Source: Methanolobus mangrovi (GTDB lineage: Archaea; Halobacteriota; Methanosarcinia; Methanosarcinales; Methanosarcinaceae). Taken from it: 64,000 bases of DNA. The position numbers and the translations under genes are program-made. How positions within the stretch are numbered: position 1 is the first letter of the stretch; the number at the start of each line of letters is the position of its first letter. The stretch is taken from contig NZ_CP133594.1 of the NCBI RefSeq assembly GCF_031312535.1, positions 434,001 through 498,000 of the forward strand, in the 5' to 3' direction. This document shows positions 1 to 64,000 of the stretch, one piece after another. The notes under the pieces are model-generated. The model searched no databases and was not told where the DNA came from. It saw only the letters and a program-made list of their open reading frames with translations.

Positions 1-939
1 GTCTATGGACTTGGAGCTGATGCTCTCAATGAAAAAGCAGTACTGCAGATATTTGAAGCAAAAGGCAGACCGGCAGATAACCCACTTATAGTTCATGTGG
101 ATTCAAAGGAAAGCTGTCTGAAACTTGTCAGGAGTATACCTGATAAAGCATCCCTCCTTATGGATAAATTCTGGCCGGGTCCATTGACTCTTATTATGGA
201 AAGGAAGCCGATAGTTCCTGATGTAACAACAGGAGGTTTAGATACCGTAGCTGTCAGAATGCCTGAAAACCTGATCGCTCTGGAACTGATAAAACGTTCG
301 GGAATACCTATAGCTGCACCAAGTGCTAACCTTTCAGGAAAACCAAGTCCTACAACTGCAGAACATGTTTTGTGTGACCTTTCCGGAAGGATAGATGCAC
401 TTATAGATGGCGGGGAAGTTTCCATTGGACTTGAGTCGACGGTAGTTGATATGACCTCCGAGATCCCTGCGATATTAAGACCTGGTAAAATAAGCAAAGA
501 AGAACTTGAAGAGTGCATAGGTGAGGTCAAAGTTGCTTATGATGACAAAGTGCATCCGGAAAGCGAGACCGTCCGTTCTCCGGGAATGAAATATACGCAT
601 TATTCTCCGGAGTCAAGTGTTATCCTAGTTGAAGGAGAACATGAACATGTAGTTTCCAGGATAAAAGAGCTTATTGTTGATCTTAGTCTGAGGAATGCAA
701 AAATAGGATTGTTGCTTACAGAAGAATCACATAATAATTTTTCAGAATATCTTTCATATTCCATGGGTAAGAAAGACAAACCTGAACAAGCTGCAAAGAA
801 TTTATTTTTTGGACTTCGTTACCTCGATGAAAGAAACATAGATATAATAATAGTGGATGGTTCTTTTAGGCCGGATGGAATAGGAATGGCTGTTTTTAAC
901 AGAATTCGCAAGGCTGCAGATATGATAATCAAAGTGTAG
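1..939 (+). CDS. Sua5/YrdC/YciO-type threonylcarbamoyl-AMP synthase (5' truncated by window)
   Basis: Makes threonylcarbamoyl-AMP from threonine, bicarbonate and ATP for the t6A37 modification of tRNA. The frame is open from base 1, so the start lies outside the window. The visible part begins inside the YrdC fold with the KGRPADNPL stretch (bases 58-84), the conserved KxR...NPL substrate-binding signature. SIGLESTVVD and ILRPGKI follow as in Sua5, then the linker SPGMKYTHYSPES that closes over the active site. About 115 residues after that linker form the extra C-terminal Sua5 domain, so this is the long Sua5 form rather than a bare YrdC domain. A small membrane-protein gene follows 7 bases after the stop. 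Family assignment is firm; the missing N terminus is a window effect. Confidence 0.93.
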   Translation, partial: VYGLGADALNEKAVLQIFEAKGRPADNPLIVHVDSKESCLKLVRSIPDKASLLMDKFWPGPLTLIMERKPIVPDVTTGGLDTVAVRMPENLIALELIKRSGIPIAAPSANLSGKPSPTTAEHVLCDLSGRIDALIDGGEVSIGLESTVVDMTSEIPAILRPGKISKEELEECIGEVKVAYDDKVHPESETVRSPGMKYTHYSPESSVILVEGEHEHVVSRIKELIVDLSLRNAKIGLLLTEESHNNFSEYLSYSMGKKDKPEQAAKNLFFGLRYLDERNIDIIIVDGSFRPDGIGMAVFNRIRKAADMIIKV

Positions 940-946
940 TGGTTCT

Positions 947-1174
947 ATGAATGAAGAAAAAAAGCATATTATCCATGAAAAGCAAAGGTATGTCAGTATC
1001 ATCTATCGTAATCGAAAATTGCTTAAGGTCAATGTACTGATACTCAGTATAGGTCTTGCACTTTCATATCTTGGACATGAAGGCATAGGGGAACCTATAA
1101 TCTGGTTGGGCATAATAATATTCGGATATGCGACAGTGTCCATTCTTATGGCAAAAAAACAACTAAAACAGTAA
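947..1174 (+). CDS. small two-helix membrane protein, unknown function
   Basis: A 75-residue protein with a charged, basic N-terminal 25 residues (MNEEKKHIIHEKQRY) followed by two hydrophobic segments at about residues 28-44 and 50-68, the second ending in MAKKKQLKQ-like basic residues. This predicts a hairpin membrane protein with both ends in the cytoplasm. It starts 7 bases after the Sua5-type gene, so it is probably co-transcribed. I do not recognise the family. Coding is supported by the tight spacing and the clean two-helix pattern, not by a known domain. Confidence 0.6.
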   Translation: MNEEKKHIIHEKQRYVSIIYRNRKLLKVNVLILSIGLALSYLGHEGIGEPIIWLGIIIFGYATVSILMAKKQLKQ

Positions 1175-1929
1175 TTTCGAAGTGTGCAGATTTTACTTAT
1201 AAGAACTACTAATCAATCCTTCTCAAAACAGTTTCTATAAGCTTTATTTTGTTTGGAAACCAAAAGGAGTATGGTGGTCGTAATTTGTCTCCGTATCCCC
1301 CGCTATTAAGGGAACATTTCGCTTTCGTACCACTACAGATACCACCAAACAAGCAAATAGAAGGAGATAGAGGCAGGGCTTTCTTAACCTGTCTCTTATA
1401 TTTATATCATTGTTTTTGCTATTTCAGGATTCTTTCAATTTAAAATATTTTTGATTTTGATTATATCTTTATTGCAGATATAGCAATTTCAACAATTCCA
1501 ATTTAATGATGAAAAAGCTCAATAATGAAGGGGAATACTCACTGTCCTGTAAAAATGAAAATATTCTAATCCTTAATAATTATCCATAATACAGTTTCCT
1601 CTCTATTTATTTCCTGTAAACGCAAATATATGGATTGTAATCATGATTTTGTCTCCATTTTTTATTGTATAAGGCATAGTCTGATTAAGAAATAGTATCA
1701 ACGTACCCCCACCGTACCACCATAAACGGAATCAGGGGAATAGATGGTCTATATGACCATTTATTTCCCACAATTCTTTTTTGATATGTTCTCTTTTTAT
1801 GTTTATATTTGCTCAGTATGTTTCTTTGTAAACAAATCGGAACCTATATATCTTCATAATTGAAAAACGGATATTAATTACTGAACAAATAGGCCGTTGT
1901 GCCTATAAAACCGTAACGGGGGTTACATA
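1175..1929 (+). other. long intergenic region with candidate promoter/small RNA and hairpins
   Basis: This 755-base gap has no convincing protein gene; the 64-codon open frame at 1249-1443 has no family resemblance or ribosome-binding site. A TATA-like CTTATAAG lies at about 1196-1203. Bases 1245-1395 are more GC-rich than their surroundings and contain GTTTGG (about 1249) complementary to CCAAAC (1345-1350). They end in an 8-bp stem, 1370-1377 with 1388-1395 (one G-T pair), followed by an AT-rich run. This is what a small-RNA gene with a terminator would look like, but it is unproven. A 6-bp hairpin, ATGGTC/GACCAT, sits at 1744-1760. The last 100 bases before 1930 should hold the promoter of the cohesin gene (CTATATAT near 1852). 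Confidence 0.3.
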
Positions 1930-3417
1930 ATGTGGGGTATTAACAACATTGTCAAATATACTGTCATGACTCTATTGGTCCTGATGATAGCCATTGGGAA
2001 TGCATCTGCAACAGCATCGATTTCTATATCTCCTGAATCGCATACCGGTCTATCTCCCGGTGAAACGTTTAATGTGAATATTGATGTTAATTCAGGTGTT
2101 AGTCAGTTATCAGCGGCACATATTAAGTTGGACTATGATCCTAACGCTTTTGAGGTAATTGGCATCACAAAAGGAAGCCTCTTTGAAAATGATGCGCTTA
2201 TAGAGCCGGAAAGTGGTGATGATGGAGATGGCACGATAACCTATGGATTCGCTGATTCGAACTATGACGCGCCAGGAAGTGGGACATTGATATCCATCGA
2301 ATTCCAGATAAAGGATACTATTGAGGGTGTTTACAGTCTCAGTTTCAAGGAAGCGAAGCTTCTTGATCAAAATAAAGATTACCTTGTCGGTGAAGCAACC
2401 GGAAGCTCGGTGGTAGTTGGGGATGTAACAGATGATGCTTCAACACCTTTGGAAACCATTGATCTTGCAAGCCAGACTAAAAGCACATCTGGCAGCAGCA
2501 GCTCATCAACATCTGTCGTGGAACCGCAATTAGGATATGCATATATTTTTGGTTTCCATCCTGATGATTATAAAGTAATAGGACGATATGGAACAACTCG
2601 GAATGATGAATCCTGGTCACAGAATAGTCTTATACTTGAGAATGAACTTGTAACTGAGTTCGAAGGCCAATATCTATTCCCTCAAGGTAAGATTGTATCG
2701 ATTGGCTCCAACTCTGCTGGATATCTGGTAGTCGTATTCTATGAACCACTCATGGTCGATCGAACTGAGATGGATGGCATCTATGCAATAATTGACCAGA
2801 ATGCACAGGACATGGACATAGGTAACGTTCCTGTGGAATTTGCTGAGGGTACGATCTCAGATGTCAGTGACCAATTGCAGGAATTGATCCAAAGGGTACA
2901 GGCAATTAATGAGATGGAACTTGGAGATTTCATGAATAATGAAAGTTCTTTGTATGATCCTACAGTAGTGGCTACAGCCGGTAAACTGCCACAGATAAAC
3001 ACTGAGAAGGAATGCTGGCAATGGTATTTCCAGGATTCATATGCCATTTCTCTTAATGTAAGTGATGAGATGGATGATTATTTGCAAAGTGGTATACTTC
3101 TGAGTACGGGATTATCGCCTGACGGGTACTTTGAAGTAAAGATCAATGAAGAAACCGATGCAAACAAAAAATCACTTATCACTGATGTATATCAGCTTAT
3201 GAACAGAGAAGCCACGAACATTGGCGTAAGCGAAGTTCCTGTAGTTTTCAAACTGGGTAGTCCTGATGAAATAGAGGATAGGCTAACGTCAACTCAGGAA
3301 GAGGCATCAGATGAAGTACAGGGTACTGAGGGTGAAGCAAAGGCGACACCAGGATTTGGTTATCTTATAGGTATCTTGTCCATCACACTGGCGTATTGTA
3401 TGAGGAGTAAAACATAG
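1930..3417 (+). CDS. secreted cohesin-domain protein with PGF-CTERM anchor
   Basis: A 495-residue surface protein. Residues 1-27 are a signal peptide ending IGNASA. Residues about 28-165 form a cohesin-type beta sandwich (SISPESHTGLSPGETFNVNI, AAHIKLDYDPNAFEV, SGDDGDGTITYGFAD). A Ser-rich linker at about 175-195 leads to two further regions of unknown type, each starting with Tyr/Phe-rich strands. The C terminus carries an acidic linker, TPGFGYLIGILSI at about 473, a hydrophobic helix and a basic tail: the PGF-CTERM tripartite signal normally processed by archaeosortase A, which is not encoded here. Cohesins bind dockerins, and a dockerin-ended protein begins 726 bases downstream. Inferred role: an anchored receptor for that or another dockerin protein. 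Confidence 0.85.
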   Translation: MWGINNIVKYTVMTLLVLMIAIGNASATASISISPESHTGLSPGETFNVNIDVNSGVSQLSAAHIKLDYDPNAFEVIGITKGSLFENDALIEPESGDDGDGTITYGFADSNYDAPGSGTLISIEFQIKDTIEGVYSLSFKEAKLLDQNKDYLVGEATGSSVVVGDVTDDASTPLETIDLASQTKSTSGSSSSSTSVVEPQLGYAYIFGFHPDDYKVIGRYGTTRNDESWSQNSLILENELVTEFEGQYLFPQGKIVSIGSNSAGYLVVVFYEPLMVDRTEMDGIYAIIDQNAQDMDIGNVPVEFAEGTISDVSDQLQELIQRVQAINEMELGDFMNNESSLYDPTVVATAGKLPQINTEKECWQWYFQDSYAISLNVSDEMDDYLQSGILLSTGLSPDGYFEVKINEETDANKKSLITDVYQLMNREATNIGVSEVPVVFKLGSPDEIEDRLTSTQEEASDEVQGTEGEAKATPGFGYLIGILSITLAYCMRSKT

Positions 3418-3439
3418 TTATAATCAGAAGGAAGAACTC

Positions 3440-3850
3440 ATGAACACGATAAGAATGATACCTTTCCTAAAAAGGTTTTTTCTTTATCTTACTATTTTAT
3501 TTCTGGTGTGGGTCCCTATAGGCGGGAGATATTTTGCCGCTTCCGTTGTTATTGTGGACCCTGCTAATTTCTTTTTGTTTTATCTCCCGTTGAATTTCAT
3601 TCCTTTTGTAGCTCTGGTACTTGCTACGGCTCTTGAAAGGAAGAGGACCATTAAAATATTACTGATAGGCCTTATGTTAACGATTATTTTCAATTTAGTG
3701 GTGATCTATTTGCAAATACTTTTCTTTTCTTATCAGGATGCGTTTCTTTACATGTATGCTATTGGGCGGATAGCTTTTCCTTTCCTTTTATGGCTGATCT
3801 TTACTTATGACGTAGTTGTTGTTCCTTTACAAAACAAATCAAATGTGTGA
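3440..3850 (+). CDS. polytopic membrane protein resembling exosortase-associated partner proteins
   Basis: A 136-residue protein with about four hydrophobic segments (residues 12-32, 44-64, 70-94, 100-125), starting 22 bases after the PGF-CTERM cohesin gene, with GAAGGAAG as ribosome-binding site. The pattern FFLYLTILFLVWVPIGGRY, then NFIPFVALVLATALERKRT, then LLIGLMLTII resembles the small membrane proteins encoded beside exosortase H in bacteria. It lacks the Cys/Arg/His triad, so it is not itself a sortase. The resemblance is from memory of the pattern and remains an inference. Its position after a sorting-signal protein fits a role in maturation or export of surface proteins. Confidence 0.5.
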   Translation: MNTIRMIPFLKRFFLYLTILFLVWVPIGGRYFAASVVIVDPANFFLFYLPLNFIPFVALVLATALERKRTIKILLIGLMLTIIFNLVVIYLQILFFSYQDAFLYMYAIGRIAFPFLLWLIFTYDVVVVPLQNKSNV

Positions 3851-3922
3851 TCATTGTCCTCTTTTTATTTTTAGCTCCTTACTATTTTCTAATGCCCAGT
3901 CCTGTTGATTTGTTTTTCAAGT

Positions 3923-3944
3923 AACATTGTTCAGGAACAATGTT
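3923..3944 (+). terminator. perfect 10-bp inverted repeat followed by T-rich tract
   Basis: AACATTGTTC and GAACAATGTT are separated by two bases (AG) and followed by TTCTTATTTTTG. It lies 73 bases after the stop of the small membrane-protein gene and 180 bases before the large surface-protein gene. A terminator for the upstream pair is the simplest reading. A dimeric-repressor operator for the downstream gene is the alternative, because a 2-base loop is very short for an RNA hairpin. Confidence 0.5.
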
Positions 3945-4106
3945 TCTTATTTTTGTTTGCTAACTAAATTCTGAAGTTTTATTTCTTATCGGTTTATAAA
4001 ATCTAACTTCATATCATTGTTTGGGGTTGTCGGTGGGATTGTCCAAGACAGCTTCACTGGGGTATCATTGAACGAATGGAGACGGAGTCATGTTTGATGG
4101 TATCAA

Positions 4107-4142
4107 AAAGTCATATGACTTTAAGAAAGGAGGATACTAACA
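4107..4142 (+). promoter_or_regulatory. 16-bp palindrome and strong ribosome-binding site before the large surface protein
   Basis: AAAGTCATATGACTTT at 4107-4122 is a perfect 16-bp palindrome. It is followed by AAGAAAGGAGGATACTAACA, whose GGAGG (4129-4133) is a near-ideal archaeal Shine-Dalgarno at the right spacing to the ATG at 4143. The palindrome could be an operator or a 5'-leader hairpin placed just before the Shine-Dalgarno. The leader from about 4020 to 4106 is GC-richer than its flanks, suggesting a transcribed leader, as expected for an abundant surface protein. Confidence 0.5.
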
Positions 4143-7100
4143 ATGAAAGTGAAGTTCCAGCATAGGCTTTTAGTAGTTGCTATTGCTCTACTTACTATAT
4201 TTTCAATAGCAACTTCAGCAAGTGCTGCTGAAGACGCAAATTCATTGAGGATATACGGTGAAGAAGGACTCAGTGCAGCATTCCCATACACTGATCCGGA
4301 AGCACCATTTGATCCAATGAATATAGAATCGCCAGAGAAAGATTTTGTAACGTTTAATCCGGCCTTAATTGAAGATGATATTGTGGTAAACAATATCGAC
4401 TCCAAGCAAAAGGTCTTTACAAGACAATGGTTTGTGCCAGAGTACACTGAACCAACAGGTATGGTTTGGCTTGATGACTTCATACGCTGTTTTGATCGTA
4501 CACTTGATACGGGTGAAGTTATAGAAGAAGAAGAGGTATTAACTGAAGATGACTTGAGGGCTATATCTCTTGATCAATTCGAGAAGCCAATCAAAAGAGT
4601 GGAATGGGTGCCCAATCACAACGAGTACACTTGGGAAGATGTAGTTACAGACTACACCTACATGTTCGTTGACAAGCACTACCAGCCAAGAGCAGCAACT
4701 GCAAAGAGCACAACAGGTGCTTATTGGACAACCTTCTGGTTCCCTGTCGCAGATAATGATGATGCACAGATTGGTCTTGATGGTTATGACATCGACTACG
4801 ATGGTGTCGATGACATGGTTGTGCTCAAGAAAGTAGGAGATTTCAATTACGATGGTTACAAGGACATAGATATCAGTTCTGATCTTATATCTGTAAAAGT
4901 CGGTGACAAGGTACAGTTCCTCGATCATATCGTAGAGATCGATGATATCTATTATGATGGAAGCGGTGAGCTTGCCAAAGTTGGTGTGAAGGTTTACTAC
5001 AACGGTAACAAGGAACCTGAACTTATAGGTACACTGCACGAAATCGATGTCGAGAAGGGAATCCTTAGTGCAGGCCGTCACACAGTAACAGATGACAAGC
5101 CACAGTTCTATGAACCATGGTATCTTAAAGTAGAGGCTACCAGTGTAGGCAGTGACAAGGTTCTTCTTACAGTAGGACGCCAACTCTATGAAAGAGAGAC
5201 ATTCTTCGTAGATGGTGCAGAATATGACGTCGCCAGGATCTATGGTCCTGAGTACAACAGTGTTAAGTACATCACTATCAGAAACCCTGTACCAGAACAC
5301 CAGGATGTTTCAATAAATGACCTCTCAGTTGTCAAGGAAATGGTTGACAATGGTGAGTATCTCCCATTGCTGCCACCACTTAACAAGGTGCACACAATGG
5401 TTGATGACATAAACATTCCTCACAATGAATACGAGATCTGTCCATACACAGGATATGAAGGTTCTATTCTGAATGAAGCCGCTCCTGATGGAGAATGGTA
5501 TGAGGATATAGGAATATCTGATGCATATGATACTGTAGAAGAACGTAAGATCTACGATGTTGATCCATTGCTTATCTACTTCATCAACAAGGATCTTGAA
5601 CCAAGGTTCCACACCAACCTGCTTGAGCTGCTTGACGAAGGTGAACTCAAATCAGTTGATGTGGAAGTAGTTGAAGCCTGGAAGTGGCTACACATCCGTA
5701 CAATGCCAGACTTCTACAAGGAATTCGTCTATCCTGAGCTGCCTGATATTGATGAAGGTACAGGTGACTTCCTGTTTACAAGTTCTTTCAGAGCAGAGAA
5801 CTCAATATTGTGTGATGACGTTCCACAATACGTCTGCAACTTTAAGAACATCGTCTGGCCACAGAGACTTATGTTCGTCTATGATCAGGTAACAGGAGCC
5901 GAGGATATCTATGTCAACGAGATTGACACAGAGACCAATGGACTGAGAGTCTATGGTGAAGATGGACTCACTGCAGCATTCCCATACGAGGATCCTGAAG
6001 CACCATTTGATCCACTGAGTGATGAAGCTCCAGAAAAGGACTTTGTAACACTTAACCCTGCAAAGATAAAGGCAGGAATTGTTGTGGACAACAAGGACTC
6101 ACACGAGAAGGTCTTCTTCAGACAGTGGTTCGTACCTGAATACACTGAGCCAACCGGTATGGTATGGCTTGATGATTTCTACCGTGTTGATGGTGATTCA
6201 AGAGAACTTCTAACTGAGGAAGATTTGAGAAAGCCTCCACAGGATTGCATAGTTGAATGGGTACCAAACCACAATGAATACGTCTGGGAAGATGTAGTGA
6301 ACGAGTTCACTTACATGTTCATTGACAAGCATTACCAGCCAACGGCTGCAACCGCAATGAGCTCCACTGGTGCTTACTGGACAACATTCTGGTTCCCAGT
6401 TGCAGACAATGACGAACAGATCGGTCTTGACAGCTTTGACATCAACTATGATGGAGTTGACGATATGGTGCTGCTCAAGAAGGTAGGAGACTTCAACCAT
6501 GATACTTACAAGGATATCAAGATCAGCTCAGATCTTCTGTCTGTAGGTGTCGGTGAGAGGGTACAGTTCCTCGACCACATTGTAGAGATTGATGACATTA
6601 ACTACGATGGAAATGGTGAAATTTCCATGGTATCTGTCAAGGTATACTACAACGGTAACAAGGAACCTGTGCAGATAGGAACACTACACACAATTGATGT
6701 AGAGTACGGAATCCTTAGTGCGGGTCGTCACACTGTAACAGACAACTATCCACAGTTCTATGAACCATGGTATCTTGAAATTGAAGGTACAGGTGTAAAC
6801 CATGACAAGGTACTTCTTACAGTAGGACGCCAGCTCTATGAAAGAGAAACATTCTTCGTAGACGGTGCAGAATACGATGTTGCCAGGATCTTTGGTCCAG
6901 AGTACAACGATGTCAAGTACATCACCATAAGGAACCCACTGCCAGAACACAAGGACATTGCACTCAATGACCTTTCCGTTGTCAAGAAGGCTGTGTATGA
7001 CGGTGACATCATACCTGTGCTACCACCATTCAATGGTGACCACATTATGATAGATGATATCGATGTACCACACTACATACCTGGTGGAGAAGACACGACC

Positions 7101-7769
7101 TGCTACTACGGACAGTGGTTCGATTCAACTGCAACCGACGACCTGCTCTGGTATCATGACATGTACATCAACACACCATATGACACAATTGCAGAACGTA
7201 TGTTCGATGTGCCAGCAACTGAGATCTACTTCACAGGCAAGGACTATGAGGACAGATTCCACACCAACCTGCTTGAGCTGCTCAGAGAATGTGATGGTGT
7301 AGTTGCTACAGCAGACACAATTCCAGTTAAGTCATTCGAGACCTGGAAGTGGCTACACATCTACACAATGCCAGACTTCTACAAGGAGTTTGTCTATCCA
7401 GATGTGCCAAATGCAGGCGGCGAAGGCGACTATCTGCTGACAAGTTCATTCACAGCACCAAACTCTGATGTTTGTGACAATGTTGAACTATCAACTGAAT
7501 TCCAGAGGATTATGTTCACATATGATCCAACGGATGGCACAGGTCTGTACATGAACGGCGGTGCTCCAGTAGTTGAACCACCAGTTGATGAGATGAAGGG
7601 TGACTACGATGGAAATGAAATTGTCAACTTCGACGACTTTGTTGAATTCGCAGCATGCTACAACTCAGTAATGGGTGACAGCAACTACAATGCAATCTTC
7701 GACTTCGATGACGATGGTGACGTAGACTTCGATGACTTCGTAGAGTTCGCAGGAGTATATCAGTCTTAA
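4143..7769 (+). CDS. large duplicated secreted protein with C-terminal dockerin-like domain; S-layer candidate
   Basis: 1208 residues. Residues 1-29 are a signal peptide ending ATSASAA. Two homologous halves follow, about 35-600 and 601-1145; both open with LR(I/V)YGE(E/D)GL(S/T)AAFPY and share RQWFVPEYTEPTGMVWLDDF and VGRQLYERETFFVDGAEYDV. Residues 1152-1208 carry two Ca-binding loops (DYDGNEIVNFDDF and DFDDDGDVDFDDF) spaced as in type I dockerins. Acidic loops such as DYDGVDDM and NYDGYKDI within the halves also look calcium-binding. Codons favour TAC, AAC and GAC, and the Shine-Dalgarno is strong, suggesting high expression. Tandem duplication is typical of Methanosarcina S-layer proteins, though I cannot confirm the same domain family. 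No C-terminal membrane anchor is present, so attachment probably uses the dockerin. Confidence 0.8.
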   Translation: MKVKFQHRLLVVAIALLTIFSIATSASAAEDANSLRIYGEEGLSAAFPYTDPEAPFDPMNIESPEKDFVTFNPALIEDDIVVNNIDSKQKVFTRQWFVPEYTEPTGMVWLDDFIRCFDRTLDTGEVIEEEEVLTEDDLRAISLDQFEKPIKRVEWVPNHNEYTWEDVVTDYTYMFVDKHYQPRAATAKSTTGAYWTTFWFPVADNDDAQIGLDGYDIDYDGVDDMVVLKKVGDFNYDGYKDIDISSDLISVKVGDKVQFLDHIVEIDDIYYDGSGELAKVGVKVYYNGNKEPELIGTLHEIDVEKGILSAGRHTVTDDKPQFYEPWYLKVEATSVGSDKVLLTVGRQLYERETFFVDGAEYDVARIYGPEYNSVKYITIRNPVPEHQDVSINDLSVVKEMVDNGEYLPLLPPLNKVHTMVDDINIPHNEYEICPYTGYEGSILNEAAPDGEWYEDIGISDAYDTVEERKIYDVDPLLIYFINKDLEPRFHTNLLELLDEGELKSVDVEVVEAWKWLHIRTMPDFYKEFVYPELPDIDEGTGDFLFTSSFRAENSILCDDVPQYVCNFKNIVWPQRLMFVYDQVTGAEDIYVNEIDTETNGLRVYGEDGLTAAFPYEDPEAPFDPLSDEAPEKDFVTLNPAKIKAGIVVDNKDSHEKVFFRQWFVPEYTEPTGMVWLDDFYRVDGDSRELLTEEDLRKPPQDCIVEWVPNHNEYVWEDVVNEFTYMFIDKHYQPTAATAMSSTGAYWTTFWFPVADNDEQIGLDSFDINYDGVDDMVLLKKVGDFNHDTYKDIKISSDLLSVGVGERVQFLDHIVEIDDINYDGNGEISMVSVKVYYNGNKEPVQIGTLHTIDVEYGILSAGRHTVTDNYPQFYEPWYLEIEGTGVNHDKVLLTVGRQLYERETFFVDGAEYDVARIFGPEYNDVKYITIRNPLPEHKDIALNDLSVVKKAVYDGDIIPVLPPFNGDHIMIDDIDVPHYIPGGEDTTCYYGQWFDSTATDDLLWYHDMYINTPYDTIAERMFDVPATEIYFTGKDYEDRFHTNLLELLRECDGVVATADTIPVKSFETWKWLHIYTMPDFYKEFVYPDVPNAGGEGDYLLTSSFTAPNSDVCDNVELSTEFQRIMFTYDPTDGTGLYMNGGAPVVEPPVDEMKGDYDGNEIVNFDDFVEFAACYNSVMGDSNYNAIFDFDDDGDVDFDDFVEFAGVYQS
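4245..7580 (+). repeat. internal tandem duplication, about 1.7 kb per copy
   Basis: The halves 4245-5942 and 5943-7580 align along their length, with many identical 15-25 base blocks, for example around the TATGAAAGAGA(G/A)ACATTCTTC segments at 5188 and 6838. The second half has more C-ending codons. The copies differ by insertions in the first copy (after WLDDF) and in the second copy (before YFTGKDYEDR). Confidence 0.85.
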
Positions 7770-7791
7770 GCCTGATATAAGAGGTGAAATC

Positions 7792-9723
7792 ATGACAAAA
7801 ATAACACATAAGGGAATGGCAGGATTAACTGCCACCCTTTTAATATTTTGTGCATGTTTCATGGTAGGCGTAGGACTTGCAGCTGCTGATCCTTCGGTGT
7901 CAGTAGATCCACAAACAAATGAGTATGATGCAGGCGATACGTTTCAGGTTACTGTAATGGTTAATTCTGATACAGATAACCTCCGTGCCGTGAACCTGCA
8001 GCTTGATTACGATCCGGCAATACTCTCGGTGAACAGTGTAACCGATGAGGACTTGCTTGGAGCGGGAGCCCTTGTAGCACCAGGCAGTGGCGACGACGGT
8101 GCAGGTACCATATCCTATGGTATTGCATCTACCAGCGGTGTTTATGCACCGGTAGCCGGAACAATGCTAACCATTGAGTTTGCAATTGATGCCAGTGCAG
8201 CAAATGGAACCTATAACCTTGACCTGAATGCTGTATCGCTTAAGGATCAGGATAACGTAGCTATTCCAGGAGTTATAATCACAGATGGAACAGTAAAAGT
8301 TGGAGATGAAGTAATTCCAACACCTTCTGAACCGGAAGTGGAGATTAGTCCGGTAGCAAGCGGTCCTGTTGGTCCCGGTGACACATTCCAGGTACAGGTA
8401 GAAGTGGATTCTGCTGACTACAACCTTCGTGCTGTAAATCTGCAGATGAATTACGATTCATCCGCACTTATGGTGAACAGCATTACTGATGAGGACTTAC
8501 TTGGAGCAGGAGCACTTGTTGCACCTGGAAGCGGTGACGATGGTGCAGGCACCATTGCCTATGGTATTGCTTCTACCAGCGGTGTTTATGTACCGGTAGC
8601 CGGAACAATGCTAACCATTGAGTTCGAAGTGAAGGCAGGCGCAGCAAACGGAACCTATGATCTTGACCTGAATAGTGTCTCTCTCAAGGACCAGGACAAT
8701 GTAGCTATCCCTGATGTAGGTGTCACGGATGGTAGTGTTCAGGTATCTGGAGACGGTCAGGTCCCCGATATGCCAACAGCCATGATAGTACCAACATCAA
8801 GCGGACCTATTGCAGCTGGAGATACTTTCCAGGTGGATATAGAGATAGACTCTGCTGACTACAACCTCCGTGCTGTAAGCGTGCAGCTTGATTATGATCC
8901 TGCAGCACTCATGGTAAACAGCATGACCAATGGCTTACTGGGACCGGGAGCACTTGAAGCACCTGGAAGCGGTGACGACGGAGCAGGTACTATTACATAT
9001 GGACTTGCAGCCACTGGTGGTGTTTATACTCCAGAGGCCGGTACATTGCTGACAATCGAGTTCGAAGTCAAAGCAGATGCAACAGATGGTATCTATGATC
9101 TTGACATGTACAATGTAGTTCTCAAGGATGAAGCAAATGCTGATATTCCTGGTGTTATAGTAACTGATGGTATGGTTGAAGTTTCAACAGTGCCTGAGGT
9201 TGAAGGAATAGCACTCCTGCCAGGATGGAACTTGATATCAATTCCACAGACACTTGAGAATGCAGGCATTGACTATGTACTCCAAGACTTCAATGATACT
9301 GAAGTAGACAGTGTCTTCTATTATGATGCTTCTACTGGCATGATGGTTGTACCGGATGACTTTGAACCATTGAAGGCATACTGGGTGCACAACAACCTGA
9401 GTGAGACTGTAGTGATCAATGGAAGCTATCTTACACCAATGGTACCTTCCACACCTCCATCACTGACACTTTATCCAGGATGGAACGCAATTGGTCACAC
9501 TGCCATGGTAGAGCTTCCTGCAGAGGTTGCTTTGTCCACGATTGATGACTGCTACATCAAGGTCATGGGACCATGGATGGCTTCCACAAGTGAGTTTGCT
9601 TACGTAGGCTACAATGGAGAGGAAGGAGTTATCAATGGTAACCAGGTAGGCACCGATGTCTTTGCCATGAATATGTATGAAGGCTATTTCGTATTCGTAG
9701 ATGAGGAGTGTCTATTGGGCTGA
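7792..9723 (+). CDS. secreted three-cohesin protein
   Basis: 643 residues, starting 22 bases after the dockerin-bearing gene with AGAGGTGAAATC as ribosome-binding site, so the two are very likely one transcription unit. Signal peptide 1-34. Three cohesin-type modules at about 35-165, 182-318 and 331-468 each carry GDTFQV, LRAV..Q(L/M)(D/N)YD, GSGDDGAGTI and a closing (I/V).VTDG. Residues 470-643 form a different domain, opening LLPGWNLISIPQTL and echoed by LYPGWNAIGHTAMVEL, as seen in other methanogen surface proteins. There is no C-terminal transmembrane segment. Inferred role: a scaffold joining dockerin-bearing proteins, the adjacent large protein being the obvious partner. Confidence 0.88.
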   Translation: MTKITHKGMAGLTATLLIFCACFMVGVGLAAADPSVSVDPQTNEYDAGDTFQVTVMVNSDTDNLRAVNLQLDYDPAILSVNSVTDEDLLGAGALVAPGSGDDGAGTISYGIASTSGVYAPVAGTMLTIEFAIDASAANGTYNLDLNAVSLKDQDNVAIPGVIITDGTVKVGDEVIPTPSEPEVEISPVASGPVGPGDTFQVQVEVDSADYNLRAVNLQMNYDSSALMVNSITDEDLLGAGALVAPGSGDDGAGTIAYGIASTSGVYVPVAGTMLTIEFEVKAGAANGTYDLDLNSVSLKDQDNVAIPDVGVTDGSVQVSGDGQVPDMPTAMIVPTSSGPIAAGDTFQVDIEIDSADYNLRAVSVQLDYDPAALMVNSMTNGLLGPGALEAPGSGDDGAGTITYGLAATGGVYTPEAGTLLTIEFEVKADATDGIYDLDMYNVVLKDEANADIPGVIVTDGMVEVSTVPEVEGIALLPGWNLISIPQTLENAGIDYVLQDFNDTEVDSVFYYDASTGMMVVPDDFEPLKAYWVHNNLSETVVINGSYLTPMVPSTPPSLTLYPGWNAIGHTAMVELPAEVALSTIDDCYIKVMGPWMASTSEFAYVGYNGEEGVINGNQVGTDVFAMNMYEGYFVFVDEECLLG

Positions 9724-9746
9724 GGTGAAAGAAACATGAAAAGTTT

Positions 9747-9772
9747 GCAGTGAGATTTCTCACTGCTTTTTT
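9747..9772 (+). terminator. hairpin terminator after the three-cohesin gene
   Basis: GCAGTGAG (9747-9754) and CTCACTGC (9759-9766) form a perfect 8-bp stem with a 4-base loop followed by TTTTTTG, 24 bases after the stop codon. Confidence 0.75.
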
Positions 9773-9784
9773 GATTTATCAAAG

Positions 9785-10438
9785 GTGGGACGTATGATAA
9801 GCGATAAAAAATATGGTGTTTCATTACAGGTTTTGATAATTTTATTCTCATTCATAGTAGTAGCTGTACCTGCTGCAGCCATTTCTCCTCCGGTAGTATT
9901 AGAAGGGAGTTTAATGCTTGATGGAAGTCCGGCACCTGTGGGTACCGAAGTGGCAGCTGTTGTTGATGGCCAGACAGTTGGTGAAACAACTGTAACGAAT
10001 ACAGGTCTTTTCGGTGATGAACGAAGCAACAGGCTGGGAGTGAGCTCTGATTACAGTGTAGTCACGATCTATGTGAATGGTGTGGAAACAACAACATTGG
10101 ACCTTAGCAGTTACCAGAGTGGTGAAATGATTTCCCTTGATCTTAGTGCAACTACTCCTGCATCTCCTACTACAACTGGAACGAAATCTTCAGGTGGTGG
10201 CGGAGGCTTTAGTAGTGTTACTACGGAGACTACCGAAGAAGCTGTGGACACAGGATCTGAAACATCACAACCAGATGAAACAATAGTTCAGAGTCCAATA
10301 GAGGAAGAAGTAGCTGATGAAGTAGCAGGTGAAGAAGAATCATCGCCTGTAAGTGGTGTCAGCAGTATGATTGCTATATTTGGTCTTATTCTTGTAGGGG
10401 CTGTAATTGTTTCCTATAGATACAAGTCCAAGAAATAG
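9785..10438 (+). CDS. secreted protein with C-terminal membrane anchor
   Basis: 217 residues, ATG 5 bases after GGTGG. The N terminus has a hydrophobic signal ending VPAAAIS at about residue 36. Residues 37-125 look like a small beta domain (VVLEGSLMLDGSPAPVGTEV..VDGQTVGETTVT, then YSVVTIYVNG) of the carboxypeptidase-regulatory or big-Ig type. A Thr/Ser/Gly linker with GGGGGF follows, then an acidic Glu-rich stalk (about 150-185). The end is a hydrophobic helix (SSMIAIFGLILVGAVIVSY) with the tail RYKSKK. The tripartite end resembles a sorting signal, but neither PGF nor VPXXXP is present (the preceding motif is SPVSG). Function unknown; it is probably displayed on the envelope. Confidence 0.75.
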   Translation: MGRMISDKKYGVSLQVLIILFSFIVVAVPAAAISPPVVLEGSLMLDGSPAPVGTEVAAVVDGQTVGETTVTNTGLFGDERSNRLGVSSDYSVVTIYVNGVETTTLDLSSYQSGEMISLDLSATTPASPTTTGTKSSGGGGGFSSVTTETTEEAVDTGSETSQPDETIVQSPIEEEVADEVAGEEESSPVSGVSSMIAIFGLILVGAVIVSYRYKSKK

Positions 10439-10450
10439 ATCGAATCTGCA

Positions 10451-10476
10451 TGTTGGAATGAATTTTTCTTCCAACA
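10451..10476 (+). terminator. 8-bp stem-loop after the anchored protein
   Basis: TGTTGGAA (10451-10458) pairs with TTCCAACA (10469-10476) around TGAATTTTTC, 12 bases after the stop codon. The T-rich run is in the loop rather than after the stem, so it could also be an RNA-stabilising hairpin. Confidence 0.5.
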
Positions 10477-10490
10477 TTTATTCATCATGA

Positions 10491-10766
10491 GTGGGTAGTT
10501 GCAGGTGGAGAAAAGAAACTGTAACTAGTGGATGTGGTTATATTAGAAGAAGCAGGACTGCCATTAGTGTGGAAATTTTAAAAGCTGCATTGGAGGGGGC
10601 TAAAAAAACACATATAGTTTACAGTGCAAATCTGAACTTTGATATGGTTAACAGGTATCTTGAAATGTTAGAAGAAAAAGGCCTTCTTGAACATAAAGGA
10701 AACTTGTATATCACAACTGCAAAAGGTAAAGAGTTTCAGGAGATTGCAAAGGAATTAGGTCTTTGA
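10491..10766 (+). CDS. small winged-helix regulator, first of two paralogues
   Basis: About 91 residues from a GTG at 10491; the true start is uncertain because no good ribosome-binding site is visible, and conservation with its paralogue begins near RRSRTAISVEIL. The core (ILKAALEGAKKTHIVYSANL, VNRYLEMLEEKGLLE, GNLYITTAKGKEFQEIAKEL) is the archaeal small winged-helix family (HTH_45, ArnR1-like), which usually acts as a DNA-binding regulator. A paralogue with long identical DNA stretches lies at 19750-19998. The pair brackets the DUF116-like and archaeosortase B region, hinting at regulation of those genes or at a duplication that carried them. Confidence 0.75.
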   Translation: MGSCRWRKETVTSGCGYIRRSRTAISVEILKAALEGAKKTHIVYSANLNFDMVNRYLEMLEEKGLLEHKGNLYITTAKGKEFQEIAKELGL

Positions 10767-11077
10767 TTTCATAGTCATTGGTTATTATTGGATAGCCACT
10801 GACAATTTCTCAGTTCACGAATGCATTGTTTTTTTGAGGTCTAACTTGTACATAAAATGTAGGGACTTTGTACAGTATCTGTCTTAATTATTTATAACTA
10901 TGTGCACAGTATATATTAATTAATACACTCTATGTACACAAATAACTGTATATAGGGGCATGATGTTTATACCTATGACCAAACTAACCATATCCTATAA
11001 AGCTCAATAATTGGGCATAATAGGTTTCTCTGGACAACTCCACGGAAGTATAGTCCAAAAGTCATGGAGGAAAAAAA
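10767..11077 (+). promoter_or_regulatory. gap with cluster of TGTACA-type palindromes before the first DUF116-like gene
   Basis: Four short palindromes lie in this gap: TGTACA at 10847-10852, TGTACA at 10869-10874, TGTGCACA at 10901-10908 and TGTACA at 10933-10938. Starts are 22, 32 and 32 bases apart, close to two, three and three helical turns. AT-rich TATA-like runs (TTTATAACTA near 10891, AGTATATATTAATT near 10909, TGTATATAGG near 10948) lie between and after them. This looks like an operator array for a cooperative repressor or activator. No protein gene is visible in this stretch. Confidence 0.5.
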
Positions 11078-11806
11078 ATGCTGACCCGAGAATTAATATA
11101 TGGATTGATTCCCTATTCAATTCATCAAAAGATTGTGAGATGGAAATGCAAATTCAAAAAGCAGGATAATCTTCTGATAGAAAATCACCTGGCATTATAT
11201 CCGCATTCTCTCGACATAAATAAAGTGGTAAGAGATGATCTGGATAAGTGTGTTGCTTTTTTACCATATTGTGCAAAACCCCTTGGGGAACATGAATGTC
11301 CGACATCGGACAAGGTCAATAATAGGAAGAACCAGAAATGTATCAAGGTATCTGGTGGAAAATGTGATGTACCATGTTCACTCGGTGAAATGGTAGATGT
11401 TCTTGTAAAACATGGCTTCAAAAAAGATCAGATATTCATAATAGATCGTGATTCCAACCTTTTCCCCTGGCTGCAGCAAAAAAGGAAGGAAGGTTACGAA
11501 TATTTCATGCCGGGCACAGGCTGTAAATACGGCGTATCTTATGCCATAGATTATATTGGTAAGAAACTTGGCTATAAGGGTTGCATAGCCTTTGTAGATG
11601 ATTATTGTTCTCAAGACAAAGACAATGGTGTTTGTAAATGCATGAACGATTATCTGGGAATGGAAGGTATAGACAAGGGCAAAAGGACTAAGATGCATAA
11701 AGAGACCATTATCCTGATGGATCGTATCCTGTCGGGGAACTATCATAATATGGTGGATGTTCCTCACAAATCGCCTAATACTAATGAAAATCCTTCCAGT
11801 ACATGA
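11078..11806 (+). CDS. DUF116-like cysteine-rich protein, first tandem copy
   Basis: 242 residues, ATG 8 bases after GGAGG. The core FLPYCAKP..EHECPTSD, then KCIKVSGGKCDVPCSLGEMVDVL, then GTGCKYGVSYAIDYI, matches the layout of DUF116 proteins (hydrophobic-PxC, CP, CxxC-like cysteines, later GC), which occur in archaea and anaerobic bacteria and have no settled function. The conserved cysteines suggest metal or Fe-S binding. The N terminus is not a signal peptide, so it is probably cytoplasmic. The C-terminal 20 residues (HKSPNTNENPSST) are absent from its paralogue 242 bases downstream. The TGTACA-type operator cluster lies upstream. Distance from classical DUF116 makes the assignment tentative. 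Confidence 0.6.
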   Translation: MLTRELIYGLIPYSIHQKIVRWKCKFKKQDNLLIENHLALYPHSLDINKVVRDDLDKCVAFLPYCAKPLGEHECPTSDKVNNRKNQKCIKVSGGKCDVPCSLGEMVDVLVKHGFKKDQIFIIDRDSNLFPWLQQKRKEGYEYFMPGTGCKYGVSYAIDYIGKKLGYKGCIAFVDDYCSQDKDNGVCKCMNDYLGMEGIDKGKRTKMHKETIILMDRILSGNYHNMVDVPHKSPNTNENPSST

Positions 11807-12048
11807 TTCATTACTATTGAAAATATTAGGGTGCTTTCCTTATTTATTTCTCTACTATAAATATATATCAAGTTTGCAGGTTTTATTTGTATTTTTTTTT
11901 GTTCCTACAAAAAAAGATACACTATACGGTATTTTGTTGCAACGCCAAAGTTTTATTATCATGATTATGCTATCTTTATTTGGGAGATATGCACATTCCA
12001 AAGAATGAAGCATTTAAGAGGTGGGGTTAATCAACGAAAATATCTGTC

Positions 12049-12723
12049 TTGGAAAGATTATATTCATTCGTTCCATATTCGATAAATAAAAGGCTCATAG
12101 AAAACAGATTGAGTTACAATCAGGTAAACAAAATTTTGCTCAGTCATAGCGTAGCTATCTCCTCACCTTCTGTTGATATGCAGAAAATAGTTAAAGATGA
12201 GCTGGACAGTTGCATCTCTTTTCTTCCTTATTGCGCCAAACCTTTTGGAGATTATACTTGTCCTGTATCTGATAATGAAAAATTAAGGAAAAATAGAAAA
12301 TGCTTAAAACTGGATGGCAGAAGTTGTAATGTTCCCTGTTCGCTGGGTCGTATGATAGATGTTCTGAAGCAACAGGATTTTACAAAAGACCGAATTTTTA
12401 TAATTGATAGTGATTCTCATCTCTTCCCCTGGCTCGAAGAGAAAAAGAACGAAGGTTACAAATATTTTCTTCCGGGTGTCGGATGCCATTATGGGGTGAG
12501 TTATGCATTAAAATATATTCAAAGGGAAATAGGGTTAGAAGGTTGTATAGTATTTCTGCAGGATAATGATCCTTTGGACAAACGTCATGGTGTATGCAAA
12601 AGTATTTTTGATTACAACAATATGGAAAAGATTGACAGGGGCAAAAAAACAAAGATTGGTGAGGAATCCCTGAAAATAATTGAAGATATACTATCCGGAA
12701 AACTCTATCTTAAAACGAAATAA
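12049..12723 (+). CDS. DUF116-like cysteine-rich protein, second tandem copy
   Basis: 224 residues from a TTG at 12049. No ATG is in frame between the upstream stop at 12028 and the conserved N terminus (ERLYSFVPYSINKR aligns with RELIYGLIPYSIHQK of the first copy), so a non-ATG start is likely. GAGGTGGGG at about 12019-12027 is a possible but distant ribosome-binding site. It shares the core FLPYCAKPFGDYTCP, NRKCLKLDGRSCNVPCSLG, LFPWLEEKKNEGY and GVGCHYGVSYAL with the first copy, keeping the cysteines. The 242 bases between the copies are AT-rich; the open frame at 11757-12008 overlaps the first copy and resembles nothing. Same functional uncertainty as the first copy. Confidence 0.6.
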   Translation: MERLYSFVPYSINKRLIENRLSYNQVNKILLSHSVAISSPSVDMQKIVKDELDSCISFLPYCAKPFGDYTCPVSDNEKLRKNRKCLKLDGRSCNVPCSLGRMIDVLKQQDFTKDRIFIIDSDSHLFPWLEEKKNEGYKYFLPGVGCHYGVSYALKYIQREIGLEGCIVFLQDNDPLDKRHGVCKSIFDYNNMEKIDRGKKTKIGEESLKIIEDILSGKLYLKTK

Positions 12724-12790
12724 AATGAATAAGGATCATTTATCTTAAACTCTTCCTTCTGTTTATCCTTCTATTCAATGTTTTGTAACT

Positions 12791-12838
12791 ATCCTACTTC
12801 AGTATGCTACGGAGTATTCCTACTGATTTTTGTTTGCT
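12791..12838 (+). promoter_or_regulatory. CCTACT...TTTGCT upstream element of the first VPXXXP gene
   Basis: TCCTACTGATTTTTGTTTGCT ends at 12838, 73 bases before the chosen ATG at 12912. A weaker copy (ATCCTACTTCAGTATGCTAC, 12791-12810) precedes it. A close match lies at the same distance before the second VPXXXP gene (17352-17372), so this is probably a shared promoter-proximal element. Confidence 0.45.
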
Positions 12839-12911
12839 ACGATAATAAATAGTGTTCTATGTAAATTATTCCCTAGTAGTAATAAATCTTTTACTTATAA
12901 GGGTGGGGCAA

Positions 12912-15900
12912 ATGACAAAATACAATTTACTTTTTGTGATAGCTCTGGTGTTGCTCGTGATGTCGGGGACAGCAGTAGCTATCACTGTGGATGGAGAAAG
13001 AAGTATAGATGAATGGAATGAGAACTGGAACTTTGGCCAGGTAAATGGTACCAGCTATGATTCAAATGGTCCTTTCGGAGACAAGATGGTTGTATTCCAG
13101 AATGGGGGCTGGTATGATGAGGACCCTGCTGCAGATGCAGGTACCAACTTCAATGAGAATCTAAGTACGGAAGGTCCTTATCCCAGTGGATATGATATAA
13201 AAGGACAGTATGCTCATTATGACATAATCAATGACACGCTCTATGGTATGTCTACAGTATACGGTCTTCCTGGCGATCTTGACGGTAATGGGAATATAGT
13301 CGGCCTTACGGAAAATGGCGATATACTTGGACCAGTTACTGGAAAAGATCTCACAGGAATCGGTCCTGGGGAACAATGGAGTATCATGATATTCCAGGGT
13401 GATAAAGCACTGATAATAGTGATTACAAATAATGACTGGACTGTTAGCACAATAGGCTTTACAGGAATTGATGAGAATGATGTAATTGCTGCAAATGGTA
13501 ATGCAGGTGGTCCTGATAACTGCAGTAATTGTGTATATGAGATATCAGTACAGAACCTGGCTCAATATTTCGATATGACTCCTGGTCAGGGATTCAGTGT
13601 GGCTTCGAGTGCCGGAGGAAACCTTGACATTGTAGGAGAAGACATTGCAGCAGTATTCTTTGAAATACCAAATCCAGAAATTGATATTGAAAAATCAACT
13701 AATGGTGAGGATGCTGATGCTGCACCAGGTCCTGGAATACCTCAGGGTAATGAACTCCTGTGGACCTATGTTGTAACCAACACCGGTAATGTGCCATTGG
13801 AGAACATATCGGTCACAGATGACAAACTCGGTTCCATCACTGACATAATCAATAATGGTGATGGTGATTCGACACTGGCGATCGGAGAAACATGGATCTA
13901 TATTGCAACTGGAATTGCTGAATGTGGTCAGTATGAGAATAATGCTACAGCAGTTGGTTTCTTTGATGTGATACCTGTTTTTGATATTGACCCAAGCCAC
14001 TACTTCGGTGAATGTCCTGATATCGATATCGAGAAAGCTACTAACGGTGAAGATGCTGATGTTGGCCCTGGTCCTGGAATCCCGGAGGGTGATGCTGTTA
14101 CATGGACCTATGTTGTAACCAACACAGGTAATGTCAATCTTACAGACATTCAGGTAAGTGACAACATTCTTGGAACTATCACCAACATAATCGATCAGGG
14201 TGATGGTGACGATGTACTTGCCGTCGGTGAGGTATGGACACTTGAAGCAACAGGTGTTGCTGAATGTGGTCAATACGAGAACGAGGGTACCGTTACCGGT
14301 GATTCTGGTGACACTACTGTAAATGACAGTGACTTGAGCCACTATTTCGGTGAATGTCCTGATATAGATATCGAGAAAGCCACAAACGGTATCGATGCTG
14401 ATGTTGGTCCTGGTCCTGGAATCCCACAGGGTGATGTTGTTACATGGACGTATGTTGTAACCAACACAGGTAATGTCAACCTTACAAACATTCAGGTAAG
14501 TGACAATATCCTCGGAACTATCACCAACATAATCGATCAGGGAGATGGCGATGATATACTTGCCATTGGTGAAGTATGGACACTTGAAGCAACCGGTGTT
14601 GTTGAATGTGGTCAGTACGAGAACGAAGGTAGTGTAGCCGGTGATTATGGTGACACTACTGTAAATGACAGTGACTTGAGCCACTACTTCGGTGAATGTC
14701 CTGACATTGATATCGAGAAAGCCACAAACGGCGAAGATGCTGATGTTGGTCCTGGCCCTGGCATTCCACAGGGTGATGCAGTAACGTGGACCTATGTTGT
14801 AACCAACACAGGTAATGTCAACCTTACAAACATTCAGGTAAGTGACAACATCCTCGGAACTATCACCAACATAATCGATCAGGGAGATGGCGACGATATA
14901 CTTGCTGTCGGAGAAGTGTGGACACTTGAAGCAACGGGTGTTGCTGAATGTGGTCAGTACGAGAACGAAGGTAGTGTAGCCGGTGATTATGGTGATACTA
15001 CTGTTACTGACAGTGACTTGAGCCACTACTTCGGTGAATGTCCTGACATCGACATTGAGAAGGCCACCAACGGTGAAGATGCTGATGTTGGTCCAGGTCC
15101 TGGACTACAGGAAGGTGATGTTGTTACATGGACGTATGTTGTAACCAACACTGGTAATGTCGATCTCACAAATATTCAGGTAAGTGACAATATCCTCGGA
15201 ACTATCACCAACATAATTGATCAGGGAGATGGCGACGATATACTTGCTGTCGGAGAAGTGTGGACACTTGAAGCAACCGGTGTTGCTGAATGTGGCCAAT
15301 ACGAGAACGAAGGTACTGTAACCGGTGATGCTGGTGATACTACTGTAAATGACAGTGACTTGAGCCACTATTTCGGTGAATGTCCTGACATCGATATTGA
15401 GAAGGCAACAAATGGTATCGATGCTGATGTTGGTCCTGGCCCTGGAATCCCACAGGGTGATGTTGTTACATGGACATATGTTGTAACCAACACTGGTAAT
15501 GTCAACCTTACAAACATTCAGGTAAGTGACAGTATTCTTGGAACTATCACCAACATTATCGACAATGGTGATGGCGACGATATACTTGCTGTCGGAGAAG
15601 TGTGGACACTTGAAGCAACCGGTGTTGCTGAATGTGGCCAATACGAGAACGAAGGTACTGTAACTGGTGATGCTGGTGATACTACTGTTACTGACAGTGA
15701 CTTGAGCCACTACTTCGGTGAATGTCCTGACATCGATATCGAGAAGGCCACCAATGGCGAAGATGCTGATGTTGGTCCTGGCCCTGGAATCCCACAGGGT
15801 GATGTTGTTACATGGACGTATGTTGTAACCAACACTGGTAATGTCAACCTTACAAACATTCAGGTAAGTGACAGTATTCTTGGAACTATCACCAACATTA

Positions 15901-17204
15901 TTGATCAGGGAGATGGCGACGATATACTTGCTGTCGGAGAAGTGTGGACACTTCAAGCAACCGGTGTTGCTGAATGTGGTCAGTACGAGAACGAAGGTAC
16001 TGTAACTGGTGATGCTGGTGATACTACTGTTACTGACAGTGACTTGAGCCACTACTTCGGTGAATGTCCTGACATCGATATCGAGAAGGCCACAAATGGT
16101 GAGGATGCTGACACTGCTCCAGGTCCATCACTTGATGTTGGTGATACTGTCACGTGGACCTATGTTGTAACTAATACTGGTAATGTTGACCTTACAAACA
16201 TCCAGGTAAGTGATAACATCCTTGGTGCTATCACTAATATTATCGATAAGGGTGATGGAGATGACATACTTGCTGTAGATGAGGTATGGGTGCTTGAAGC
16301 AATAGGCAGTGCTTCATGTGGTGACTATGCAAACCTCGGTACTGTAACAGGTGATTATAACGAGATCACAGTAACTGACGAGGATCCAAGTCACTATAAT
16401 GTTGTCTGCATACCTCGTATTGATATCGAGAAATCAACCAATGGTGTTGATGCTGATGTAGCTCCAGGACCTACGCTTGTCTATGATTCAAATATCACCT
16501 GGGAATATGTGGTCACAAACACTGGTAATGTACACCTTACCAACGTGACGGTCACTGACGATAAGCTTGGTGTCATAACAAATATCGTGGACAAAGGAAA
16601 CGGTGATGACACTCTTCTACCGGGTGAAGTATGGATATACCAGGCAACAGGTAAAGCAGAATGTGGTCAGTATGCCAACATTGCAGATGTTGTAGGTCAT
16701 TATGGTGCTATTCCGGTAACTGATAATGACCCCAGCCACTACAATGTGAACTGTGGACCTGATATTGATATTGAGAAATATATCAATGGAAACGATGCTG
16801 ACCATGCTCCTGGAGTTCTGCTTGCTGTAGGTGATGAGATCATCTGGACCTTTATTGTGGAGAACACAGGCAATGTTCCATTGGTGAATGTGGTTGTTGA
16901 TGATGACAAACTGGGAATAATACCTTCATCAAGCATTATTTCGAAGAGCATCAACAATGATGACATTCTGGATCCGGGAGAGGTCTGGACATACGAGCTA
17001 AGGGATAGCATGCAGGAATGTGTTCCGCAGCACACGAATACTGCAGTTGTTACAGGTGAGTTTGAAGGTGATGAAGTTACAGATGAGGATGCAGCCAATT
17101 ACTACTGCCAGCCTGTAGTACCACTGTTGAGTCCTGTTGGAATGGTGGTATTCATCACATCTCTTGGACTTGTGGGGGCATTCTATCTTAGGAGGGGGGA
17201 TTAA
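12912..17204 (+). CDS. giant VPXXXP-CTERM surface protein with about ten DUF11-like repeats
   Basis: 1430 residues. The ATG at 12912 is chosen over an in-frame ATG 60 bases upstream because it follows GGGTGGGG and begins the signal peptide (KYNLLFVIALVLLVMSGTAVA). Residues 22-255 form an N-terminal domain (ITVDGERSIDEWNENWNFGQ...) shared with the next gene. About ten repeats of 114-115 residues follow, each opening DIDIEKATNG.DAD, then VTWTYVVTNTGNV, then AECGQYEN: a DUF11/CARDB-like stalk whose paired cysteines could form disulphides. The C terminus is VPLLSPVG, a hydrophobic helix and RRGD, the VPXXXP-CTERM signal for archaeosortase B. The matching sortase gene lies 1.8 kb downstream. Likely an extended, lipid-attached surface fibre. 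Confidence 0.9.
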   Translation: MTKYNLLFVIALVLLVMSGTAVAITVDGERSIDEWNENWNFGQVNGTSYDSNGPFGDKMVVFQNGGWYDEDPAADAGTNFNENLSTEGPYPSGYDIKGQYAHYDIINDTLYGMSTVYGLPGDLDGNGNIVGLTENGDILGPVTGKDLTGIGPGEQWSIMIFQGDKALIIVITNNDWTVSTIGFTGIDENDVIAANGNAGGPDNCSNCVYEISVQNLAQYFDMTPGQGFSVASSAGGNLDIVGEDIAAVFFEIPNPEIDIEKSTNGEDADAAPGPGIPQGNELLWTYVVTNTGNVPLENISVTDDKLGSITDIINNGDGDSTLAIGETWIYIATGIAECGQYENNATAVGFFDVIPVFDIDPSHYFGECPDIDIEKATNGEDADVGPGPGIPEGDAVTWTYVVTNTGNVNLTDIQVSDNILGTITNIIDQGDGDDVLAVGEVWTLEATGVAECGQYENEGTVTGDSGDTTVNDSDLSHYFGECPDIDIEKATNGIDADVGPGPGIPQGDVVTWTYVVTNTGNVNLTNIQVSDNILGTITNIIDQGDGDDILAIGEVWTLEATGVVECGQYENEGSVAGDYGDTTVNDSDLSHYFGECPDIDIEKATNGEDADVGPGPGIPQGDAVTWTYVVTNTGNVNLTNIQVSDNILGTITNIIDQGDGDDILAVGEVWTLEATGVAECGQYENEGSVAGDYGDTTVTDSDLSHYFGECPDIDIEKATNGEDADVGPGPGLQEGDVVTWTYVVTNTGNVDLTNIQVSDNILGTITNIIDQGDGDDILAVGEVWTLEATGVAECGQYENEGTVTGDAGDTTVNDSDLSHYFGECPDIDIEKATNGIDADVGPGPGIPQGDVVTWTYVVTNTGNVNLTNIQVSDSILGTITNIIDNGDGDDILAVGEVWTLEATGVAECGQYENEGTVTGDAGDTTVTDSDLSHYFGECPDIDIEKATNGEDADVGPGPGIPQGDVVTWTYVVTNTGNVNLTNIQVSDSILGTITNIIDQGDGDDILAVGEVWTLQATGVAECGQYENEGTVTGDAGDTTVTDSDLSHYFGECPDIDIEKATNGEDADTAPGPSLDVGDTVTWTYVVTNTGNVDLTNIQVSDNILGAITNIIDKGDGDDILAVDEVWVLEAIGSASCGDYANLGTVTGDYNEITVTDEDPSHYNVVCIPRIDIEKSTNGVDADVAPGPTLVYDSNITWEYVVTNTGNVHLTNVTVTDDKLGVITNIVDKGNGDDTLLPGEVWIYQATGKAECGQYANIADVVGHYGAIPVTDNDPSHYNVNCGPDIDIEKYINGNDADHAPGVLLAVGDEIIWTFIVENTGNVPLVNVVVDDDKLGIIPSSSIISKSINNDDILDPGEVWTYELRDSMQECVPQHTNTAVVTGEFEGDEVTDEDAANYYCQPVVPLLSPVGMVVFITSLGLVGAFYLRRGD
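14019..16070 (+). repeat. six in-register 342-bp tandem repeats
   Basis: Units start at 14019, 14361, 14703, 15045, 15387 and 15729, and a diverged unit at 16071, giving an exact period of 342 bases (114 codons). Flanking units starting at about 13677, 16416 and 16761 are more diverged and have periods of 342-345. Neighbouring central units share stretches of well over 50 identical bases, indicating recent expansion or gene conversion. Confidence 0.93.
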
Positions 17205-17350
17205 TTCCTCCTTTTCTTTTCTTAAAATAAGTTCTGATTTTACCTGACTTAACAATTTAACTTATGTTTGCTTAAATTTGCAGAGTTGAGTATTCCTTTT
17301 ATACTTACTTTAAACCAAACAGTATTTTTCCGAAATATTTTTACGTAACA

Positions 17351-17372
17351 ATCCTACTGAATTTAGTTTGCT
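17351..17372 (+). promoter_or_regulatory. CCTACT...TTTGCT upstream element of the second VPXXXP gene
   Basis: ATCCTACTGAATTTAGTTTGCT ends 72 bases before the ATG at 17444 and matches the element before the first VPXXXP gene in sequence and distance. TATATATTG follows at 17381, a possible TATA box. The shared element suggests the two genes answer to the same factor. Confidence 0.45.
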
Positions 17373-17443
17373 GTATTGCTATATATTGTGGCAACTAACT
17401 CTTTATTGTTAATATATTCTTTATAAGAAGGGAGCGGAAAATA

Positions 17444-18985
17444 ATGAACAGATTACATGTAATGTTCGGAATATTGATCATTTTATTCTCCGTCCCCAGT
17501 GCTGCGGCAATATCCGTGGATGGGGTGCGTGGAGTTGGGGAGTGGGACGAAGGCTGGGCCTTTGCACAAACAGAAGGCACAGGTTATGATTCCAACGGTC
17601 CTTTTGGAGATAAAATGGTTATATTCCAGGATGGAAATTGGTATGATGAAGACCCTCTGACCGATTCGGGTACGAATTTTGATGAAAGCATGGCTACGGC
17701 AGGACCGGCTGAAAGCGGATACGACCTTCGGGGATTTTATGCACGTTATGATCCTGTAGGCGATGTACTTTATGGTATGTCTACAGTATACGGTCTTCCG
17801 GGTGACCTCGATGGTGATACAAGCATATCCAGTGTAATAGCTAATGGTGACACTGCAGGTGCTGTAACCGCAAGACCTATCACAGGTATTGGTGCTGGTG
17901 AGCAGTTCAGCATAGTACTTACCCAGGACACACAGAGTGTGCTTATACTTGTCACCAATAATGATGTGACTGTAGCTATCCTTAATGGTGCCTTCCCTGG
18001 TTTTACTGAAGCAAATGTAGTTGCGGCTAACAGTCAGGCTGGAGATGCAGTATATGAGATATCTATCGCAGGTCTTAGTAACTATTTCGATCTGAGTGGC
18101 GGTGAAGAATTTGAAGTAGAAATAACTGCCGGAGGCAATCTTGATATTCCTGGTGAGGACAGGGCACTTATATTCATTGCAGTTCCTAACCCGGACATTG
18201 ATATTGAGAAGGCAACTAACGGTTTTGATGCAGATAATCCAACAGGACCTGAACTTCAGCCTGGGGATGATGTTACATGGACCTATGTTGTTACTAATAT
18301 GGGAGATGTGCCACTGGAAAATGTTGCTGTTACTGACAACATTCTTGGTGTCATAACTAACATCATAGACAAAGGCAATGGTGATGATATACTGGACATT
18401 GGTGAGATATGGACCTATGAGGCGACTGGCACTGCAGAATGTGGTCAGTATGCTAATGTTGCTGACGTTGTAGGTTACTATGGTGTCATTCCGGTAACTG
18501 ATGAAGATCCAAGTCACTACATTGTAAGATGTGAACCTGACATTGACATTGAGAAGCATACAAATGGCTATGATGCAGATTACCCTTCAGGTCCGCAGAT
18601 TGCTGTAGGGGAGACCATTACATGGGAATACTTCGTAACCAACACTGGAAATGTACCACTGGAAAATATCGTTGTTGAAGATGATGTGATCGGTACGATC
18701 GGGGATGCTAAGATCGTTTCCAAGAGTATTAACAATGATGATATTCTCGATGTTGGAGAAGTATGGACCTATGTGGTTACAGATACTCTGGAGGAATGTG
18801 TTCCACTGTACGAGAACATTGCTGTTGTAACCGGTGAGGATGAGCAAGGTACTGTCGTAACTGATGAGGACCCAAGCCACTACCACTGTCAGCCTGTTGT
18901 CCCACTGCTGACGCCTGTTGGTATAATGGCTATGGTCGGTGCACTTGGAATACTTGGAATTGTCACGCTGAGACGTCGTGATTAA
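17444..18985 (+). CDS. VPXXXP-CTERM surface protein, short paralogue with two repeats
   Basis: 513 residues, ATG 9 bases after AAGGGAG. Signal peptide 1-23 (HVMFGILIILFSVPSAAA). The N-terminal domain (ISVDGVRGVGEWDEGWAFAQ, YDSNGPFGDKM, TVYGLPGDLDGD) is homologous to that of the 1430-residue protein. Only two DUF11-like repeats follow, opening DIDIEKATNGFDAD at about 252 and DIDIEKHTNGYDAD at about 366. The C terminus is VPLLTPVG, a hydrophobic helix and RRRD: the VPXXXP-CTERM signal. It sits 47 bases before the archaeosortase gene, the usual arrangement of a dedicated substrate. It looks like the parent or partner of the long stalk protein. Confidence 0.9.
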   Translation: MNRLHVMFGILIILFSVPSAAAISVDGVRGVGEWDEGWAFAQTEGTGYDSNGPFGDKMVIFQDGNWYDEDPLTDSGTNFDESMATAGPAESGYDLRGFYARYDPVGDVLYGMSTVYGLPGDLDGDTSISSVIANGDTAGAVTARPITGIGAGEQFSIVLTQDTQSVLILVTNNDVTVAILNGAFPGFTEANVVAANSQAGDAVYEISIAGLSNYFDLSGGEEFEVEITAGGNLDIPGEDRALIFIAVPNPDIDIEKATNGFDADNPTGPELQPGDDVTWTYVVTNMGDVPLENVAVTDNILGVITNIIDKGNGDDILDIGEIWTYEATGTAECGQYANVADVVGYYGVIPVTDEDPSHYIVRCEPDIDIEKHTNGYDADYPSGPQIAVGETITWEYFVTNTGNVPLENIVVEDDVIGTIGDAKIVSKSINNDDILDVGEVWTYVVTDTLEECVPLYENIAVVTGEDEQGTVVTDEDPSHYHCQPVVPLLTPVGIMAMVGALGILGIVTLRRRD

Positions 18986-19032
18986 TTCCAATCCTTTTTC
19001 TTTTTCATAGTTTTTTTTTTCTTGGAGGAAAG

Positions 19033-19626
19033 ATGGCTAAAAAAGAAAAACAATTAAAGGGTGCCAGGAAACATAAAACTATAGAAAAAGTAGATGGTCC
19101 TTTAGTTCATAGTAAGGGTAATGTGCATGCATTCTTGAAAAAGAACGAGCGCATTCTCAGGTTCATAGGGCCGTATCTCTTTTACATAGCACTTTTCACA
19201 GGGACATATGTATTATTTCAGGAGAAGTTCGTTTTCCTGAGCACATCGACTGCAAGTGCCCTTTCAGTTCTGATGTCTCTCCTTGGAGTTGAAAGTTCTT
19301 CTTATGGTCAATCCGTTTACATGAACGGCTTTTCTGTCATGGTCATAGATGAATGTACAGGAATGTATGAGCTACTGGTTTATGCAGGATGTGTGCTTGC
19401 CTATCCTACGACATTACGTAACAAGGCACTTGGTATCGTTCTGGGAATACCCGCAATGTTAGTTATAAACATGTTCAGGCTGGTTTTCCTTTCCTTTGTA
19501 GGATTGATGTATCCTGCACTTTTCAGCTATGTACATTATTATCTGTGGCAGATAACATTCATCTTCCTTATCGTGATGCTCATGTTACTATGGATAGAAA
19601 AGGTAGTGAAGAGTGGAAATATTTGA
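19033..19626 (+). CDS. artB: archaeosortase B (VPXXXP-CTERM-specific)
   Basis: 197-residue integral membrane cysteine transpeptidase of the exosortase/archaeosortase family. The ATG follows TTGGAGGAAAG. After a basic 40-residue cytoplasmic tail come about five membrane segments. The catalytic triad is visible: Cys108 in DECTGMYEL, Arg149 in NMFRLVFL and His168 in YVHYYLWQ. It would cut the VPXXXP signal on the outer face of the membrane and probably transfer the substrate to a lipid. The assignment to ArtB rather than ArtA or ArtC rests on the two VPXXXP-CTERM substrates immediately upstream. The N-terminal basic extension is longer than in a minimal sortase. Confidence 0.92.
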   Translation: MAKKEKQLKGARKHKTIEKVDGPLVHSKGNVHAFLKKNERILRFIGPYLFYIALFTGTYVLFQEKFVFLSTSTASALSVLMSLLGVESSSYGQSVYMNGFSVMVIDECTGMYELLVYAGCVLAYPTTLRNKALGIVLGIPAMLVINMFRLVFLSFVGLMYPALFSYVHYYLWQITFIFLIVMLMLLWIEKVVKSGNI

Positions 19627-19749
19627 AGGGGGATAATTTGGAGGTATGATGGGTGATGAAAACCTTTGATATGGCCAGTTGTTCTGAAAAGATAGAATTT
19701 TCAATAAAGTGTTCATCCTTAAAACACGATCTAATATATTGTTTCAACT

Positions 19750-19998
19750 ATGCATTTGAGTGTGGGTGTTACTATTAGACGAACCAAATCAACAATAAGT
19801 GTGGAAATATTAAGGGCTGCATTGGAGGGGGCAAAGAAAACACATATTGTGTACCGTGCAAATCTGAACTTTGAAGTTGTGAACAGGTACCTGTCCCTGT
19901 TAAAAGAAAAGGGTTTGATAGAACAAAGAGATAATCTGTATATTACAACTGATAAAGGTAGGGAATTCCAGGAGATTGCAAAATATTTAGGTATGTGA
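19750..19998 (+). CDS. small winged-helix regulator, second paralogue
   Basis: 82 residues from the ATG at 19750, or possibly a GTG a few codons later; the conserved core begins at RRTKSTISVEIL. It matches the regulator at 10491-10766 over the full core (AALEGAKKTHIVY.ANLNF, VNRYL, NLYITT.KG.EFQEIAK.LG), with long identical DNA blocks such as GCTGCATTGGAGGGGGC. Family: archaeal HTH_45-type winged helix. It lies 123 bases after archaeosortase B and may regulate it or the VPXXXP genes. An overlapping 40-codon frame starting at about 19657 has no recognisable homology and is not called. Confidence 0.75.
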   Translation: MHLSVGVTIRRTKSTISVEILRAALEGAKKTHIVYRANLNFEVVNRYLSLLKEKGLIEQRDNLYITTDKGREFQEIAKYLGM

Positions 19999-20173
19999 AT
20001 TAACCATAGTTCCTGCAACCACTATCTCTTTTATATCTTTAGCATGGCATTGAATTATCATACTATTTTCTTAAATCTCAATAGGTTTTTAACCGATAAC
20101 CCGTATAATAAAGCTGGATTTTCATGAATTTCATATTTCATGGGTATTAAAAATCATAAAAGGAGGCCATATT

Positions 20174-20920
20174 ATGCTGGAGATCAATAATCTAACAGTT
20201 GAAATCGGCGGCCGAAGGATACTGAAAGGCGTTGACCTTAATGTTGAAGCCGGTTACACTAACGTTCTTTTCGGACCAAACGGAGCAGGCAAATCCGCAC
20301 TTCTTATGACACTGATGGGATTTAGTGGTTATAATGTTGTAGAGGGAGAAATAATTTTCAAAGGAGAGGATATCACCAACATGTCGGTCTTTGAAAGGGC
20401 GCAAATGGGTATGGGTATCATGACCCAGAGACCTCCTAATATGAGTGGTGTTAAACTCTATGATCTTTTGAATGTTATTACTAAGGACCTTAAGGAAACT
20501 GAAAGTCTTGCTGAAACGCTGGACATGGTCAGGTTCTTTGAAAGGGATGTTAATGTAGGATTTTCTGGTGGAGAGATCAAGAGGTCTGAACTTCTCCAGC
20601 TTTCCGCACAAAATCCTGATTTTCTTCTTCTGGATGAACCTGAGTCAGGTGTGGATCTTGTGAGCATTGAACAGCTTGGTCAGACGATAAACCAACTCTT
20701 GCAGAAAGATTGTAAATGTGCCGGTGACAGGTGCAAGCATGGCAAATCTGCACTGGTAATTACACATACCGGACAAGTCCTTGATTATGTCGAAGCTGAC
20801 AGGGGCTATATCTTGTGTAATGGGACCGTCATGTGTTCCGGAAACCCACGTGAAATGCTGACCGAGATCAAAGAACAGGGATATGAGGAGTGTATCAAAT
20901 GCAAGCTGATGAAGATGTGA
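20174..20920 (+). CDS. sufC: SufC-like Fe-S assembly ATPase
   Basis: 248-residue ABC ATPase of the SUF scaffold. Walker A GPNGAGKSA at about residue 36, signature FSGGEIKRSE, Walker B FLLLDEPESGVD and switch His in ITHTG are intact. The ATG follows AAAGGAGGCC. It overlaps the SufB-like gene by 22 bases, a coupled pair. This two-gene sufCB layout without SufD, SufS or SufU is the minimal archaeal form (SMS, SUF-like minimal system). Unusual extras are a cysteine-rich insertion before the switch His (DCKCAGDRCKHG) and a CIKC motif near the C terminus, possibly metal-binding. Energy from ATP drives conformational change of the SufB scaffold in the cytoplasm. Confidence 0.9.
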   Translation: MLEINNLTVEIGGRRILKGVDLNVEAGYTNVLFGPNGAGKSALLMTLMGFSGYNVVEGEIIFKGEDITNMSVFERAQMGMGIMTQRPPNMSGVKLYDLLNVITKDLKETESLAETLDMVRFFERDVNVGFSGGEIKRSELLQLSAQNPDFLLLDEPESGVDLVSIEQLGQTINQLLQKDCKCAGDRCKHGKSALVITHTGQVLDYVEADRGYILCNGTVMCSGNPREMLTEIKEQGYEECIKCKLMKM

Positions 20921-22122
20921 GAAAGAGGGCAGAGGCTGCACTCAAGAAGACTGCTGCTTATGGGGAGGATTTCGACCTTGATGAATACTCCATTGCTTCA
21001 AAAGATGTCGAAAAAACAGAGGATCTTGGTGAACTCAGTGAAGAGGATCAGAGGACTCTCCTGAATGTGGGATTCACACCATCTGAGGAGAATCGTTCAG
21101 GCAGTCTCATTATGCTGGATAACGCTGTCACACACACATCTCTGCGCAACAAGGATGTCGTGGAACTGATGTCCCTCAAAGATGCAATGAAGACTCATGA
21201 ATGGGTTAAGGATTATGTCTGGAAACTGGTCAAACCGGATGCTGACAAATATACTGCAATGAGTTATCTTCAGGAAGCGGATGGATATTTCATCAGGGCT
21301 CCGGAAGGCAAAAAATCAAAAATGCCGGTTCAGACATGTTTGCTTCTGGGTTCCAAGCAGGTTTCCCAGACAGTTCATAATATAGTCATCGTTGAAGAGG
21401 GAGCAGAACTTGATGTTATAACGGGCTGTTCCACAAAACATGGAATTGAAAAAGGTCTTCACCTTGGAATCTCAGAGATGTATGTTAAGAAGGGAGCAAC
21501 TCTGAACTTCACGATGATCCACAATTGGGCAGAACAAATTGGTGTCAGGCCAAGGACTGTCGTTCATGTGGAAGAAGGTGGTACATACATCAGTAATTAT
21601 GTAACCCTTAAACCTGTCAAATCCATACAGGCATACCCGACTGTTGTCCTTGAAGGAAAAGGAGCCTTTGCAAGATTAAATACAATTGCTGTGGCACATC
21701 CTGATTCGGAGCTTGATCTTGGAAGCAGGGTTATTTTCAATGCAGAGGATACAAAGGCTGAACTTATATCAAGAACAATTACCACAGGAGGCAATATCAT
21801 TGCCCGCGGTGAGATGATCGGTAATGCAAATAAGGCCAAAGGTCACCTTGAATGTCATGGACTTGTGCTTGGTGGTGGAATGCAAAGGGCGATTCCTATA
21901 CTCGAGGCAAATGTTGAAGATATCGAACTATCTCATGAAGCTGCTGTGGGCAGAATAGCACGTGAGCAGATCGAATATCTCATGGCAAGAGGACTTACGG
22001 AAGAAGAATCCGTGGGTATGATCGTAAGAGGGTTCCTTGATGTTGGTATCCAGGGCATTCCGGATGAATTAAAAGCTGATATAGATGCCACAATAGAAAA
22101 GATAGGAGAGAACGCTATCTGA
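20899..22122 (+). CDS. sufB: SufB-like Fe-S cluster scaffold
   Basis: 407 residues. I choose the ATG at 20899 rather than the in-frame GTG at 20890 because GAGGAG (20885-20890) is then correctly spaced; it lies inside the end of sufC. The protein has the SufBD right-handed beta-helix core (for example VVEEGAELDVITGC, HLGISEMYVKKGATLNFTMIHNW) and the C-terminal helical region binding SufC (IAREQIEYLMARGLTEEESVGMIVRGF). It assembles Fe-S clusters with SufC in the cytoplasm. The archaeal form is shorter than bacterial SufB (about 480-490 residues). The N-terminal helical part replaces that of bacterial SufB. Confidence 0.9.
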   Translation: MQADEDVRKRAEAALKKTAAYGEDFDLDEYSIASKDVEKTEDLGELSEEDQRTLLNVGFTPSEENRSGSLIMLDNAVTHTSLRNKDVVELMSLKDAMKTHEWVKDYVWKLVKPDADKYTAMSYLQEADGYFIRAPEGKKSKMPVQTCLLLGSKQVSQTVHNIVIVEEGAELDVITGCSTKHGIEKGLHLGISEMYVKKGATLNFTMIHNWAEQIGVRPRTVVHVEEGGTYISNYVTLKPVKSIQAYPTVVLEGKGAFARLNTIAVAHPDSELDLGSRVIFNAEDTKAELISRTITTGGNIIARGEMIGNANKAKGHLECHGLVLGGGMQRAIPILEANVEDIELSHEAAVGRIAREQIEYLMARGLTEEESVGMIVRGFLDVGIQGIPDELKADIDATIEKIGENAI

Positions 22123-22162
22123 TTCTCTCATCTAAAGTTAATCAATTATCTGAGGAGAATAA

Positions 22163-23017
22163 ATGAATCAAAAATATGCAGCAATATTTCTAGCAGCTAT
22201 CATGGTAATGTCTATTTTTTCATACTTTGTTGCGAGTTTTATAGGAGATTCCGGCAACGATGAAGTAGCAGCAGATGTACAGGATGCACCAGGTTTTGAG
22301 ATTATTGACGGGACGCATTTTGAAGCAGATATAAATTCCATCTCTGATGGGCTTGCAATTAGTCCTGAGGGTATATCAAATGCAGCATACATTGATTACT
22401 CTAAAGTATATGGCACTCCGCTTCAGGCCTTTGCACCAAATATCACCGATCTGTATTCAGTATACAATACTCTGATCGTCAAAAGATACTCAGCATATAA
22501 CGATGATGGTTTTGCATTTGAAGCACATGTGCTGTCGCCGGAAATTGTAAATTTCCAGTATATGCCAGCAGAAACTTATAATGGTTATCAGATTCTTTTG
22601 AGGGGCCAGGAACTATACAATGTTATAGGTACTCCTACGTTATTGGGACAACAAAGCAGTCTTGAGGATGTTATCGATGTTTCATCAGGTATAGCAAATG
22701 CTTCTACGGACTATGCGGAATTACTTGAGTACGTGGAACCGGGAGCCGAATACCAGATGCTGAGTTCTAATGATATTCTTGCTGACCAGCATTATCTTGA
22801 ATTCAGAGGAACGGGGGATGGTAATTACACAAGGACAGAGATTTTCCTTAATCCTTCGGACTCTGCACTTAGTACAATATCCGCTCTTGAAGGCAACAGT
22901 ACTGAAAGGGGTTTGTTGTATGATACAACCATTGAAGATGATGGAAAGATTGTAAAGGTCGTTGTTACGGCTAATGAATCAAATTTCTTTAATCTTGCAA
23001 TGGAACAATACTGGTGA
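22163..23017 (+). CDS. secreted or membrane-anchored protein of unknown function
   Basis: 284 residues, ATG after GAGGAGAATAA. A single N-terminal hydrophobic stretch (KYAAIFLAAIMVMSIFSYFVASFIG) serves as signal anchor; there is no lipobox cysteine. The exported part has no motif I recognise. It contains SPEIVNFQYMPAETYNGYQILLRG and ends with FNLAMEQYW. A single-anchor, exported soluble domain is the most that can be read. It follows the sufCB pair by 40 bases and is closed by a terminator, so it is likely in that transcription unit, but no link to Fe-S assembly is apparent. Confidence 0.7.
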   Translation: MNQKYAAIFLAAIMVMSIFSYFVASFIGDSGNDEVAADVQDAPGFEIIDGTHFEADINSISDGLAISPEGISNAAYIDYSKVYGTPLQAFAPNITDLYSVYNTLIVKRYSAYNDDGFAFEAHVLSPEIVNFQYMPAETYNGYQILLRGQELYNVIGTPTLLGQQSSLEDVIDVSSGIANASTDYAELLEYVEPGAEYQMLSSNDILADQHYLEFRGTGDGNYTRTEIFLNPSDSALSTISALEGNSTERGLLYDTTIEDDGKIVKVVVTANESNFFNLAMEQYW

Positions 23018-23041
23018 TCTCAGATCACCATTCTCTTTTTT
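23012..23041 (+). terminator. strong hairpin terminator overlapping the stop codon
   Basis: TGGTGATC (23012-23019) and GATCACCA (23023-23030) form a perfect 8-bp stem with a 3-base loop, followed by TTCTCTTTTTTT. The stop codon of the secreted protein lies in the stem. Confidence 0.8.
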
Positions 23042-23285
23042 TAGAAATATCCTGCCACAAGGTTTATACCTGAACAAGTTATTTAATGACTCCAATTGCG
23101 CATTATGCAAACATTATATCTGCAGATGCAGTAATTCAAAGCCAATACTTTGGCATTTAACTTTGTGTCAGTTAATTATTGATAACTTTATTACAATCGT
23201 AATTGGCCAAATTAGCCGGATAACGGCACACAATGAATAATGAAAAACCATGAGTATACATCATGGTTTCGAAGGAGACTATAAT

Positions 23286-23642
23286 ATGGCAGCTAAATTT
23301 GATGTTCCAGAAGAACTTGTAAACAAAGCACTTGAGAGTGTAGAACTGGCAAGAGACACAGGTAAATTAAAGAAAGGCATAAATGAAGTGACAAAAGCTA
23401 TCGAGAGAGGCATCACAAAGCTTGCAGTAATTGCAGACGATGTCGATCCTGCTGAAGTTATTGCACACATTGCACCACTCTGTGAAGAGAAGAATACTGC
23501 ATACATCTATGTAACTGAGCAGAAAGAGCTTGGTGCTGCCTGCGGAATAGGTGTTGCTTGCTCTGCTGTCGCTATTATCGACGCTGGCAGGGGTAGTGAG
23601 CTTGTTGAAGACATTGCACAGAAAGTAAGTGCACTTAAATAA
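23286..23642 (+). CDS. rpl7ae: 50S ribosomal protein L7Ae
   Basis: 118 residues from the ATG at 23286 after GAAGGAGACT; a longer in-frame start at 23250 adds a non-conserved leader. In archaea L7Ae binds kink-turns in 23S rRNA, in C/D and H/ACA guide RNAs and in RNase P. Key stretches are [45 protein letters not shown] and the Cys/Ala-rich [10 protein letters not shown]. It leads a compact cluster L7Ae-S28e-L24e-Ndk-aIF5B, the classic archaeal order. The 230-base AT-rich upstream gap should hold its promoter. Confidence 0.97.
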
Positions 23643-23664
23643 TCCCGATACGTGAGGTATCACT

Positions 23665-23880
23665 ATGGCAGATGAAGATACAGGCTATGCGGCTGAAGTC
23701 ATCGATGTTATCGGTAATACCGGTATGCATGGTGAAGCCAGCCAGATCCAGTGCCGTGTGCTTGAAGGCCGTGACAAGGGCCGTATAATCACCAGAAATT
23801 GTGTTGGTCCTGTAAGACTTGGTGACATCATGATGTTGATCGAGACTTCCAGAGAAGCTAAGAAACTGACTACCAGATGA
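23665..23880 (+). CDS. rps28e: 30S ribosomal protein S28e
   Basis: 71 residues, ATG after GTGAGGTATC, 22 bases from L7Ae. OB-fold ribosomal protein of the small subunit near the mRNA exit. Diagnostic stretches are [22 protein letters not shown] and the C-terminal [14 protein letters not shown]. Length is normal. It sits in the conserved L7Ae-S28e-L24e-Ndk string. Confidence 0.97.
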
Positions 23881-23890
23881 GGTGACTACA

Positions 23891-24079
23891 ATGGAACAAA
23901 GAAAATGTTCTTTTTGCGGTGAAATTCTTGAACCGGGAACTGGTAAGCTCTTCGTAAAGAAGGATGGTTCAACTTATTATTTCTGTACATCCAAATGCGA
24001 AAGCAACTTTGATCTCGGAAGGTTACCAAGACGTACAGTCTGGACCGAACAGGGTAGAATCCACTTGAAGAAAGCATAA
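23891..24079 (+). CDS. rpl24e: 50S ribosomal protein L24e
   Basis: 62 residues from the ATG at 23891; the in-frame GTG at 23882 is part of the ribosome-binding region GAGGTGAC. The treble-clef zinc finger is visible as CSFCG...YYFCTSKC, with four cysteines. [14 protein letters not shown] is the usual basic C-terminal half. Large-subunit protein. Translationally coupled to S28e (10 bases) and followed by ndk after 13 bases. Confidence 0.97.
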
Positions 24080-24092
24080 TTGGGTGTTCTAA

Positions 24093-24542
24093 ATGGAACA
24101 GACATACATTATGATCAAGCCAGATGCAGTACAGCGTGGACTGATGGGCGAGATCATTTCAAGAGTAGAGAAACGCGGTCTTAAGATCGCAGCTATGAGA
24201 CTTGGTGTCATGAGTGAAGAGAGTGCAAAGGAGCACTACAAGGAACATGCTGAAAGGCCATTCTTTGCTTCACTTATTGAGTATGTAACATCAGGTCCTT
24301 CTGTTTCCATGGTAGTGGAAGGAAAGAATTCCATTGCTATCATGCGTGCAGTGAACGGTGCAACAAATCCTGTTGATGCACTCCCTGGTACAATAAGGGG
24401 AGATCTTGCAATTGAAACCGGCAGGAATGTAGTACATGCTTCCGATTCAACAGAATCCGCACAGCGTGAAATCGCTATCCACTTCAAGGATTCAGATATA
24501 GTGAACTATTCAAAGATCGATGAGGTTTGTCTCTACGAGTAA
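24093..24542 (+). CDS. ndk: nucleoside diphosphate kinase
   Basis: 149 residues. Transfers the gamma phosphate from NTP to NDP through a phosphohistidine; the catalytic His is in RNVVHASDS. Other signatures are MIKPDAVQRGLMGEII and GATNPVDALPGTIRGDLA. Full length for the family. It lies in the ribosomal protein/aIF5B cluster, a common archaeal placement that supplies GTP for translation factors. Confidence 0.97.
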   Translation: MEQTYIMIKPDAVQRGLMGEIISRVEKRGLKIAAMRLGVMSEESAKEHYKEHAERPFFASLIEYVTSGPSVSMVVEGKNSIAIMRAVNGATNPVDALPGTIRGDLAIETGRNVVHASDSTESAQREIAIHFKDSDIVNYSKIDEVCLYE

Positions 24543-24553
24543 GTAGTGACAAC

Positions 24554-24598
24554 TCAGGATGTTTGCGATACTTATATTAGCAAACGTCCTGAAGTATC
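24554..24598 (+). promoter_or_regulatory. 13-bp stem-loop with an alternative pairing before infB
   Basis: TCAGGATGTTTGC (24554-24566) pairs with GCAAACGTCCTGA (24580-24592), one G-T pair, loop of 13. The first seven loop bases (GATACTT, 24567-24573) are complementary to AAGTATC (24592-24598) directly downstream. The two stems cannot coexist sterically because no linker remains, so they would be alternatives. A simple ndk terminator is the conservative reading, although no T-run follows. Confidence 0.5.
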
Positions 24599-24652
24599 CT
24601 TTACTCAAAATTGTTTTCCAATTATCCTAACTATCTTTGAAGGGGCTTGTGC

Positions 24653-26431
24653 ATGGCTGTAAATGAAAATCTACGTACACCAATAGTTTCTGTAATGGGA
24701 CATGTCGATCATGGAAAAACGACTTTACTTGATATGATCAGGGGAAGTGCCGTTGCCGAAGGAGAAGCAGGTGCTATTACTCAGCATATAGGTGCGACTG
24801 AGGTTCCGATTGAGAACATTGTTACTAAATGTGGGGATCCATCCCTTAAAGACAGGTTTATTGTCCCGGGACTTTTATTCATTGATACCCCTGGACATCA
24901 TGCATTCACTTCTCTGAGAAGCAGAGGAGGCGCACTTGCAGACCTTGCTATTGTGATCGTTGACATCAATGAAGGATTTATGCCTCAGACGATTGAAAGC
25001 CTTCACATACTTAAGAGGTTCAAGACTCCTTTTGTAGTTGTTGCAAACAAGATAGATAGGATACACGGCTGGAACCCAAATAAGAATTCATCTTTCCTTG
25101 CTTCGTATAACAAGCAGAGCGAACGTGTGAAGACCGATCTTGACAACAAATTCTACGATATTGTCGGTGAGCTTTACAATTTAGGATTCAATTCTGAAAG
25201 ATTCGACAGGGTCGGCGATTTCCAGCGTAATATCGGAGTTATTCCGATCAGTGCGGTTACTGGTGAAGGTATTTCCGATGTGCTCATGATTCTTCTCGGA
25301 CTTGCCCAGAAATTCCTTGAGGGAAGCTTGCATTATACTGCAAAAAGCCCGGGAATCGGGACAGTTCTTGAAGTAAAAGAAGAGAAAGGTCTGGGAACAA
25401 CTATTGATACTATTCTTTATGATGGGACCATCAAAAAAGGTGACATTATAGTTGTGGGGAGCCTTGGCGATCCAATCCAGACAAAGATCAGGGCATTGCT
25501 GAAACCACGTCCGCTTTCTGAGATCAAGGCTGAAGAAAAATTCCAGCAGGTAGCTGAAGTCACAGCTGCAGTTGGTGTGAAGATATCAGCCCCGAATCTT
25601 GAAGGTGCACTTGCAGGAGCTCCTGTAAGGGTTGTAAGCCCGGAGACCATCGACGCTATTACTGCAGAAGTAAAAAGCGAGATCGCAGATGTCCAGATAG
25701 ATACTGATTCTGTTGGTGTCACGATTAAAGCTGATACAATAGGTTCTCTTGAAGCTCTTGTAAATGAGCTCAGGAAAGAAGAGATACCTATAAGAAAAGC
25801 ACATGTCGGTGATGTCAGCAACAGGGATATTGTGGAAGTTTCAGCAATTGAAGATCCATTCTATTCGGTCATTATCGGATTCAACGTGAAGGTTCTTCCT
25901 GATGCAAAAGAGAAGCTTCAGACCACTTCAGAAGTAACACTTTTCAGGAACGATGTGATATATCGCCTGATAGATGATTACAAGGACTGGGCCAAGAAGC
26001 AGAAGGAACTTGCGGAGAAAGAGATATCCGATACCATCATCAAACCCGGACGATTCAGAATAATGCCTGATTGTATATTCCGCCAGAGTAAACCGGCTGT
26101 GGTAGGCGTGAAGATCGTCAGCGGAGTTGTGAAGACTAACGTTGATGTTGTAAACACAGATGGTGAAGTCGTTGGTAAGGTAAAAGGTCTTCAGCTAAGG
26201 GGAGAGAACATCTCCGAGGCAAAGATTGGCATGGAAGTTGCAATGGCTCTTGAAGGACCAACCGTTGGAAGGCAAATAAAGGAAGAGGATACACTCTTTG
26301 TGAATGTCCCAGAAAGACACGCAAAGAGGATTGAACATGAAATTTACGACTCAATGACGGCAGATGAATTAGAGGCACTTGATGCATTTCTTGCAATCAA
26401 AAGAAGGGATAATCCTTTCTGGGCAAAATAA
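24653..26431 (+). CDS. infB: translation initiation factor aIF5B (IF-2 family GTPase)
   Basis: 592 residues; the ATG at 24653 follows AAGGGG, making the in-frame TTG two codons earlier unlikely. It promotes subunit joining and placement of initiator tRNA. G1 GHVDHGKTT, G3 DTPGHHAF and G4 NKID are visible within the first 140 residues. The eukaryal/archaeal long insertion after NKIDRIHGW is present. The C-terminal domains include the FRIMPDCIFRQSKPAVVGV region. No intein interrupts the GTPase site. It is followed after 68 bases by rps6e. Confidence 0.97.
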   Translation: MAVNENLRTPIVSVMGHVDHGKTTLLDMIRGSAVAEGEAGAITQHIGATEVPIENIVTKCGDPSLKDRFIVPGLLFIDTPGHHAFTSLRSRGGALADLAIVIVDINEGFMPQTIESLHILKRFKTPFVVVANKIDRIHGWNPNKNSSFLASYNKQSERVKTDLDNKFYDIVGELYNLGFNSERFDRVGDFQRNIGVIPISAVTGEGISDVLMILLGLAQKFLEGSLHYTAKSPGIGTVLEVKEEKGLGTTIDTILYDGTIKKGDIIVVGSLGDPIQTKIRALLKPRPLSEIKAEEKFQQVAEVTAAVGVKISAPNLEGALAGAPVRVVSPETIDAITAEVKSEIADVQIDTDSVGVTIKADTIGSLEALVNELRKEEIPIRKAHVGDVSNRDIVEVSAIEDPFYSVIIGFNVKVLPDAKEKLQTTSEVTLFRNDVIYRLIDDYKDWAKKQKELAEKEISDTIIKPGRFRIMPDCIFRQSKPAVVGVKIVSGVVKTNVDVVNTDGEVVGKVKGLQLRGENISEAKIGMEVAMALEGPTVGRQIKEEDTLFVNVPERHAKRIEHEIYDSMTADELEALDAFLAIKRRDNPFWAK

Positions 26432-26499
26432 TTCGAATGCATATTCATAAAGGCATATCATAACAACAGGAACAATAAAACTAATAAGGAGGAAAAAGT

Positions 26500-26916
26500 A
26501 TGGCAGATTTTAAAGTAGTGGTAGCAGATCCTAAGACAAAATCATATCAATTTGATGTCACAGGCGCTGAAGCCAACAAGTTAATTGGAAAATCTATCGG
26601 AGAATCCGTAGATGGAGCGATCGCTGGTTTACCAGGATACACACTGAAGATAACTGGAGGAAGTGACAAGAGCGGAATGGTCATGAGACCGGACCTTCCT
26701 GGACCAAGGAGGCAGAGATTGCTTGTTGCAAATGGGGCAGGCTATTCCCCTGTTGCAAAAGGAGTACGCCGCAGAAAGATGATGCGCGGAAAAGAAATCG
26801 CTCCTGACATAATCCAGATCAACACAGTTGTTGTAGGATATGGTGACAAGACTATAGAGAAGATCCTTGGCGGCGACGAAGAGCCAGCTGGGGAAGTTGA
26901 AGCAGCAGAAGAGTGA
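26500..26916 (+). CDS. rps6e: 30S ribosomal protein S6e
   Basis: 138 residues, ATG after AAGGAGGAAAAAGT. Small-subunit protein; the archaeal form has the conserved core ([55 protein letters not shown]) without the phosphorylated eukaryotic tail. The C terminus is acidic ([12 protein letters not shown]). Downstream of infB, as in many euryarchaea. Its stop codon lies inside the terminator hairpin. Confidence 0.97.
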
Positions 26917-26940
26917 GTTTCTCACTCTCTTGCTTTTTTA
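26911..26940 (+). terminator. hairpin terminator embedded in the end of rps6e
   Basis: GAGTGAG (26911-26917) and CTCACTC (26921-26927) form a 7-bp stem with TTT loop, then TCTTGCTTTTTTA. The stem includes the last codon and stop of rps6e. A convergent gene ends at 26942, so the site separates the two. Confidence 0.8.
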
Positions 26941-26941
26941 C

Positions 26942-28210
26942 TTATTTTTTCATCCCTTTATATCGGGCTGTTCCGAATCCTACATCGATTATTTTGTTTT
27001 CTGATAGCAATTTTGAAAGGAATTTATTTGCTCCTTCTGTGCTTAAACCTGTCATTTCAGCCACATCGGATGCATCGAAGGCTTCATCATTTACTATCAG
27101 AGATTCAATATCAGTTTCAAGAGCAGTGTATGTTTCCAGATTATGCCAGACTTTTAGTCTGTCAGCGTTCTTCACATTGCTGTTGAAAAGTATCTCATTA
27201 GTTTCCAGATTGCAGAGATATAGTGTCATACGTGGATGCATATAATTTTGTACCCATTCCTTAATATCAGGATTCCATCCCAAGTTCAAAATACACAGGC
27301 TCTTATACTGCCCGGCTGGAACTGCGTTTGCTTCTCTTTGTACAAACTGTATAATAGTTCTCAGATCCTCAAATGGATGCCAGTATGTTTCAAATGTCAG
27401 AAGAGGCTTCAAGACAGTATCCATTATGTTTCCGAAAATCAATTTATCAGATATATTTACCTTCCATTTCCTTTTCCCTATATATTCCCCGTTGAATGAT
27501 ACTTCTGGTTGGTATGAGGAATATTTGTGTTCCAGTATGTTCATGTAGTTATAAAGTTTTGAAAGCACATCCGTTTCAATATCTTCATTTCCGTTTTTCT
27601 CATTATCATTTGCCGGATTTGTTCCAGAACTCATAGATGGAACCATTATTAATCTGGACTTATTCAGGGAATCTGATAATTCACCTGTCTGCCTTTTTCC
27701 GGTCGAAGTTATCTTTTGTGACTCTTCTTTGACTGAACGCTGTTTTTCGTCGGACATCACTCTCTCTGCACTTTTTGATTCCATTTGTTTTAATTTGAAT
27801 TCCTTAAGAATATCCCTGTCAACAATAATGCGATCATTGAACGCTTTTTTTAAATTTTCAATAAGGCTTTCCAGCAGAAAAACATCAATCGATTCTGTCG
27901 AACTTATCAGTGAAGAGAATGTATCTTTCATCTGTATAGATTCATTCAGCAAATTATCCTCTGTTCTGTAGAGTTCCTCCAACGAACCCTTTTTTCCGGA
28001 GAAACTGTCAAGTTGTTTATTCTTAATATCTGCAAGAAGCTGGGATACATTTGTCCTTATATTGCGAAACTGGAAATTAAGATCTGCTTCCTTTTGAGCA
28101 TAAGTTCGCTGAATAAGTTTTTCAACAGAGCTATAAACATCGTTCAGGTTCTTGATCATAATTTGCCGATTACTCTGTTCCAGCTCCCTGGGGTCTTTTA
28201 GCACTTCCAT
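26942..28210 (-). CDS. coiled-coil protein with C-terminal winged helix, part of the ESCRT-like locus
   Basis: About 422 residues from the ATG at 28210 (preceded by GGAAGAG); an in-frame TTG at 28246 would add 12 residues but has no ribosome-binding site. Residues 1-180 are helical and highly charged, probably coiled coil. A low-complexity linker (about 185-225) leads to a globular middle domain (SLCILNLGWNPDIKEWVQNY, MTLYLCNLETNEILFN) I do not recognise. The last 60 residues are a winged helix (FDASDVAEMTGLSTEGANKFLSKLLSENKI). Last gene of the minus-strand set with the Snf7-like and Vps4-like genes. A coiled coil joined to a winged helix is reminiscent of adaptors in crenarchaeal Cdv division, but homology is not established. 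Confidence 0.65.
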   Translation of the reverse strand: MEVLKDPRELEQSNRQIMIKNLNDVYSSVEKLIQRTYAQKEADLNFQFRNIRTNVSQLLADIKNKQLDSFSGKKGSLEELYRTEDNLLNESIQMKDTFSSLISSTESIDVFLLESLIENLKKAFNDRIIVDRDILKEFKLKQMESKSAERVMSDEKQRSVKEESQKITSTGKRQTGELSDSLNKSRLIMVPSMSSGTNPANDNEKNGNEDIETDVLSKLYNYMNILEHKYSSYQPEVSFNGEYIGKRKWKVNISDKLIFGNIMDTVLKPLLTFETYWHPFEDLRTIIQFVQREANAVPAGQYKSLCILNLGWNPDIKEWVQNYMHPRMTLYLCNLETNEILFNSNVKNADRLKVWHNLETYTALETDIESLIVNDEAFDASDVAEMTGLSTEGANKFLSKLLSENKIIDVGFGTARYKGMKK

Positions 28211-28324
28211 CTTAATCTCTTCCGGATCATTTATGAGCGTATTCAACTTTATTTGAAATATAAGCAGTTATAACTATCAATTAGATGTTTTATGATTTAA
28301 CAATTAGCAAAATATATTGTATGT

Positions 28325-29587
28325 TCATGCAACTTCATGTGTTCCAAGATCAATCGGTTCTTGCTGACAAAGAACTTCATTCACTTCAAAAGAGAAATTG
28401 AGATTTCCAAGATACATCTTTCCAGAATTTACAGGTTTTATTGCAAGGGATGTATATCCGGATGAATGGGGTTGTATTTCAGGGATGCAGGCACCAGTGT
28501 TATGGCATTCTATAAAAGAAGAAAAGCAACTGTTAAAACAAACGTTATTGATGACTTCATCTGATTTGTTATCTACATAAATGCCTATGGCATTACCAAC
28601 TTCGCTGTACAGTGCATCAGGGATATTGAGTTTAACATTTACTTTAGGAAGTTGTATATAATACTCTCCAAAAACAACAGGCCCAATCTTACAATTGTTG
28701 TTGCCGAGAGTAAATAATATATCAAAATACCCCATGTCTATTGTGCCTGTTACTTTTGGTATTACCTGATATGTAACATGATAAGATGATCCTGGCGGCA
28801 TAGTTTTTGTATCTGAAAATGCTGTATCATATTTCACTCCTTTTGCGAAAGAAGATTTCAAATGCAGGTTGGCCAGGTCAGCATTTAATCTATTTTCCAT
28901 TTTAATAGATATTGTAGAACTTTGCCCGAATCGTAGTGGTTCAAGAAGCTCAACATTTAATCCCATATATGAGTGAGAAACGTCAATATTCCCAAAAAAG
29001 ATTGGGGGCTTTTGATGTTTATTTTCGTTAACCTCAAAGTACAGGTCACAATAGCCCATGGACACAGTTCCTGATGACAGGGGAACGAAAGAAAAAGACG
29101 AAGGTACTGACGACATTGGTTCAAGATCGCCCAGATTTAAAACAGGTTTATCGCATCGAATAGTTGCAGGGAATACTGCTCTTACCCAGATGTTCTCTAC
29201 CGGTTTATCGGTGGGATTGTTTACCCTGAAGTAAAGCATATTGGTGAATCCAATTTCAGCAGGTTCGCTAAATTTGTATTCTATATTTACAGAATCAACG
29301 GCCTGCATCTCTTGCACCTGTCTTCTTTCAATACCGACCTTCTTTTCATATATCCAGAAGATATAGATAATGGCATAAAGGAGAAAAATGTATATTGGTG
29401 CACTGGCAGCATATACCAGGTCAAATTTCTTATTAATGGATAGAATAAGGGATACAATCAAATATGTGGAAAGTACGACCCACAAGAATGCGTATATCTG
29501 GAAAAAAAGCCCACTTCTACCTCCTGCTTTATTATGAAGGGCATGGGAAAGTGATTTAGCAATATCTTCAAGGGGTCCAAGGTTCAT
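28325..29587 (-). CDS. membrane protein with three Ig-like repeats, part of the ESCRT-like locus
   Basis: 420 residues. Two membrane helices at about residues 27-50 and 56-78 (LFFQIYAFLWVVLSTYLIVS, APIYIFLLYAIIYIFWIY), then three beta-sandwich modules of roughly 95-100 residues. Each module closes with the same pattern: SGTVSMGYCDLYFEVN, TGTIDMGYFDILFTLG, SGKMYLGNLNFSFEVN. These resemble CARDB/DUF11-type domains. With a short N terminus and two helices, the modules may face the cytoplasm, which would be unusual; orientation needs testing. It lies 135 bases downstream of the Vps4-like gene, same strand, and ends 115 bases before the coiled-coil gene. I do not recognise a named family. Confidence 0.65.
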   Translation of the reverse strand: MNLGPLEDIAKSLSHALHNKAGGRSGLFFQIYAFLWVVLSTYLIVSLILSINKKFDLVYAASAPIYIFLLYAIIYIFWIYEKKVGIERRQVQEMQAVDSVNIEYKFSEPAEIGFTNMLYFRVNNPTDKPVENIWVRAVFPATIRCDKPVLNLGDLEPMSSVPSSFSFVPLSSGTVSMGYCDLYFEVNENKHQKPPIFFGNIDVSHSYMGLNVELLEPLRFGQSSTISIKMENRLNADLANLHLKSSFAKGVKYDTAFSDTKTMPPGSSYHVTYQVIPKVTGTIDMGYFDILFTLGNNNCKIGPVVFGEYYIQLPKVNVKLNIPDALYSEVGNAIGIYVDNKSDEVINNVCFNSCFSSFIECHNTGACIPEIQPHSSGYTSLAIKPVNSGKMYLGNLNFSFEVNEVLCQQEPIDLGTHEVA

Positions 29588-29722
29588 CTAAATCGCCTAT
29601 CCATAAATAACTAATTAGTTTATGGAGTTTTGATTATAAATATATTATTGCTTATATCCCTTCTATATTGCCTTTGTGCCGTATTCAATGCAAAAATCAG
29701 CACCCTTATCCAATGCAAATAA

Positions 29723-30886
29723 TCACTTTTGAAGCAGTTCTGCAAAGACTTCTTCCTCACCTGTCTTCTGGATGGCGGATCTGGCTTCTATGTACCAGCT
29801 AACTATGGATGGCTTACGTTTCTGTAAAACAGTTTCGAAATCCTCCAGTCGTATTTTTCGTGCTTCTCCGCCTCTTAAAGCTTCACCAAGTGGAATATCT
29901 GCAGCTTCCTTGCATATGGCTGCAAGGTCTGCACCGGAATAAGAATTCGTGATGGAAGCAAGGTGCTTTATATCAACATCATTATCAAGCGGACGCTTTT
30001 TAAGATGTATCCTTAGGATGGCTTCCCTTGCATCGAGGTCAGGTTCAGGAACAAAGACGAGTTTGCTAAAACGCCCCGGACGTCTCAGTGCAGGATCAAT
30101 TGCCCATGGTTCGTTTGTGGCTGCAAGCACAAGTAGGTTATCAGATGCAGTATCCACACCATCCATCTGTGCCAGCAACTCATTTACCACTCTCTTTGCA
30201 TAGTCTTCGCTTTCACTGCGCCTTGATGCAATAGAATCTATTTCGTCAAAGAATATAATCGATCTATCTCCCTGACGAGCTATATCAAAGACCTGCTTGA
30301 CATTCTTTTCTGAAGCACCAACCCATTTGCTGACAATACTGCTGGTTTTGACGCTAATGAACTCCGCTCCGCATTCCTTTGCAGCTGCCTTTGCCATCAT
30401 GGTCTTACCACATCCGGGGGGGCCATAGAGTAAAATGCCTTCTCCAGCTTTCTGCCCATACATCTGGTAGAGTTCTTTGTGCGTGAAAGGATAGATGATG
30501 GCTTTGCGTATCTCTTCTTTTACCTGCTCAAGACCACCAATATCTGAAAAACCTGTTTTAGGTATCTCTTTGAGAAATACATCATCTTTTGAAAGGGATG
30601 AATCGTCATTATTTGTGGAATCTCTCTTGATTTGCGTATTTCCGTCAGAAGACAAAACAGCTGGACTTTTTTTCAATGCCTGTGCCCTGGCAAAAAGATG
30701 CTCAGCAAGATCTCGCTGTGTATTGCGGTCAATGCCCTCAGTGGAATTCATGGAGGCATCATTGTAGAGCTTGGCAGCTTTCAGGTATAGTTCACGAGCC
30801 CTTTCTGGTTGTCCTCTGTCTTCCAGGTCTTTTGCAGCTTTTGCATATCCGCGAGCCTGGGCAGCAAAAGTTATGGCTGAGTTCAA
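29723..30886 (-). CDS. Vps4/CdvC-like AAA ATPase with N-terminal MIT-like domain
   Basis: 387 residues from a TTG at 30886, 7 bases after AAGGGGTG. Residues 1-75 are a three-helix bundle of MIT type (YAKAAKDLEDRGQPERAREL, YLKAAKLYNDA). The single AAA module has Walker A GPPGCGKT (155-162), pore loop KWVG (187-190), Walker B IIFFDEID (about 210-217), sensor 1 LAATNEP and arginine fingers RRPGRF (268-273). This arrangement is that of Vps4/katanin-type ATPases, which disassemble ESCRT-III filaments by pulling their tails through the central pore. The gene lies 52 bases after a Snf7-like gene, the classic partner. No second AAA domain as in Cdc48 is present. Confidence 0.85.
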   Translation of the reverse strand: MNSAITFAAQARGYAKAAKDLEDRGQPERARELYLKAAKLYNDASMNSTEGIDRNTQRDLAEHLFARAQALKKSPAVLSSDGNTQIKRDSTNNDDSSLSKDDVFLKEIPKTGFSDIGGLEQVKEEIRKAIIYPFTHKELYQMYGQKAGEGILLYGPPGCGKTMMAKAAAKECGAEFISVKTSSIVSKWVGASEKNVKQVFDIARQGDRSIIFFDEIDSIASRRSESEDYAKRVVNELLAQMDGVDTASDNLLVLAATNEPWAIDPALRRPGRFSKLVFVPEPDLDAREAILRIHLKKRPLDNDVDIKHLASITNSYSGADLAAICKEAADIPLGEALRGGEARKIRLEDFETVLQKRKPSIVSWYIEARSAIQKTGEEEVFAELLQK

Positions 30887-30938
30887 ATACGCACCCCTTG
30901 ATTATGAGTCTATTATAATCCAGAAAAAAGATACCGGT

Positions 30939-31508
30939 TTATTCGGTATCTGCCATTTCTGATTCTATCTTTTTGGAAAGTTCATCCTTTTCAGGAGTCT
31001 CACTTGATAGTTCAGCAAGGAGTTCTGATCTCAGCGAATCCTGCATTTCAGAGAGTTCATTACCGCCACTCATTGCAGCATCCATGGATGATGTCATCAT
31101 GTTTGTTGCAGTGTTTACTTTCTCCATGGAGGTTCGTATATTTGTTACAGCACTCTCAAGTTTATTAGTGTCAAAACCAAGTTGTTTCTGCCATTTCCCC
31201 AGATCCTCGCCAATCTCAACAACTTCCTTGAGTCCGGTTTGCATCTCAATTACGTCGTTCATGGACTGAGCCATCTCTACCATGCTGCTGATGGTGTTTA
31301 CCTGTCCTTCAACAAGAGAATATCTGCGTGATGCAACTCTGAACTCCCTGTCATTTCCCTTTGCAAGAGCTTCCTTTGCCTGCTCACGGGATTTTTGTTG
31401 CTTTCTCATGAGTTCTTTTTCACGTGTTGTCAGCCTTTGCTCTGAAATACTCAGTTTTGTTTTCAGTTCTTCGGGTGATACTTTCTTAAATGGATTTTTT
31501 AATGCCAT
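30939..31508 (-). CDS. ESCRT-III/Snf7-like (CdvB-like) filament protein
   Basis: 189 residues from the ATG at 31508 (AGAGGAATTGTG upstream); a longer frame starting at 31553 lacks support and overlaps another gene. Almost entirely helical, basic at the start (MALKNPFKKVSPEEL), with a long charged hairpin (EQRLTTREKELMRKQQKSRE, then FRVASRRYSLVEGQVNTISS). Acidic, Met-rich later helices (MTSSMDAAMSGGNELSEMQD) follow. This basic-to-acidic profile and length fit the Snf7/CHMP and PspA superfamily, which polymerises on membranes. The C-terminal helix (DELSKKIESEMAD) could be the motif bound by the MIT domain of the neighbouring ATPase. The start overlaps the stop of a small upstream gene by one base (TGATG). 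Confidence 0.75.
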   Translation of the reverse strand: MALKNPFKKVSPEELKTKLSISEQRLTTREKELMRKQQKSREQAKEALAKGNDREFRVASRRYSLVEGQVNTISSMVEMAQSMNDVIEMQTGLKEVVEIGEDLGKWQKQLGFDTNKLESAVTNIRTSMEKVNTATNMMTSSMDAAMSGGNELSEMQDSLRSELLAELSSETPEKDELSKKIESEMADTE

Positions 31509-31663
31509 CACAATTCCTCTTCCATTTTTTTCTGTTTTGCATATCTTATACACAGTTTCATAGCTTCAGATCTATTGATTGCTATTCCCATTTCTACTAG
31601 TGTATCCAGATATACTTTACTATCTTCTGAGATTCTTGCACTTACCGGGTAAGAATTTGCCAT
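31508..31663 (-). CDS. ribbon-helix-helix-like small regulator
   Basis: A 51-residue gene. Reads MANSYPVSARISEDSKVYLD, then TLVEMGIAINRSEAMKLCIR, then a Lys-rich end. The N-terminal strand (YPVSARIS), helix, short turn (GIAIN) and RSEAM helix match the CopG/Arc ribbon-helix-helix fold. Its TGA overlaps the ATG of the Snf7-like gene, so the two are translationally coupled. A 20-bp inverted repeat lies 24 bases upstream in the divergent promoter, a plausible operator for autoregulation. Alternatively it could be a short adaptor of the Snf7-like protein. Confidence 0.65.
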   Translation of the reverse strand: MANSYPVSARISEDSKVYLDTLVEMGIAINRSEAMKLCIRYAKQKKMEEEL

Positions 31664-31686
31664 TGTTATTCCAACTTGACACTGTT

Positions 31687-31726
31687 TTGTATGCTTATGT
31701 ATACAATGGAAAACAATATATATAAT
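31687..31726. promoter_or_regulatory. divergent promoter with 20-bp inverted repeat and TATA box
   Basis: TTGTATGC (31687-31694), spacer TTAT, GTATACAA (31699-31706): an inverted repeat with one mismatch, just upstream of the ribbon-helix-helix gene. AATATATATAATATT at about 31713-31727 can serve as TATA box for the plus-strand SPFH gene at 31788. The 124-base region between the divergent genes must hold both promoters. Confidence 0.55.
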
Positions 31727-31787
31727 ATTTCCTCAATACATAAATAGGAATACAAGTCAAGCTTATAGAAGAAAAGGTGTTACAATC

Positions 31788-33080
31788 ATGGTGTTCAAAT
31801 GGAAAAAAGAAGCAGATGACATTGCAAGGGTGGTCCCGAAAAAGGATGTTAAAGGTTTTTTCAGTAAAGCGGTGATTCTTTCTCCGAATGAAAAGGCAGC
31901 CATGGTAAAGAATGGAGTTGTTGATGAAATAGTAGAAAGTGGGAAATTATATGTAGGCGGTCTCTTAAAACCCGGTAACATCGGAAAGGATGTGGATGTA
32001 GCCCTGATGGATACTTCTCCTAAGGATCTGCAATGGTCACAAGCCGAATTGTGGACTCACGATAACCAGAAAGTAGCCTGTAACGGTCTGCTCCGATTCA
32101 GAATACAGGATACAAAGCGCTTTTTCCAGATGCTCTATGCCTACACAACACCTGATAATAAGGGAACCAGAGCACTTTCAATACAGGACGTATACAAACG
32201 TCTTGAAAGTGAAGTGCTGACCCTTGTTCTTGAACCAGAGGTGAGGCAGGAAGACATAGAGAAACTCTATGGGAACAGGGACCTTCGTCTGAACATTGAG
32301 AATGAACTTGAAATGCGCCTCAGGTCTACTTTATCCATGTGGGGACTGGAAATGCTGAAATATACAGTCCAGTGGGAGCTAGGTTCCTATGGAAAAGTAA
32401 TGCAGGCGACCAACGATTTCCAGACAAGGGAAGAACTTGCAGAACTTGATACGCTTGCAGTTGAAGGCGATCTTGAGCGCAGGGGCAGGGAAGATGTGGC
32501 AGGTCTGCGTGCTGACCATGCGACCGTTGCAACAGAGAAGGAGTTCCATCGTGACCAGAAGCTAAAGGATGTAAGGTCCGATCTTGAAGCAGAAAGGCTG
32601 CAATATGAAGCTGATATGCAGGAAGCCAGGGAAGCTATCGGCCTTAAGGAAGAATTAAAAATTGCAAAAGCCCGGGGTATGCGTGCAGAGCTTGAAGTCG
32701 AACAGGACATGAAAGACCGCGACCATGGTAGGGATATGGAATACCTGAAACATATAACCGAGGCAGGTGGGAAGGATGTTGCAAAGACTGTGAGTGAAGG
32801 ACGTGAATACGGACGTATGTCGCCGGAACAGCTTGAAGCTCTGGCTAAGGTCAAGCAGAGTGAAGCTATTGCAAAAGAGGACAAGGTCAGTTTCATGATG
32901 GAAGTTGAGGACCGGGAGCGTGCAGATTCATATCGCAGGCAGGAACTTGACGCTTCCATGATGGGGGCAGCACAGGGTAAGAAATCACCAACTGTACGAA
33001 AGTGTCCCGGGTGCGGTTCAACAATTCCTTCAGAAGCAAGTTTTTGTAGCCAGTGCGGTAAAAAAGTTACAGATATTTGA
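31788..33080 (+). CDS. SPFH (band 7) protein with C-terminal zinc ribbon
   Basis: 430 residues, ATG after AAAGGTGTTACAATC. Residues about 35-200 look like an SPFH/band 7 domain (FSKAVILSPNEKAAMVKNGV, LWTHDNQKVACNGLLRFRIQD, LRSTLSMWGLEMLKYTVQW). Residues 205-395 are a long charged coiled coil rich in Glu, Arg and Ala. The end is a zinc ribbon with CPGC and CSQC about 16 residues apart. There is no transmembrane helix, unlike typical flotillins. The layout matches B. subtilis YdjI, encoded with the PspA protein YdjF. It is transcribed divergently from the Snf7-like gene, which strengthens the analogy. Likely a membrane-associated oligomeric scaffold. Confidence 0.8.
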   Translation: MVFKWKKEADDIARVVPKKDVKGFFSKAVILSPNEKAAMVKNGVVDEIVESGKLYVGGLLKPGNIGKDVDVALMDTSPKDLQWSQAELWTHDNQKVACNGLLRFRIQDTKRFFQMLYAYTTPDNKGTRALSIQDVYKRLESEVLTLVLEPEVRQEDIEKLYGNRDLRLNIENELEMRLRSTLSMWGLEMLKYTVQWELGSYGKVMQATNDFQTREELAELDTLAVEGDLERRGREDVAGLRADHATVATEKEFHRDQKLKDVRSDLEAERLQYEADMQEAREAIGLKEELKIAKARGMRAELEVEQDMKDRDHGRDMEYLKHITEAGGKDVAKTVSEGREYGRMSPEQLEALAKVKQSEAIAKEDKVSFMMEVEDRERADSYRRQELDASMMGAAQGKKSPTVRKCPGCGSTIPSEASFCSQCGKKVTDI

Positions 33081-33172
33081 TTCAAAATACCTGAACGTAC
33101 TTCGAAACACGATCTAAGCGAAGATAAAATAATATCAGGATAAAGACATTATTGCAAGGTAAGGGTGGAATT

Positions 33173-34708
33173 TTGGCACAAAAAACTCTCAGGCTCCTGT
33201 TCATACTGGTTCTGGCATGCAGCATCTTTAGTTTGAACACAGCTTTAGCTCCAACGTCCGGTTACTATGATATTAGCCTTGTTGAAGGTGAAATTGCAGA
33301 GGTGCAGGATGGTTATTATCTAAATGTACTGGATATTGACACGTATGATGAAACGGTAAGATTTGCAGTTTCATATTACGATACCATTCTCATGGACCAG
33401 TATTATGCCAGAGGGGATTATTTCTATTATCAGGACAGCTACCTTACTCTTGAATTCAAAATTGATGATGTATATTACGACTCCTTCTATGATTATGATT
33501 ACGTGGTCCTTTCAGATATTTACATCTATCCTGATTATACTGTTACTTACGATGAAACAGAAGAAAGGACTCGTGAGACTGATTACTACACAGGTTATGA
33601 TTACCCGGACAGTTCAAGCACTTCCGTAGAAGATGCATTTTATGAAATGGTCGGAACTCTTGTTGTACTCATGGTAGCAGTTCTGATACTGCGCAAAATG
33701 TCTAAGAAAGGGAAAGAGAAGAAAGCCCTGAAAAAGCAAAAAAAGGAAGCTGCATTATCACCAATGCCTGTAAGTGAAAAGGCTTCAAGTACAGTTGGAG
33801 CTGCCGGGGCTGGAGTTATAGCAGATGCTGCTTCAAAGCGTGATTCTGTCGTGATCAAGTCGGCTGTCCAGTACAAAGGCGCAAATATTCTTTATAAGAT
33901 CAAGGTCGAAAACACTTCTGATGAACCAATGGGCGATATCAAAATAAGTCTCTTTGTTCCTGATGTATTCCTCATTAAAGAAAATCAGAAGACAATTTCC
34001 ATGTTGCAGCCCGGGGAAGGGAAAACTGCGACATTCTTTATCAGGCCAACGGGTGAATGTGGTAATTGTATACTGGCAGGAAATATCCGTTACTATGATT
34101 ACAGCCAGAAGAAGCATGTTCAGGTAGATCTCAGCAACAAAATGGTGGATATAGTCTGTCCTGTACTCAGGGTCAAAGAGATCGATGAAACTGCCTGGAG
34201 GCTGAACATCAGCTCGATGATGATTGCAGAAGAGGATACTAAAGACTTGGAGATTCCGGCAGAGAATCTCTTTGACATGGCAACACGCATCCTGAAGGAT
34301 ATGAACATGTATATGATAACACCCGAAGTGACATCTACACAACAACTGTTCACGGGTGTTGCAAGGTTCTATGCAGAAGGTGTGGCTGGTCTGAAATATG
34401 CCGCATATGTTGAAGTGGTGGGTAAACGCAAATCCCGTCTGATTGTGAAAGCCTGGGCTGAAAAGGAAGAAGCTCTTACAGGTTTTTACCATAAGATCCT
34501 TGAAGAGATCGAAAAAAGGACGGATATCAAGCTCTTCGTTGATGATTCTGTCACCCATTACAACATAAGCAATACCACCACAATACAGGATAGTGTGATA
34601 CAGCGTTCGAATATCGGTGGCGATAAAAGAAAGTGTCCTCGATGTGGAAGGGGAGTAGAAGCTAGTGAGAAGTTCTGTACCAATTGCGGGCAGAAGCTTG
34701 ATCAGTAA
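33173..34708 (+). CDS. exported/membrane protein with C-terminal zinc ribbon
   Basis: 511 residues from the TTG at 33173, 4 bases after AGGGTGGA; a TTG seven codons earlier is in frame. Signal peptide or anchor at 1-25 (LRLLFILVLACSIFSLNTALA), then a Tyr/Asp-rich outer domain (about 30-155). One transmembrane helix at about 165-182 (MVGTLVVLMVAVLILRKM) is followed by a Lys-rich stretch and a cytoplasmic half with a beta domain (NILYKIKVENTSDEPMGDI). A mixed domain near 350-480 ends at a zinc ribbon (CPRCGRG...FCTNCGQ). It follows the SPFH gene by 92 bases and shares its zinc-ribbon end, so the two probably work together at the membrane. Confidence 0.75.
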   Translation: MAQKTLRLLFILVLACSIFSLNTALAPTSGYYDISLVEGEIAEVQDGYYLNVLDIDTYDETVRFAVSYYDTILMDQYYARGDYFYYQDSYLTLEFKIDDVYYDSFYDYDYVVLSDIYIYPDYTVTYDETEERTRETDYYTGYDYPDSSSTSVEDAFYEMVGTLVVLMVAVLILRKMSKKGKEKKALKKQKKEAALSPMPVSEKASSTVGAAGAGVIADAASKRDSVVIKSAVQYKGANILYKIKVENTSDEPMGDIKISLFVPDVFLIKENQKTISMLQPGEGKTATFFIRPTGECGNCILAGNIRYYDYSQKKHVQVDLSNKMVDIVCPVLRVKEIDETAWRLNISSMMIAEEDTKDLEIPAENLFDMATRILKDMNMYMITPEVTSTQQLFTGVARFYAEGVAGLKYAAYVEVVGKRKSRLIVKAWAEKEEALTGFYHKILEEIEKRTDIKLFVDDSVTHYNISNTTTIQDSVIQRSNIGGDKRKCPRCGRGVEASEKFCTNCGQKLDQ

Positions 34709-34877
34709 TAATTTCAAAGAAACATCCTCTCAAATCAGAAAAGATTCTTTTATCTGATTTAATCTTCTTTTTTAGACATTCAATAGAAAACTATATATTT
34801 AATAATGCGGAAGTATCATTCCGTATGTGCTGAAAGACGGCATATGACTTTTTACAATCACAATAGGAGGTTACCAG

Positions 34878-35327
34878 ATGAGACTGGAATTTATGGAGAA
34901 AAAGTCGAGATTTGATGAATTTGAACAGGAATACCGGGACTCAAAGGCATACCTTCGCAGATCAAGGCAGTTCCAGGCCGAAGGGCAGGACCACAATGTG
35001 GTTTTCAACGTTGCTTCACTTGCACTTGAACGTTATCTTGTTGCTTTGTGCTATCTATATGATATGGAACCGTATAATCACAATTACACCTGCTTGATGG
35101 ACACAGTAGAAATGTTCATGGATGTACCGGAAGAATTGAATAAGGAAATCAGGTCCCTGGATGAGATATTCGGTATTTGTTCCATTGACGATTATTATCA
35201 TGGTGAGCCTGAGCTATCCGATGCAAATAGGATTCTATCAATGTGCGATGCAGTTGAGGGATTGTTTGACCAGGAAAAGATTTCATCGATTAGAAAGTCT
35301 TTAAAGATAATGGAATCTGAGTTGTAA
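34878..35327 (+). CDS. HEPN-like helical protein
   Basis: 149 residues, ATG after ATAGGAGGTTACC. All-helical, with VVFNVASLALERYLVALCYLYDM followed by a Tyr-rich loop and NHNYTCLMDTVEMF, the pattern of HEPN-type domains. The RNase motif RxxxxH is not obvious, so a catalytic role is not supported. Third gene on the plus strand of the ESCRT-like locus, 169 bases after the zinc-ribbon membrane protein and with its own TATA-like ATATATTTAATAA at about 34792-34804. Membership in the locus is inferred from position. Confidence 0.6.
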   Translation: MRLEFMEKKSRFDEFEQEYRDSKAYLRRSRQFQAEGQDHNVVFNVASLALERYLVALCYLYDMEPYNHNYTCLMDTVEMFMDVPEELNKEIRSLDEIFGICSIDDYYHGEPELSDANRILSMCDAVEGLFDQEKISSIRKSLKIMESEL

Positions 35328-35498
35328 CACTAGAGGATATCAATATGCTGTAGAATATTCTCAACAATTATTTTTTTGAAACTACGGATTTGTTTTTGGA
35401 TATTATTTTGTTTAGTTAACACTATATTTCCTTACTCCTTAACTTAACAGTATCCTGTAATAGAAACTCTTTTATACCAGATATACCAAGGAAGTATC

Positions 35499-35570
35499 GT
35501 TATGTATTGTCGAACATAACACTCCAAAATTGCTACTTCGAATGATGTTATGTCCGAAAGGGCATAACAT
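35499..35570 (+). other. two hairpins sharing the GTTATGT/ACATAAC motif
   Basis: GTTATGT (35499-35505) pairs with ACATAAC (35514-35520). A second hairpin, ATGTTATGTCC (35545-35555) with 35560-35570, has an 11-bp stem with one G-T pair closed by GAAA, a GNRA tetraloop. They lie in the AT-rich 260-base gap before the transporter remnant. They may be a small structured RNA, regulator sites, or part of a deletion scar. Confidence 0.45.
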
Positions 35571-35587
35571 ACATTCTGATATACCAT

Positions 35588-36049
35588 GTACCTGTGATTA
35601 TCACGCCTCCGGAGAATCCTGCAAACATCAGCTCTCTTGATGACCTTACAAACGATGGTGTCAGTGTAGTATTTGGTGATTCCGAGGCAGCAGCTATCGG
35701 TGTTCTTTGTCAGAAAATGCTGACGAACAAGGGTATCTATGAGCATGTTGAGGAAAATGTAGTTGCTAAAGGTGCAACCGTCAACGAACTTGTCACCTAC
35801 GTCTCACTAGGTCAGGCTGATGCATCAACAGTATGGGAAGACCTTGTCAGGGACAATGAAGATGTCAATATGATAGAGATACCTGAAGGTGATAACATCA
35901 TCAAGATAGTACCTATTGCCACTCTCAAGTCATCAGAAAATCCTGAACTTGCAGATGAATTTGTACAATTTGTTATTTCTGATGAAGGTAAAGCAGTCTT
36001 TGAAGAATATGGGTTCACACTCTATCATGATATCAAAAGATCCTATTGA
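35588..36049 (+). pseudogene. C-terminal fragment of molybdate/tungstate ABC transporter binding protein (ModA/WtpA type)
   Basis: The frame reads VPVIITPPENPANISSLDDL, then DSEAAAIGVLCQKML, then VTYVSLGQADASTVWEDLV, ending DEFVQFVISDEGKAVFEEYGF. These are the middle and end of a periplasmic-type oxyanion-binding protein of the ModA family. The first half, with the signal peptide, is missing: upstream the frame runs into a stop at 35543-35545 without homology. After YGF (about 36018) the frame leaves the family and hits a stop. No start site or ribosome-binding site is visible. It is joined directly to a fragment of the transporter ATPase, so it is a remnant, not a gene. Confidence 0.8.
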
Positions 36050-36278
36050 TCCAAGTGCTAGTAATTCATTTTCAGGAGTTCTTAGCGAGGTTATCAGGAT
36101 GAGATCAACAGTCAAGCTAATGATAGATGCGGGAATTCCTTTCAGGGTTGTACTTACAAAAAGAGCCTATGGTGATATGCAACTTTCAATAGGGTCAAAT
36201 GTCTGCCTTACTTTTAAAGCATCAGCAACGCATTATTTAGCGATGAAAAATAAGAAAAAAGAGCGAAGTTACGTTTAA
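36027..36278 (+). pseudogene. C-terminal TOBE/Mop-domain fragment of a molybdate/tungstate transporter ATPase (ModC/WtpC type)
   Basis: In a frame different from the binding-protein fragment: ISKDPIDPSASNSFSGVLSE, then VIRMRSTVKLMIDAGIPFRV, then SIGSNVCLTFKASATHYLAM. This is the oxyanion-sensing TOBE domain that ends ModC-type ATPases (pattern N.f.G.v......GS.v.l.vd.G......T......l..G..v...fKASa.H). The nucleotide-binding domain and the whole permease gene between the two fragments are missing, so one internal deletion of roughly 1.5-2 kb would explain the junction near 36018-36027. It converges with a minus-strand gene ending at 36275. Confidence 0.8.
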
Positions 36279-36682
36279 AGTAACTTCTTTCCGGCATTAG
36301 GTCCGGGGCCACATTCAAAGATATCTGTTATCTTCATTTTGATAAGGAACTTTGCAGGGAAATGCTCACCCCTTGCTTTTACTATCTTACGCATCTCATC
36401 AAAGTCCTCTCCACGGTCAATGATCCTGATATTTCCTTTGATCTGGAAGCATCCCTTTATCTCAGGTCCCCAGACATAAAGAGCACCCTTTGGATTTTCC
36501 CTGAGATTCTCTATTGTCTTGAGGAAGAAGTTATCCACGATCCAGATCGTCTCTGCGTCTTCCTGAAGGAAGCACATACCGATTGGGATTACGTTTGGAA
36601 CACCATCTTTTGATGCTGTTGCAAATGGGAATATCTTCATCTTTGCGAATTGTTCTTTCATCTCATCTGTTAATTTAACCAT
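36275..36682 (-). CDS. pyridoxamine 5'-phosphate oxidase-family (split-barrel flavin-binding) protein
   Basis: 135 residues from the ATG at 36682, 6 bases after GAGGTGATATCA; a longer start at 36718 is unsupported. Split-barrel fold: FPFATASKDGVPNVIPIGMC, WIVDNFFLKTIENLRENPKG and a C-terminal FLIKMKITDIFEC. Members bind FMN or F420 and reduce small molecules; the substrate cannot be read here. It stands next to pdxTS, but the family name reflects fold only, and a link to PLP synthesis should not be assumed. Four bases overlap with the convergent transporter remnant. Confidence 0.85.
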   Translation of the reverse strand: MVKLTDEMKEQFAKMKIFPFATASKDGVPNVIPIGMCFLQEDAETIWIVDNFFLKTIENLRENPKGALYVWGPEIKGCFQIKGNIRIIDRGEDFDEMRKIVKARGEHFPAKFLIKMKITDIFECGPGPNAGKKLL

Positions 36683-36835
36683 TGATATCACCTCTGCATG
36701 TATAAATAAAAGATACAACTTATCTACACATCAATTAAGTTTAAACTTTTTCATCAGTGTGCTTGTTACTGATGGATGGTGGCAGTAGCGAAAAAAAGAA
36801 TAATTAAAGAAATGAAAAGTAAAATGTGTGATTTA

Positions 36836-37429
36836 TCAGAACAATTTATCAAGGAAGTACTGATGAACCCTTGTATCAAGAGTAAGTTCAGGATGGAATG
36901 CCAGTGCCAGTATATTTCCCTGTTCAGCAGCTACGACCATGTCATCGATTCTTGCAAGGACTGTGACATCATTTCCTGATTCCACAATTCCCGGTGCCCT
37001 GATAAATACTGCATTGTAAGGTGTGTCAAGGAACGGAAGTTCAAGTTCTATCTCAAAAGAATCACGCTGTCTTCCGAATGCATTCCTGTTGACCTTTGTA
37101 TCCATAAGGCCAAGTAAGTGCTGGTGCGTTTTTGCCACCTGTTCATCGCCTGCCGTCGCAAGCAAAATAAGACCTGCACAGGTGCCCATTATGGGTTTAC
37201 CTGCTGTATTCATATCCCTTATCTCATCTGCTATACCTTCACGTATCAGCAGTTTTCCAAGAGTTGTGCTTTCTCCGCCAGGGAGTACAAGTGCATCACA
37301 TTCAGGAACTATCCCTTTGTGTTTGATTGTGACAAGCTCTGCCTGTTCACCACGCTGTTCAATTGCTCTTTCAAGAGCCTCAACGTGTTCGGAAACATCT
37401 CCCTGAATAGCAATAACACCAATTTTCAT
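36836..37429 (-). CDS. pdxT: pyridoxal 5'-phosphate synthase glutaminase subunit
   Basis: 197 residues. Class I glutaminase that frees ammonia for PdxS in DXP-independent vitamin B6 synthesis. Nucleophile Cys in GTCAGLILLA, oxyanion region LPGGESTTLGKL, catalytic His/Glu in AFHPELT. Starts 51 bases downstream of pdxS on the same strand, and both subunits form the 12+12 synthase complex. Length is normal for the family. Confidence 0.96.
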   Translation of the reverse strand: MKIGVIAIQGDVSEHVEALERAIEQRGEQAELVTIKHKGIVPECDALVLPGGESTTLGKLLIREGIADEIRDMNTAGKPIMGTCAGLILLATAGDEQVAKTHQHLLGLMDTKVNRNAFGRQRDSFEIELELPFLDTPYNAVFIRAPGIVESGNDVTVLARIDDMVVAAEQGNILALAFHPELTLDTRVHQYFLDKLF

Positions 37430-37480
37430 AAGATCACGTTTTAAGTTAAATGAATTTAAAAAAGAATAGTTGGGATGGGA

Positions 37481-38377
37481 TTACCATCCACGGTTCTGCA
37501 AAATATCTTCATCAGGAATGGAGCCAACACTGATACCTTTCATACCTGCGCCAATACCCTTTGATACCTCTGCAAGCACTTTAGGATTATCATAGTTGTT
37601 GACAGCCTCAACAATGGCCTTTGCCATCAGTTCTGGATTCTCTGACTTGAAGATTCCGGAGCCAACAAACACACCATCAGCACCCATGCGCATCATAAGA
37701 GCTGCATCTGCTGGTGTTGCAACACCGCCTGCTGCAAAGTTAACAACAGGAATACGCTGCATTTCTGCGGTTTCCATTACAAGCTCGATCGGAGCTTCAA
37801 TATCACGAGCAACTGCAATGAGTTCTTCCTTTGTCATGCCCTTTAACATGCGGATCTCTCCAAGGATCTGCTTCATGTGCTTGACAGCTTCACTGACATC
37901 ACCAGTTCCAGCTTCGCCCTTTGTGCGTATCATTGCAGCGCCTTCGTTGATTCTGCGAAGTGCTTCACCAAGATTTCTTGCACCACAAACAAATGGTACA
38001 GTGAACTCTGTCTTGTCAATGTGGTAGCTGTTGTCAGCAGGTGTGAGTACTTCGGACTCATCCACCATATCAACACCAAGAGCCTCTAGAATTTCAGCCT
38101 CTACAAAGTGACCGATACGTGCTTTTCCCATTACAGGAATAGTTACAGCAGCAATTATGTCTGCAACTATCTGAGGATCTGCCATTCTTGCCACTCCTCC
38201 TTCTTTTCTGATGTCAGCAGGTACGGCCTGAAGTGCCATAACAGCAACAGCTCCTGCTTCTTCTGCGATCTTTGCCTGTTCTGGGTTTACGACGTCCATA
38301 ATTACGCCACCTTTTTGCATCTTTGCAAAGCCGCGCTTTATAAGCTCAGTACCGTGTCTTAATTTCTCAAGTTCCAT
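37481..38377 (-). CDS. pdxS: pyridoxal 5'-phosphate synthase subunit PdxS
   Basis: 298 residues. Condenses ribose 5-phosphate, glyceraldehyde 3-phosphate and ammonia from PdxT into PLP. TIM barrel with [20 protein letters not shown], the catalytic Lys in the [15 protein letters not shown] segment, and [15 protein letters not shown]. The C-terminal tail ends [20 protein letters not shown], the flexible lid. First gene of the pdxST pair. Full length. Confidence 0.97.
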
Positions 38378-38441
38378 AATATCATCCTGAATTAGTTATG
38401 TGAATTTTAATGCTTAGCTACTCAGACTACTTAATATAGTT

Positions 38442-38457
38442 AATGCTTAAAAGCATT
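38442..38457 (-). terminator. 7-bp hairpin after gyrA
   Basis: AATGCTT and AAGCATT separated by AA, in the 85-base gap between the end of gyrA and the start of pdxS. No strong T-run follows on the minus strand, so the terminator call is weak; it may be an operator of pdxS. Confidence 0.35.
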
Positions 38458-38462
38458 TACAT

Positions 38463-40976
38463 CTAGTCTTCTTCAGCTTTTAATCTCGCCACACCAACAA
38501 CCTTGTCGCTGGCACGAACATCCATTATTTTTACTCCCTGCGTGTTCCTTCCCTGAACGCGAACATCCTTCACCGGAATGCGAATGATGATACCTTCTGA
38601 ACTGGTGAGGATAATGTCGTCATCTTCATGGACTGATTTGACATTGATGACAGGTCCGTTACGCAGGCTTGTAACGATGGTTATGACACCACGGCCTCCC
38701 CTGTGCATTGATCTGTATTCCTCAAACTCCGTCCTCTTACCAAAACCATTCTCGGTCACTGTGAGAAGTGAAGCGGTCTCGTCTACCATATCAAGGCTGA
38801 CTACCATATCACCGGCTTCCAGGTTCATTCCACGGACACCCCTGGCACTGCGACCCATTACACGTACTTCATCCTCAGGGAATCGTATTGCTTTACCATG
38901 TCTTGAGACCATTACCATGTCCCTGAAACCGTCAGTGAGTGCAACATTGACAAGTTCATCATCGTCAGCAAGGCTTATGGCAATTATACCTTTCTTACGT
39001 GGGTTACTGAAATCGGAAAGCTGACTTTTCTTGACCGTACCCATGCGTGTAGCCATGAAGAGGAACATATCCTCCTTAAACTCACTAACAGGTATCATGG
39101 CCGTTACCAGTTCACCTTCATCAAGTTCAAGCAGGTTAACGATAGCTTTGCCACGGGACTGCCTGCTACCTTCCGGTATCTCATACACCTTTCGCCAGTG
39201 TACACGGCCCCTATTGGTGAAGAACATTATATAATCATGCGTAGAGGCAACAAAGATGTCCACCACGAAATCCTCTTCCTTGGTATCCATGCCTATTACG
39301 CCTTTTCCGCCTCTGTGCTGCTGGGAATACGTATCAACAGGAAGCCTTTTGATGTATCCGCTGTTGGTGATTGTCACTACCATATCCTCTTCAGGAATAA
39401 GGTCCTCATTCTCCAGTTCCTCAACAGAGGATTTGATGGCAGTTCTTCGCTGGTCACCGAAGCGTTCTTTCAGGTCTTCCAGTTCCTCCCTGATAATGCC
39501 ATATTTCTTTTCTTCGCTTTCAATGATCTCTTTCAATTCAGCAATACGCTTGACAAGTTCATCGTACTCATCATCGATCTTCTGCCTTTCAAGACCAGTG
39601 AGCTTTTGCAGGCGCATATCAAGAATGGCCTTTGCCTGTAGTTCATCAAGCCCGAATTCTGAAATGAGTCCTTCTCTTGCATCTTCCACAGTTTTGGAAG
39701 AGCGTATGAGTGATATGACCGCATCAAGGTGATCAAGGGCGATCTTCAGACCTTTTAATATATGGGCCCTATCTTCTGCCTTTTTAAGCAGGAACAGGGT
39801 ACGTCTCTGTATAACATCGACACGGTGTTCCAGGTATATTCTCAGTATTTGTTTCAGGTTCAGTTCCCGTGGTACATCATCAACAAGTGCAAGATTGATT
39901 ATACCAAAGGTTGTCTGCATCTGGGTGTGTTTGTAGAGCTGGTTCAGTACTACATTTGCATTGGTACCACGGCTCAGTTCCACAACAACACGTATTCCTT
40001 CACGGTCGGATTCATCACGAAGGTCTGTTACACCGGTGACTCTCTTTTCCCTGACAAGGGTGGCTATATCCTCAATGAGTTTTGCCTTGTTGACCTGATA
40101 AGGGAGTTCTGTGACAATTATACGGTACTTGTCCTTTTTCATCTCCTCTATTTCGGCAACAGCTCTGATCAGTACTTTCCCACGACCTGTTTCATAAGCT
40201 GATCTTATTCCCTGGGAACCAAGTATGACACCACCGGTAGGAAAATCAGGTCCTTTGATCACGGTCATCATTTGGGAAATTGTCACATCGGAATTATCAA
40301 TGAGCATTAAAGTTGCATTGATCACTTCAGTAAGATTGTGAGGTGCCATATTGGTGGCCATACCCACAGCAATACCAGTGGAACCATTGATAAGAAGATT
40401 TGGAAGTTTCGCCGGAAGAACAGTCGGCTCCTGAAGGGAACCATCATAGTTTGGACGTGTGGAAACAGTCTCCTTATCGATATCTAAAAGCATCTCATCG
40501 CATATCTTGTCCATGCGAACTTCAGTGTAACGCATGGCAGCAGCGGAGTCACCATCAATAGAACCGAAGTTACCCTGTCCGTCTATGAATGGATACCTCA
40601 GTGAGAATTCCTGGACCATCCTGACAAGGGAATCATAAACCGCAGTATCACCATGTGGGTGGTACTTACCAAGAACGTCTCCCACTACACGGGCTGACTT
40701 CTTGTAGGCTTTGTCGTAGGTGATGCCTGCCTCTTTCATGGCATAGAGTATCCTGCGGTGAACCGGCTTCAGACCGTCCCTTGCATCAGGTAATGCACGA
40801 CTCACGATTACACTCATCGCATAGTCCATGAATGACTTCTTCATCTCATCTTCAATGAGAATAGGGAGTATCTTTTCACCTGTTTCCGTAGGCTGGATGT
40901 CAAAAGGAACCTCATCTTCGGATGTGTTTGATGAATCGTTATCCTGAATATTTTCATTATCAATATTATCTGCCAT
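38463..40976 (-). CDS. gyrA: DNA gyrase subunit A
   Basis: 837 residues. DNA-cleaving subunit of bacterial-type gyrase. The catalytic Tyr is in [11 protein letters not shown]; the QRRT-like loop and [20 protein letters not shown] are standard. The GyrA box appears as [11 protein letters not shown], needed for DNA wrapping and negative supercoiling, so this is gyrase rather than topoisomerase IV. The six-blade C-terminal domain is complete. The acidic N-terminal extension ([19 protein letters not shown]) is unusual. Starts 11 bases after gyrB. Archaeal gyrases of this type come from bacteria. Confidence 0.97.
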
Positions 40977-40987
40977 TTTTCTTCACC

Positions 40988-42892
<1,905 letters not shown>

Positions 42893-43296
42893 TTAAATAC
42901 AGCTCCGTGAAAAAATTCATAATCCTCAAATAATAATGTCTAATCTATACATCTCTAAAACGTATACTCAATCGTCCTTCAAAATACAGTCAAAGAAATA
43001 TTTATTTTGAATCTCTAGGCTCTTATTTTTATCTAATTAGCTTGGCTTTTTATTATGCATTCATGCTTATTAAATGTTTATATAAATTTGTTTAAAAAAG
43101 TGTATGAATAAAACTTTAGCAACTCTGATAAGCTAGAAATCCTTCTAATTTGATGCTAAATCATTCCAAAAAACCCTATTATATATAAAATACAACGATA
43201 ATGCTAAGTTAACTTTTTTCCATTTAAGAATAGCAATTGGATTAAAAAATGAAAGGACAGTTGTGTCCTTTCCACTATCTATTCTTCTATCCTTTC
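42893..43296 (-). terminator. AT-rich gap with hairpin terminator (43251-43272) for the bactofilin-like gene
   Basis: Nothing coding is seen in this stretch. At 43251-43272 GAAAGGACA and TGTCCTTTC form a perfect 9-bp stem with GTTG loop. On the minus strand it is followed by ATTTTTTAATCC, so it terminates the gene ending at 43297. The gyrB promoter should lie at about 42900-42990. The rest is about 80 percent A+T with no other repeat noticed. Confidence 0.7.
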
Positions 43297-44394
43297 TTAC
43301 TCTCTTGCTGCGTAGTACATATTTCCAACAGGTATGCAAGTGGCAGCCATATAGGCCAGTGCTCCTATGATGGGTATTTCACCCACAAGAAGCAGGACAA
43401 AGATACCAAGTGCCATCTTTGTCCAGGGTTTGGATTCTTTCCCGACTTTCATGAACAAATATTTTCCAAGCCAGAGAGCTGTGAATATCCTTGCGATATA
43501 GAGAGCTGCAAATATCAAACCCATGAGTAGCATCCCCAGAGGGATACCTATCAGGGTGACAAATAGCAGGAATACGAGTACAAAGGATGCTACAAATATT
43601 CCAAGACCGGTGAGGAAAGCTTTCCCAGGTGCTTCCGGGGTCTTCGAAGCTATATTTTGTATCTGCTTTGGCCAGATTGCCATTCCCAGAAGGCCTATCA
43701 GCACAAGTGCAAGATATCCTATGAACCATAAAATTATAGAAAATGAATCATTCTTCTTGTCATCATATTTCTCCTGCAGGAAGTCGGTCTCTTTTCCTAC
43801 TGTTTCGGCTGGAACATCTGCACTTTCAGGACTTCGGTATTTGAGATTGCCAGTAATGTATGCATCCGGCAGTACCACAAGCTGTCCTGTGGTCAGGTCT
43901 ACACTTCCACCCACAGTGCCACCAAGTGTGACTTCACCACCAGATCCTGTGATGTTTCCACCTATATCTCCAAGTAAGTTCAACTGGCCTGATGCAGATG
44001 TGAAGTCACCACCAACGGCTCCGGTATCGGATATTTTAGTATCACCTGTAAATGAGATAAGGTCATCATGTACATATCCGGTAATTGTTAACGTCCCGGC
44101 TGCAGCTCTTACATCATCACCTACGTTACCTGTTATGGTAACATCCCCGGCAGCTACTATAAGGTCCTGTGTGATATTTCCCTGAATGTCCACCATACCA
44201 CCGGCAACGATCAAATCCCCGTTAATAGTCCCTTTGATAATTATATTGTTACCGGCGATGTAAACATCATCATCTATAACATCGTCTATGACTATTGTAT
44301 CCCCACTTTCAATGGTGGTAAAAGCTGATGCAGGATAGCTAAGTACAAAGACAACAATAAGCAATTTTAACAAAATACGAAACTGGATTTTCAT
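43297..44394 (-). CDS. exported bactofilin-like beta-helix protein with C-terminal membrane domain
   Basis: 365 residues from the ATG at 44394 after GGGGAGTATAGT; a longer frame from 44448 is not supported. Signal peptide about 1-24. Residues 25-195 are short beta-helix turns of the pattern G..I.GD..VAGG.V.I.GNI, typical of polymer-forming or bactofilin-like proteins. A linker with DDKKND follows, then four hydrophobic segments (about 218-345). Proteins with this layout are common in methanogens and bacteria and are annotated as polymer-forming membrane proteins; function is unknown. Single gene closed by its own terminator. Confidence 0.8.
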   Translation of the reverse strand: MKIQFRILLKLLIVVFVLSYPASAFTTIESGDTIVIDDVIDDDVYIAGNNIIIKGTINGDLIVAGGMVDIQGNITQDLIVAAGDVTITGNVGDDVRAAAGTLTITGYVHDDLISFTGDTKISDTGAVGGDFTSASGQLNLLGDIGGNITGSGGEVTLGGTVGGSVDLTTGQLVVLPDAYITGNLKYRSPESADVPAETVGKETDFLQEKYDDKKNDSFSIILWFIGYLALVLIGLLGMAIWPKQIQNIASKTPEAPGKAFLTGLGIFVASFVLVFLLFVTLIGIPLGMLLMGLIFAALYIARIFTALWLGKYLFMKVGKESKPWTKMALGIFVLLLVGEIPIIGALAYMAATCIPVGNMYYAARE

Positions 44395-44537
44395 ACTATA
44401 CTCCCCTTTATTGATTTGCCCCAAACAGCATTGTATCCTATGGAACAAATGCTTAATTAAAAGTTATTGTTCTCAATGAACAAAAAAGAATCTGGCGGTT
44501 TTACTGAGGCTTTTAATTATCTCTGGAATAAACACTT

Positions 44538-45065
44538 ATGTACTTTCACCCAAGATTAGTCCTGAACAGGATGAACAGATCAGAACTCCTAAATGAACTC
44601 AAAAAAGAGGCCCGATACATCTCCAATGAGGACCTGAGCCTTGCCCGGGCTGCTATCATGGGGGCTGTAGAACACGTTCCGGAACCGTACAAGACGATCT
44701 ATTCATCTGATTACTTCACTTTCCTTTACGAGAACTTCCTCAGGTTGAAAGGACATAAGGAGATTGGGATCGAAGAAGAACTTGATGCAGAGGAATACGC
44801 CTCCCTTCTGGGCAGCATAAAGGATAAAAGCTATCCAGATGACAGAAAAAGAGAGGCTTTAACAAGACTGAGTAGTCTTGTCCTTGCATATCTGGTCTTC
44901 ATAGTAAAAGAGCCATTGCATCCTGTTGGGATGATCTTTCCGGGTGGCATGAGGATAACTCAGAAAGAACCGCATTATTACTGTCCTGTTAAGGGCAAGC
45001 AATCAGAGACCAATATCTCTTTTTGTGAGTTCTGTATCTGTAAGGATAATTCAGAATTAGAATAG
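44538..45065 (+). CDS. DUF2115 (UPF0305) family protein
   Basis: 175 residues from 44538; the second in-frame ATG at 44571 (MNRSELLNELKKEAR) is equally plausible because neither has a strong ribosome-binding site. The family signature is present: HPVGMIFPGGMRI near the end, then YYCPVKGKQ..T..SFCEFCIC. The cysteine cluster suggests metal binding. The family is nearly confined to methanogens and has no known function. Converges on a polyferredoxin gene with a 42-base gap. Confidence 0.85.
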   Translation: MYFHPRLVLNRMNRSELLNELKKEARYISNEDLSLARAAIMGAVEHVPEPYKTIYSSDYFTFLYENFLRLKGHKEIGIEEELDAEEYASLLGSIKDKSYPDDRKREALTRLSSLVLAYLVFIVKEPLHPVGMIFPGGMRITQKEPHYYCPVKGKQSETNISFCEFCICKDNSELE

Positions 45066-45093
45066 GATGCAAAAAATGAAAAAAGGAGGTAGT

Positions 45094-45113
45094 GCCTGAA
45101 CCTGAGTTCAGGC
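45094..45113 (-). terminator. hairpin terminator at the end of the polyferredoxin gene
   Basis: GCCTGAAC (45094-45101) and GTTCAGGC (45106-45113) form an 8-bp stem with a CTGA loop. Read on the minus strand it overlaps the stop codon and is followed by ACTACCTCCTTTTTTCATTTTTT. Confidence 0.75.
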
Positions 45114-45722
45114 TTCGAATGCCAGTGCCTTTGTTGGACATGCAGTTATGCATCTTCCGCACTTGATACAGTCCGGTTTCTTGCTGTTGTTGTGAACTTC
45201 AAGCTGCATTGGACAGCTCTTTTCGCACTTGTTACAGTTGATGCACTTTGAATCATCGACCTTCAGCTGGTACTTGCTTCCGCCGATGATATTCTGGACA
45301 GTTCCCATTGGGCAGAATGTGCACCATGTACGTGGACTGATGCTTGCTCCTGTGACCAGTGCGATAGTTGTTGTTACAAGGCACATGATTACGAAAACCA
45401 TGCCTATCTGGTTGATAAGTCCCTGTGTGCTGAGCAGCCTGTAACCCATGAATCCCATCATCAGGAGGAACAATGGGATTCTGATCCAGTAGCTTCTGAG
45501 AATTGCAGGGATCTTTTTATTGCGTGTTATTTTGCCAACCCAGAAGTCATTGAAACTTCCTCTGGGACAGAGATTCCCACAGAACCATCTTCCCCTGAAG
45601 TAACTTGTGACAAGCAGTGTTGCGAATACAAGCATCAGGAAATATCCAAGCAGCGGGAACCAGAGTCCTGCAATTGATACGATAATGACAAGTATTCCAA
45701 GATGTGGAGTAATTTTTAGCAC
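45108..45722 (-). CDS. membrane polyferredoxin, NapH/CcoG/NosR-like
   Basis: 204 residues. Four hydrophobic segments in the first 130 residues, with two cytoplasmic CxxxCP motifs (WFCGNLCPRG and WCTFCPMG). Two classical 4Fe-4S motifs follow at the C terminus (CINCNKCEKSCP and CIKCGRCITACP). Proteins of this layout pass electrons between membrane carriers and cytoplasmic partners; the partner is not visible here. Upstream by 74 bases is a winged-helix regulator on the same strand, which may control it. The first cluster motifs match the NapH/NosR type rather than soluble polyferredoxins. Confidence 0.88.
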   Translation of the reverse strand: MLKITPHLGILVIIVSIAGLWFPLLGYFLMLVFATLLVTSYFRGRWFCGNLCPRGSFNDFWVGKITRNKKIPAILRSYWIRIPLFLLMMGFMGYRLLSTQGLINQIGMVFVIMCLVTTTIALVTGASISPRTWCTFCPMGTVQNIIGGSKYQLKVDDSKCINCNKCEKSCPMQLEVHNNSKKPDCIKCGRCITACPTKALAFEA

Positions 45723-45796
45723 TTTTTCACCCTTTATTAATGATGTTTTAAATTTGATGGATTGAAATCGGTATTAATACGTGAAATTCAATTGAT

Positions 45797-46159
45797 TCAC
45801 TGGTTTTCATCTGCCCATGACTGGAGTTCGCTGTCAACACGTTTTACCCAGCTGTTAACGATCTCCATGATAAGTTCGTGGATATCCTTCTTGCTGCGTA
45901 TTTTATAGACAAAGAAATATCCACCACCATCCATGTTGTTCTGGGAGCGAATGAGTATCTTCCTTTCATAGAGTTTCTTTACACTTCTCTGAACCGTTGA
46001 AAGGTTAAGCTCCAGCTCTTCGGCTATGCTTTCTGTTGTAAGCCAGTCCTGCCCGTATTGCAGGAAATATTTCAATATCTGGAGTTCGGCTTTTGTAAGG
46101 TTCAGACCACATTTGATGACAGCTTCGATTTCAAACTCTTTACAGGCAAAGTCAACCAT
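45797..46159 (-). CDS. winged-helix transcriptional regulator (TrmB/MarR-like)
   Basis: 120 residues. Helix-turn-helix core: LTKAELQILKYFLQYGQDWL, TTESIAEELELNLSTVQRSV, KKLYERKILIRSQ, with a wing around GGGYFFVYKI. The N terminus carries FACKEFEIEAVIKCGL with two cysteines that could sense redox state or bind metal. C-terminal helix SWVKRVDSELQSW probably dimerises. It precedes the polyferredoxin gene on the same strand, and ACAGTACTGT-type palindromes flank its TATA box, suggesting autoregulation. Confidence 0.82.
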   Translation of the reverse strand: MVDFACKEFEIEAVIKCGLNLTKAELQILKYFLQYGQDWLTTESIAEELELNLSTVQRSVKKLYERKILIRSQNNMDGGGYFFVYKIRSKKDIHELIMEIVNSWVKRVDSELQSWADENQ

Positions 46160-46178
46160 GTAATACCTCTGTTATCTG

Positions 46179-46255
46179 ACAGTACTGTATCAAAGCATCA
46201 GTAATATATAAAGGGTTTCAAGTACTGTAGAAAACTGTAAAAAAACAGAAGTACT
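46179..46255 (-). promoter_or_regulatory. AGTACT palindrome sites around the TATA box of the winged-helix gene
   Basis: ACAGTACTGT (46179-46188) is a perfect 10-bp palindrome. AGTACTGTA recurs at 46221-46229, 40 bases from the first copy, and AGTACT again at 46250-46255. AATATATAAAG (46203-46212) between the first two is the likely TATA element on the minus strand. The geometry suits autoregulation by the regulator directly downstream. It also lies 22 bases from the end of metX. Confidence 0.5.
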
Positions 46256-46276
46256 AAAAAAGAGTTAAAATGGAAC

Positions 46277-49092
<2,816 letters not shown>

Positions 49093-49271
49093 TTACCAGA
49101 TTGATGTAGTTTTATATATATGTTTGCATAAAGGCAAAGAAAATTATAACCTGTAGTTATGGTATGTTTTTGTCTTTTGAATATTTGTTATACTTACTCA
49201 CTCTTTTTTGTTTTTTAGTGTTCGGGGCAGAAAATAAACCCGGTTTTAAAATCGAATAAAAATAAAAGAAA

Positions 49272-49286
49272 ACAGCCAGAAGCTGT
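49272..49286 (-). terminator. hairpin terminator after the small P-loop NTPase gene
   Basis: ACAGC (49272-49276) and GCTGT (49282-49286) around CAGAA. On the minus strand it is followed by TTTTCTTTTATTTTTATT. The stem is short but T-run placement is good, 39 bases after the stop. The remaining gap to metY (49051-49271) holds its promoter only. Confidence 0.55.
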
Positions 49287-49324
49287 GAATATAAATATGA
49301 TTCTGTTCCCGTAATAAAATACGG

Positions 49325-49909
49325 TCAAACAATAAGCATTTTCAGGAATGCAACTTCCCTGACCTTTGGACTTTCAAGTACCTTTGCAGTTGAATTCAGT
49401 TCCTGTACAAGCTTTCTGACGTTAGAAATGTGTTCCTTTGTATCAAGTTCTATCATATTGATGCATATTATCTCTGCACCTTCTACCTGCTTTCTTGCAT
49501 ACTCTATAAGCTGGTCTGCTTTTGTTTCGAAATCAGCTGAATTGATAATTAGTATACTCGGGAGCAATTCGGTTTCAGGAAGTGCCATTCTTTCAACATC
49601 TGCTTTCAGCTTATGGGGAAGTACGGTTTCCTCGGTTTCAATGAAAACCGTATCAGGATTGAATTCTTCCTGAAGGGTCAATAAGTTGCTTCTGATATCT
49701 GTGTCAAGAGAGCATGGTATACACACGCTGTTGACTTCCTTTGTCTTAATTCCCAGTTCTGAAAGTGTCTTTTCATCATAGTCTGCCTCCCCGGTTTCCT
49801 GAACGATAACACCTATTTTCTCTCCCATTGAGTTAAGGTATTTTGCAAGGTCAAGAATCATTGTTGTTTTACCACTGCCCGTTGCTCCGCCTATGATGCT
49901 TACTTTCAT
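49325..49909 (-). CDS. CobW/HypB-like P-loop NTPase
   Basis: 194 residues from the ATG at 49909, 9 bases after GGAG; the GTG three codons earlier lies too near the GGAG. P-loop GGATGSGKTTMI at the start, switch-like ETGEADYDEK and CIPCSLDTDIRSNL (a CxxC-type motif as in CobW metallochaperones), then FIETEET and ILIINSADFETKADQL, resembling the NK(D)AD region of CobW/HypB GTPases with Asn-Ser in place of Asn-Lys. Probable metal-trafficking NTPase in the cytoplasm. It lacks the CobW C-terminal domain. Monocistronic by context. Confidence 0.75.
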   Translation of the reverse strand: MKVSIIGGATGSGKTTMILDLAKYLNSMGEKIGVIVQETGEADYDEKTLSELGIKTKEVNSVCIPCSLDTDIRSNLLTLQEEFNPDTVFIETEETVLPHKLKADVERMALPETELLPSILIINSADFETKADQLIEYARKQVEGAEIICINMIELDTKEHISNVRKLVQELNSTAKVLESPKVREVAFLKMLIV

Positions 49910-50267
49910 ATTGTGCACTCCATTTGTAATTGAAAAATCCTTAAATGCCCTGATAATGTTCTATTCTGCCGCTATATCTTGGCACTCTTTTCTATCTGCA
50001 GTTAGCATTTCTAAAGCCTAAGCTAAGCTTAGAGTTACCAGTTCATTTTGCAGTTCACAGCAATCCCACATCGCTGAAACACTGCTTAATCGTTTACGTA
50101 ATTGTTACTCACTCTATTATGAGATTTACTGATTAATAAACTTTCAGTATTGAATAGTAAAAATTTAATCAAAAAAGATAATCAGGTGGTTAATATAAAC
50201 CACCATTTTCTGGCTATCGGGCGGCTTGATTATGTTTTATCCTGAAAGTATCATACAAAACCAGATA
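49910..50267 (-). terminator. gap with hairpin terminator (50185-50204) of the vWA operon
   Basis: GGTGGTT (50185-50191) and AACCACC (50198-50204) form a 7-bp stem; on the minus strand it is followed by TGATTATCTTTTTTGATT. This ends the MoxR/vWA operon whose last gene stops at 50268. A CTAAGCTTAG palindrome near 50025 and the promoter of the NTPase gene are the only other structures seen. Confidence 0.6.
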
Positions 50268-52715
50268 TTATGTCTCTATTTCCTGTTGTAGTTTCTTCAT
50301 TTCCTTTATCTCTTTTATTCTTCTCAGAATGACTTCCCCGAGGAAGATAATAAGAGCTGCAAGCAGGAAGTATATTTTCTGGCTAACACTGTCACGTACA
50401 AGCTTTTCAGAGTTCCCCTGTGCTTCCTCAAACAGTTTTGCCCTTGCTTCGTTCACAGAATAGGTGCTTCCGCCATATGATTTGATCAATGCAGGAAGTT
50501 CCTCATTAAGCCCCACATCACGGTACTCGAGGGCATAATTCACTGCTACCGGATATCCGGAAAGGTCATGCAGACCTATAGGACTTGGGTTAATTACAGC
50601 TTCATAGACATTGTTCCCTGTAAGTGATAGGTCAAGAGCATCACCATCCAGCTTCAGGGTGGGTATGCCTTCATCGTACATTGTCAGTTCGATGGTTACA
50701 GGTGTACCGTACCATGTATCTGGTGCATTTACAACAGCTCCTGTTTCTTCCCTTGGGTTACCGATCGCCCAGTTCACGGTTGAGGATATGAGCTTTGAAT
50801 TATTGTCAGAATACAATTGGGTGGCCCACATGTTCTCTCCACCCTGTCCGTTATCAGTTGAAAGGGCAGCAACCCTTCCGAGTCCGTATCGCCATGTGGT
50901 CAGTACAGGTTTTCCTGTACTTGTGATAATAAGCCGGTCTGCTCCTGCTTTTGGTGTAACGTCATCGTATCCTGTAATGCTGCCTTCGATCTCAATGTCC
51001 TTTGTAATGAAATGTTTGGTATTGTATTCAATAAGAGGGTACGTACCAATATCGGCAGTCTCTTCATCCTCGGTTTGCTGAAGGTCTTCAAATTCTATAT
51101 TTGCTCTTTCACCTTCATCAAGGTGGAAGTAAACACCGCCTACTTCATTCATCAATGTTTCTGCATAGAAATTTCCATAATTATCAACTTGTGATGGCGC
51201 ACTTGACCTGATGTGTATGTAGTAGAGATTCACACCTTTATCCACTATATCTTCTGCAACCTTAAGACTTTCATCATATGATTTTTCAATTCCACCATCA
51301 GAAATGATTATGATCTCCAGTTCTCCAACTTCATTATCCAGCCACTCATCTGCTATCGCCAGTCCTTCGTTAAGTGACGTTTCACTTGTACTTCCAGGCG
51401 TAAGCGTTGCCATCTCAGACTCAAGGAATTCAATATTCGAAGCAGTCCCTAGGAATTGTAGTCCACCGGATACATCCATACCTTCACTGCCAAAAGCAAT
51501 GACTCCAAGATAAGCATCTCTCAGGTTGTCATTGTGAAGTATATTAATGGCGTTTCCAAGTATATCTGCAATAGTTCCGTGAGCGGCTGTACTTTGTGAT
51601 ATATCCAATATCAGGACAATGTTCCTTCCGCCGCTCCAGTCAGTAGGCTTTGAGAGGACCGGTAATATCTCTTCGATAGGGGAGTCAAGGTAATCTCCAT
51701 AATTATAGGAACGGTCTCCTCCCACTACAACAATACCTCTGCCGTCATTGAGGTAGTCCTGTAGTTCTTCTACATTGGCTTCTGTGAATGAGTTCGCATG
51801 AGTATTATCGATAATTATTGCTTTCTTGGTATCGATATTGTTAAGTTCCCCTGAAGTTGAAACATCATAGAGATTTAACAATATATCTGCAAGCGGGGAA
51901 TTGGTTTCAAGACCGATTGCACGAATAGTAGGTTTAGGGATAGCATATACAGCTTTGTAATATTGATTGTTGATAGGATCAACATCAGAGCTGGAAGGCT
52001 TGATAATAGCTTTCAGAGTATGTGCGCCAAGTTTTGTGAATTTCACCTGTGTTACAGGTATGCTTTTCTCACGTGTTGTTTGTGTGACCTTGCCACTTCT
52101 AATGAGCGTATCATCACTATATAATTCATAATTGTAGCTTATTTCCTGGTCCATTGCCTGGGATACTACAATGTCGAACTGGTTCTCGTTCTTGAGAATG
52201 ACTGTCTTATCACCTACGATCTGCACTGTCAGATCATTCTCTTCCAGTTCAGGTTGAACATAATACACTGTAGTGCCGGTTTCCTTTGCAAACTGCAGGG
52301 CATCTACCAGTTCTTCACCTGTATTGCTGTTACCATCAGTGACCAGCACTATCTGGTTGTCTCCTGTGGCATACTGCACAATAGCATCCCCAAGAGCAGT
52401 GCTGTCTCCTGTGAGCCGGACAAGTGATGCAGAAGTCTTAGCAGTCATGGCTTCATAAAGTTCAGATGCCGTACCGTTAACGAACAACTCCATACTGTCA
52501 GTCTCATCCGAGATTATCACAAGGTCAGGATTATCATCTGTTGTGATCCTTGGTACGAGTGTGAAAGGTGATGCAAGAGCAATGATGAGCAGTATAGCAA
52601 CAACGATACGCGAGATAATAAGTCCTTTTTTAGTTCCCTTCTTCAGTAGATAGAGGCCTGCAATAAGGGCGGGGATAATCAGCAAGAGCATCTCCGGATT
52701 TTCAAGTTGGACCAT
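50268..52715 (-). CDS. membrane protein with von Willebrand A-like domain (BatB-like), last gene of MoxR operon
   Basis: 815 residues from the ATG at 52715, which overlaps the upstream stop (TGATG). N-terminal helices (LLLIIPALIAGLYLLKKG, ISRIVVAILLIIALASPF) precede a first vWA-like region with LVIISDETDSM, where the MIDAS Asp-x-Ser-x-Ser is altered. A second vWA region (IVLILDISQSTAAHG) keeps DISQS, with VVGGDRSYNYG, IIIISDGG and a C-terminal helix before RRIKEIKEMKKLQQE. The glutamine-amidotransferase-like piece between them (about 270-320) matches the known vWA/GATase family of Bat operons. Probably a surface or envelope chaperone-like partner of MoxR. Confidence 0.85.
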   Translation of the reverse strand: MVQLENPEMLLLIIPALIAGLYLLKKGTKKGLIISRIVVAILLIIALASPFTLVPRITTDDNPDLVIISDETDSMELFVNGTASELYEAMTAKTSASLVRLTGDSTALGDAIVQYATGDNQIVLVTDGNSNTGEELVDALQFAKETGTTVYYVQPELEENDLTVQIVGDKTVILKNENQFDIVVSQAMDQEISYNYELYSDDTLIRSGKVTQTTREKSIPVTQVKFTKLGAHTLKAIIKPSSSDVDPINNQYYKAVYAIPKPTIRAIGLETNSPLADILLNLYDVSTSGELNNIDTKKAIIIDNTHANSFTEANVEELQDYLNDGRGIVVVGGDRSYNYGDYLDSPIEEILPVLSKPTDWSGGRNIVLILDISQSTAAHGTIADILGNAINILHNDNLRDAYLGVIAFGSEGMDVSGGLQFLGTASNIEFLESEMATLTPGSTSETSLNEGLAIADEWLDNEVGELEIIIISDGGIEKSYDESLKVAEDIVDKGVNLYYIHIRSSAPSQVDNYGNFYAETLMNEVGGVYFHLDEGERANIEFEDLQQTEDEETADIGTYPLIEYNTKHFITKDIEIEGSITGYDDVTPKAGADRLIITSTGKPVLTTWRYGLGRVAALSTDNGQGGENMWATQLYSDNNSKLISSTVNWAIGNPREETGAVVNAPDTWYGTPVTIELTMYDEGIPTLKLDGDALDLSLTGNNVYEAVINPSPIGLHDLSGYPVAVNYALEYRDVGLNEELPALIKSYGGSTYSVNEARAKLFEEAQGNSEKLVRDSVSQKIYFLLAALIIFLGEVILRRIKEIKEMKKLQQEIET

Positions 52716-54589
52716 CAAAGCTCACCTCTTTTTCTGATTATCAGCAGTTCCAGTATTACCAGGATGAAAACAATGATTATCATGTAAATGTCCAGATAGT
52801 TCTTTGCGGTATAGGAGCTGGCACGAACAATTTCAGGCCCATTGTTTACCTGTGAACGTTCTATTACGTCATCTCCTTCAAGAGTAGTATCAGATTCCCT
52901 GTCGTTATAGAGATTAACAGCTATTTCTTTTCCAGCTACCTGGTAGACTCCGCTTTGATCATAAAGCACACGAGTTACTGTTTCCGTTCCGCTGGGAGTC
53001 TCGATATCCTGTTCCTTTGCCAGTGCTGAAATAGTTCCTGTCTTAAGGTTATAGTCCTGAACACTACCGGTACCTCCGAGCCATCCTGCCAGCTTGAACC
53101 AGAATACAGGATACTCAGGAAGATTATGGAAATTGTTCCAGGCATTCTCGCCGGTAATATCATTGATTCCGAAATAGACGACTGTTCCATCGCCGACTGA
53201 ATGATATGCCAGCACGGGAACCTTTTCTTCAGTAGCGACAAGTGTAGTAGAATCGATCCTTTCGGTTACATTCAGGAATTGGTACATGGCAACTTCTTCG
53301 TATTTGATATCCTCACTAAGCCTTGTTTCCTGAACGACCTCAAGGGTCACACCATTGTCTGCATCTTCAACAGACTCCGGTATTAAGGGGAGCAGTTCCT
53401 GTAATTCCGTCTTTGCGTTTTCAGTTGAAAGTGCCTCACTGGCGATAAATACAGCTCTTCCTCCATTATTGAGGTAGCTGTTAAGAGATGATATTTCATT
53501 GCTTGCAAGTGCCCTTTCCTTATTTGCAATAACAACAATACTGTATTTTGACAGGTCATCAGGTACTCCATCGATCTGTTTAAGCTGAATGGTTGGTATC
53601 AATGAAAGTGCAACCTGTGATGGCAGGTTTTCAACATCTGTTACATAGAGCAATTGTCTGTCGGATACCTTAGGAATGGATATGTAAGCGATATTATCAA
53701 CCATAAGGCTGTCATCATCTGTTAATCTTACTTCTGTAATGCCCGTTCCAAGATTTGTGATCAGGAGTTGTTTTGTTGAATGTGCCGGGATGGTTAGTGA
53801 AGCCTCATTTGTCTTCCCATTATCAAGATTCTTGATATCAACATCCACTACCTGTCTGCTGTTCCTGTAGTTCTTCACAACTCCTGTATAGGTATAACTG
53901 CCATCTACAGCCTCAATGCTTCCCTGGATGAATCCTACATTGTCAGCATCATTACCAACAATGATGAACTGGACGGTAAGTCCGTATGATTCAGCAAGCT
54001 TCATTGCATTAACTGGGTCATCACCATTCCAGCTAGTAAAATCGGAAATAACGACAATATTGCCACCTTCATCTGAGAGTAATCTCATGCCAGCTGAAAT
54101 GGCGCTTGACAGGTCTGCAACTGTCGCTTTTGCTTCAAGGATGTCAAGTGTGTCATAGGTTGCCTGCGAACCTTCACCTTCAAGCACTGTTACCGGAGTG
54201 CTCTCTGCAAGTATGATGCTGTTCTTCTTGCTAACATAATCTTCGGCTTTTGCTATGGCATCGCTGAATCTGCTGTCAGTCTGCATGCTTGCAGATGCAT
54301 CTATAATAAGTACCGTGTGCTCGCCGCTGAGTGCTTCCTGTGTTTCAAGAAAAGGCGATGCTGCGGCCATTGCAAGGAGTATGAGCACAAGTAATTGTAT
54401 AAGGAAAAGCGGGTCTTTTATGAGTTTTGTAATAGATGTATAGAAACGTTTTTTCTCTTCCTTGATGTCCATAAGGAACATGAGGGATGGGACCAGGACC
54501 TGAAGTGGCTTTGGCCTGAGAAGGTAGAGCAGTATCAATGGTATGACACTTACAAGACCTGCCAGTGCAAGAGGATTATCAAAAGGCAT
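52715..54589 (-). CDS. membrane protein with von Willebrand A domain (BatA-like)
   Basis: 624 residues from the ATG at 54589, which overlaps the DUF58 stop (TAATG) and is well spaced from GGAGGAG; the ATG six bases earlier abuts the ribosome-binding site. BatA N-terminal segment (NPLALAGLVSVIPLILLYLL RP-type with two helices), then a vWA domain with intact MIDAS DASASMQTDSR and VISDFTSW, a linker beta domain (VVDVDIKNLDNG) and a GATase-like region. One C-terminal helix (YLDIYMIIIVFILVILELL) ends in RKRGEL. It couples to the next vWA gene by overlapping codons. Confidence 0.87.
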   Translation of the reverse strand: MPFDNPLALAGLVSVIPLILLYLLRPKPLQVLVPSLMFLMDIKEEKKRFYTSITKLIKDPLFLIQLLVLILLAMAAASPFLETQEALSGEHTVLIIDASASMQTDSRFSDAIAKAEDYVSKKNSIILAESTPVTVLEGEGSQATYDTLDILEAKATVADLSSAISAGMRLLSDEGGNIVVISDFTSWNGDDPVNAMKLAESYGLTVQFIIVGNDADNVGFIQGSIEAVDGSYTYTGVVKNYRNSRQVVDVDIKNLDNGKTNEASLTIPAHSTKQLLITNLGTGITEVRLTDDDSLMVDNIAYISIPKVSDRQLLYVTDVENLPSQVALSLIPTIQLKQIDGVPDDLSKYSIVVIANKERALASNEISSLNSYLNNGGRAVFIASEALSTENAKTELQELLPLIPESVEDADNGVTLEVVQETRLSEDIKYEEVAMYQFLNVTERIDSTTLVATEEKVPVLAYHSVGDGTVVYFGINDITGENAWNNFHNLPEYPVFWFKLAGWLGGTGSVQDYNLKTGTISALAKEQDIETPSGTETVTRVLYDQSGVYQVAGKEIAVNLYNDRESDTTLEGDDVIERSQVNNGPEIVRASSYTAKNYLDIYMIIIVFILVILELLIIRKRGEL

Positions 54590-55473
54590 TACCATCTCCT
54601 CCTGCTGATGGTGTGGAAGAACGCGTCAAATATCGGGGTGTCTGTTGTGAACGTATAGAATTCTGCACCAACTCTGCTGCATGTATCCTTGATATGGTTA
54701 ATATGTTCTGTTAACTTTTCCTGATACTCACTTTTAAGATCTTCACTGATGTATGTGTCCAGTTTTACTCCTGATTCAAGGTCTATGAGCCTGCTGTGAC
54801 CGTGGATAGTGAGGGTGCTTTCTGTCCTGTCAAGTACCTGGACAAGTATAAGGTCATGACCTGAAAAACGATATATTGCAGATTCGATCTCCTTTGGGTC
54901 CTGAAGGAAATCTGAGATAATTATGACAAGTGAACGTGAATGGATTGCTTTTCCGTACAGGATGGTGCATTCATCAATAGCTGTCTTTCCACCTACCCTG
55001 GCCGTTTCAAGTCGCTCGATTGTATTAAGCAGGTATTTTCTTCCTCTTCTGGGTTTTGTGATGTCCACATCTTCTGCAAATGTGGATATTGCAAATTTAT
55101 CGTTATCCTTTGTAACCAGATAGGCAAAACCAGCTGCAAGCATTGTAGCATACTCGAACTTACTTGGGGCAGCTCCGGCAGTATAGTCCATACTCTTACT
55201 GGAGTCCAGCAGGATGTGTGTTGTCAGGGATTTGTCTTCCTCGAACTGGCGTACATAGAGTCTCTCAGACCTAGCATAAGCTTTCCAGTCCACGGATTTG
55301 AGTTCGTCACCACGGTTGTATTCCCTGTAACCAATGGTGTCCAGACCTCTTCCGCTATGGATAGAGCGTCTGCTACCTGCATAGGCAGTTGACACTCTTT
55401 TCTTTACCATGAAGGTAAAACGGTCAAGCTGCCTGAAAAAATCAACATCGATATTATGTCTCTTGTCGCTCAT
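54589..55473 (-). CDS. DUF58 family protein of the MoxR operon
   Basis: 294 residues. DUF58 hallmark YREYNRGDELKSVDWKAYAR, followed by a vWA-like fold: HILLDSSKSMDYT and VIIISDFLQDP. It normally sits beside MoxR and vWA genes, where it is thought to be a client or adaptor of the ATPase. Cytoplasmic, no membrane helix. It lies 41 bases after MoxR and overlaps the next gene by one base. Confidence 0.92.
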   Translation of the reverse strand: MSDKRHNIDVDFFRQLDRFTFMVKKRVSTAYAGSRRSIHSGRGLDTIGYREYNRGDELKSVDWKAYARSERLYVRQFEEDKSLTTHILLDSSKSMDYTAGAAPSKFEYATMLAAGFAYLVTKDNDKFAISTFAEDVDITKPRRGRKYLLNTIERLETARVGGKTAIDECTILYGKAIHSRSLVIIISDFLQDPKEIESAIYRFSGHDLILVQVLDRTESTLTIHGHSRLIDLESGVKLDTYISEDLKSEYQEKLTEHINHIKDTCSRVGAEFYTFTTDTPIFDAFFHTISRRRW

Positions 55474-55514
55474 AGCCAGTGCTCTGCCCGAGTTTTCTGT
55501 CAGAACTTACCTTT

Positions 55515-56486
55515 TTACTTTATTTTTTCAAGCAGGCTCTTGATAACCTGGTCAGTGCTGAATCCTCTTCTTTCTGCCTCGAAGGTGAGGATGATCCTGT
55601 GCCTGAGTACAGGATATGCCATTGCATCAATGTCCTCTGCACTTACATAGTTGCGTCCCTGTATCAATGCCCGTGCCTTTGCTGCAAGAATGATTCCTAT
55701 TGATGCCCTTGGGGATGCACCGTATTCGATGAACTCGCTTTTGATACGTGTTGACATGACGATCTTAATGGCCCTGTTCTTGATATCATCGGCAATTGGT
55801 ACATCTCTTGTCAGTTTCTGCAGGTCAAGAAGTGTGTTCTTGTTAACAACTTTACCAACAGTAGGCATGATGGACTTCGTGTAACGGTTAACGATCTCTA
55901 TCTCATCTTCGTAGCTTGGATAATCCACAAGTATCTTAAGCAGGAATCTGTCAAGCTGTGCTTCCGGGAGAGGGAAAGTACCTTCCATCTCAATAGGATT
56001 CTGGGTTGCCAGTATGAAGAATGGTTGTTCAAGAATGAAGGTATCGTTACCGACAGTGATCTGTTTCTCCTGCATTGCTTCAAGCAATGAGGACTGTGTC
56101 TTTGGTGATGCACGGTTGATCTCATCGGCAAGTACGATATTGGCAAACACAGGTCCCGGCTCGAACTTGAATTCCTTGTGTCCGTCACTTTCTTCTATGA
56201 TATGTGTTCCTGTGATGTCCGCAGGCATCAGGTCTGGTGTACACTGTATTCTGCTGAAGTTAAGGTCCAGTGATTTTGCTATGGTTGAAATGGTCAGTGT
56301 CTTTCCAAGACCCGGGTTACTTTCCACCAGTGCATGTCCATTACATAATATTGCAATTATGATCTGTTCCACTGAAGCTTGCTGGCCGACAACTACCTTT
56401 CCAATCTCGTTGAAAAGCGTTGCAAACATATCGCCGGCCATTTTGTATGTTTGCGACAGGTCCCTTGAATTCAGGTCGCTAGCCAT
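55515..56486 (-). CDS. MoxR-type AAA ATPase
   Basis: 323 residues. AAA+ chaperone of the MoxR family. Walker A ESNPGLGKTLT (Ser replaces the usual first Gly/Val position), Walker B VLADEINRASPKTQSSLLEAM, sensor 1 ATQNPIEMEGTFPLPEAQLDRF. The C-terminal lid follows (SPRASIGIILAAKARALIQG, YPVLRHRIIL). MoxR proteins remodel or activate vWA-containing partners, which are the next three genes. Full length for the family. Confidence 0.95.
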   Translation of the reverse strand: MASDLNSRDLSQTYKMAGDMFATLFNEIGKVVVGQQASVEQIIIAILCNGHALVESNPGLGKTLTISTIAKSLDLNFSRIQCTPDLMPADITGTHIIEESDGHKEFKFEPGPVFANIVLADEINRASPKTQSSLLEAMQEKQITVGNDTFILEQPFFILATQNPIEMEGTFPLPEAQLDRFLLKILVDYPSYEDEIEIVNRYTKSIMPTVGKVVNKNTLLDLQKLTRDVPIADDIKNRAIKIVMSTRIKSEFIEYGASPRASIGIILAAKARALIQGRNYVSAEDIDAMAYPVLRHRIILTFEAERRGFSTDQVIKSLLEKIK

Positions 56487-56538
56487 TTATTATCTCCTTT
56501 ATCGTTGTCCTATAAGTGTAAAATTATGAATGTAATGT

Positions 56539-57435
56539 TCAGTTCTTAGCCATTTCCTCAAAATACGATTTGATCACGCTTTCATAACCCTCAGGAAGCT
56601 CTTCATAATATGCCTGGGATGAAATGATGCTTATTTCGTAAGGTGAGGATTGGTCAAAGTCTTCATCAGCCTCTTCTGCTTCTTGCTGGTTTGAAAAACC
56701 TGTACCTGTTCCGGGTGGAAGTGTAAGATCAACTTCTGTTCCTTCCACAACAATTATCGCAGTTTCCCCGGTAAGGTCTTCAGTTCCGGAACCATCATCG
56801 TCGCTGCCCTCATCAGTTATGTCGTAAAGGTCACCTGATGTGTCTTCGTCTTGAGGCAACAATCCTGCATCTTCTAAAAGTGTTATGACATCCTCCGGAT
56901 TAAAGTCCGTATGAATGTCATTCGACATAATAATACCAAGTGTTGATGCAGAGGCCAGTATAAGTATCAGGCCCAGTGTAAGCCGTCTTCTTTTCAGAAA
57001 AGCCGAAGACTGCACTTTTGAAATGCCTGAAGAGACAATATTTAACAGGTCATTCACTATTATATTGTCAGTTTCCCTGTTATCGTATGCAGTACGTAGT
57101 TTTTCCTGTAGGTTTGGATATTTTTCTTCTACTAATAATAAAATCCCGGTCCTGTCATCACGTCTGTGTATCAGGAAGGTCAATATCAATGCCATGAATG
57201 CGGAAATAAGAGCCAGTGCAACATTTTCGAATGCAATACTTATGCCTGCAAGATCGTAACTTGTTCCTGCCCTTACTTCAAAAGTAGTCATCATGGCAAA
57301 TACTTTATCCATATTCAACAGGAACATCAGGGTAAAAAGTACCAGTGAAATTGTCAGGAAATCCAGTATCTTATAGACCCTACGGTATTTTTTAAGGGCA
57401 GACTCCTGTTTCTTTACGAAATCCCTGATATCCAT
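56539..57435 (-). CDS. membrane protein leading the MoxR/DUF58/vWA operon
   Basis: 298 residues with helices at about 27-50, 62-90 and 150-172. The N-terminal half holds the helices and a short loop (LLVEEKYPNLQEKLRTAYDN, seen in DUF4175-like proteins); the C-terminal half is an acidic, low-complexity outer region (DITDEGSDDDGSGTEDLTGE). It ends PEGYESVIKSYFEEMAKN. Analogous membrane proteins precede moxR in other archaeal Bat-type operons. It is 52 bases upstream of moxR on the same strand. I cannot name the family with certainty. Confidence 0.75.
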   Translation of the reverse strand: MDIRDFVKKQESALKKYRRVYKILDFLTISLVLFTLMFLLNMDKVFAMMTTFEVRAGTSYDLAGISIAFENVALALISAFMALILTFLIHRRDDRTGILLLVEEKYPNLQEKLRTAYDNRETDNIIVNDLLNIVSSGISKVQSSAFLKRRRLTLGLILILASASTLGIIMSNDIHTDFNPEDVITLLEDAGLLPQDEDTSGDLYDITDEGSDDDGSGTEDLTGETAIIVVEGTEVDLTLPPGTGTGFSNQQEAEEADEDFDQSSPYEISIISSQAYYEELPEGYESVIKSYFEEMAKN

Positions 57436-57488
57436 GGTGGCACCGTTTATTTTGATTCAGCAGAAGATGCTTGCTTTTTCAAATACAT

Positions 57489-58364
57489 CTAATTAGATTC
57501 GCAATAAGAATCAAATTCAGGATATGATCCGAGTATTTTCAACATCCCTACGTTTGACTCTATATTAGATATTGCATCTTTTATAATAGTATCGTTTATA
57601 TTTCCTTCGAAGTCAATGTAGAAAACATAATCCCCAAGTACTTTTTTGGAAGGCCTTGATTCAATCCTTGTCAGATTGATATTGGTTTTAGCAAATTCAC
57701 CCAGAATAGCATAGAGAGCACCGGGGCGGTCACGGTCAAGATAGACTATTATAGAGGTCTTATATGAGCTACCTTGTTTATCCTTTTTTATGTATTTTTG
57801 GACACTTTCCGGAATATTGCTTCTTGTAATTATAACAAAACGGGTATGGTTATGTTTTCTATCCTGAATATTTGGCATGACAATATTCAGATTATACATT
57901 TCAGCCGTCTCGGGTGAAGCGATAGCTGCCATTTCCTCAAATTCAGTGGCAAGTTTTGCCGCATGGGATGTACTTCCCGTTGTCCTCAACTCAGCGGCAG
58001 GGAAATGATTTTTCAGGAATTGGCGACATTGTCCGAGACCCTGTGGGTGTGATAGTATCACTTTTATCTCTTCTTTTTTACCTCTGGATAACAGGCAATG
58101 TTCTATAGTGACGATTGTCTCTCCAATGATATTTACATCATTTTCAAGTAATCTGTCCAGTGTAATTCCTACAGAACCTTCAATAGAATTTTCCAGGGGC
58201 ACAACACCGATTTCACATTTCTTGTCTTCCAGCAGGGAGAATACATCCTGTATGTCTGCACAATATTCAAGAATATCTTCACCTTCGCGTCCGTTCTTTT
58301 CTATCCATTGCTCTGCAGCTTTTTCAGAATAGGTTCCTTTAGGGCCAAGTACGCCGATTATCAT
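57489..58364 (-). CDS. pheA: prephenate dehydratase
   Basis: 291 residues from the ATG at 58364 after GGGGAACAGA; the in-frame TTG upstream overlaps the ribosome-binding site. Converts prephenate to phenylpyruvate in phenylalanine synthesis. Catalytic domain: GPKGTYSEKAAEQW, VPLENSIEGSVG, TGSTSHAAKLA, and NHTRFVIITR with the catalytic Thr. C-terminal ACT domain (YKTSIIVYLDRDRPGALYAI, NLTRIESRPSK) gives phenylalanine feedback inhibition. Full length. Same strand as the MoxR operon, 53 bases upstream of it, but functionally separate. Confidence 0.95.
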   Translation of the reverse strand: MIIGVLGPKGTYSEKAAEQWIEKNGREGEDILEYCADIQDVFSLLEDKKCEIGVVPLENSIEGSVGITLDRLLENDVNIIGETIVTIEHCLLSRGKKEEIKVILSHPQGLGQCRQFLKNHFPAAELRTTGSTSHAAKLATEFEEMAAIASPETAEMYNLNIVMPNIQDRKHNHTRFVIITRSNIPESVQKYIKKDKQGSSYKTSIIVYLDRDRPGALYAILGEFAKTNINLTRIESRPSKKVLGDYVFYIDFEGNINDTIIKDAISNIESNVGMLKILGSYPEFDSYCESN

Positions 58365-58403
58365 TCTGTTCCCCAACGATAGTAAATTTAAAAAGTCTTT
58401 TCA

Positions 58404-59579
58404 TTACTGCTTTTCAAGGGCCTTTGCTATTTTTATCTCTATATCAGAGTGTCTGTTATCAAGTAATGTCAGGTCTTTTTCTGCATCAACAAGAGCTTTA
58501 ATATATATATCATCTTTCTCGTCGGGCAAAGCTGTAATATCGGGGAAATTCTTAAGATCCTGGATCATCGGTTTGATCTCTTCTTCTCTCTGGGCAAGCA
58601 GATCAACTATTTCTTTCATTTCATTCCGTGTGGTATCATCCTTTATTTCCTTAATTTTATCTTCCATTCCTTTCCTGCGTGTACTCAGACCATCTGCAGT
58701 AGTATATATCCTGTCAAGCATCTGTGCCAGGATAGCCTTATCAAATATTATTTCTTCAGTCTTGGTCTCAGGAACCTTCTCTTTCTCTTCAGCCCCGGTT
58801 TCCTTAGGTGGCATACATACATAATCCTCGCTGAATACTCTCTGGTTCATATATGTGGGGGAAACGATTTCAATATCGGAATTATGCAGGGAGTCTATAA
58901 CGTTCTTCTTAAAATCAGACCTCGCAGTGATTATACCTTCAACATCCTTGAGGAGGCCTCCGACCTTATAACTGATAGAGAAATCTCCAAGTTTTTCAAT
59001 ATGGACAAAGGGACTTTCCAGACCCGAGACCTCTGCAGCTCCCAGAAGGCTTTTCTCAATATCTTTTCGGGGTATGTTGTAACCCAGAGAAACGCTTGAT
59101 GTGATTATTGTTCCTGATGATCTGATGGTCTTGAGAGGTTTTGAGACCAGGGCAAGATTGGGTATAGTAATGAGGTCCCTATCGATGGACTGTATCTGGG
59201 TATGAAGGAAATAAATTTCAGTTACTCTCCCAAAAGAGCTATCTGTTTTTATGAAATCCCCTACCCTGAAAGGATGTATCATGCGAAGCATTATCCCGGC
59301 CATCGCATTCGCCACAAAAGTGGTTGATGAGAATGCAATAACAGCACCAATAACTATACTTACAAAGGTAAGTATCAGGTTTTTGTCTTCAACATTTATT
59401 GGCAGGGTGAATATGATAAACAGTATGCCAGTAATAAGAATTGCAACAAAGATGAGTTGTTGTATCATTCTTTCTCTTGAGAATAGATTCCTTTTCCTGA
59501 AAAGGAAATCAAAAAGAATGATTAGCGAGAGGGTAACCAGTAAAGAAATTATACTTGGTATGAATTGGTTAATATCCAT
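58404..59579 (-). CDS. MscS-family mechanosensitive channel
   Basis: 391 residues. Three N-terminal helices (about 10-28, 40-60, 70-100). The pore-lining helix region is FVANAMAGIMLRMIHPFRVGDFI, followed by the conserved beta domain (EIYFLHTQIQSIDRDLITIPNLALVSK). An unusual C-terminal coiled coil of about 110 residues (EEKEKVPETKTEEIIFDKAI...) replaces the short tail of MscS. It releases solutes on osmotic downshock from the cytoplasmic membrane. Regulation by the coil is inferred only. Confidence 0.92.
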   Translation of the reverse strand: MDINQFIPSIISLLVTLSLIILFDFLFRKRNLFSRERMIQQLIFVAILITGILFIIFTLPINVEDKNLILTFVSIVIGAVIAFSSTTFVANAMAGIMLRMIHPFRVGDFIKTDSSFGRVTEIYFLHTQIQSIDRDLITIPNLALVSKPLKTIRSSGTIITSSVSLGYNIPRKDIEKSLLGAAEVSGLESPFVHIEKLGDFSISYKVGGLLKDVEGIITARSDFKKNVIDSLHNSDIEIVSPTYMNQRVFSEDYVCMPPKETGAEEKEKVPETKTEEIIFDKAILAQMLDRIYTTADGLSTRRKGMEDKIKEIKDDTTRNEMKEIVDLLAQREEEIKPMIQDLKNFPDITALPDEKDDIYIKALVDAEKDLTLLDNRHSDIEIKIAKALEKQ

Positions 59580-59690
59580 ATTCTTTCTCCCGATTGATAA
59601 TTCCGGCTTCCAGATAATAATGATGTCTCATCATATAAATATGGTAGATGAGCTCAATGACCATGATTAATTCTGCTTTACAATTTCCTA

Positions 59691-60155
59691 TCAATACATT
59701 TGTTTATCGCTCTTTTCAGACCATTCCCTGAGCAGTTTAAGGCACTCATCCCTGTCAGTGTTAACTAACTTAAGTCCCTGATCCTGTGTTTCTCCCCGAA
59801 TGTACCTGTAAAAAAGACTGTCATCAAAACCAATGGACGCAACGTCTATTTTGTTGGACCCGTAATATACTGTCTTTATGCGTGCCCAGTAAATGGCTGC
59901 AAGACACATGGGACATGGTTCAGAACTGGTGTATATTTCGCAGTCTGAAAGGTCGAATCTTTCCAGAATCTCAGATGCCTGCCTGATGGCGAGGACTTCT
60001 GCATGGGCGGTAGGGTCATTGTTCTTCAATACTTCGTTATGAGTTTTGGATAATACCTTCCCGTCTTTCACAACAATCGCCCCGAAAGGTCCACCATGAT
60101 TGTGTTTAATTCCGTGACGTGCCTCATCTATGGCCATTTGCATAAAGGTGTTCAT
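59691..60155 (-). CDS. nucleoside/guanine deaminase family protein
   Basis: 154 residues. Zinc-dependent cytidine-deaminase fold: HAEVLAIRQA supplies His and the proton-shuttling Glu, and SSEPCPMCLAAIYWA the two zinc-binding cysteines. The overall pattern (GGPFGAIVVKDGKVL, NDPTAHAEV, YYGSNKIDVASIGFDDS and a C-terminal helix) fits guanine deaminases (GuaD-like) better than tRNA adenosine deaminase. Substrate not provable from sequence. Probably purine salvage; the plus-strand AMP phosphorylase lies 0.8 kb away. Confidence 0.87.
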   Translation of the reverse strand: MNTFMQMAIDEARHGIKHNHGGPFGAIVVKDGKVLSKTHNEVLKNNDPTAHAEVLAIRQASEILERFDLSDCEIYTSSEPCPMCLAAIYWARIKTVYYGSNKIDVASIGFDDSLFYRYIRGETQDQGLKLVNTDRDECLKLLREWSEKSDKQMY

Positions 60156-60546
60156 GGGACATTATCATTATTTATTGGTTTTAAGTGCAGTGGTAGATGA
60201 TCGCATAATCTTCAAAAAATAAAGCTTTATAGTATGATTATTACTCGTTAGCTTGCTTTATATGCTCTTAATAGCTTTTAGAAACTTTATATGCTTTTGA
60301 TTGTAAATTAAAGCTTTATTATTACTTTTTAATTGTAAGTATCTTTATATTCGAATTAACGAATCCGGGAATTGTAAGATCACATGTCTAATTCCATAAA
60401 CCACCACCAACCATCATCACCAACGTACCACCATACGTATCGTAACACCAACATGTGATCTTTCTTCTATTCACATATCATATTCATTGCATTCATATGG
60501 AATACAAAAACCAAAAAGAAAAGAAAAAGGAAATCGGAGTTTAGAA
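60156..60546 (+). promoter_or_regulatory. gap with 12-bp long-range hairpin enclosing a His-rich mini-ORF
   Basis: AAGATCACATGT (60376-60387) and ACATGTGATCTT (60451-60462) are perfectly complementary around a 63-base loop almost free of G runs and rich in CCA/CCACC. The loop and stem ends frame a 24-codon open reading frame (60384-60458) whose ATG and TGA both lie in the stem: MSNSINHHQPSSPTYHHTYR, then NTNM. It has no clear ribosome-binding site. It could be a leader peptide or attenuator for the DUF4405 gene at 60547, or an untranslated RNA. Upstream to 60360 the gap is AT-rich with recurrent AGCTTTA/CTTTATA words and nothing else visible. Confidence 0.35.
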
Positions 60547-60864
60547 ATGAAAAAAACAACACTCAACTATATTGTGGATCTTCCGTTATTGGCACAGTCA
60601 GTCATAGTAAGCGTTACAGGAGTTGTCCTGATGTATGGAAGCCACGGCGCAAGTTTCCTGGGATTTGATAGTAGGGAATTGCTCCACATGCATGAGCAGA
60701 TAGGAATCCTGATGGTTGCATTCTCACTCATCCATGTAGTGTTACACTGGAAGTGGATGGCCTGCACAACAAAGAATTTCCTCACAGGTAAGAGCAGTTC
60801 ATCTACAACCCGTAAGAGTGGATCATTTGTACAATGTGAGGTGGCAAATCAACTTGAAGAGTAA
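60547..60864 (+). CDS. DUF4405-like small membrane protein, possible b-type heme binder
   Basis: 105 residues from the ATG at 60547, 7 bases after GGAG; a longer in-frame start at 60487 adds a basic tail unlike the family. Two to three hydrophobic segments. Histidines in LLHMHEQIG and IHVVLHWKWM lie in or next to helices, the spacing seen in DUF4405 and small cytochrome-b-like proteins. C-terminal 30 residues are soluble and Ser/Thr-rich. Function unknown; a role in membrane electron transfer is an inference. The upstream His-rich mini-ORF hairpin may regulate it. Confidence 0.75.
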   Translation: MKKTTLNYIVDLPLLAQSVIVSVTGVVLMYGSHGASFLGFDSRELLHMHEQIGILMVAFSLIHVVLHWKWMACTTKNFLTGKSSSSTTRKSGSFVQCEVANQLEE

Positions 60865-60982
60865 ATTAATGTATTCAAATTAGATGTCTGGTTTTTTCCA
60901 GACATTCTCATCCTATTTTTTTCGTATACCATAAACCTATTATCTCTTAGAGCATTTTTCTGTATAAAATAAAGGTGGAACT

Positions 60983-62503
60983 ATGCAGCTAAAAGTACAG
61001 CCTATTGATATCAAAGTCGGCAAATACAAAGTGGTGTTGAATACAATTGACGCCAAGGAACTGGGAGTTAACGAGGGTGACAGGGTAAGGATCAAGGATC
61101 ACACAATTCTTACAGCCATCGTCGATTTTACAGAAGATATGATCTCTCCCGGAATGATAGGTCTGTATCATGAGGTGCAGGAACAGTTGCAAAGAGAATG
61201 GACAGAAACGGTAGAGGTCGAACCGGCTGATAAACCAAAATCCACCCGCATCATCCGAAAGGTCATGGATGGTCACAGACTTGAAAGGGATGAGATATAT
61301 GAGCTTGTGAAAGACATCGTTGAAGAAAATCTCAATGATATCGAGCTTGCTGCATTCCTTACTGCCACTTATATCAAGGATCTCAGTGAAGATGAGACCG
61401 AATGGCTCACAAAGGCAATGATAGAAACCGGTGAGCGTATAGAATTCAGCACTTCCCCTATAATGGACAAACATTCAATAGGTGGCGTGCCAGGTAACAA
61501 GATCTCCCTGCTGATTGTTCCAATTGTCGCAGCCAATGGTTTACTGATCCCAAAAACCAGCTCTCGAGCCATAACCGGTGCCGGAGGCACAGCTGATCTC
61601 ATGGAAATACTGGCTCCGGTGGAGTTTACCGCTCAACAGATAAAGGAAATGACTGAAAAAGTAGGTGGTGTCATTGTCTGGGGTGGTGCTACTAATATCG
61701 CACCTGCAGATGACAAGCTAATAAAAATAGAGTATCCGCTTTCTATTGATCCACATTGTCAGTTGCTGGCTTCCATTATGGCTAAAAAAGGTGCAGTCGG
61801 TGCCCAGAAGGTTGTTATGGATCTCCCTACCGGTGCAGGTACTAAACTACCTGATGTAAAGGCCGGAAGAAAGCTTGCCAGGGACCTCATAAGTCTTGGC
61901 GAACGTCTTGGTATGGATGTTGATTGTGCACTAACCTACGGGGCATCTCCTGTGGGAAGAACAGTTGGTCCTGCACTTGAAGTCATAGAAGCTCTTAAAG
62001 TCCTTGAAACAATGGAAGGTCCCAACAGTCTCATCGAAAAGAGTGCTGTCCTTGCAGGTATGCTGCTTGAGATGGGCGGAGTTGCTGCAAAAGGACAGGG
62101 TCGTGAACTTGCAATTGAGACACTTAAGAATGGTAAAGCACTGGCAAAAATGAAAGAGATAATTGCAATCCAGGGTGGCAATCCGGATGTAACTCACAAG
62201 GATATTAAGGTGGGTGAATTCACTGCAGAATTAACAGCCCCAACCAATGGTTATATTCTTGAGTTCCATAACAAGCGTATTGTTCAGATAGCAAGGCTTG
62301 CCGGTGCACCAAATGATAAAGGTGCAGGCGTCAGGATCCACAAGAAACGTGGTCAGTCCGTTGAAGCAGGCCAGCCTGTTCTTACAATATATGCTGAGAA
62401 AGAAGAAAAACTCGCAGAAGCTATCAAAAGTGCCAGGGAGGATCTCCCCATAGTCGTTGAGGGTATGCTTCTTGAGAGAGTAGATGACATAACCGAAGTC
62501 TGA
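60983..62503 (+). CDS. deoA: AMP phosphorylase
   Basis: 506 residues, ATG 9 bases after AAAGGTGG. Phosphorolyses AMP (and CMP, UMP) to ribose 1,5-bisphosphate in the archaeal pentose-bisphosphate/form III RuBisCO pathway. The N-terminal domain of about 80 residues precedes the thymidine-phosphorylase-like core (KHSIGGVPGNKISLLIVPIV, TKTSSRAITGAGGTADLMEI-type region, GAGTKLPDVKAG). The extra N-terminal domain is diagnostic of AMP phosphorylase rather than thymidine phosphorylase. Followed after 11 bases by trm56. Confidence 0.94.
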   Translation: MQLKVQPIDIKVGKYKVVLNTIDAKELGVNEGDRVRIKDHTILTAIVDFTEDMISPGMIGLYHEVQEQLQREWTETVEVEPADKPKSTRIIRKVMDGHRLERDEIYELVKDIVEENLNDIELAAFLTATYIKDLSEDETEWLTKAMIETGERIEFSTSPIMDKHSIGGVPGNKISLLIVPIVAANGLLIPKTSSRAITGAGGTADLMEILAPVEFTAQQIKEMTEKVGGVIVWGGATNIAPADDKLIKIEYPLSIDPHCQLLASIMAKKGAVGAQKVVMDLPTGAGTKLPDVKAGRKLARDLISLGERLGMDVDCALTYGASPVGRTVGPALEVIEALKVLETMEGPNSLIEKSAVLAGMLLEMGGVAAKGQGRELAIETLKNGKALAKMKEIIAIQGGNPDVTHKDIKVGEFTAELTAPTNGYILEFHNKRIVQIARLAGAPNDKGAGVRIHKKRGQSVEAGQPVLTIYAEKEEKLAEAIKSAREDLPIVVEGMLLERVDDITEV

Positions 62504-62514
62504 TAGGTATTCCA

Positions 62515-63042
62515 ATGAAAAAGATAGTAATATTAAGGCTTGGCCACCGTCCACAGAGAGACAAGAGGATAACCACGCATGTGGGTCTGACAGCAAGGGC
62601 TTTTGGTGCAGAGGGCATGCTCCTGGCATCCGAGGACAAGAAGCTTGCAGACAACATAGCCGATGTTTCCACAAGGTGGGGAGGAGACTTCTACGTTAAG
62701 AACGATGTCAGCTGGAAGTCTGAAATAAATAAATGGAAAGAAGATGGCGGAAAGGTCTGTCATTTATCCATGTATGGAATAAATCTCCCTGATGCTGTTC
62801 CGGAGATTCGTCAGTGTGACAAGCTCATGATCGTAGTGGGTGCGGAAAAAGTACCTTTTGAAATATACGAAATGGCTGACTGGAATGTTGCAGTTGGCAA
62901 CCAGCCCCATTCAGAAGTTGCAGCTGTGGCGGTAACCCTAGATCGTATCGCTGATACTGACCCTCTGAGAAATGAGTTTAAGGGTGGCGAATTAACAATC
63001 GTTCCTGAAAAATGTGGTAAACAAGTTATTGACAACAGATAA
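62515..63042 (+). CDS. trm56: tRNA (cytidine(56)-2'-O)-methyltransferase aTrm56
   Basis: 175 residues. SPOUT-family methyltransferase that modifies C56 in the T-loop of archaeal tRNA with SAM. Strongly conserved start ILRLGHRPQRDKRITTHVGL; the SAM-binding trefoil knot lies around LMIVVGAEKVPFEIYEMADW and NVAVGNQPHSEVAAVAVTLD. Length is normal. Follows AMP phosphorylase by 11 bases and is probably in its operon. Confidence 0.95.
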   Translation: MKKIVILRLGHRPQRDKRITTHVGLTARAFGAEGMLLASEDKKLADNIADVSTRWGGDFYVKNDVSWKSEINKWKEDGGKVCHLSMYGINLPDAVPEIRQCDKLMIVVGAEKVPFEIYEMADWNVAVGNQPHSEVAAVAVTLDRIADTDPLRNEFKGGELTIVPEKCGKQVIDNR

Positions 63043-63052
63043 TTGGATTTTA

Positions 63053-63217
63053 CTAAGGGTCCCTTTTTACCGAAGGACCCCTGTATATCCTTCTTCTTTC
63101 GTAATCACCGTATCCGCGGTGTTTTGGATCTTCTTTTTTCTTCAAATGCTTCTCAAACAATTCTTCGAGATCATCCTCATCGATATTACCATCTGTTTTT
63201 TCATTGTTTTCTGGCAT
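63053..63217 (-). CDS. small charged protein of unknown function
   Basis: 54 residues from the ATG at 63217; the in-frame ATG six codons earlier would overlap the Nif3-like gene stop. Acidic N-terminal half (PENNEKTDGNIDEDDLEELF) and basic C-terminal half (HRGYGDYERRRIYRGPSVKR). It begins 14 bases after the Nif3-like gene, so co-transcription is likely. No family recognised. GGGTCC/GGACCC (63057-63062, 63075-63080) is an inverted repeat inside its 3' end that may also serve the convergent trm56. Coding is plausible but unproven. Confidence 0.5.
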   Translation of the reverse strand: MPENNEKTDGNIDEDDLEELFEKHLKKKEDPKHRGYGDYERRRIYRGPSVKRDP

Positions 63218-63231
63218 ATGATCACAAATTA

Positions 63232-63972
63232 TCAAATTGTTTTTATGAGCGGATCATGGTCTATGAATTCCACATCGAGTTTTAATTTATCCGCAAGCAC
63301 CGGGCAGAGATTCTGCATACCTGGATTCTCTGTGGCGTAATGTGTTGCATCAACAAGGAGCATGTCGTTGAAAGAGCGTATTATATCATGCTTCAGTTCT
63401 GATGACACATAAGCATCCGCTCCGTATTCTCTTGCAGTTTCAATGTATTCCGACCTGAAACCACTTCCTCCGAACACCATTACTTTCTTTATTTCGTCCT
63501 TGTTCCCAGTATATTGGATATGTGTGTTCAGGCTCTTTGAAACAAGGTTGACAAAGGTTTCTGTTGAACATGGGGTTATTGTCCCGATTCTGCCAATAGG
63601 AGTTTCCTGTATATCTGATAATCCAAGCCTGTTTGCAAGGGCATCGTTTATGCCACCTTTTGCCTTATCGAAATTCGTGTGCATGGAGTATAACGATATG
63701 TTGTTATCAAGGGCTATTCTGAGACTGTCTGCCAGTTTTTTGTCAATGCAATTGATAGAATGAAAAATAAGTGTATGATGTGTTATCAGAAGGTCTGCAC
63801 CGATCTTTGCAGCCCTGTTAAGCACGTATTCTGTAGGGTCCAGTGCAATGGCTATCTTGCGAATATCATTTTCCAGGTTTAGTGTAAGGCCTATTCTTCC
63901 AATATCAAAGTCTTCAGCAAGTTCAGGAGGTGCTACTTCTTCGAGAATCGGAATAATATTTTTTAGTTGCAT
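63232..63972 (-). CDS. Nif3-like dinuclear metal centre protein (GTP cyclohydrolase 1 type 2 homologue)
   Basis: 246 residues. Nif3/YbgI family fold with metal ligands visible: the ITHHTLIF motif (two His) near residue 62, HTNFDKAKGGINDAL near 98, and ATHYATENPG near 220, whose His and Glu complete the dinuclear site. The start is MQLKNIIPILEEVAPPELAED, with the usual W position replaced by F (DFDIGRIGL). Family members have been reported as metal-binding proteins with GTP cyclohydrolase-like or unknown activity. The gene ends 14 bases before the small charged protein. Complete in the window. Confidence 0.9.
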   Translation of the reverse strand: MQLKNIIPILEEVAPPELAEDFDIGRIGLTLNLENDIRKIAIALDPTEYVLNRAAKIGADLLITHHTLIFHSINCIDKKLADSLRIALDNNISLYSMHTNFDKAKGGINDALANRLGLSDIQETPIGRIGTITPCSTETFVNLVSKSLNTHIQYTGNKDEIKKVMVFGGSGFRSEYIETAREYGADAYVSSELKHDIIRSFNDMLLVDATHYATENPGMQNLCPVLADKLKLDVEFIDHDPLIKTI

Positions 63973-64000
63973 AAAGCAGGAATAATTTTGAATTGATTTG

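Follow-up and report, generated by a model that had tools for sequence, protein, structure and literature searches.

A candidate non-cellulosomal cohesin-dockerin surface cassette in Methanolobus mangrovi and related archaea

Introduction

What does a set of cohesin and dockerin genes build on an archaeon, if not an enzyme complex? The question is raised by a locus of Methanolobus mangrovi in the window analysed here, a stretch of 64,000 nucleotides (contig NZ_CP133594.1, positions 434,001 to 498,000). Multi-cohesin, scaffoldin-like proteins and dockerin proteins are known without cellulases from archaeal and ANME genomes, and in ANME-2c some proteins bear an S-layer domain together with a dockerin (Chadwick et al., 2022; PMC9012536); the pairing of these ANME cohesins and dockerins was left open. 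In the main texts of open-licence papers, no description of an operon of cohesin, dockerin and repeat protein was found. Here, we describe a conserved cassette for which sequence comparison allows putative partners to be named. It is most likely a Ca2+-dependent surface tether, its dockerin and cohesins joining two halves of a cell-surface structure and not an enzyme complex.

Results and Discussion

All genes of the cassette lie on the + strand. The first (1930-3417) encodes a 495-aa surface protein with a signal peptide, a single Pfam Cohesin domain (approximately 2029-2376; 58.4 bits, cut-off 24.1) and a C-terminal transmembrane segment (approximately 3346-3414). The repeat protein (4143-7769; 1208 aa) has a signal peptide, two repeats of 569 aa (4230-5936) and 539 aa (5937-7553) that align with 68% identity, and a C-terminal dockerin-type module of 58 aa (7593-7766). 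Its gene is separated by 22 bases (7770-7791) from that of a 643-aa scaffold (7792-9723) with three Pfam cohesins (7897-8298, 8347-8742 and 8797-9180; 145.5 bits in total, cut-off 24.1) and a C-terminal domain conserved in scaffolds, GWN, which consists of two GWN...AYW/GYF halves (9205-9720). The original prediction had read these genes as an anchored single-cohesin protein, a duplicated dockerin-ended protein and a three-cohesin scaffold; its open reading frame limits, strand and intergenic gap were recovered as claimed, the Pfam search bears out both cohesin proteins, and the alignment confirms the duplication ahead of the dockerin-type module.

The cassette also includes two genes missed in that prediction. 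The first (3440-3850) encodes a hydrophobic membrane protein of 136 aa with no family match; homologues were found by phmmer in every core locus of Methanolobus as well as in locus L064 (E 1e-46 or better), with weak matches in L071 and L192, and the gene is kept between the single-cohesin and repeat-protein genes. The second (9785-10438), the third conserved gene, has a secreted product with a transmembrane helix at its C-terminus, a candidate membrane anchor; where a locus extends far enough past the scaffold, a homologue is nearly always found 3' of it. The upstream position of the single-cohesin gene is limited to Methanolobus core loci.

A search of 238 genomes from the class gave relatives of the repeat protein in 28 (E<=1e-10), some of them matching through the dockerin alone; among Methanolobus, about half have the protein. 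We found 23 dockerin-ended relatives, spread over Methanolobus, ANME-2c, ethane oxidisers and further lineages, and each is followed directly by a cohesin gene on the same strand (for G006 and G078, the scaffold was detected by a wider cohesin model, Pfam and a GWN profile); of 12 dockerin-less copies, none is followed directly by one. With identity of the repeat body controlled, dockerin identity tracks scaffold-cohesin identity (partial Mantel r 0.82, p 0.0005; Methanolobus alone, r 0.86, p 0.0002), and co-variation of the dockerin with the anchor cohesin of 1930-3417 is weak (partial r 0.51). One Methanolobus, G131, is 78% identical to the window in the repeat body and 87% in GWN, versus 57% in the dockerin and 42% in the cohesins, a pattern in which dockerin and cohesins have diverged together and the flanking domains did not; since the two are adjacent, one recombination tract could replace both without selection for matching. 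At locus L131, an unrelated 733-aa protein with the same kind of dockerin precedes a two-cohesin-GWN gene. Judged by these comparisons, the dockerin-cohesin pairing is real in the evolutionary sense.

A natural counterpart of the pairing is found in several ANME-1 genomes, where the repeat core is fused directly to a scaffold-type C-terminal GWN domain. The ANME-1 tails match scaffold GWN in hhalign with 98.1% probability (E 9.6e-14; controls <1%). GWN is also present on another scaffold elsewhere in the window's genome, so the fusion is suggestive and not unique.

From the domains, strict pairing, joint divergence, symmetric recognition positions and natural fusion found in the sequences, we infer the binding itself, its calcium dependence, stoichiometry, attachment point and surface function: the cassette probably builds a calcium-dependent surface assembly, with the repeat-protein dockerin held in cohesins of the adjacent gene, and membrane-anchored partners. 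The two-repeat protein, secreted and probably abundant, would plug its C-terminal dockerin into the cohesins of 7792-9723, so that one scaffold could hold up to three copies. GWN would be the fixed partner of the repeat protein, and the dockerin-cohesin joint would replace the covalent link of ANME-1, adding multiplicity and exchangeable cargo, the latter suggested by the same dockerin subfamily on CAP-domain, NosD/beta-helix and protease-like proteins of Methanolobus. Attachment to the membrane or the S-layer zone is probably provided by the products of 9785-10438 and 1930-3417.

The shared dockerin subfamily is also what would be seen if the cohesins formed a general cargo-display or adhesion platform for cell-cell contact, with the repeat protein as one cargo among several. 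Consistent with this, Pfam cohesin matches number 6-17 per Methanolobus with the cassette versus 1-4 without it, and cohesin and dockerin proteins have been linked to ANME-SRB partnerships (PMC9012536, PMC10553843). However, the repeat protein is the sole dockerin carrier that always adjoins the scaffold in these loci, and the ANME-1 repeat-GWN fusion points to a dedicated partner. Methanolobus are, moreover, methanogens that are not known to have obligate partners. A general platform is conceivable, though we are inclined to doubt it.

A second alternative concerns the cell wall. The original prediction held that a non-cellulosomal cohesin-dockerin surface assembly was built on a protein resembling the major wall subunit; pairing, co-divergence and fusion uphold the assembly, and the likeness of the dockerin carrier to that subunit is not supported as proposed. 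The repeat protein has no Pfam match to the S-layer domain PF07752, and comparison of the repeat family with 65 S-layer domains by hhalign showed no similarity (PF07752 probability 0.5%), so S-layer homology is not claimed. The window's genome has its own PF07752 proteins elsewhere, including an 872-aa protein and a 673-aa two-domain protein that matches the major S-layer protein MA0829 in size and layout, and all 41 genomes sampled from the family have PF07752. N-glycosylation sequons are absent from the repeat protein (0 observed, 5.1 expected), versus 11 in the S-layer homologue of the same genome, which argues against a classical glycosylated S-layer.

The repeat protein could still be a second S-layer or wall subunit, its dockerin merely fixing or nucleating the lattice on the scaffold cohesins. 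Its codon adaptation (0.60) exceeds the background maximum (0.57) and is below that of the MA0829-like S-layer gene (0.655), which suggests high expression; in ANME-1, too, codon usage suggests expression above background, a comparison given little weight because it includes only 6-8 background genes. An AlphaFold2 model of the single, all-beta repeat, built from an alignment of 41 repeats with both repeats as rows (pLDDT 85.5, pTM 0.87), was compared with 350,542 PDB chains by Foldseek, and the top-ranked match was the MA0829 S-layer domain 3u2g, at a level that is not significant (E 0.017, probability 0.66, TM-score 0.15-0.27). The whole-protein model (pLDDT 72.6, pTM 0.60) had no PDB match. 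In addition, 12 ANME-1 genomes carry the two-repeat protein, and PF07752 is absent from them except for one short fragment. Set against these points, the lack of PF07752 and of profile similarity, the canonical S-layer genes in the same genome and the missing repeat protein in about half of Methanolobus leave a second wall subunit unlikely.

More broadly, and quite tentatively, the two-repeat protein might be a wall-forming surface protein that has gone unrecognised in methane- and alkane-oxidising archaea, fused in ANME-1 and split elsewhere. If true, the ANME-1 fusion of repeat core and GWN would be a principal component of the wall, the unit would be split in Methanolobus, ANME-2c, ANME-2d and ethane oxidisers, and the cohesin-dockerin joint would have taken over from the peptide link, making the wall unit modular and exchangeable. 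A link to the S-layer of opposite polarity to the one originally proposed, with the S-layer domain on the cohesin side, is plausible because a paralogous cohesin scaffold elsewhere in the genome carries PF07752 (PF07752-PKD-3 cohesins-GWN).

The preferred reading, a dockerin-cohesin tether, depends on what the 58-aa module is. It contains two 12-residue D-x-[DN]-x-[DN]...D calcium loops (7602-7637 and 7701-7736), 33 residues apart, with D1 and D12 invariant in 27 of 27 dockerins compared. The window's copy has no Pfam dockerin call, with no match even at E = 10, and only EF-hand models appear, every one below its cut-off, which is what a plain EF-hand pair that binds calcium and has no cohesin partner might give. 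However, of ten relatives tested, seven have a Dockerin_1 score above the cut-off (22.9) in the corresponding place (55.5, 40.0, 39.7, 37.0, 30.8, 28.1 and 27.0 bits), and a family profile searched against the PDB ranks cellulosomal dockerins first (2y3n_B, E 4e-12; 4wi0_B, 1.6e-9; 4u3s_B, 1e-8), far above calmodulin (E 0.0037). The dockerin assignment of the window's copy rests on these relatives and solved structures, so that the profile check proposed earlier misses in the window itself and succeeds in most relatives tested, and domain searches do not turn the module into an ordinary EF hand. In the whole-protein AlphaFold2 model the module has just two helices, one after each loop, and no E helix; together with the strict pairing with cohesin genes, this makes an EF-hand pair very improbable, and it was rejected. 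At loop positions 10, 11 and 14, agreement between the dockerin halves of one protein is 96, 74 and 100%, versus 39, 12 and 32% between proteins, and such symmetry of halves is seen in dual-binding dockerins (PMC5301203).

A reduced cellulosome, which would act on polysaccharides as an enzyme complex, would share the multi-cohesin scaffold and dockerin carrier, and is scarcely credible for the parts examined: the cassette yielded neither glycoside hydrolases nor carbohydrate-binding modules nor SLH domains, and the dockerin proteins scanned in this genome included no glycoside hydrolase. The absence of glycoside hydrolases, which had been noted from the sequence, is borne out by Pfam for the cassette and for this genome's scanned dockerin proteins; the dockerin proteins found in the genome are the repeat protein, two CAP proteins, an Ig-repeat protein and a WD40-like protein.

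Because genome evidence names the putative partners, and the genus has cultured species that carry the cassette (Methanolobus vulcani and M. bombayensis), their function can be tested in the laboratory, and the cassette provides matched and mismatched natural dockerin-cohesin pairs for studies of specificity. Uncultured ANME-1, ANME-2c, ANME-2d and ethane oxidisers have the same parts, and the repeat protein is a candidate surface protein for ANME-1. A dockerin-cohesin joint in place of the peptide bond of relatives would give an unusually direct view of what the joint is for.

Comparison with known systems

Archaeoglobus fulgidus has a non-cellulosomal cohesin-dockerin pair, used experimentally as a stable pair (PMC12484212), for which we found no report of a repeat-protein/GWN assembly. 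Archaeal sheath (SH) proteins are non-S-layer surface proteins reported in ANME-1, and those without Ig-like domains have 150-350 aa and an amyloid-like core (Medvedeva et al., 2024; PMC11576556); the repeat unit here differs in length, at approximately 540 aa. Like MA0829 (DUF1608, PF07752), the repeat protein is secreted, has two tandem all-beta domains and, by codon usage, appears well expressed; unlike MA0829, which ends in a membrane anchor, it ends in a dockerin, and it has no sequence or profile similarity to MA0829. The cassette resembles the type I clostridial cellulosome in its multi-cohesin scaffold, dockerin on a client, symmetric dockerin halves and anchored single-cohesin protein. 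It differs in that no glycoside hydrolases or carbohydrate-binding modules were found in it, the client is a duplicated surface protein and not an enzyme, the scaffold carries GWN at its C-terminus, and membrane-anchored archaeal proteins take the place of SLH anchors. Finally, the ANME listing (PMC9012536) gives domains only, whereas here one dockerin carrier and one cohesin gene are matched across genomes, and the cassette adds both their co-divergence and a covalent-fusion counterpart.

Results

The predicted three-gene layout was confirmed, with forward-strand genes for a single-cohesin protein (1930-3417), a 1208-aa repeat protein (4143-7769) and a scaffold (7792-9723) at the coordinates originally given, and Pfam cohesins above cut-off in the first (one) and last (three). 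In the repeat protein, a signal peptide is followed by two repeats that are 68% identical, then by a linker rich in proline and a C-terminal module of 58 aa; the scaffold ends in a GWN domain. The upstream single-cohesin gene is specific to Methanolobus core loci, which also keep a 136-aa hydrophobic protein (3440-3850). In nearly all of the cassette loci, in Methanolobus and in other groups, the scaffold is followed by a gene (here 9785-10438) for a secreted product with a C-terminal transmembrane helix, a candidate anchor. Downstream of the cassette (12852-19626) lie genes for archaeosortase B and for two other proteins, one of 1450 aa with DUF11/DUF7507 repeats and one of 513 aa with a below-threshold VPXXXP-CTERM match, which suggests a second surface-anchoring system.

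The window belongs to a complete 2.62 Mb genome (G000, C1:434001-498000), and among named genomes its nearest relatives are species of Methanolobus (L013-L017, L019), so that its organism is a methanogen of this genus. Some relative groups were placed by comparing their McrA with solved structures. The best match for f11 is 3sqg, from ANME-1 (identity of ~95% or higher as judged by eye), and for f4 it is 9qm5 (labelled ANME-2c); f2 and f5 have McrA identical to 7b1s (labelled ethyl-CoM reductase) and to 9qr1 (from ANME-2d), respectively. Four MCR-alpha genes in f21 suggest Syntrophoarchaeum, and no MCR-alpha match was found in f10.

Assignment of the C-terminal module as a dockerin was upheld in relatives, where Dockerin_1 exceeds cut-off at the same position in 7 of 10 tested (27-55 bits), but Pfam does not call the window copy itself, in which EF-hand models alone appear, all below cut-off. 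A profile built from 16 such modules and searched against the PDB places cellulosomal dockerins on top (E 4e-12, 1.6e-9 and 1e-8), with calmodulin far behind (E 0.0037), and also matches G000 proteins that themselves exceed the Dockerin_1 cut-off. The modelled module has two helices, one after each calcium loop, and lacks an E helix. Within a protein, the two halves of the module agree at loop positions 10, 11 and 14, which differ from protein to protein, as in dockerins that offer two equivalent faces for binding (PMC5301203).

Dockerins and cohesins are paired across genomes. Wherever the dockerin end is intact, in 23/23 loci (14 Methanolobus plus G006, G030, G032, G044, G063, G071, G078, G259 and L018), the next gene downstream lies on the same strand, encodes one to three cohesins and starts within ~115 bases or overlaps slightly. 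For 12 copies with other ends (L189, L190, L192-L197, L199-L202), the next gene never encodes a cohesin, with only ~0.5-1.1 kb of downstream sequence for L194, L195 and L197. Cassette-bearing Methanolobus genomes have 6-17 Pfam cohesin hits, versus 1-4 in those lacking it. L018 (JAGHAD010000104.1), where the repeat-dockerin gene overlaps the cohesin gene by one base, is a contig filed as Thermoplasmata, which reflects either transfer or mis-binning. The single-contig G006 genome carries two cohesin-gene sets with matching spacing and scores (C1:179794-182808 and 841303-844317), apparently a duplicated segment.

Identities of dockerins and scaffold cohesins correlate beyond repeat-body divergence (partial Mantel r 0.82-0.86), most clearly in G131, which shares 78% identity with the window in the body, 87% in GWN, 57% in the dockerin and 42% in the cohesins. 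Because dockerin and scaffold cohesins are adjacent, one recombination tract could explain this co-divergence without selection; for the anchor cohesin, which lies apart from them, co-variation with the dockerin is weak (partial r 0.51).

In nine ANME-1 (f11) loci, the repeat core continues into a C-terminal tail matching the scaffold GWN domain (profile comparison, probability 98.1%, E 9.6e-14; controls <1%), and in G366, where dockerin and cohesin are both absent, the downstream gene is nevertheless GWN-ended. The constant partners therefore appear to be repeat core and GWN, and the dockerin-cohesin pair is, by these comparisons, one way to link them. The dockerin client itself has been exchanged in L131 (G111), where the gene for an unrelated 733-aa repeat protein (3059-5260), with no family match and a dockerin of the same kind, precedes a two-cohesin-GWN scaffold gene.

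Other proteins carry these modules. A paralogous 1123-aa scaffold in G000 (L083:2756-6127; C1 about 788755-792126) has a PF07752 S-layer domain, PKD, three cohesins and, at its C-terminus, the GWN domain that also ends the window scaffold; by domain content it is a scaffold linked to the S-layer. Two G000 CAP-domain proteins bear dockerins, and other Methanolobus have dockerins of the window subfamily on NosD/beta-helix, protease-like and cohesin-bearing proteins. At L125, L133, L135 and L123, small secreted proteins combine a single cohesin and a single dockerin in the same chain and are possible adaptors or chain-builders. At L087:4100-6474 (G000:C1 about 1791600-1793970), adjoining genes encode a cohesin protein of 183 aa that has a transmembrane segment at its C-terminus and a WD40-like/cohesin protein of 606 aa whose dockerin is degenerate; G131, G127 and G132 have similar pairs.

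Discussion

The proposal that the repeat protein is the major wall subunit fails by family and retains hints from fold and codon adaptation. Pfam finds no PF07752 in it, and profile comparison of its family with 65 S-layer domains gave no match; PF07752 proteins are encoded elsewhere in G000 and in 41/41 genomes of the family. The single-repeat model (pLDDT 85.5, pTM 0.87) has the S-layer domain 3u2g as best PDB match (E 0.017, low TM), which may hint at S-layer likeness. With a codon adaptation of 0.60, the repeat-protein gene ranks above every one of 24 background genes (maximum 0.57) and comes near the MA0829-like S-layer gene (0.655). Alongside the average scaffold value (0.485), this would be consistent with each scaffold holding several repeat proteins, a stoichiometry that, like the purpose of the assembly, we infer. 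The repeat protein has 0 N-glycosylation sequons versus 5.1 expected, a depletion shared by most Methanolobus relatives and from which the S-layer proteins of G000 differ. Across 12 ANME-1 genomes that encode the repeat protein, PF07752 is all but absent, with a single short fragment, which would allow the protein a wall role in that group.

The sequences themselves show the domains, the gene pairing, the co-divergence and the fusion. In the most likely mechanism drawn from them, the dockerin of the secreted repeat protein would plug into the scaffold cohesins in the presence of calcium, GWN and membrane-anchored proteins would keep the assembly at the surface, and other dockerin proteins would share or compete for cohesin sockets.

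No dockerin-borne glycoside hydrolase was found among G000 dockerin proteins; cellulosome identity is rejected on this ground, in line with the original prediction of a non-cellulosomal assembly. No published description of this operon was found within limited literature coverage. In the way it works, the cassette resembles the assembly half of a cellulosome, differing from one in this missing enzyme. It falls among the archaeal cohesin-dockerin proteins already described from ANME (PMC9012536), relative to which the new aspect is that its partners can be assigned.
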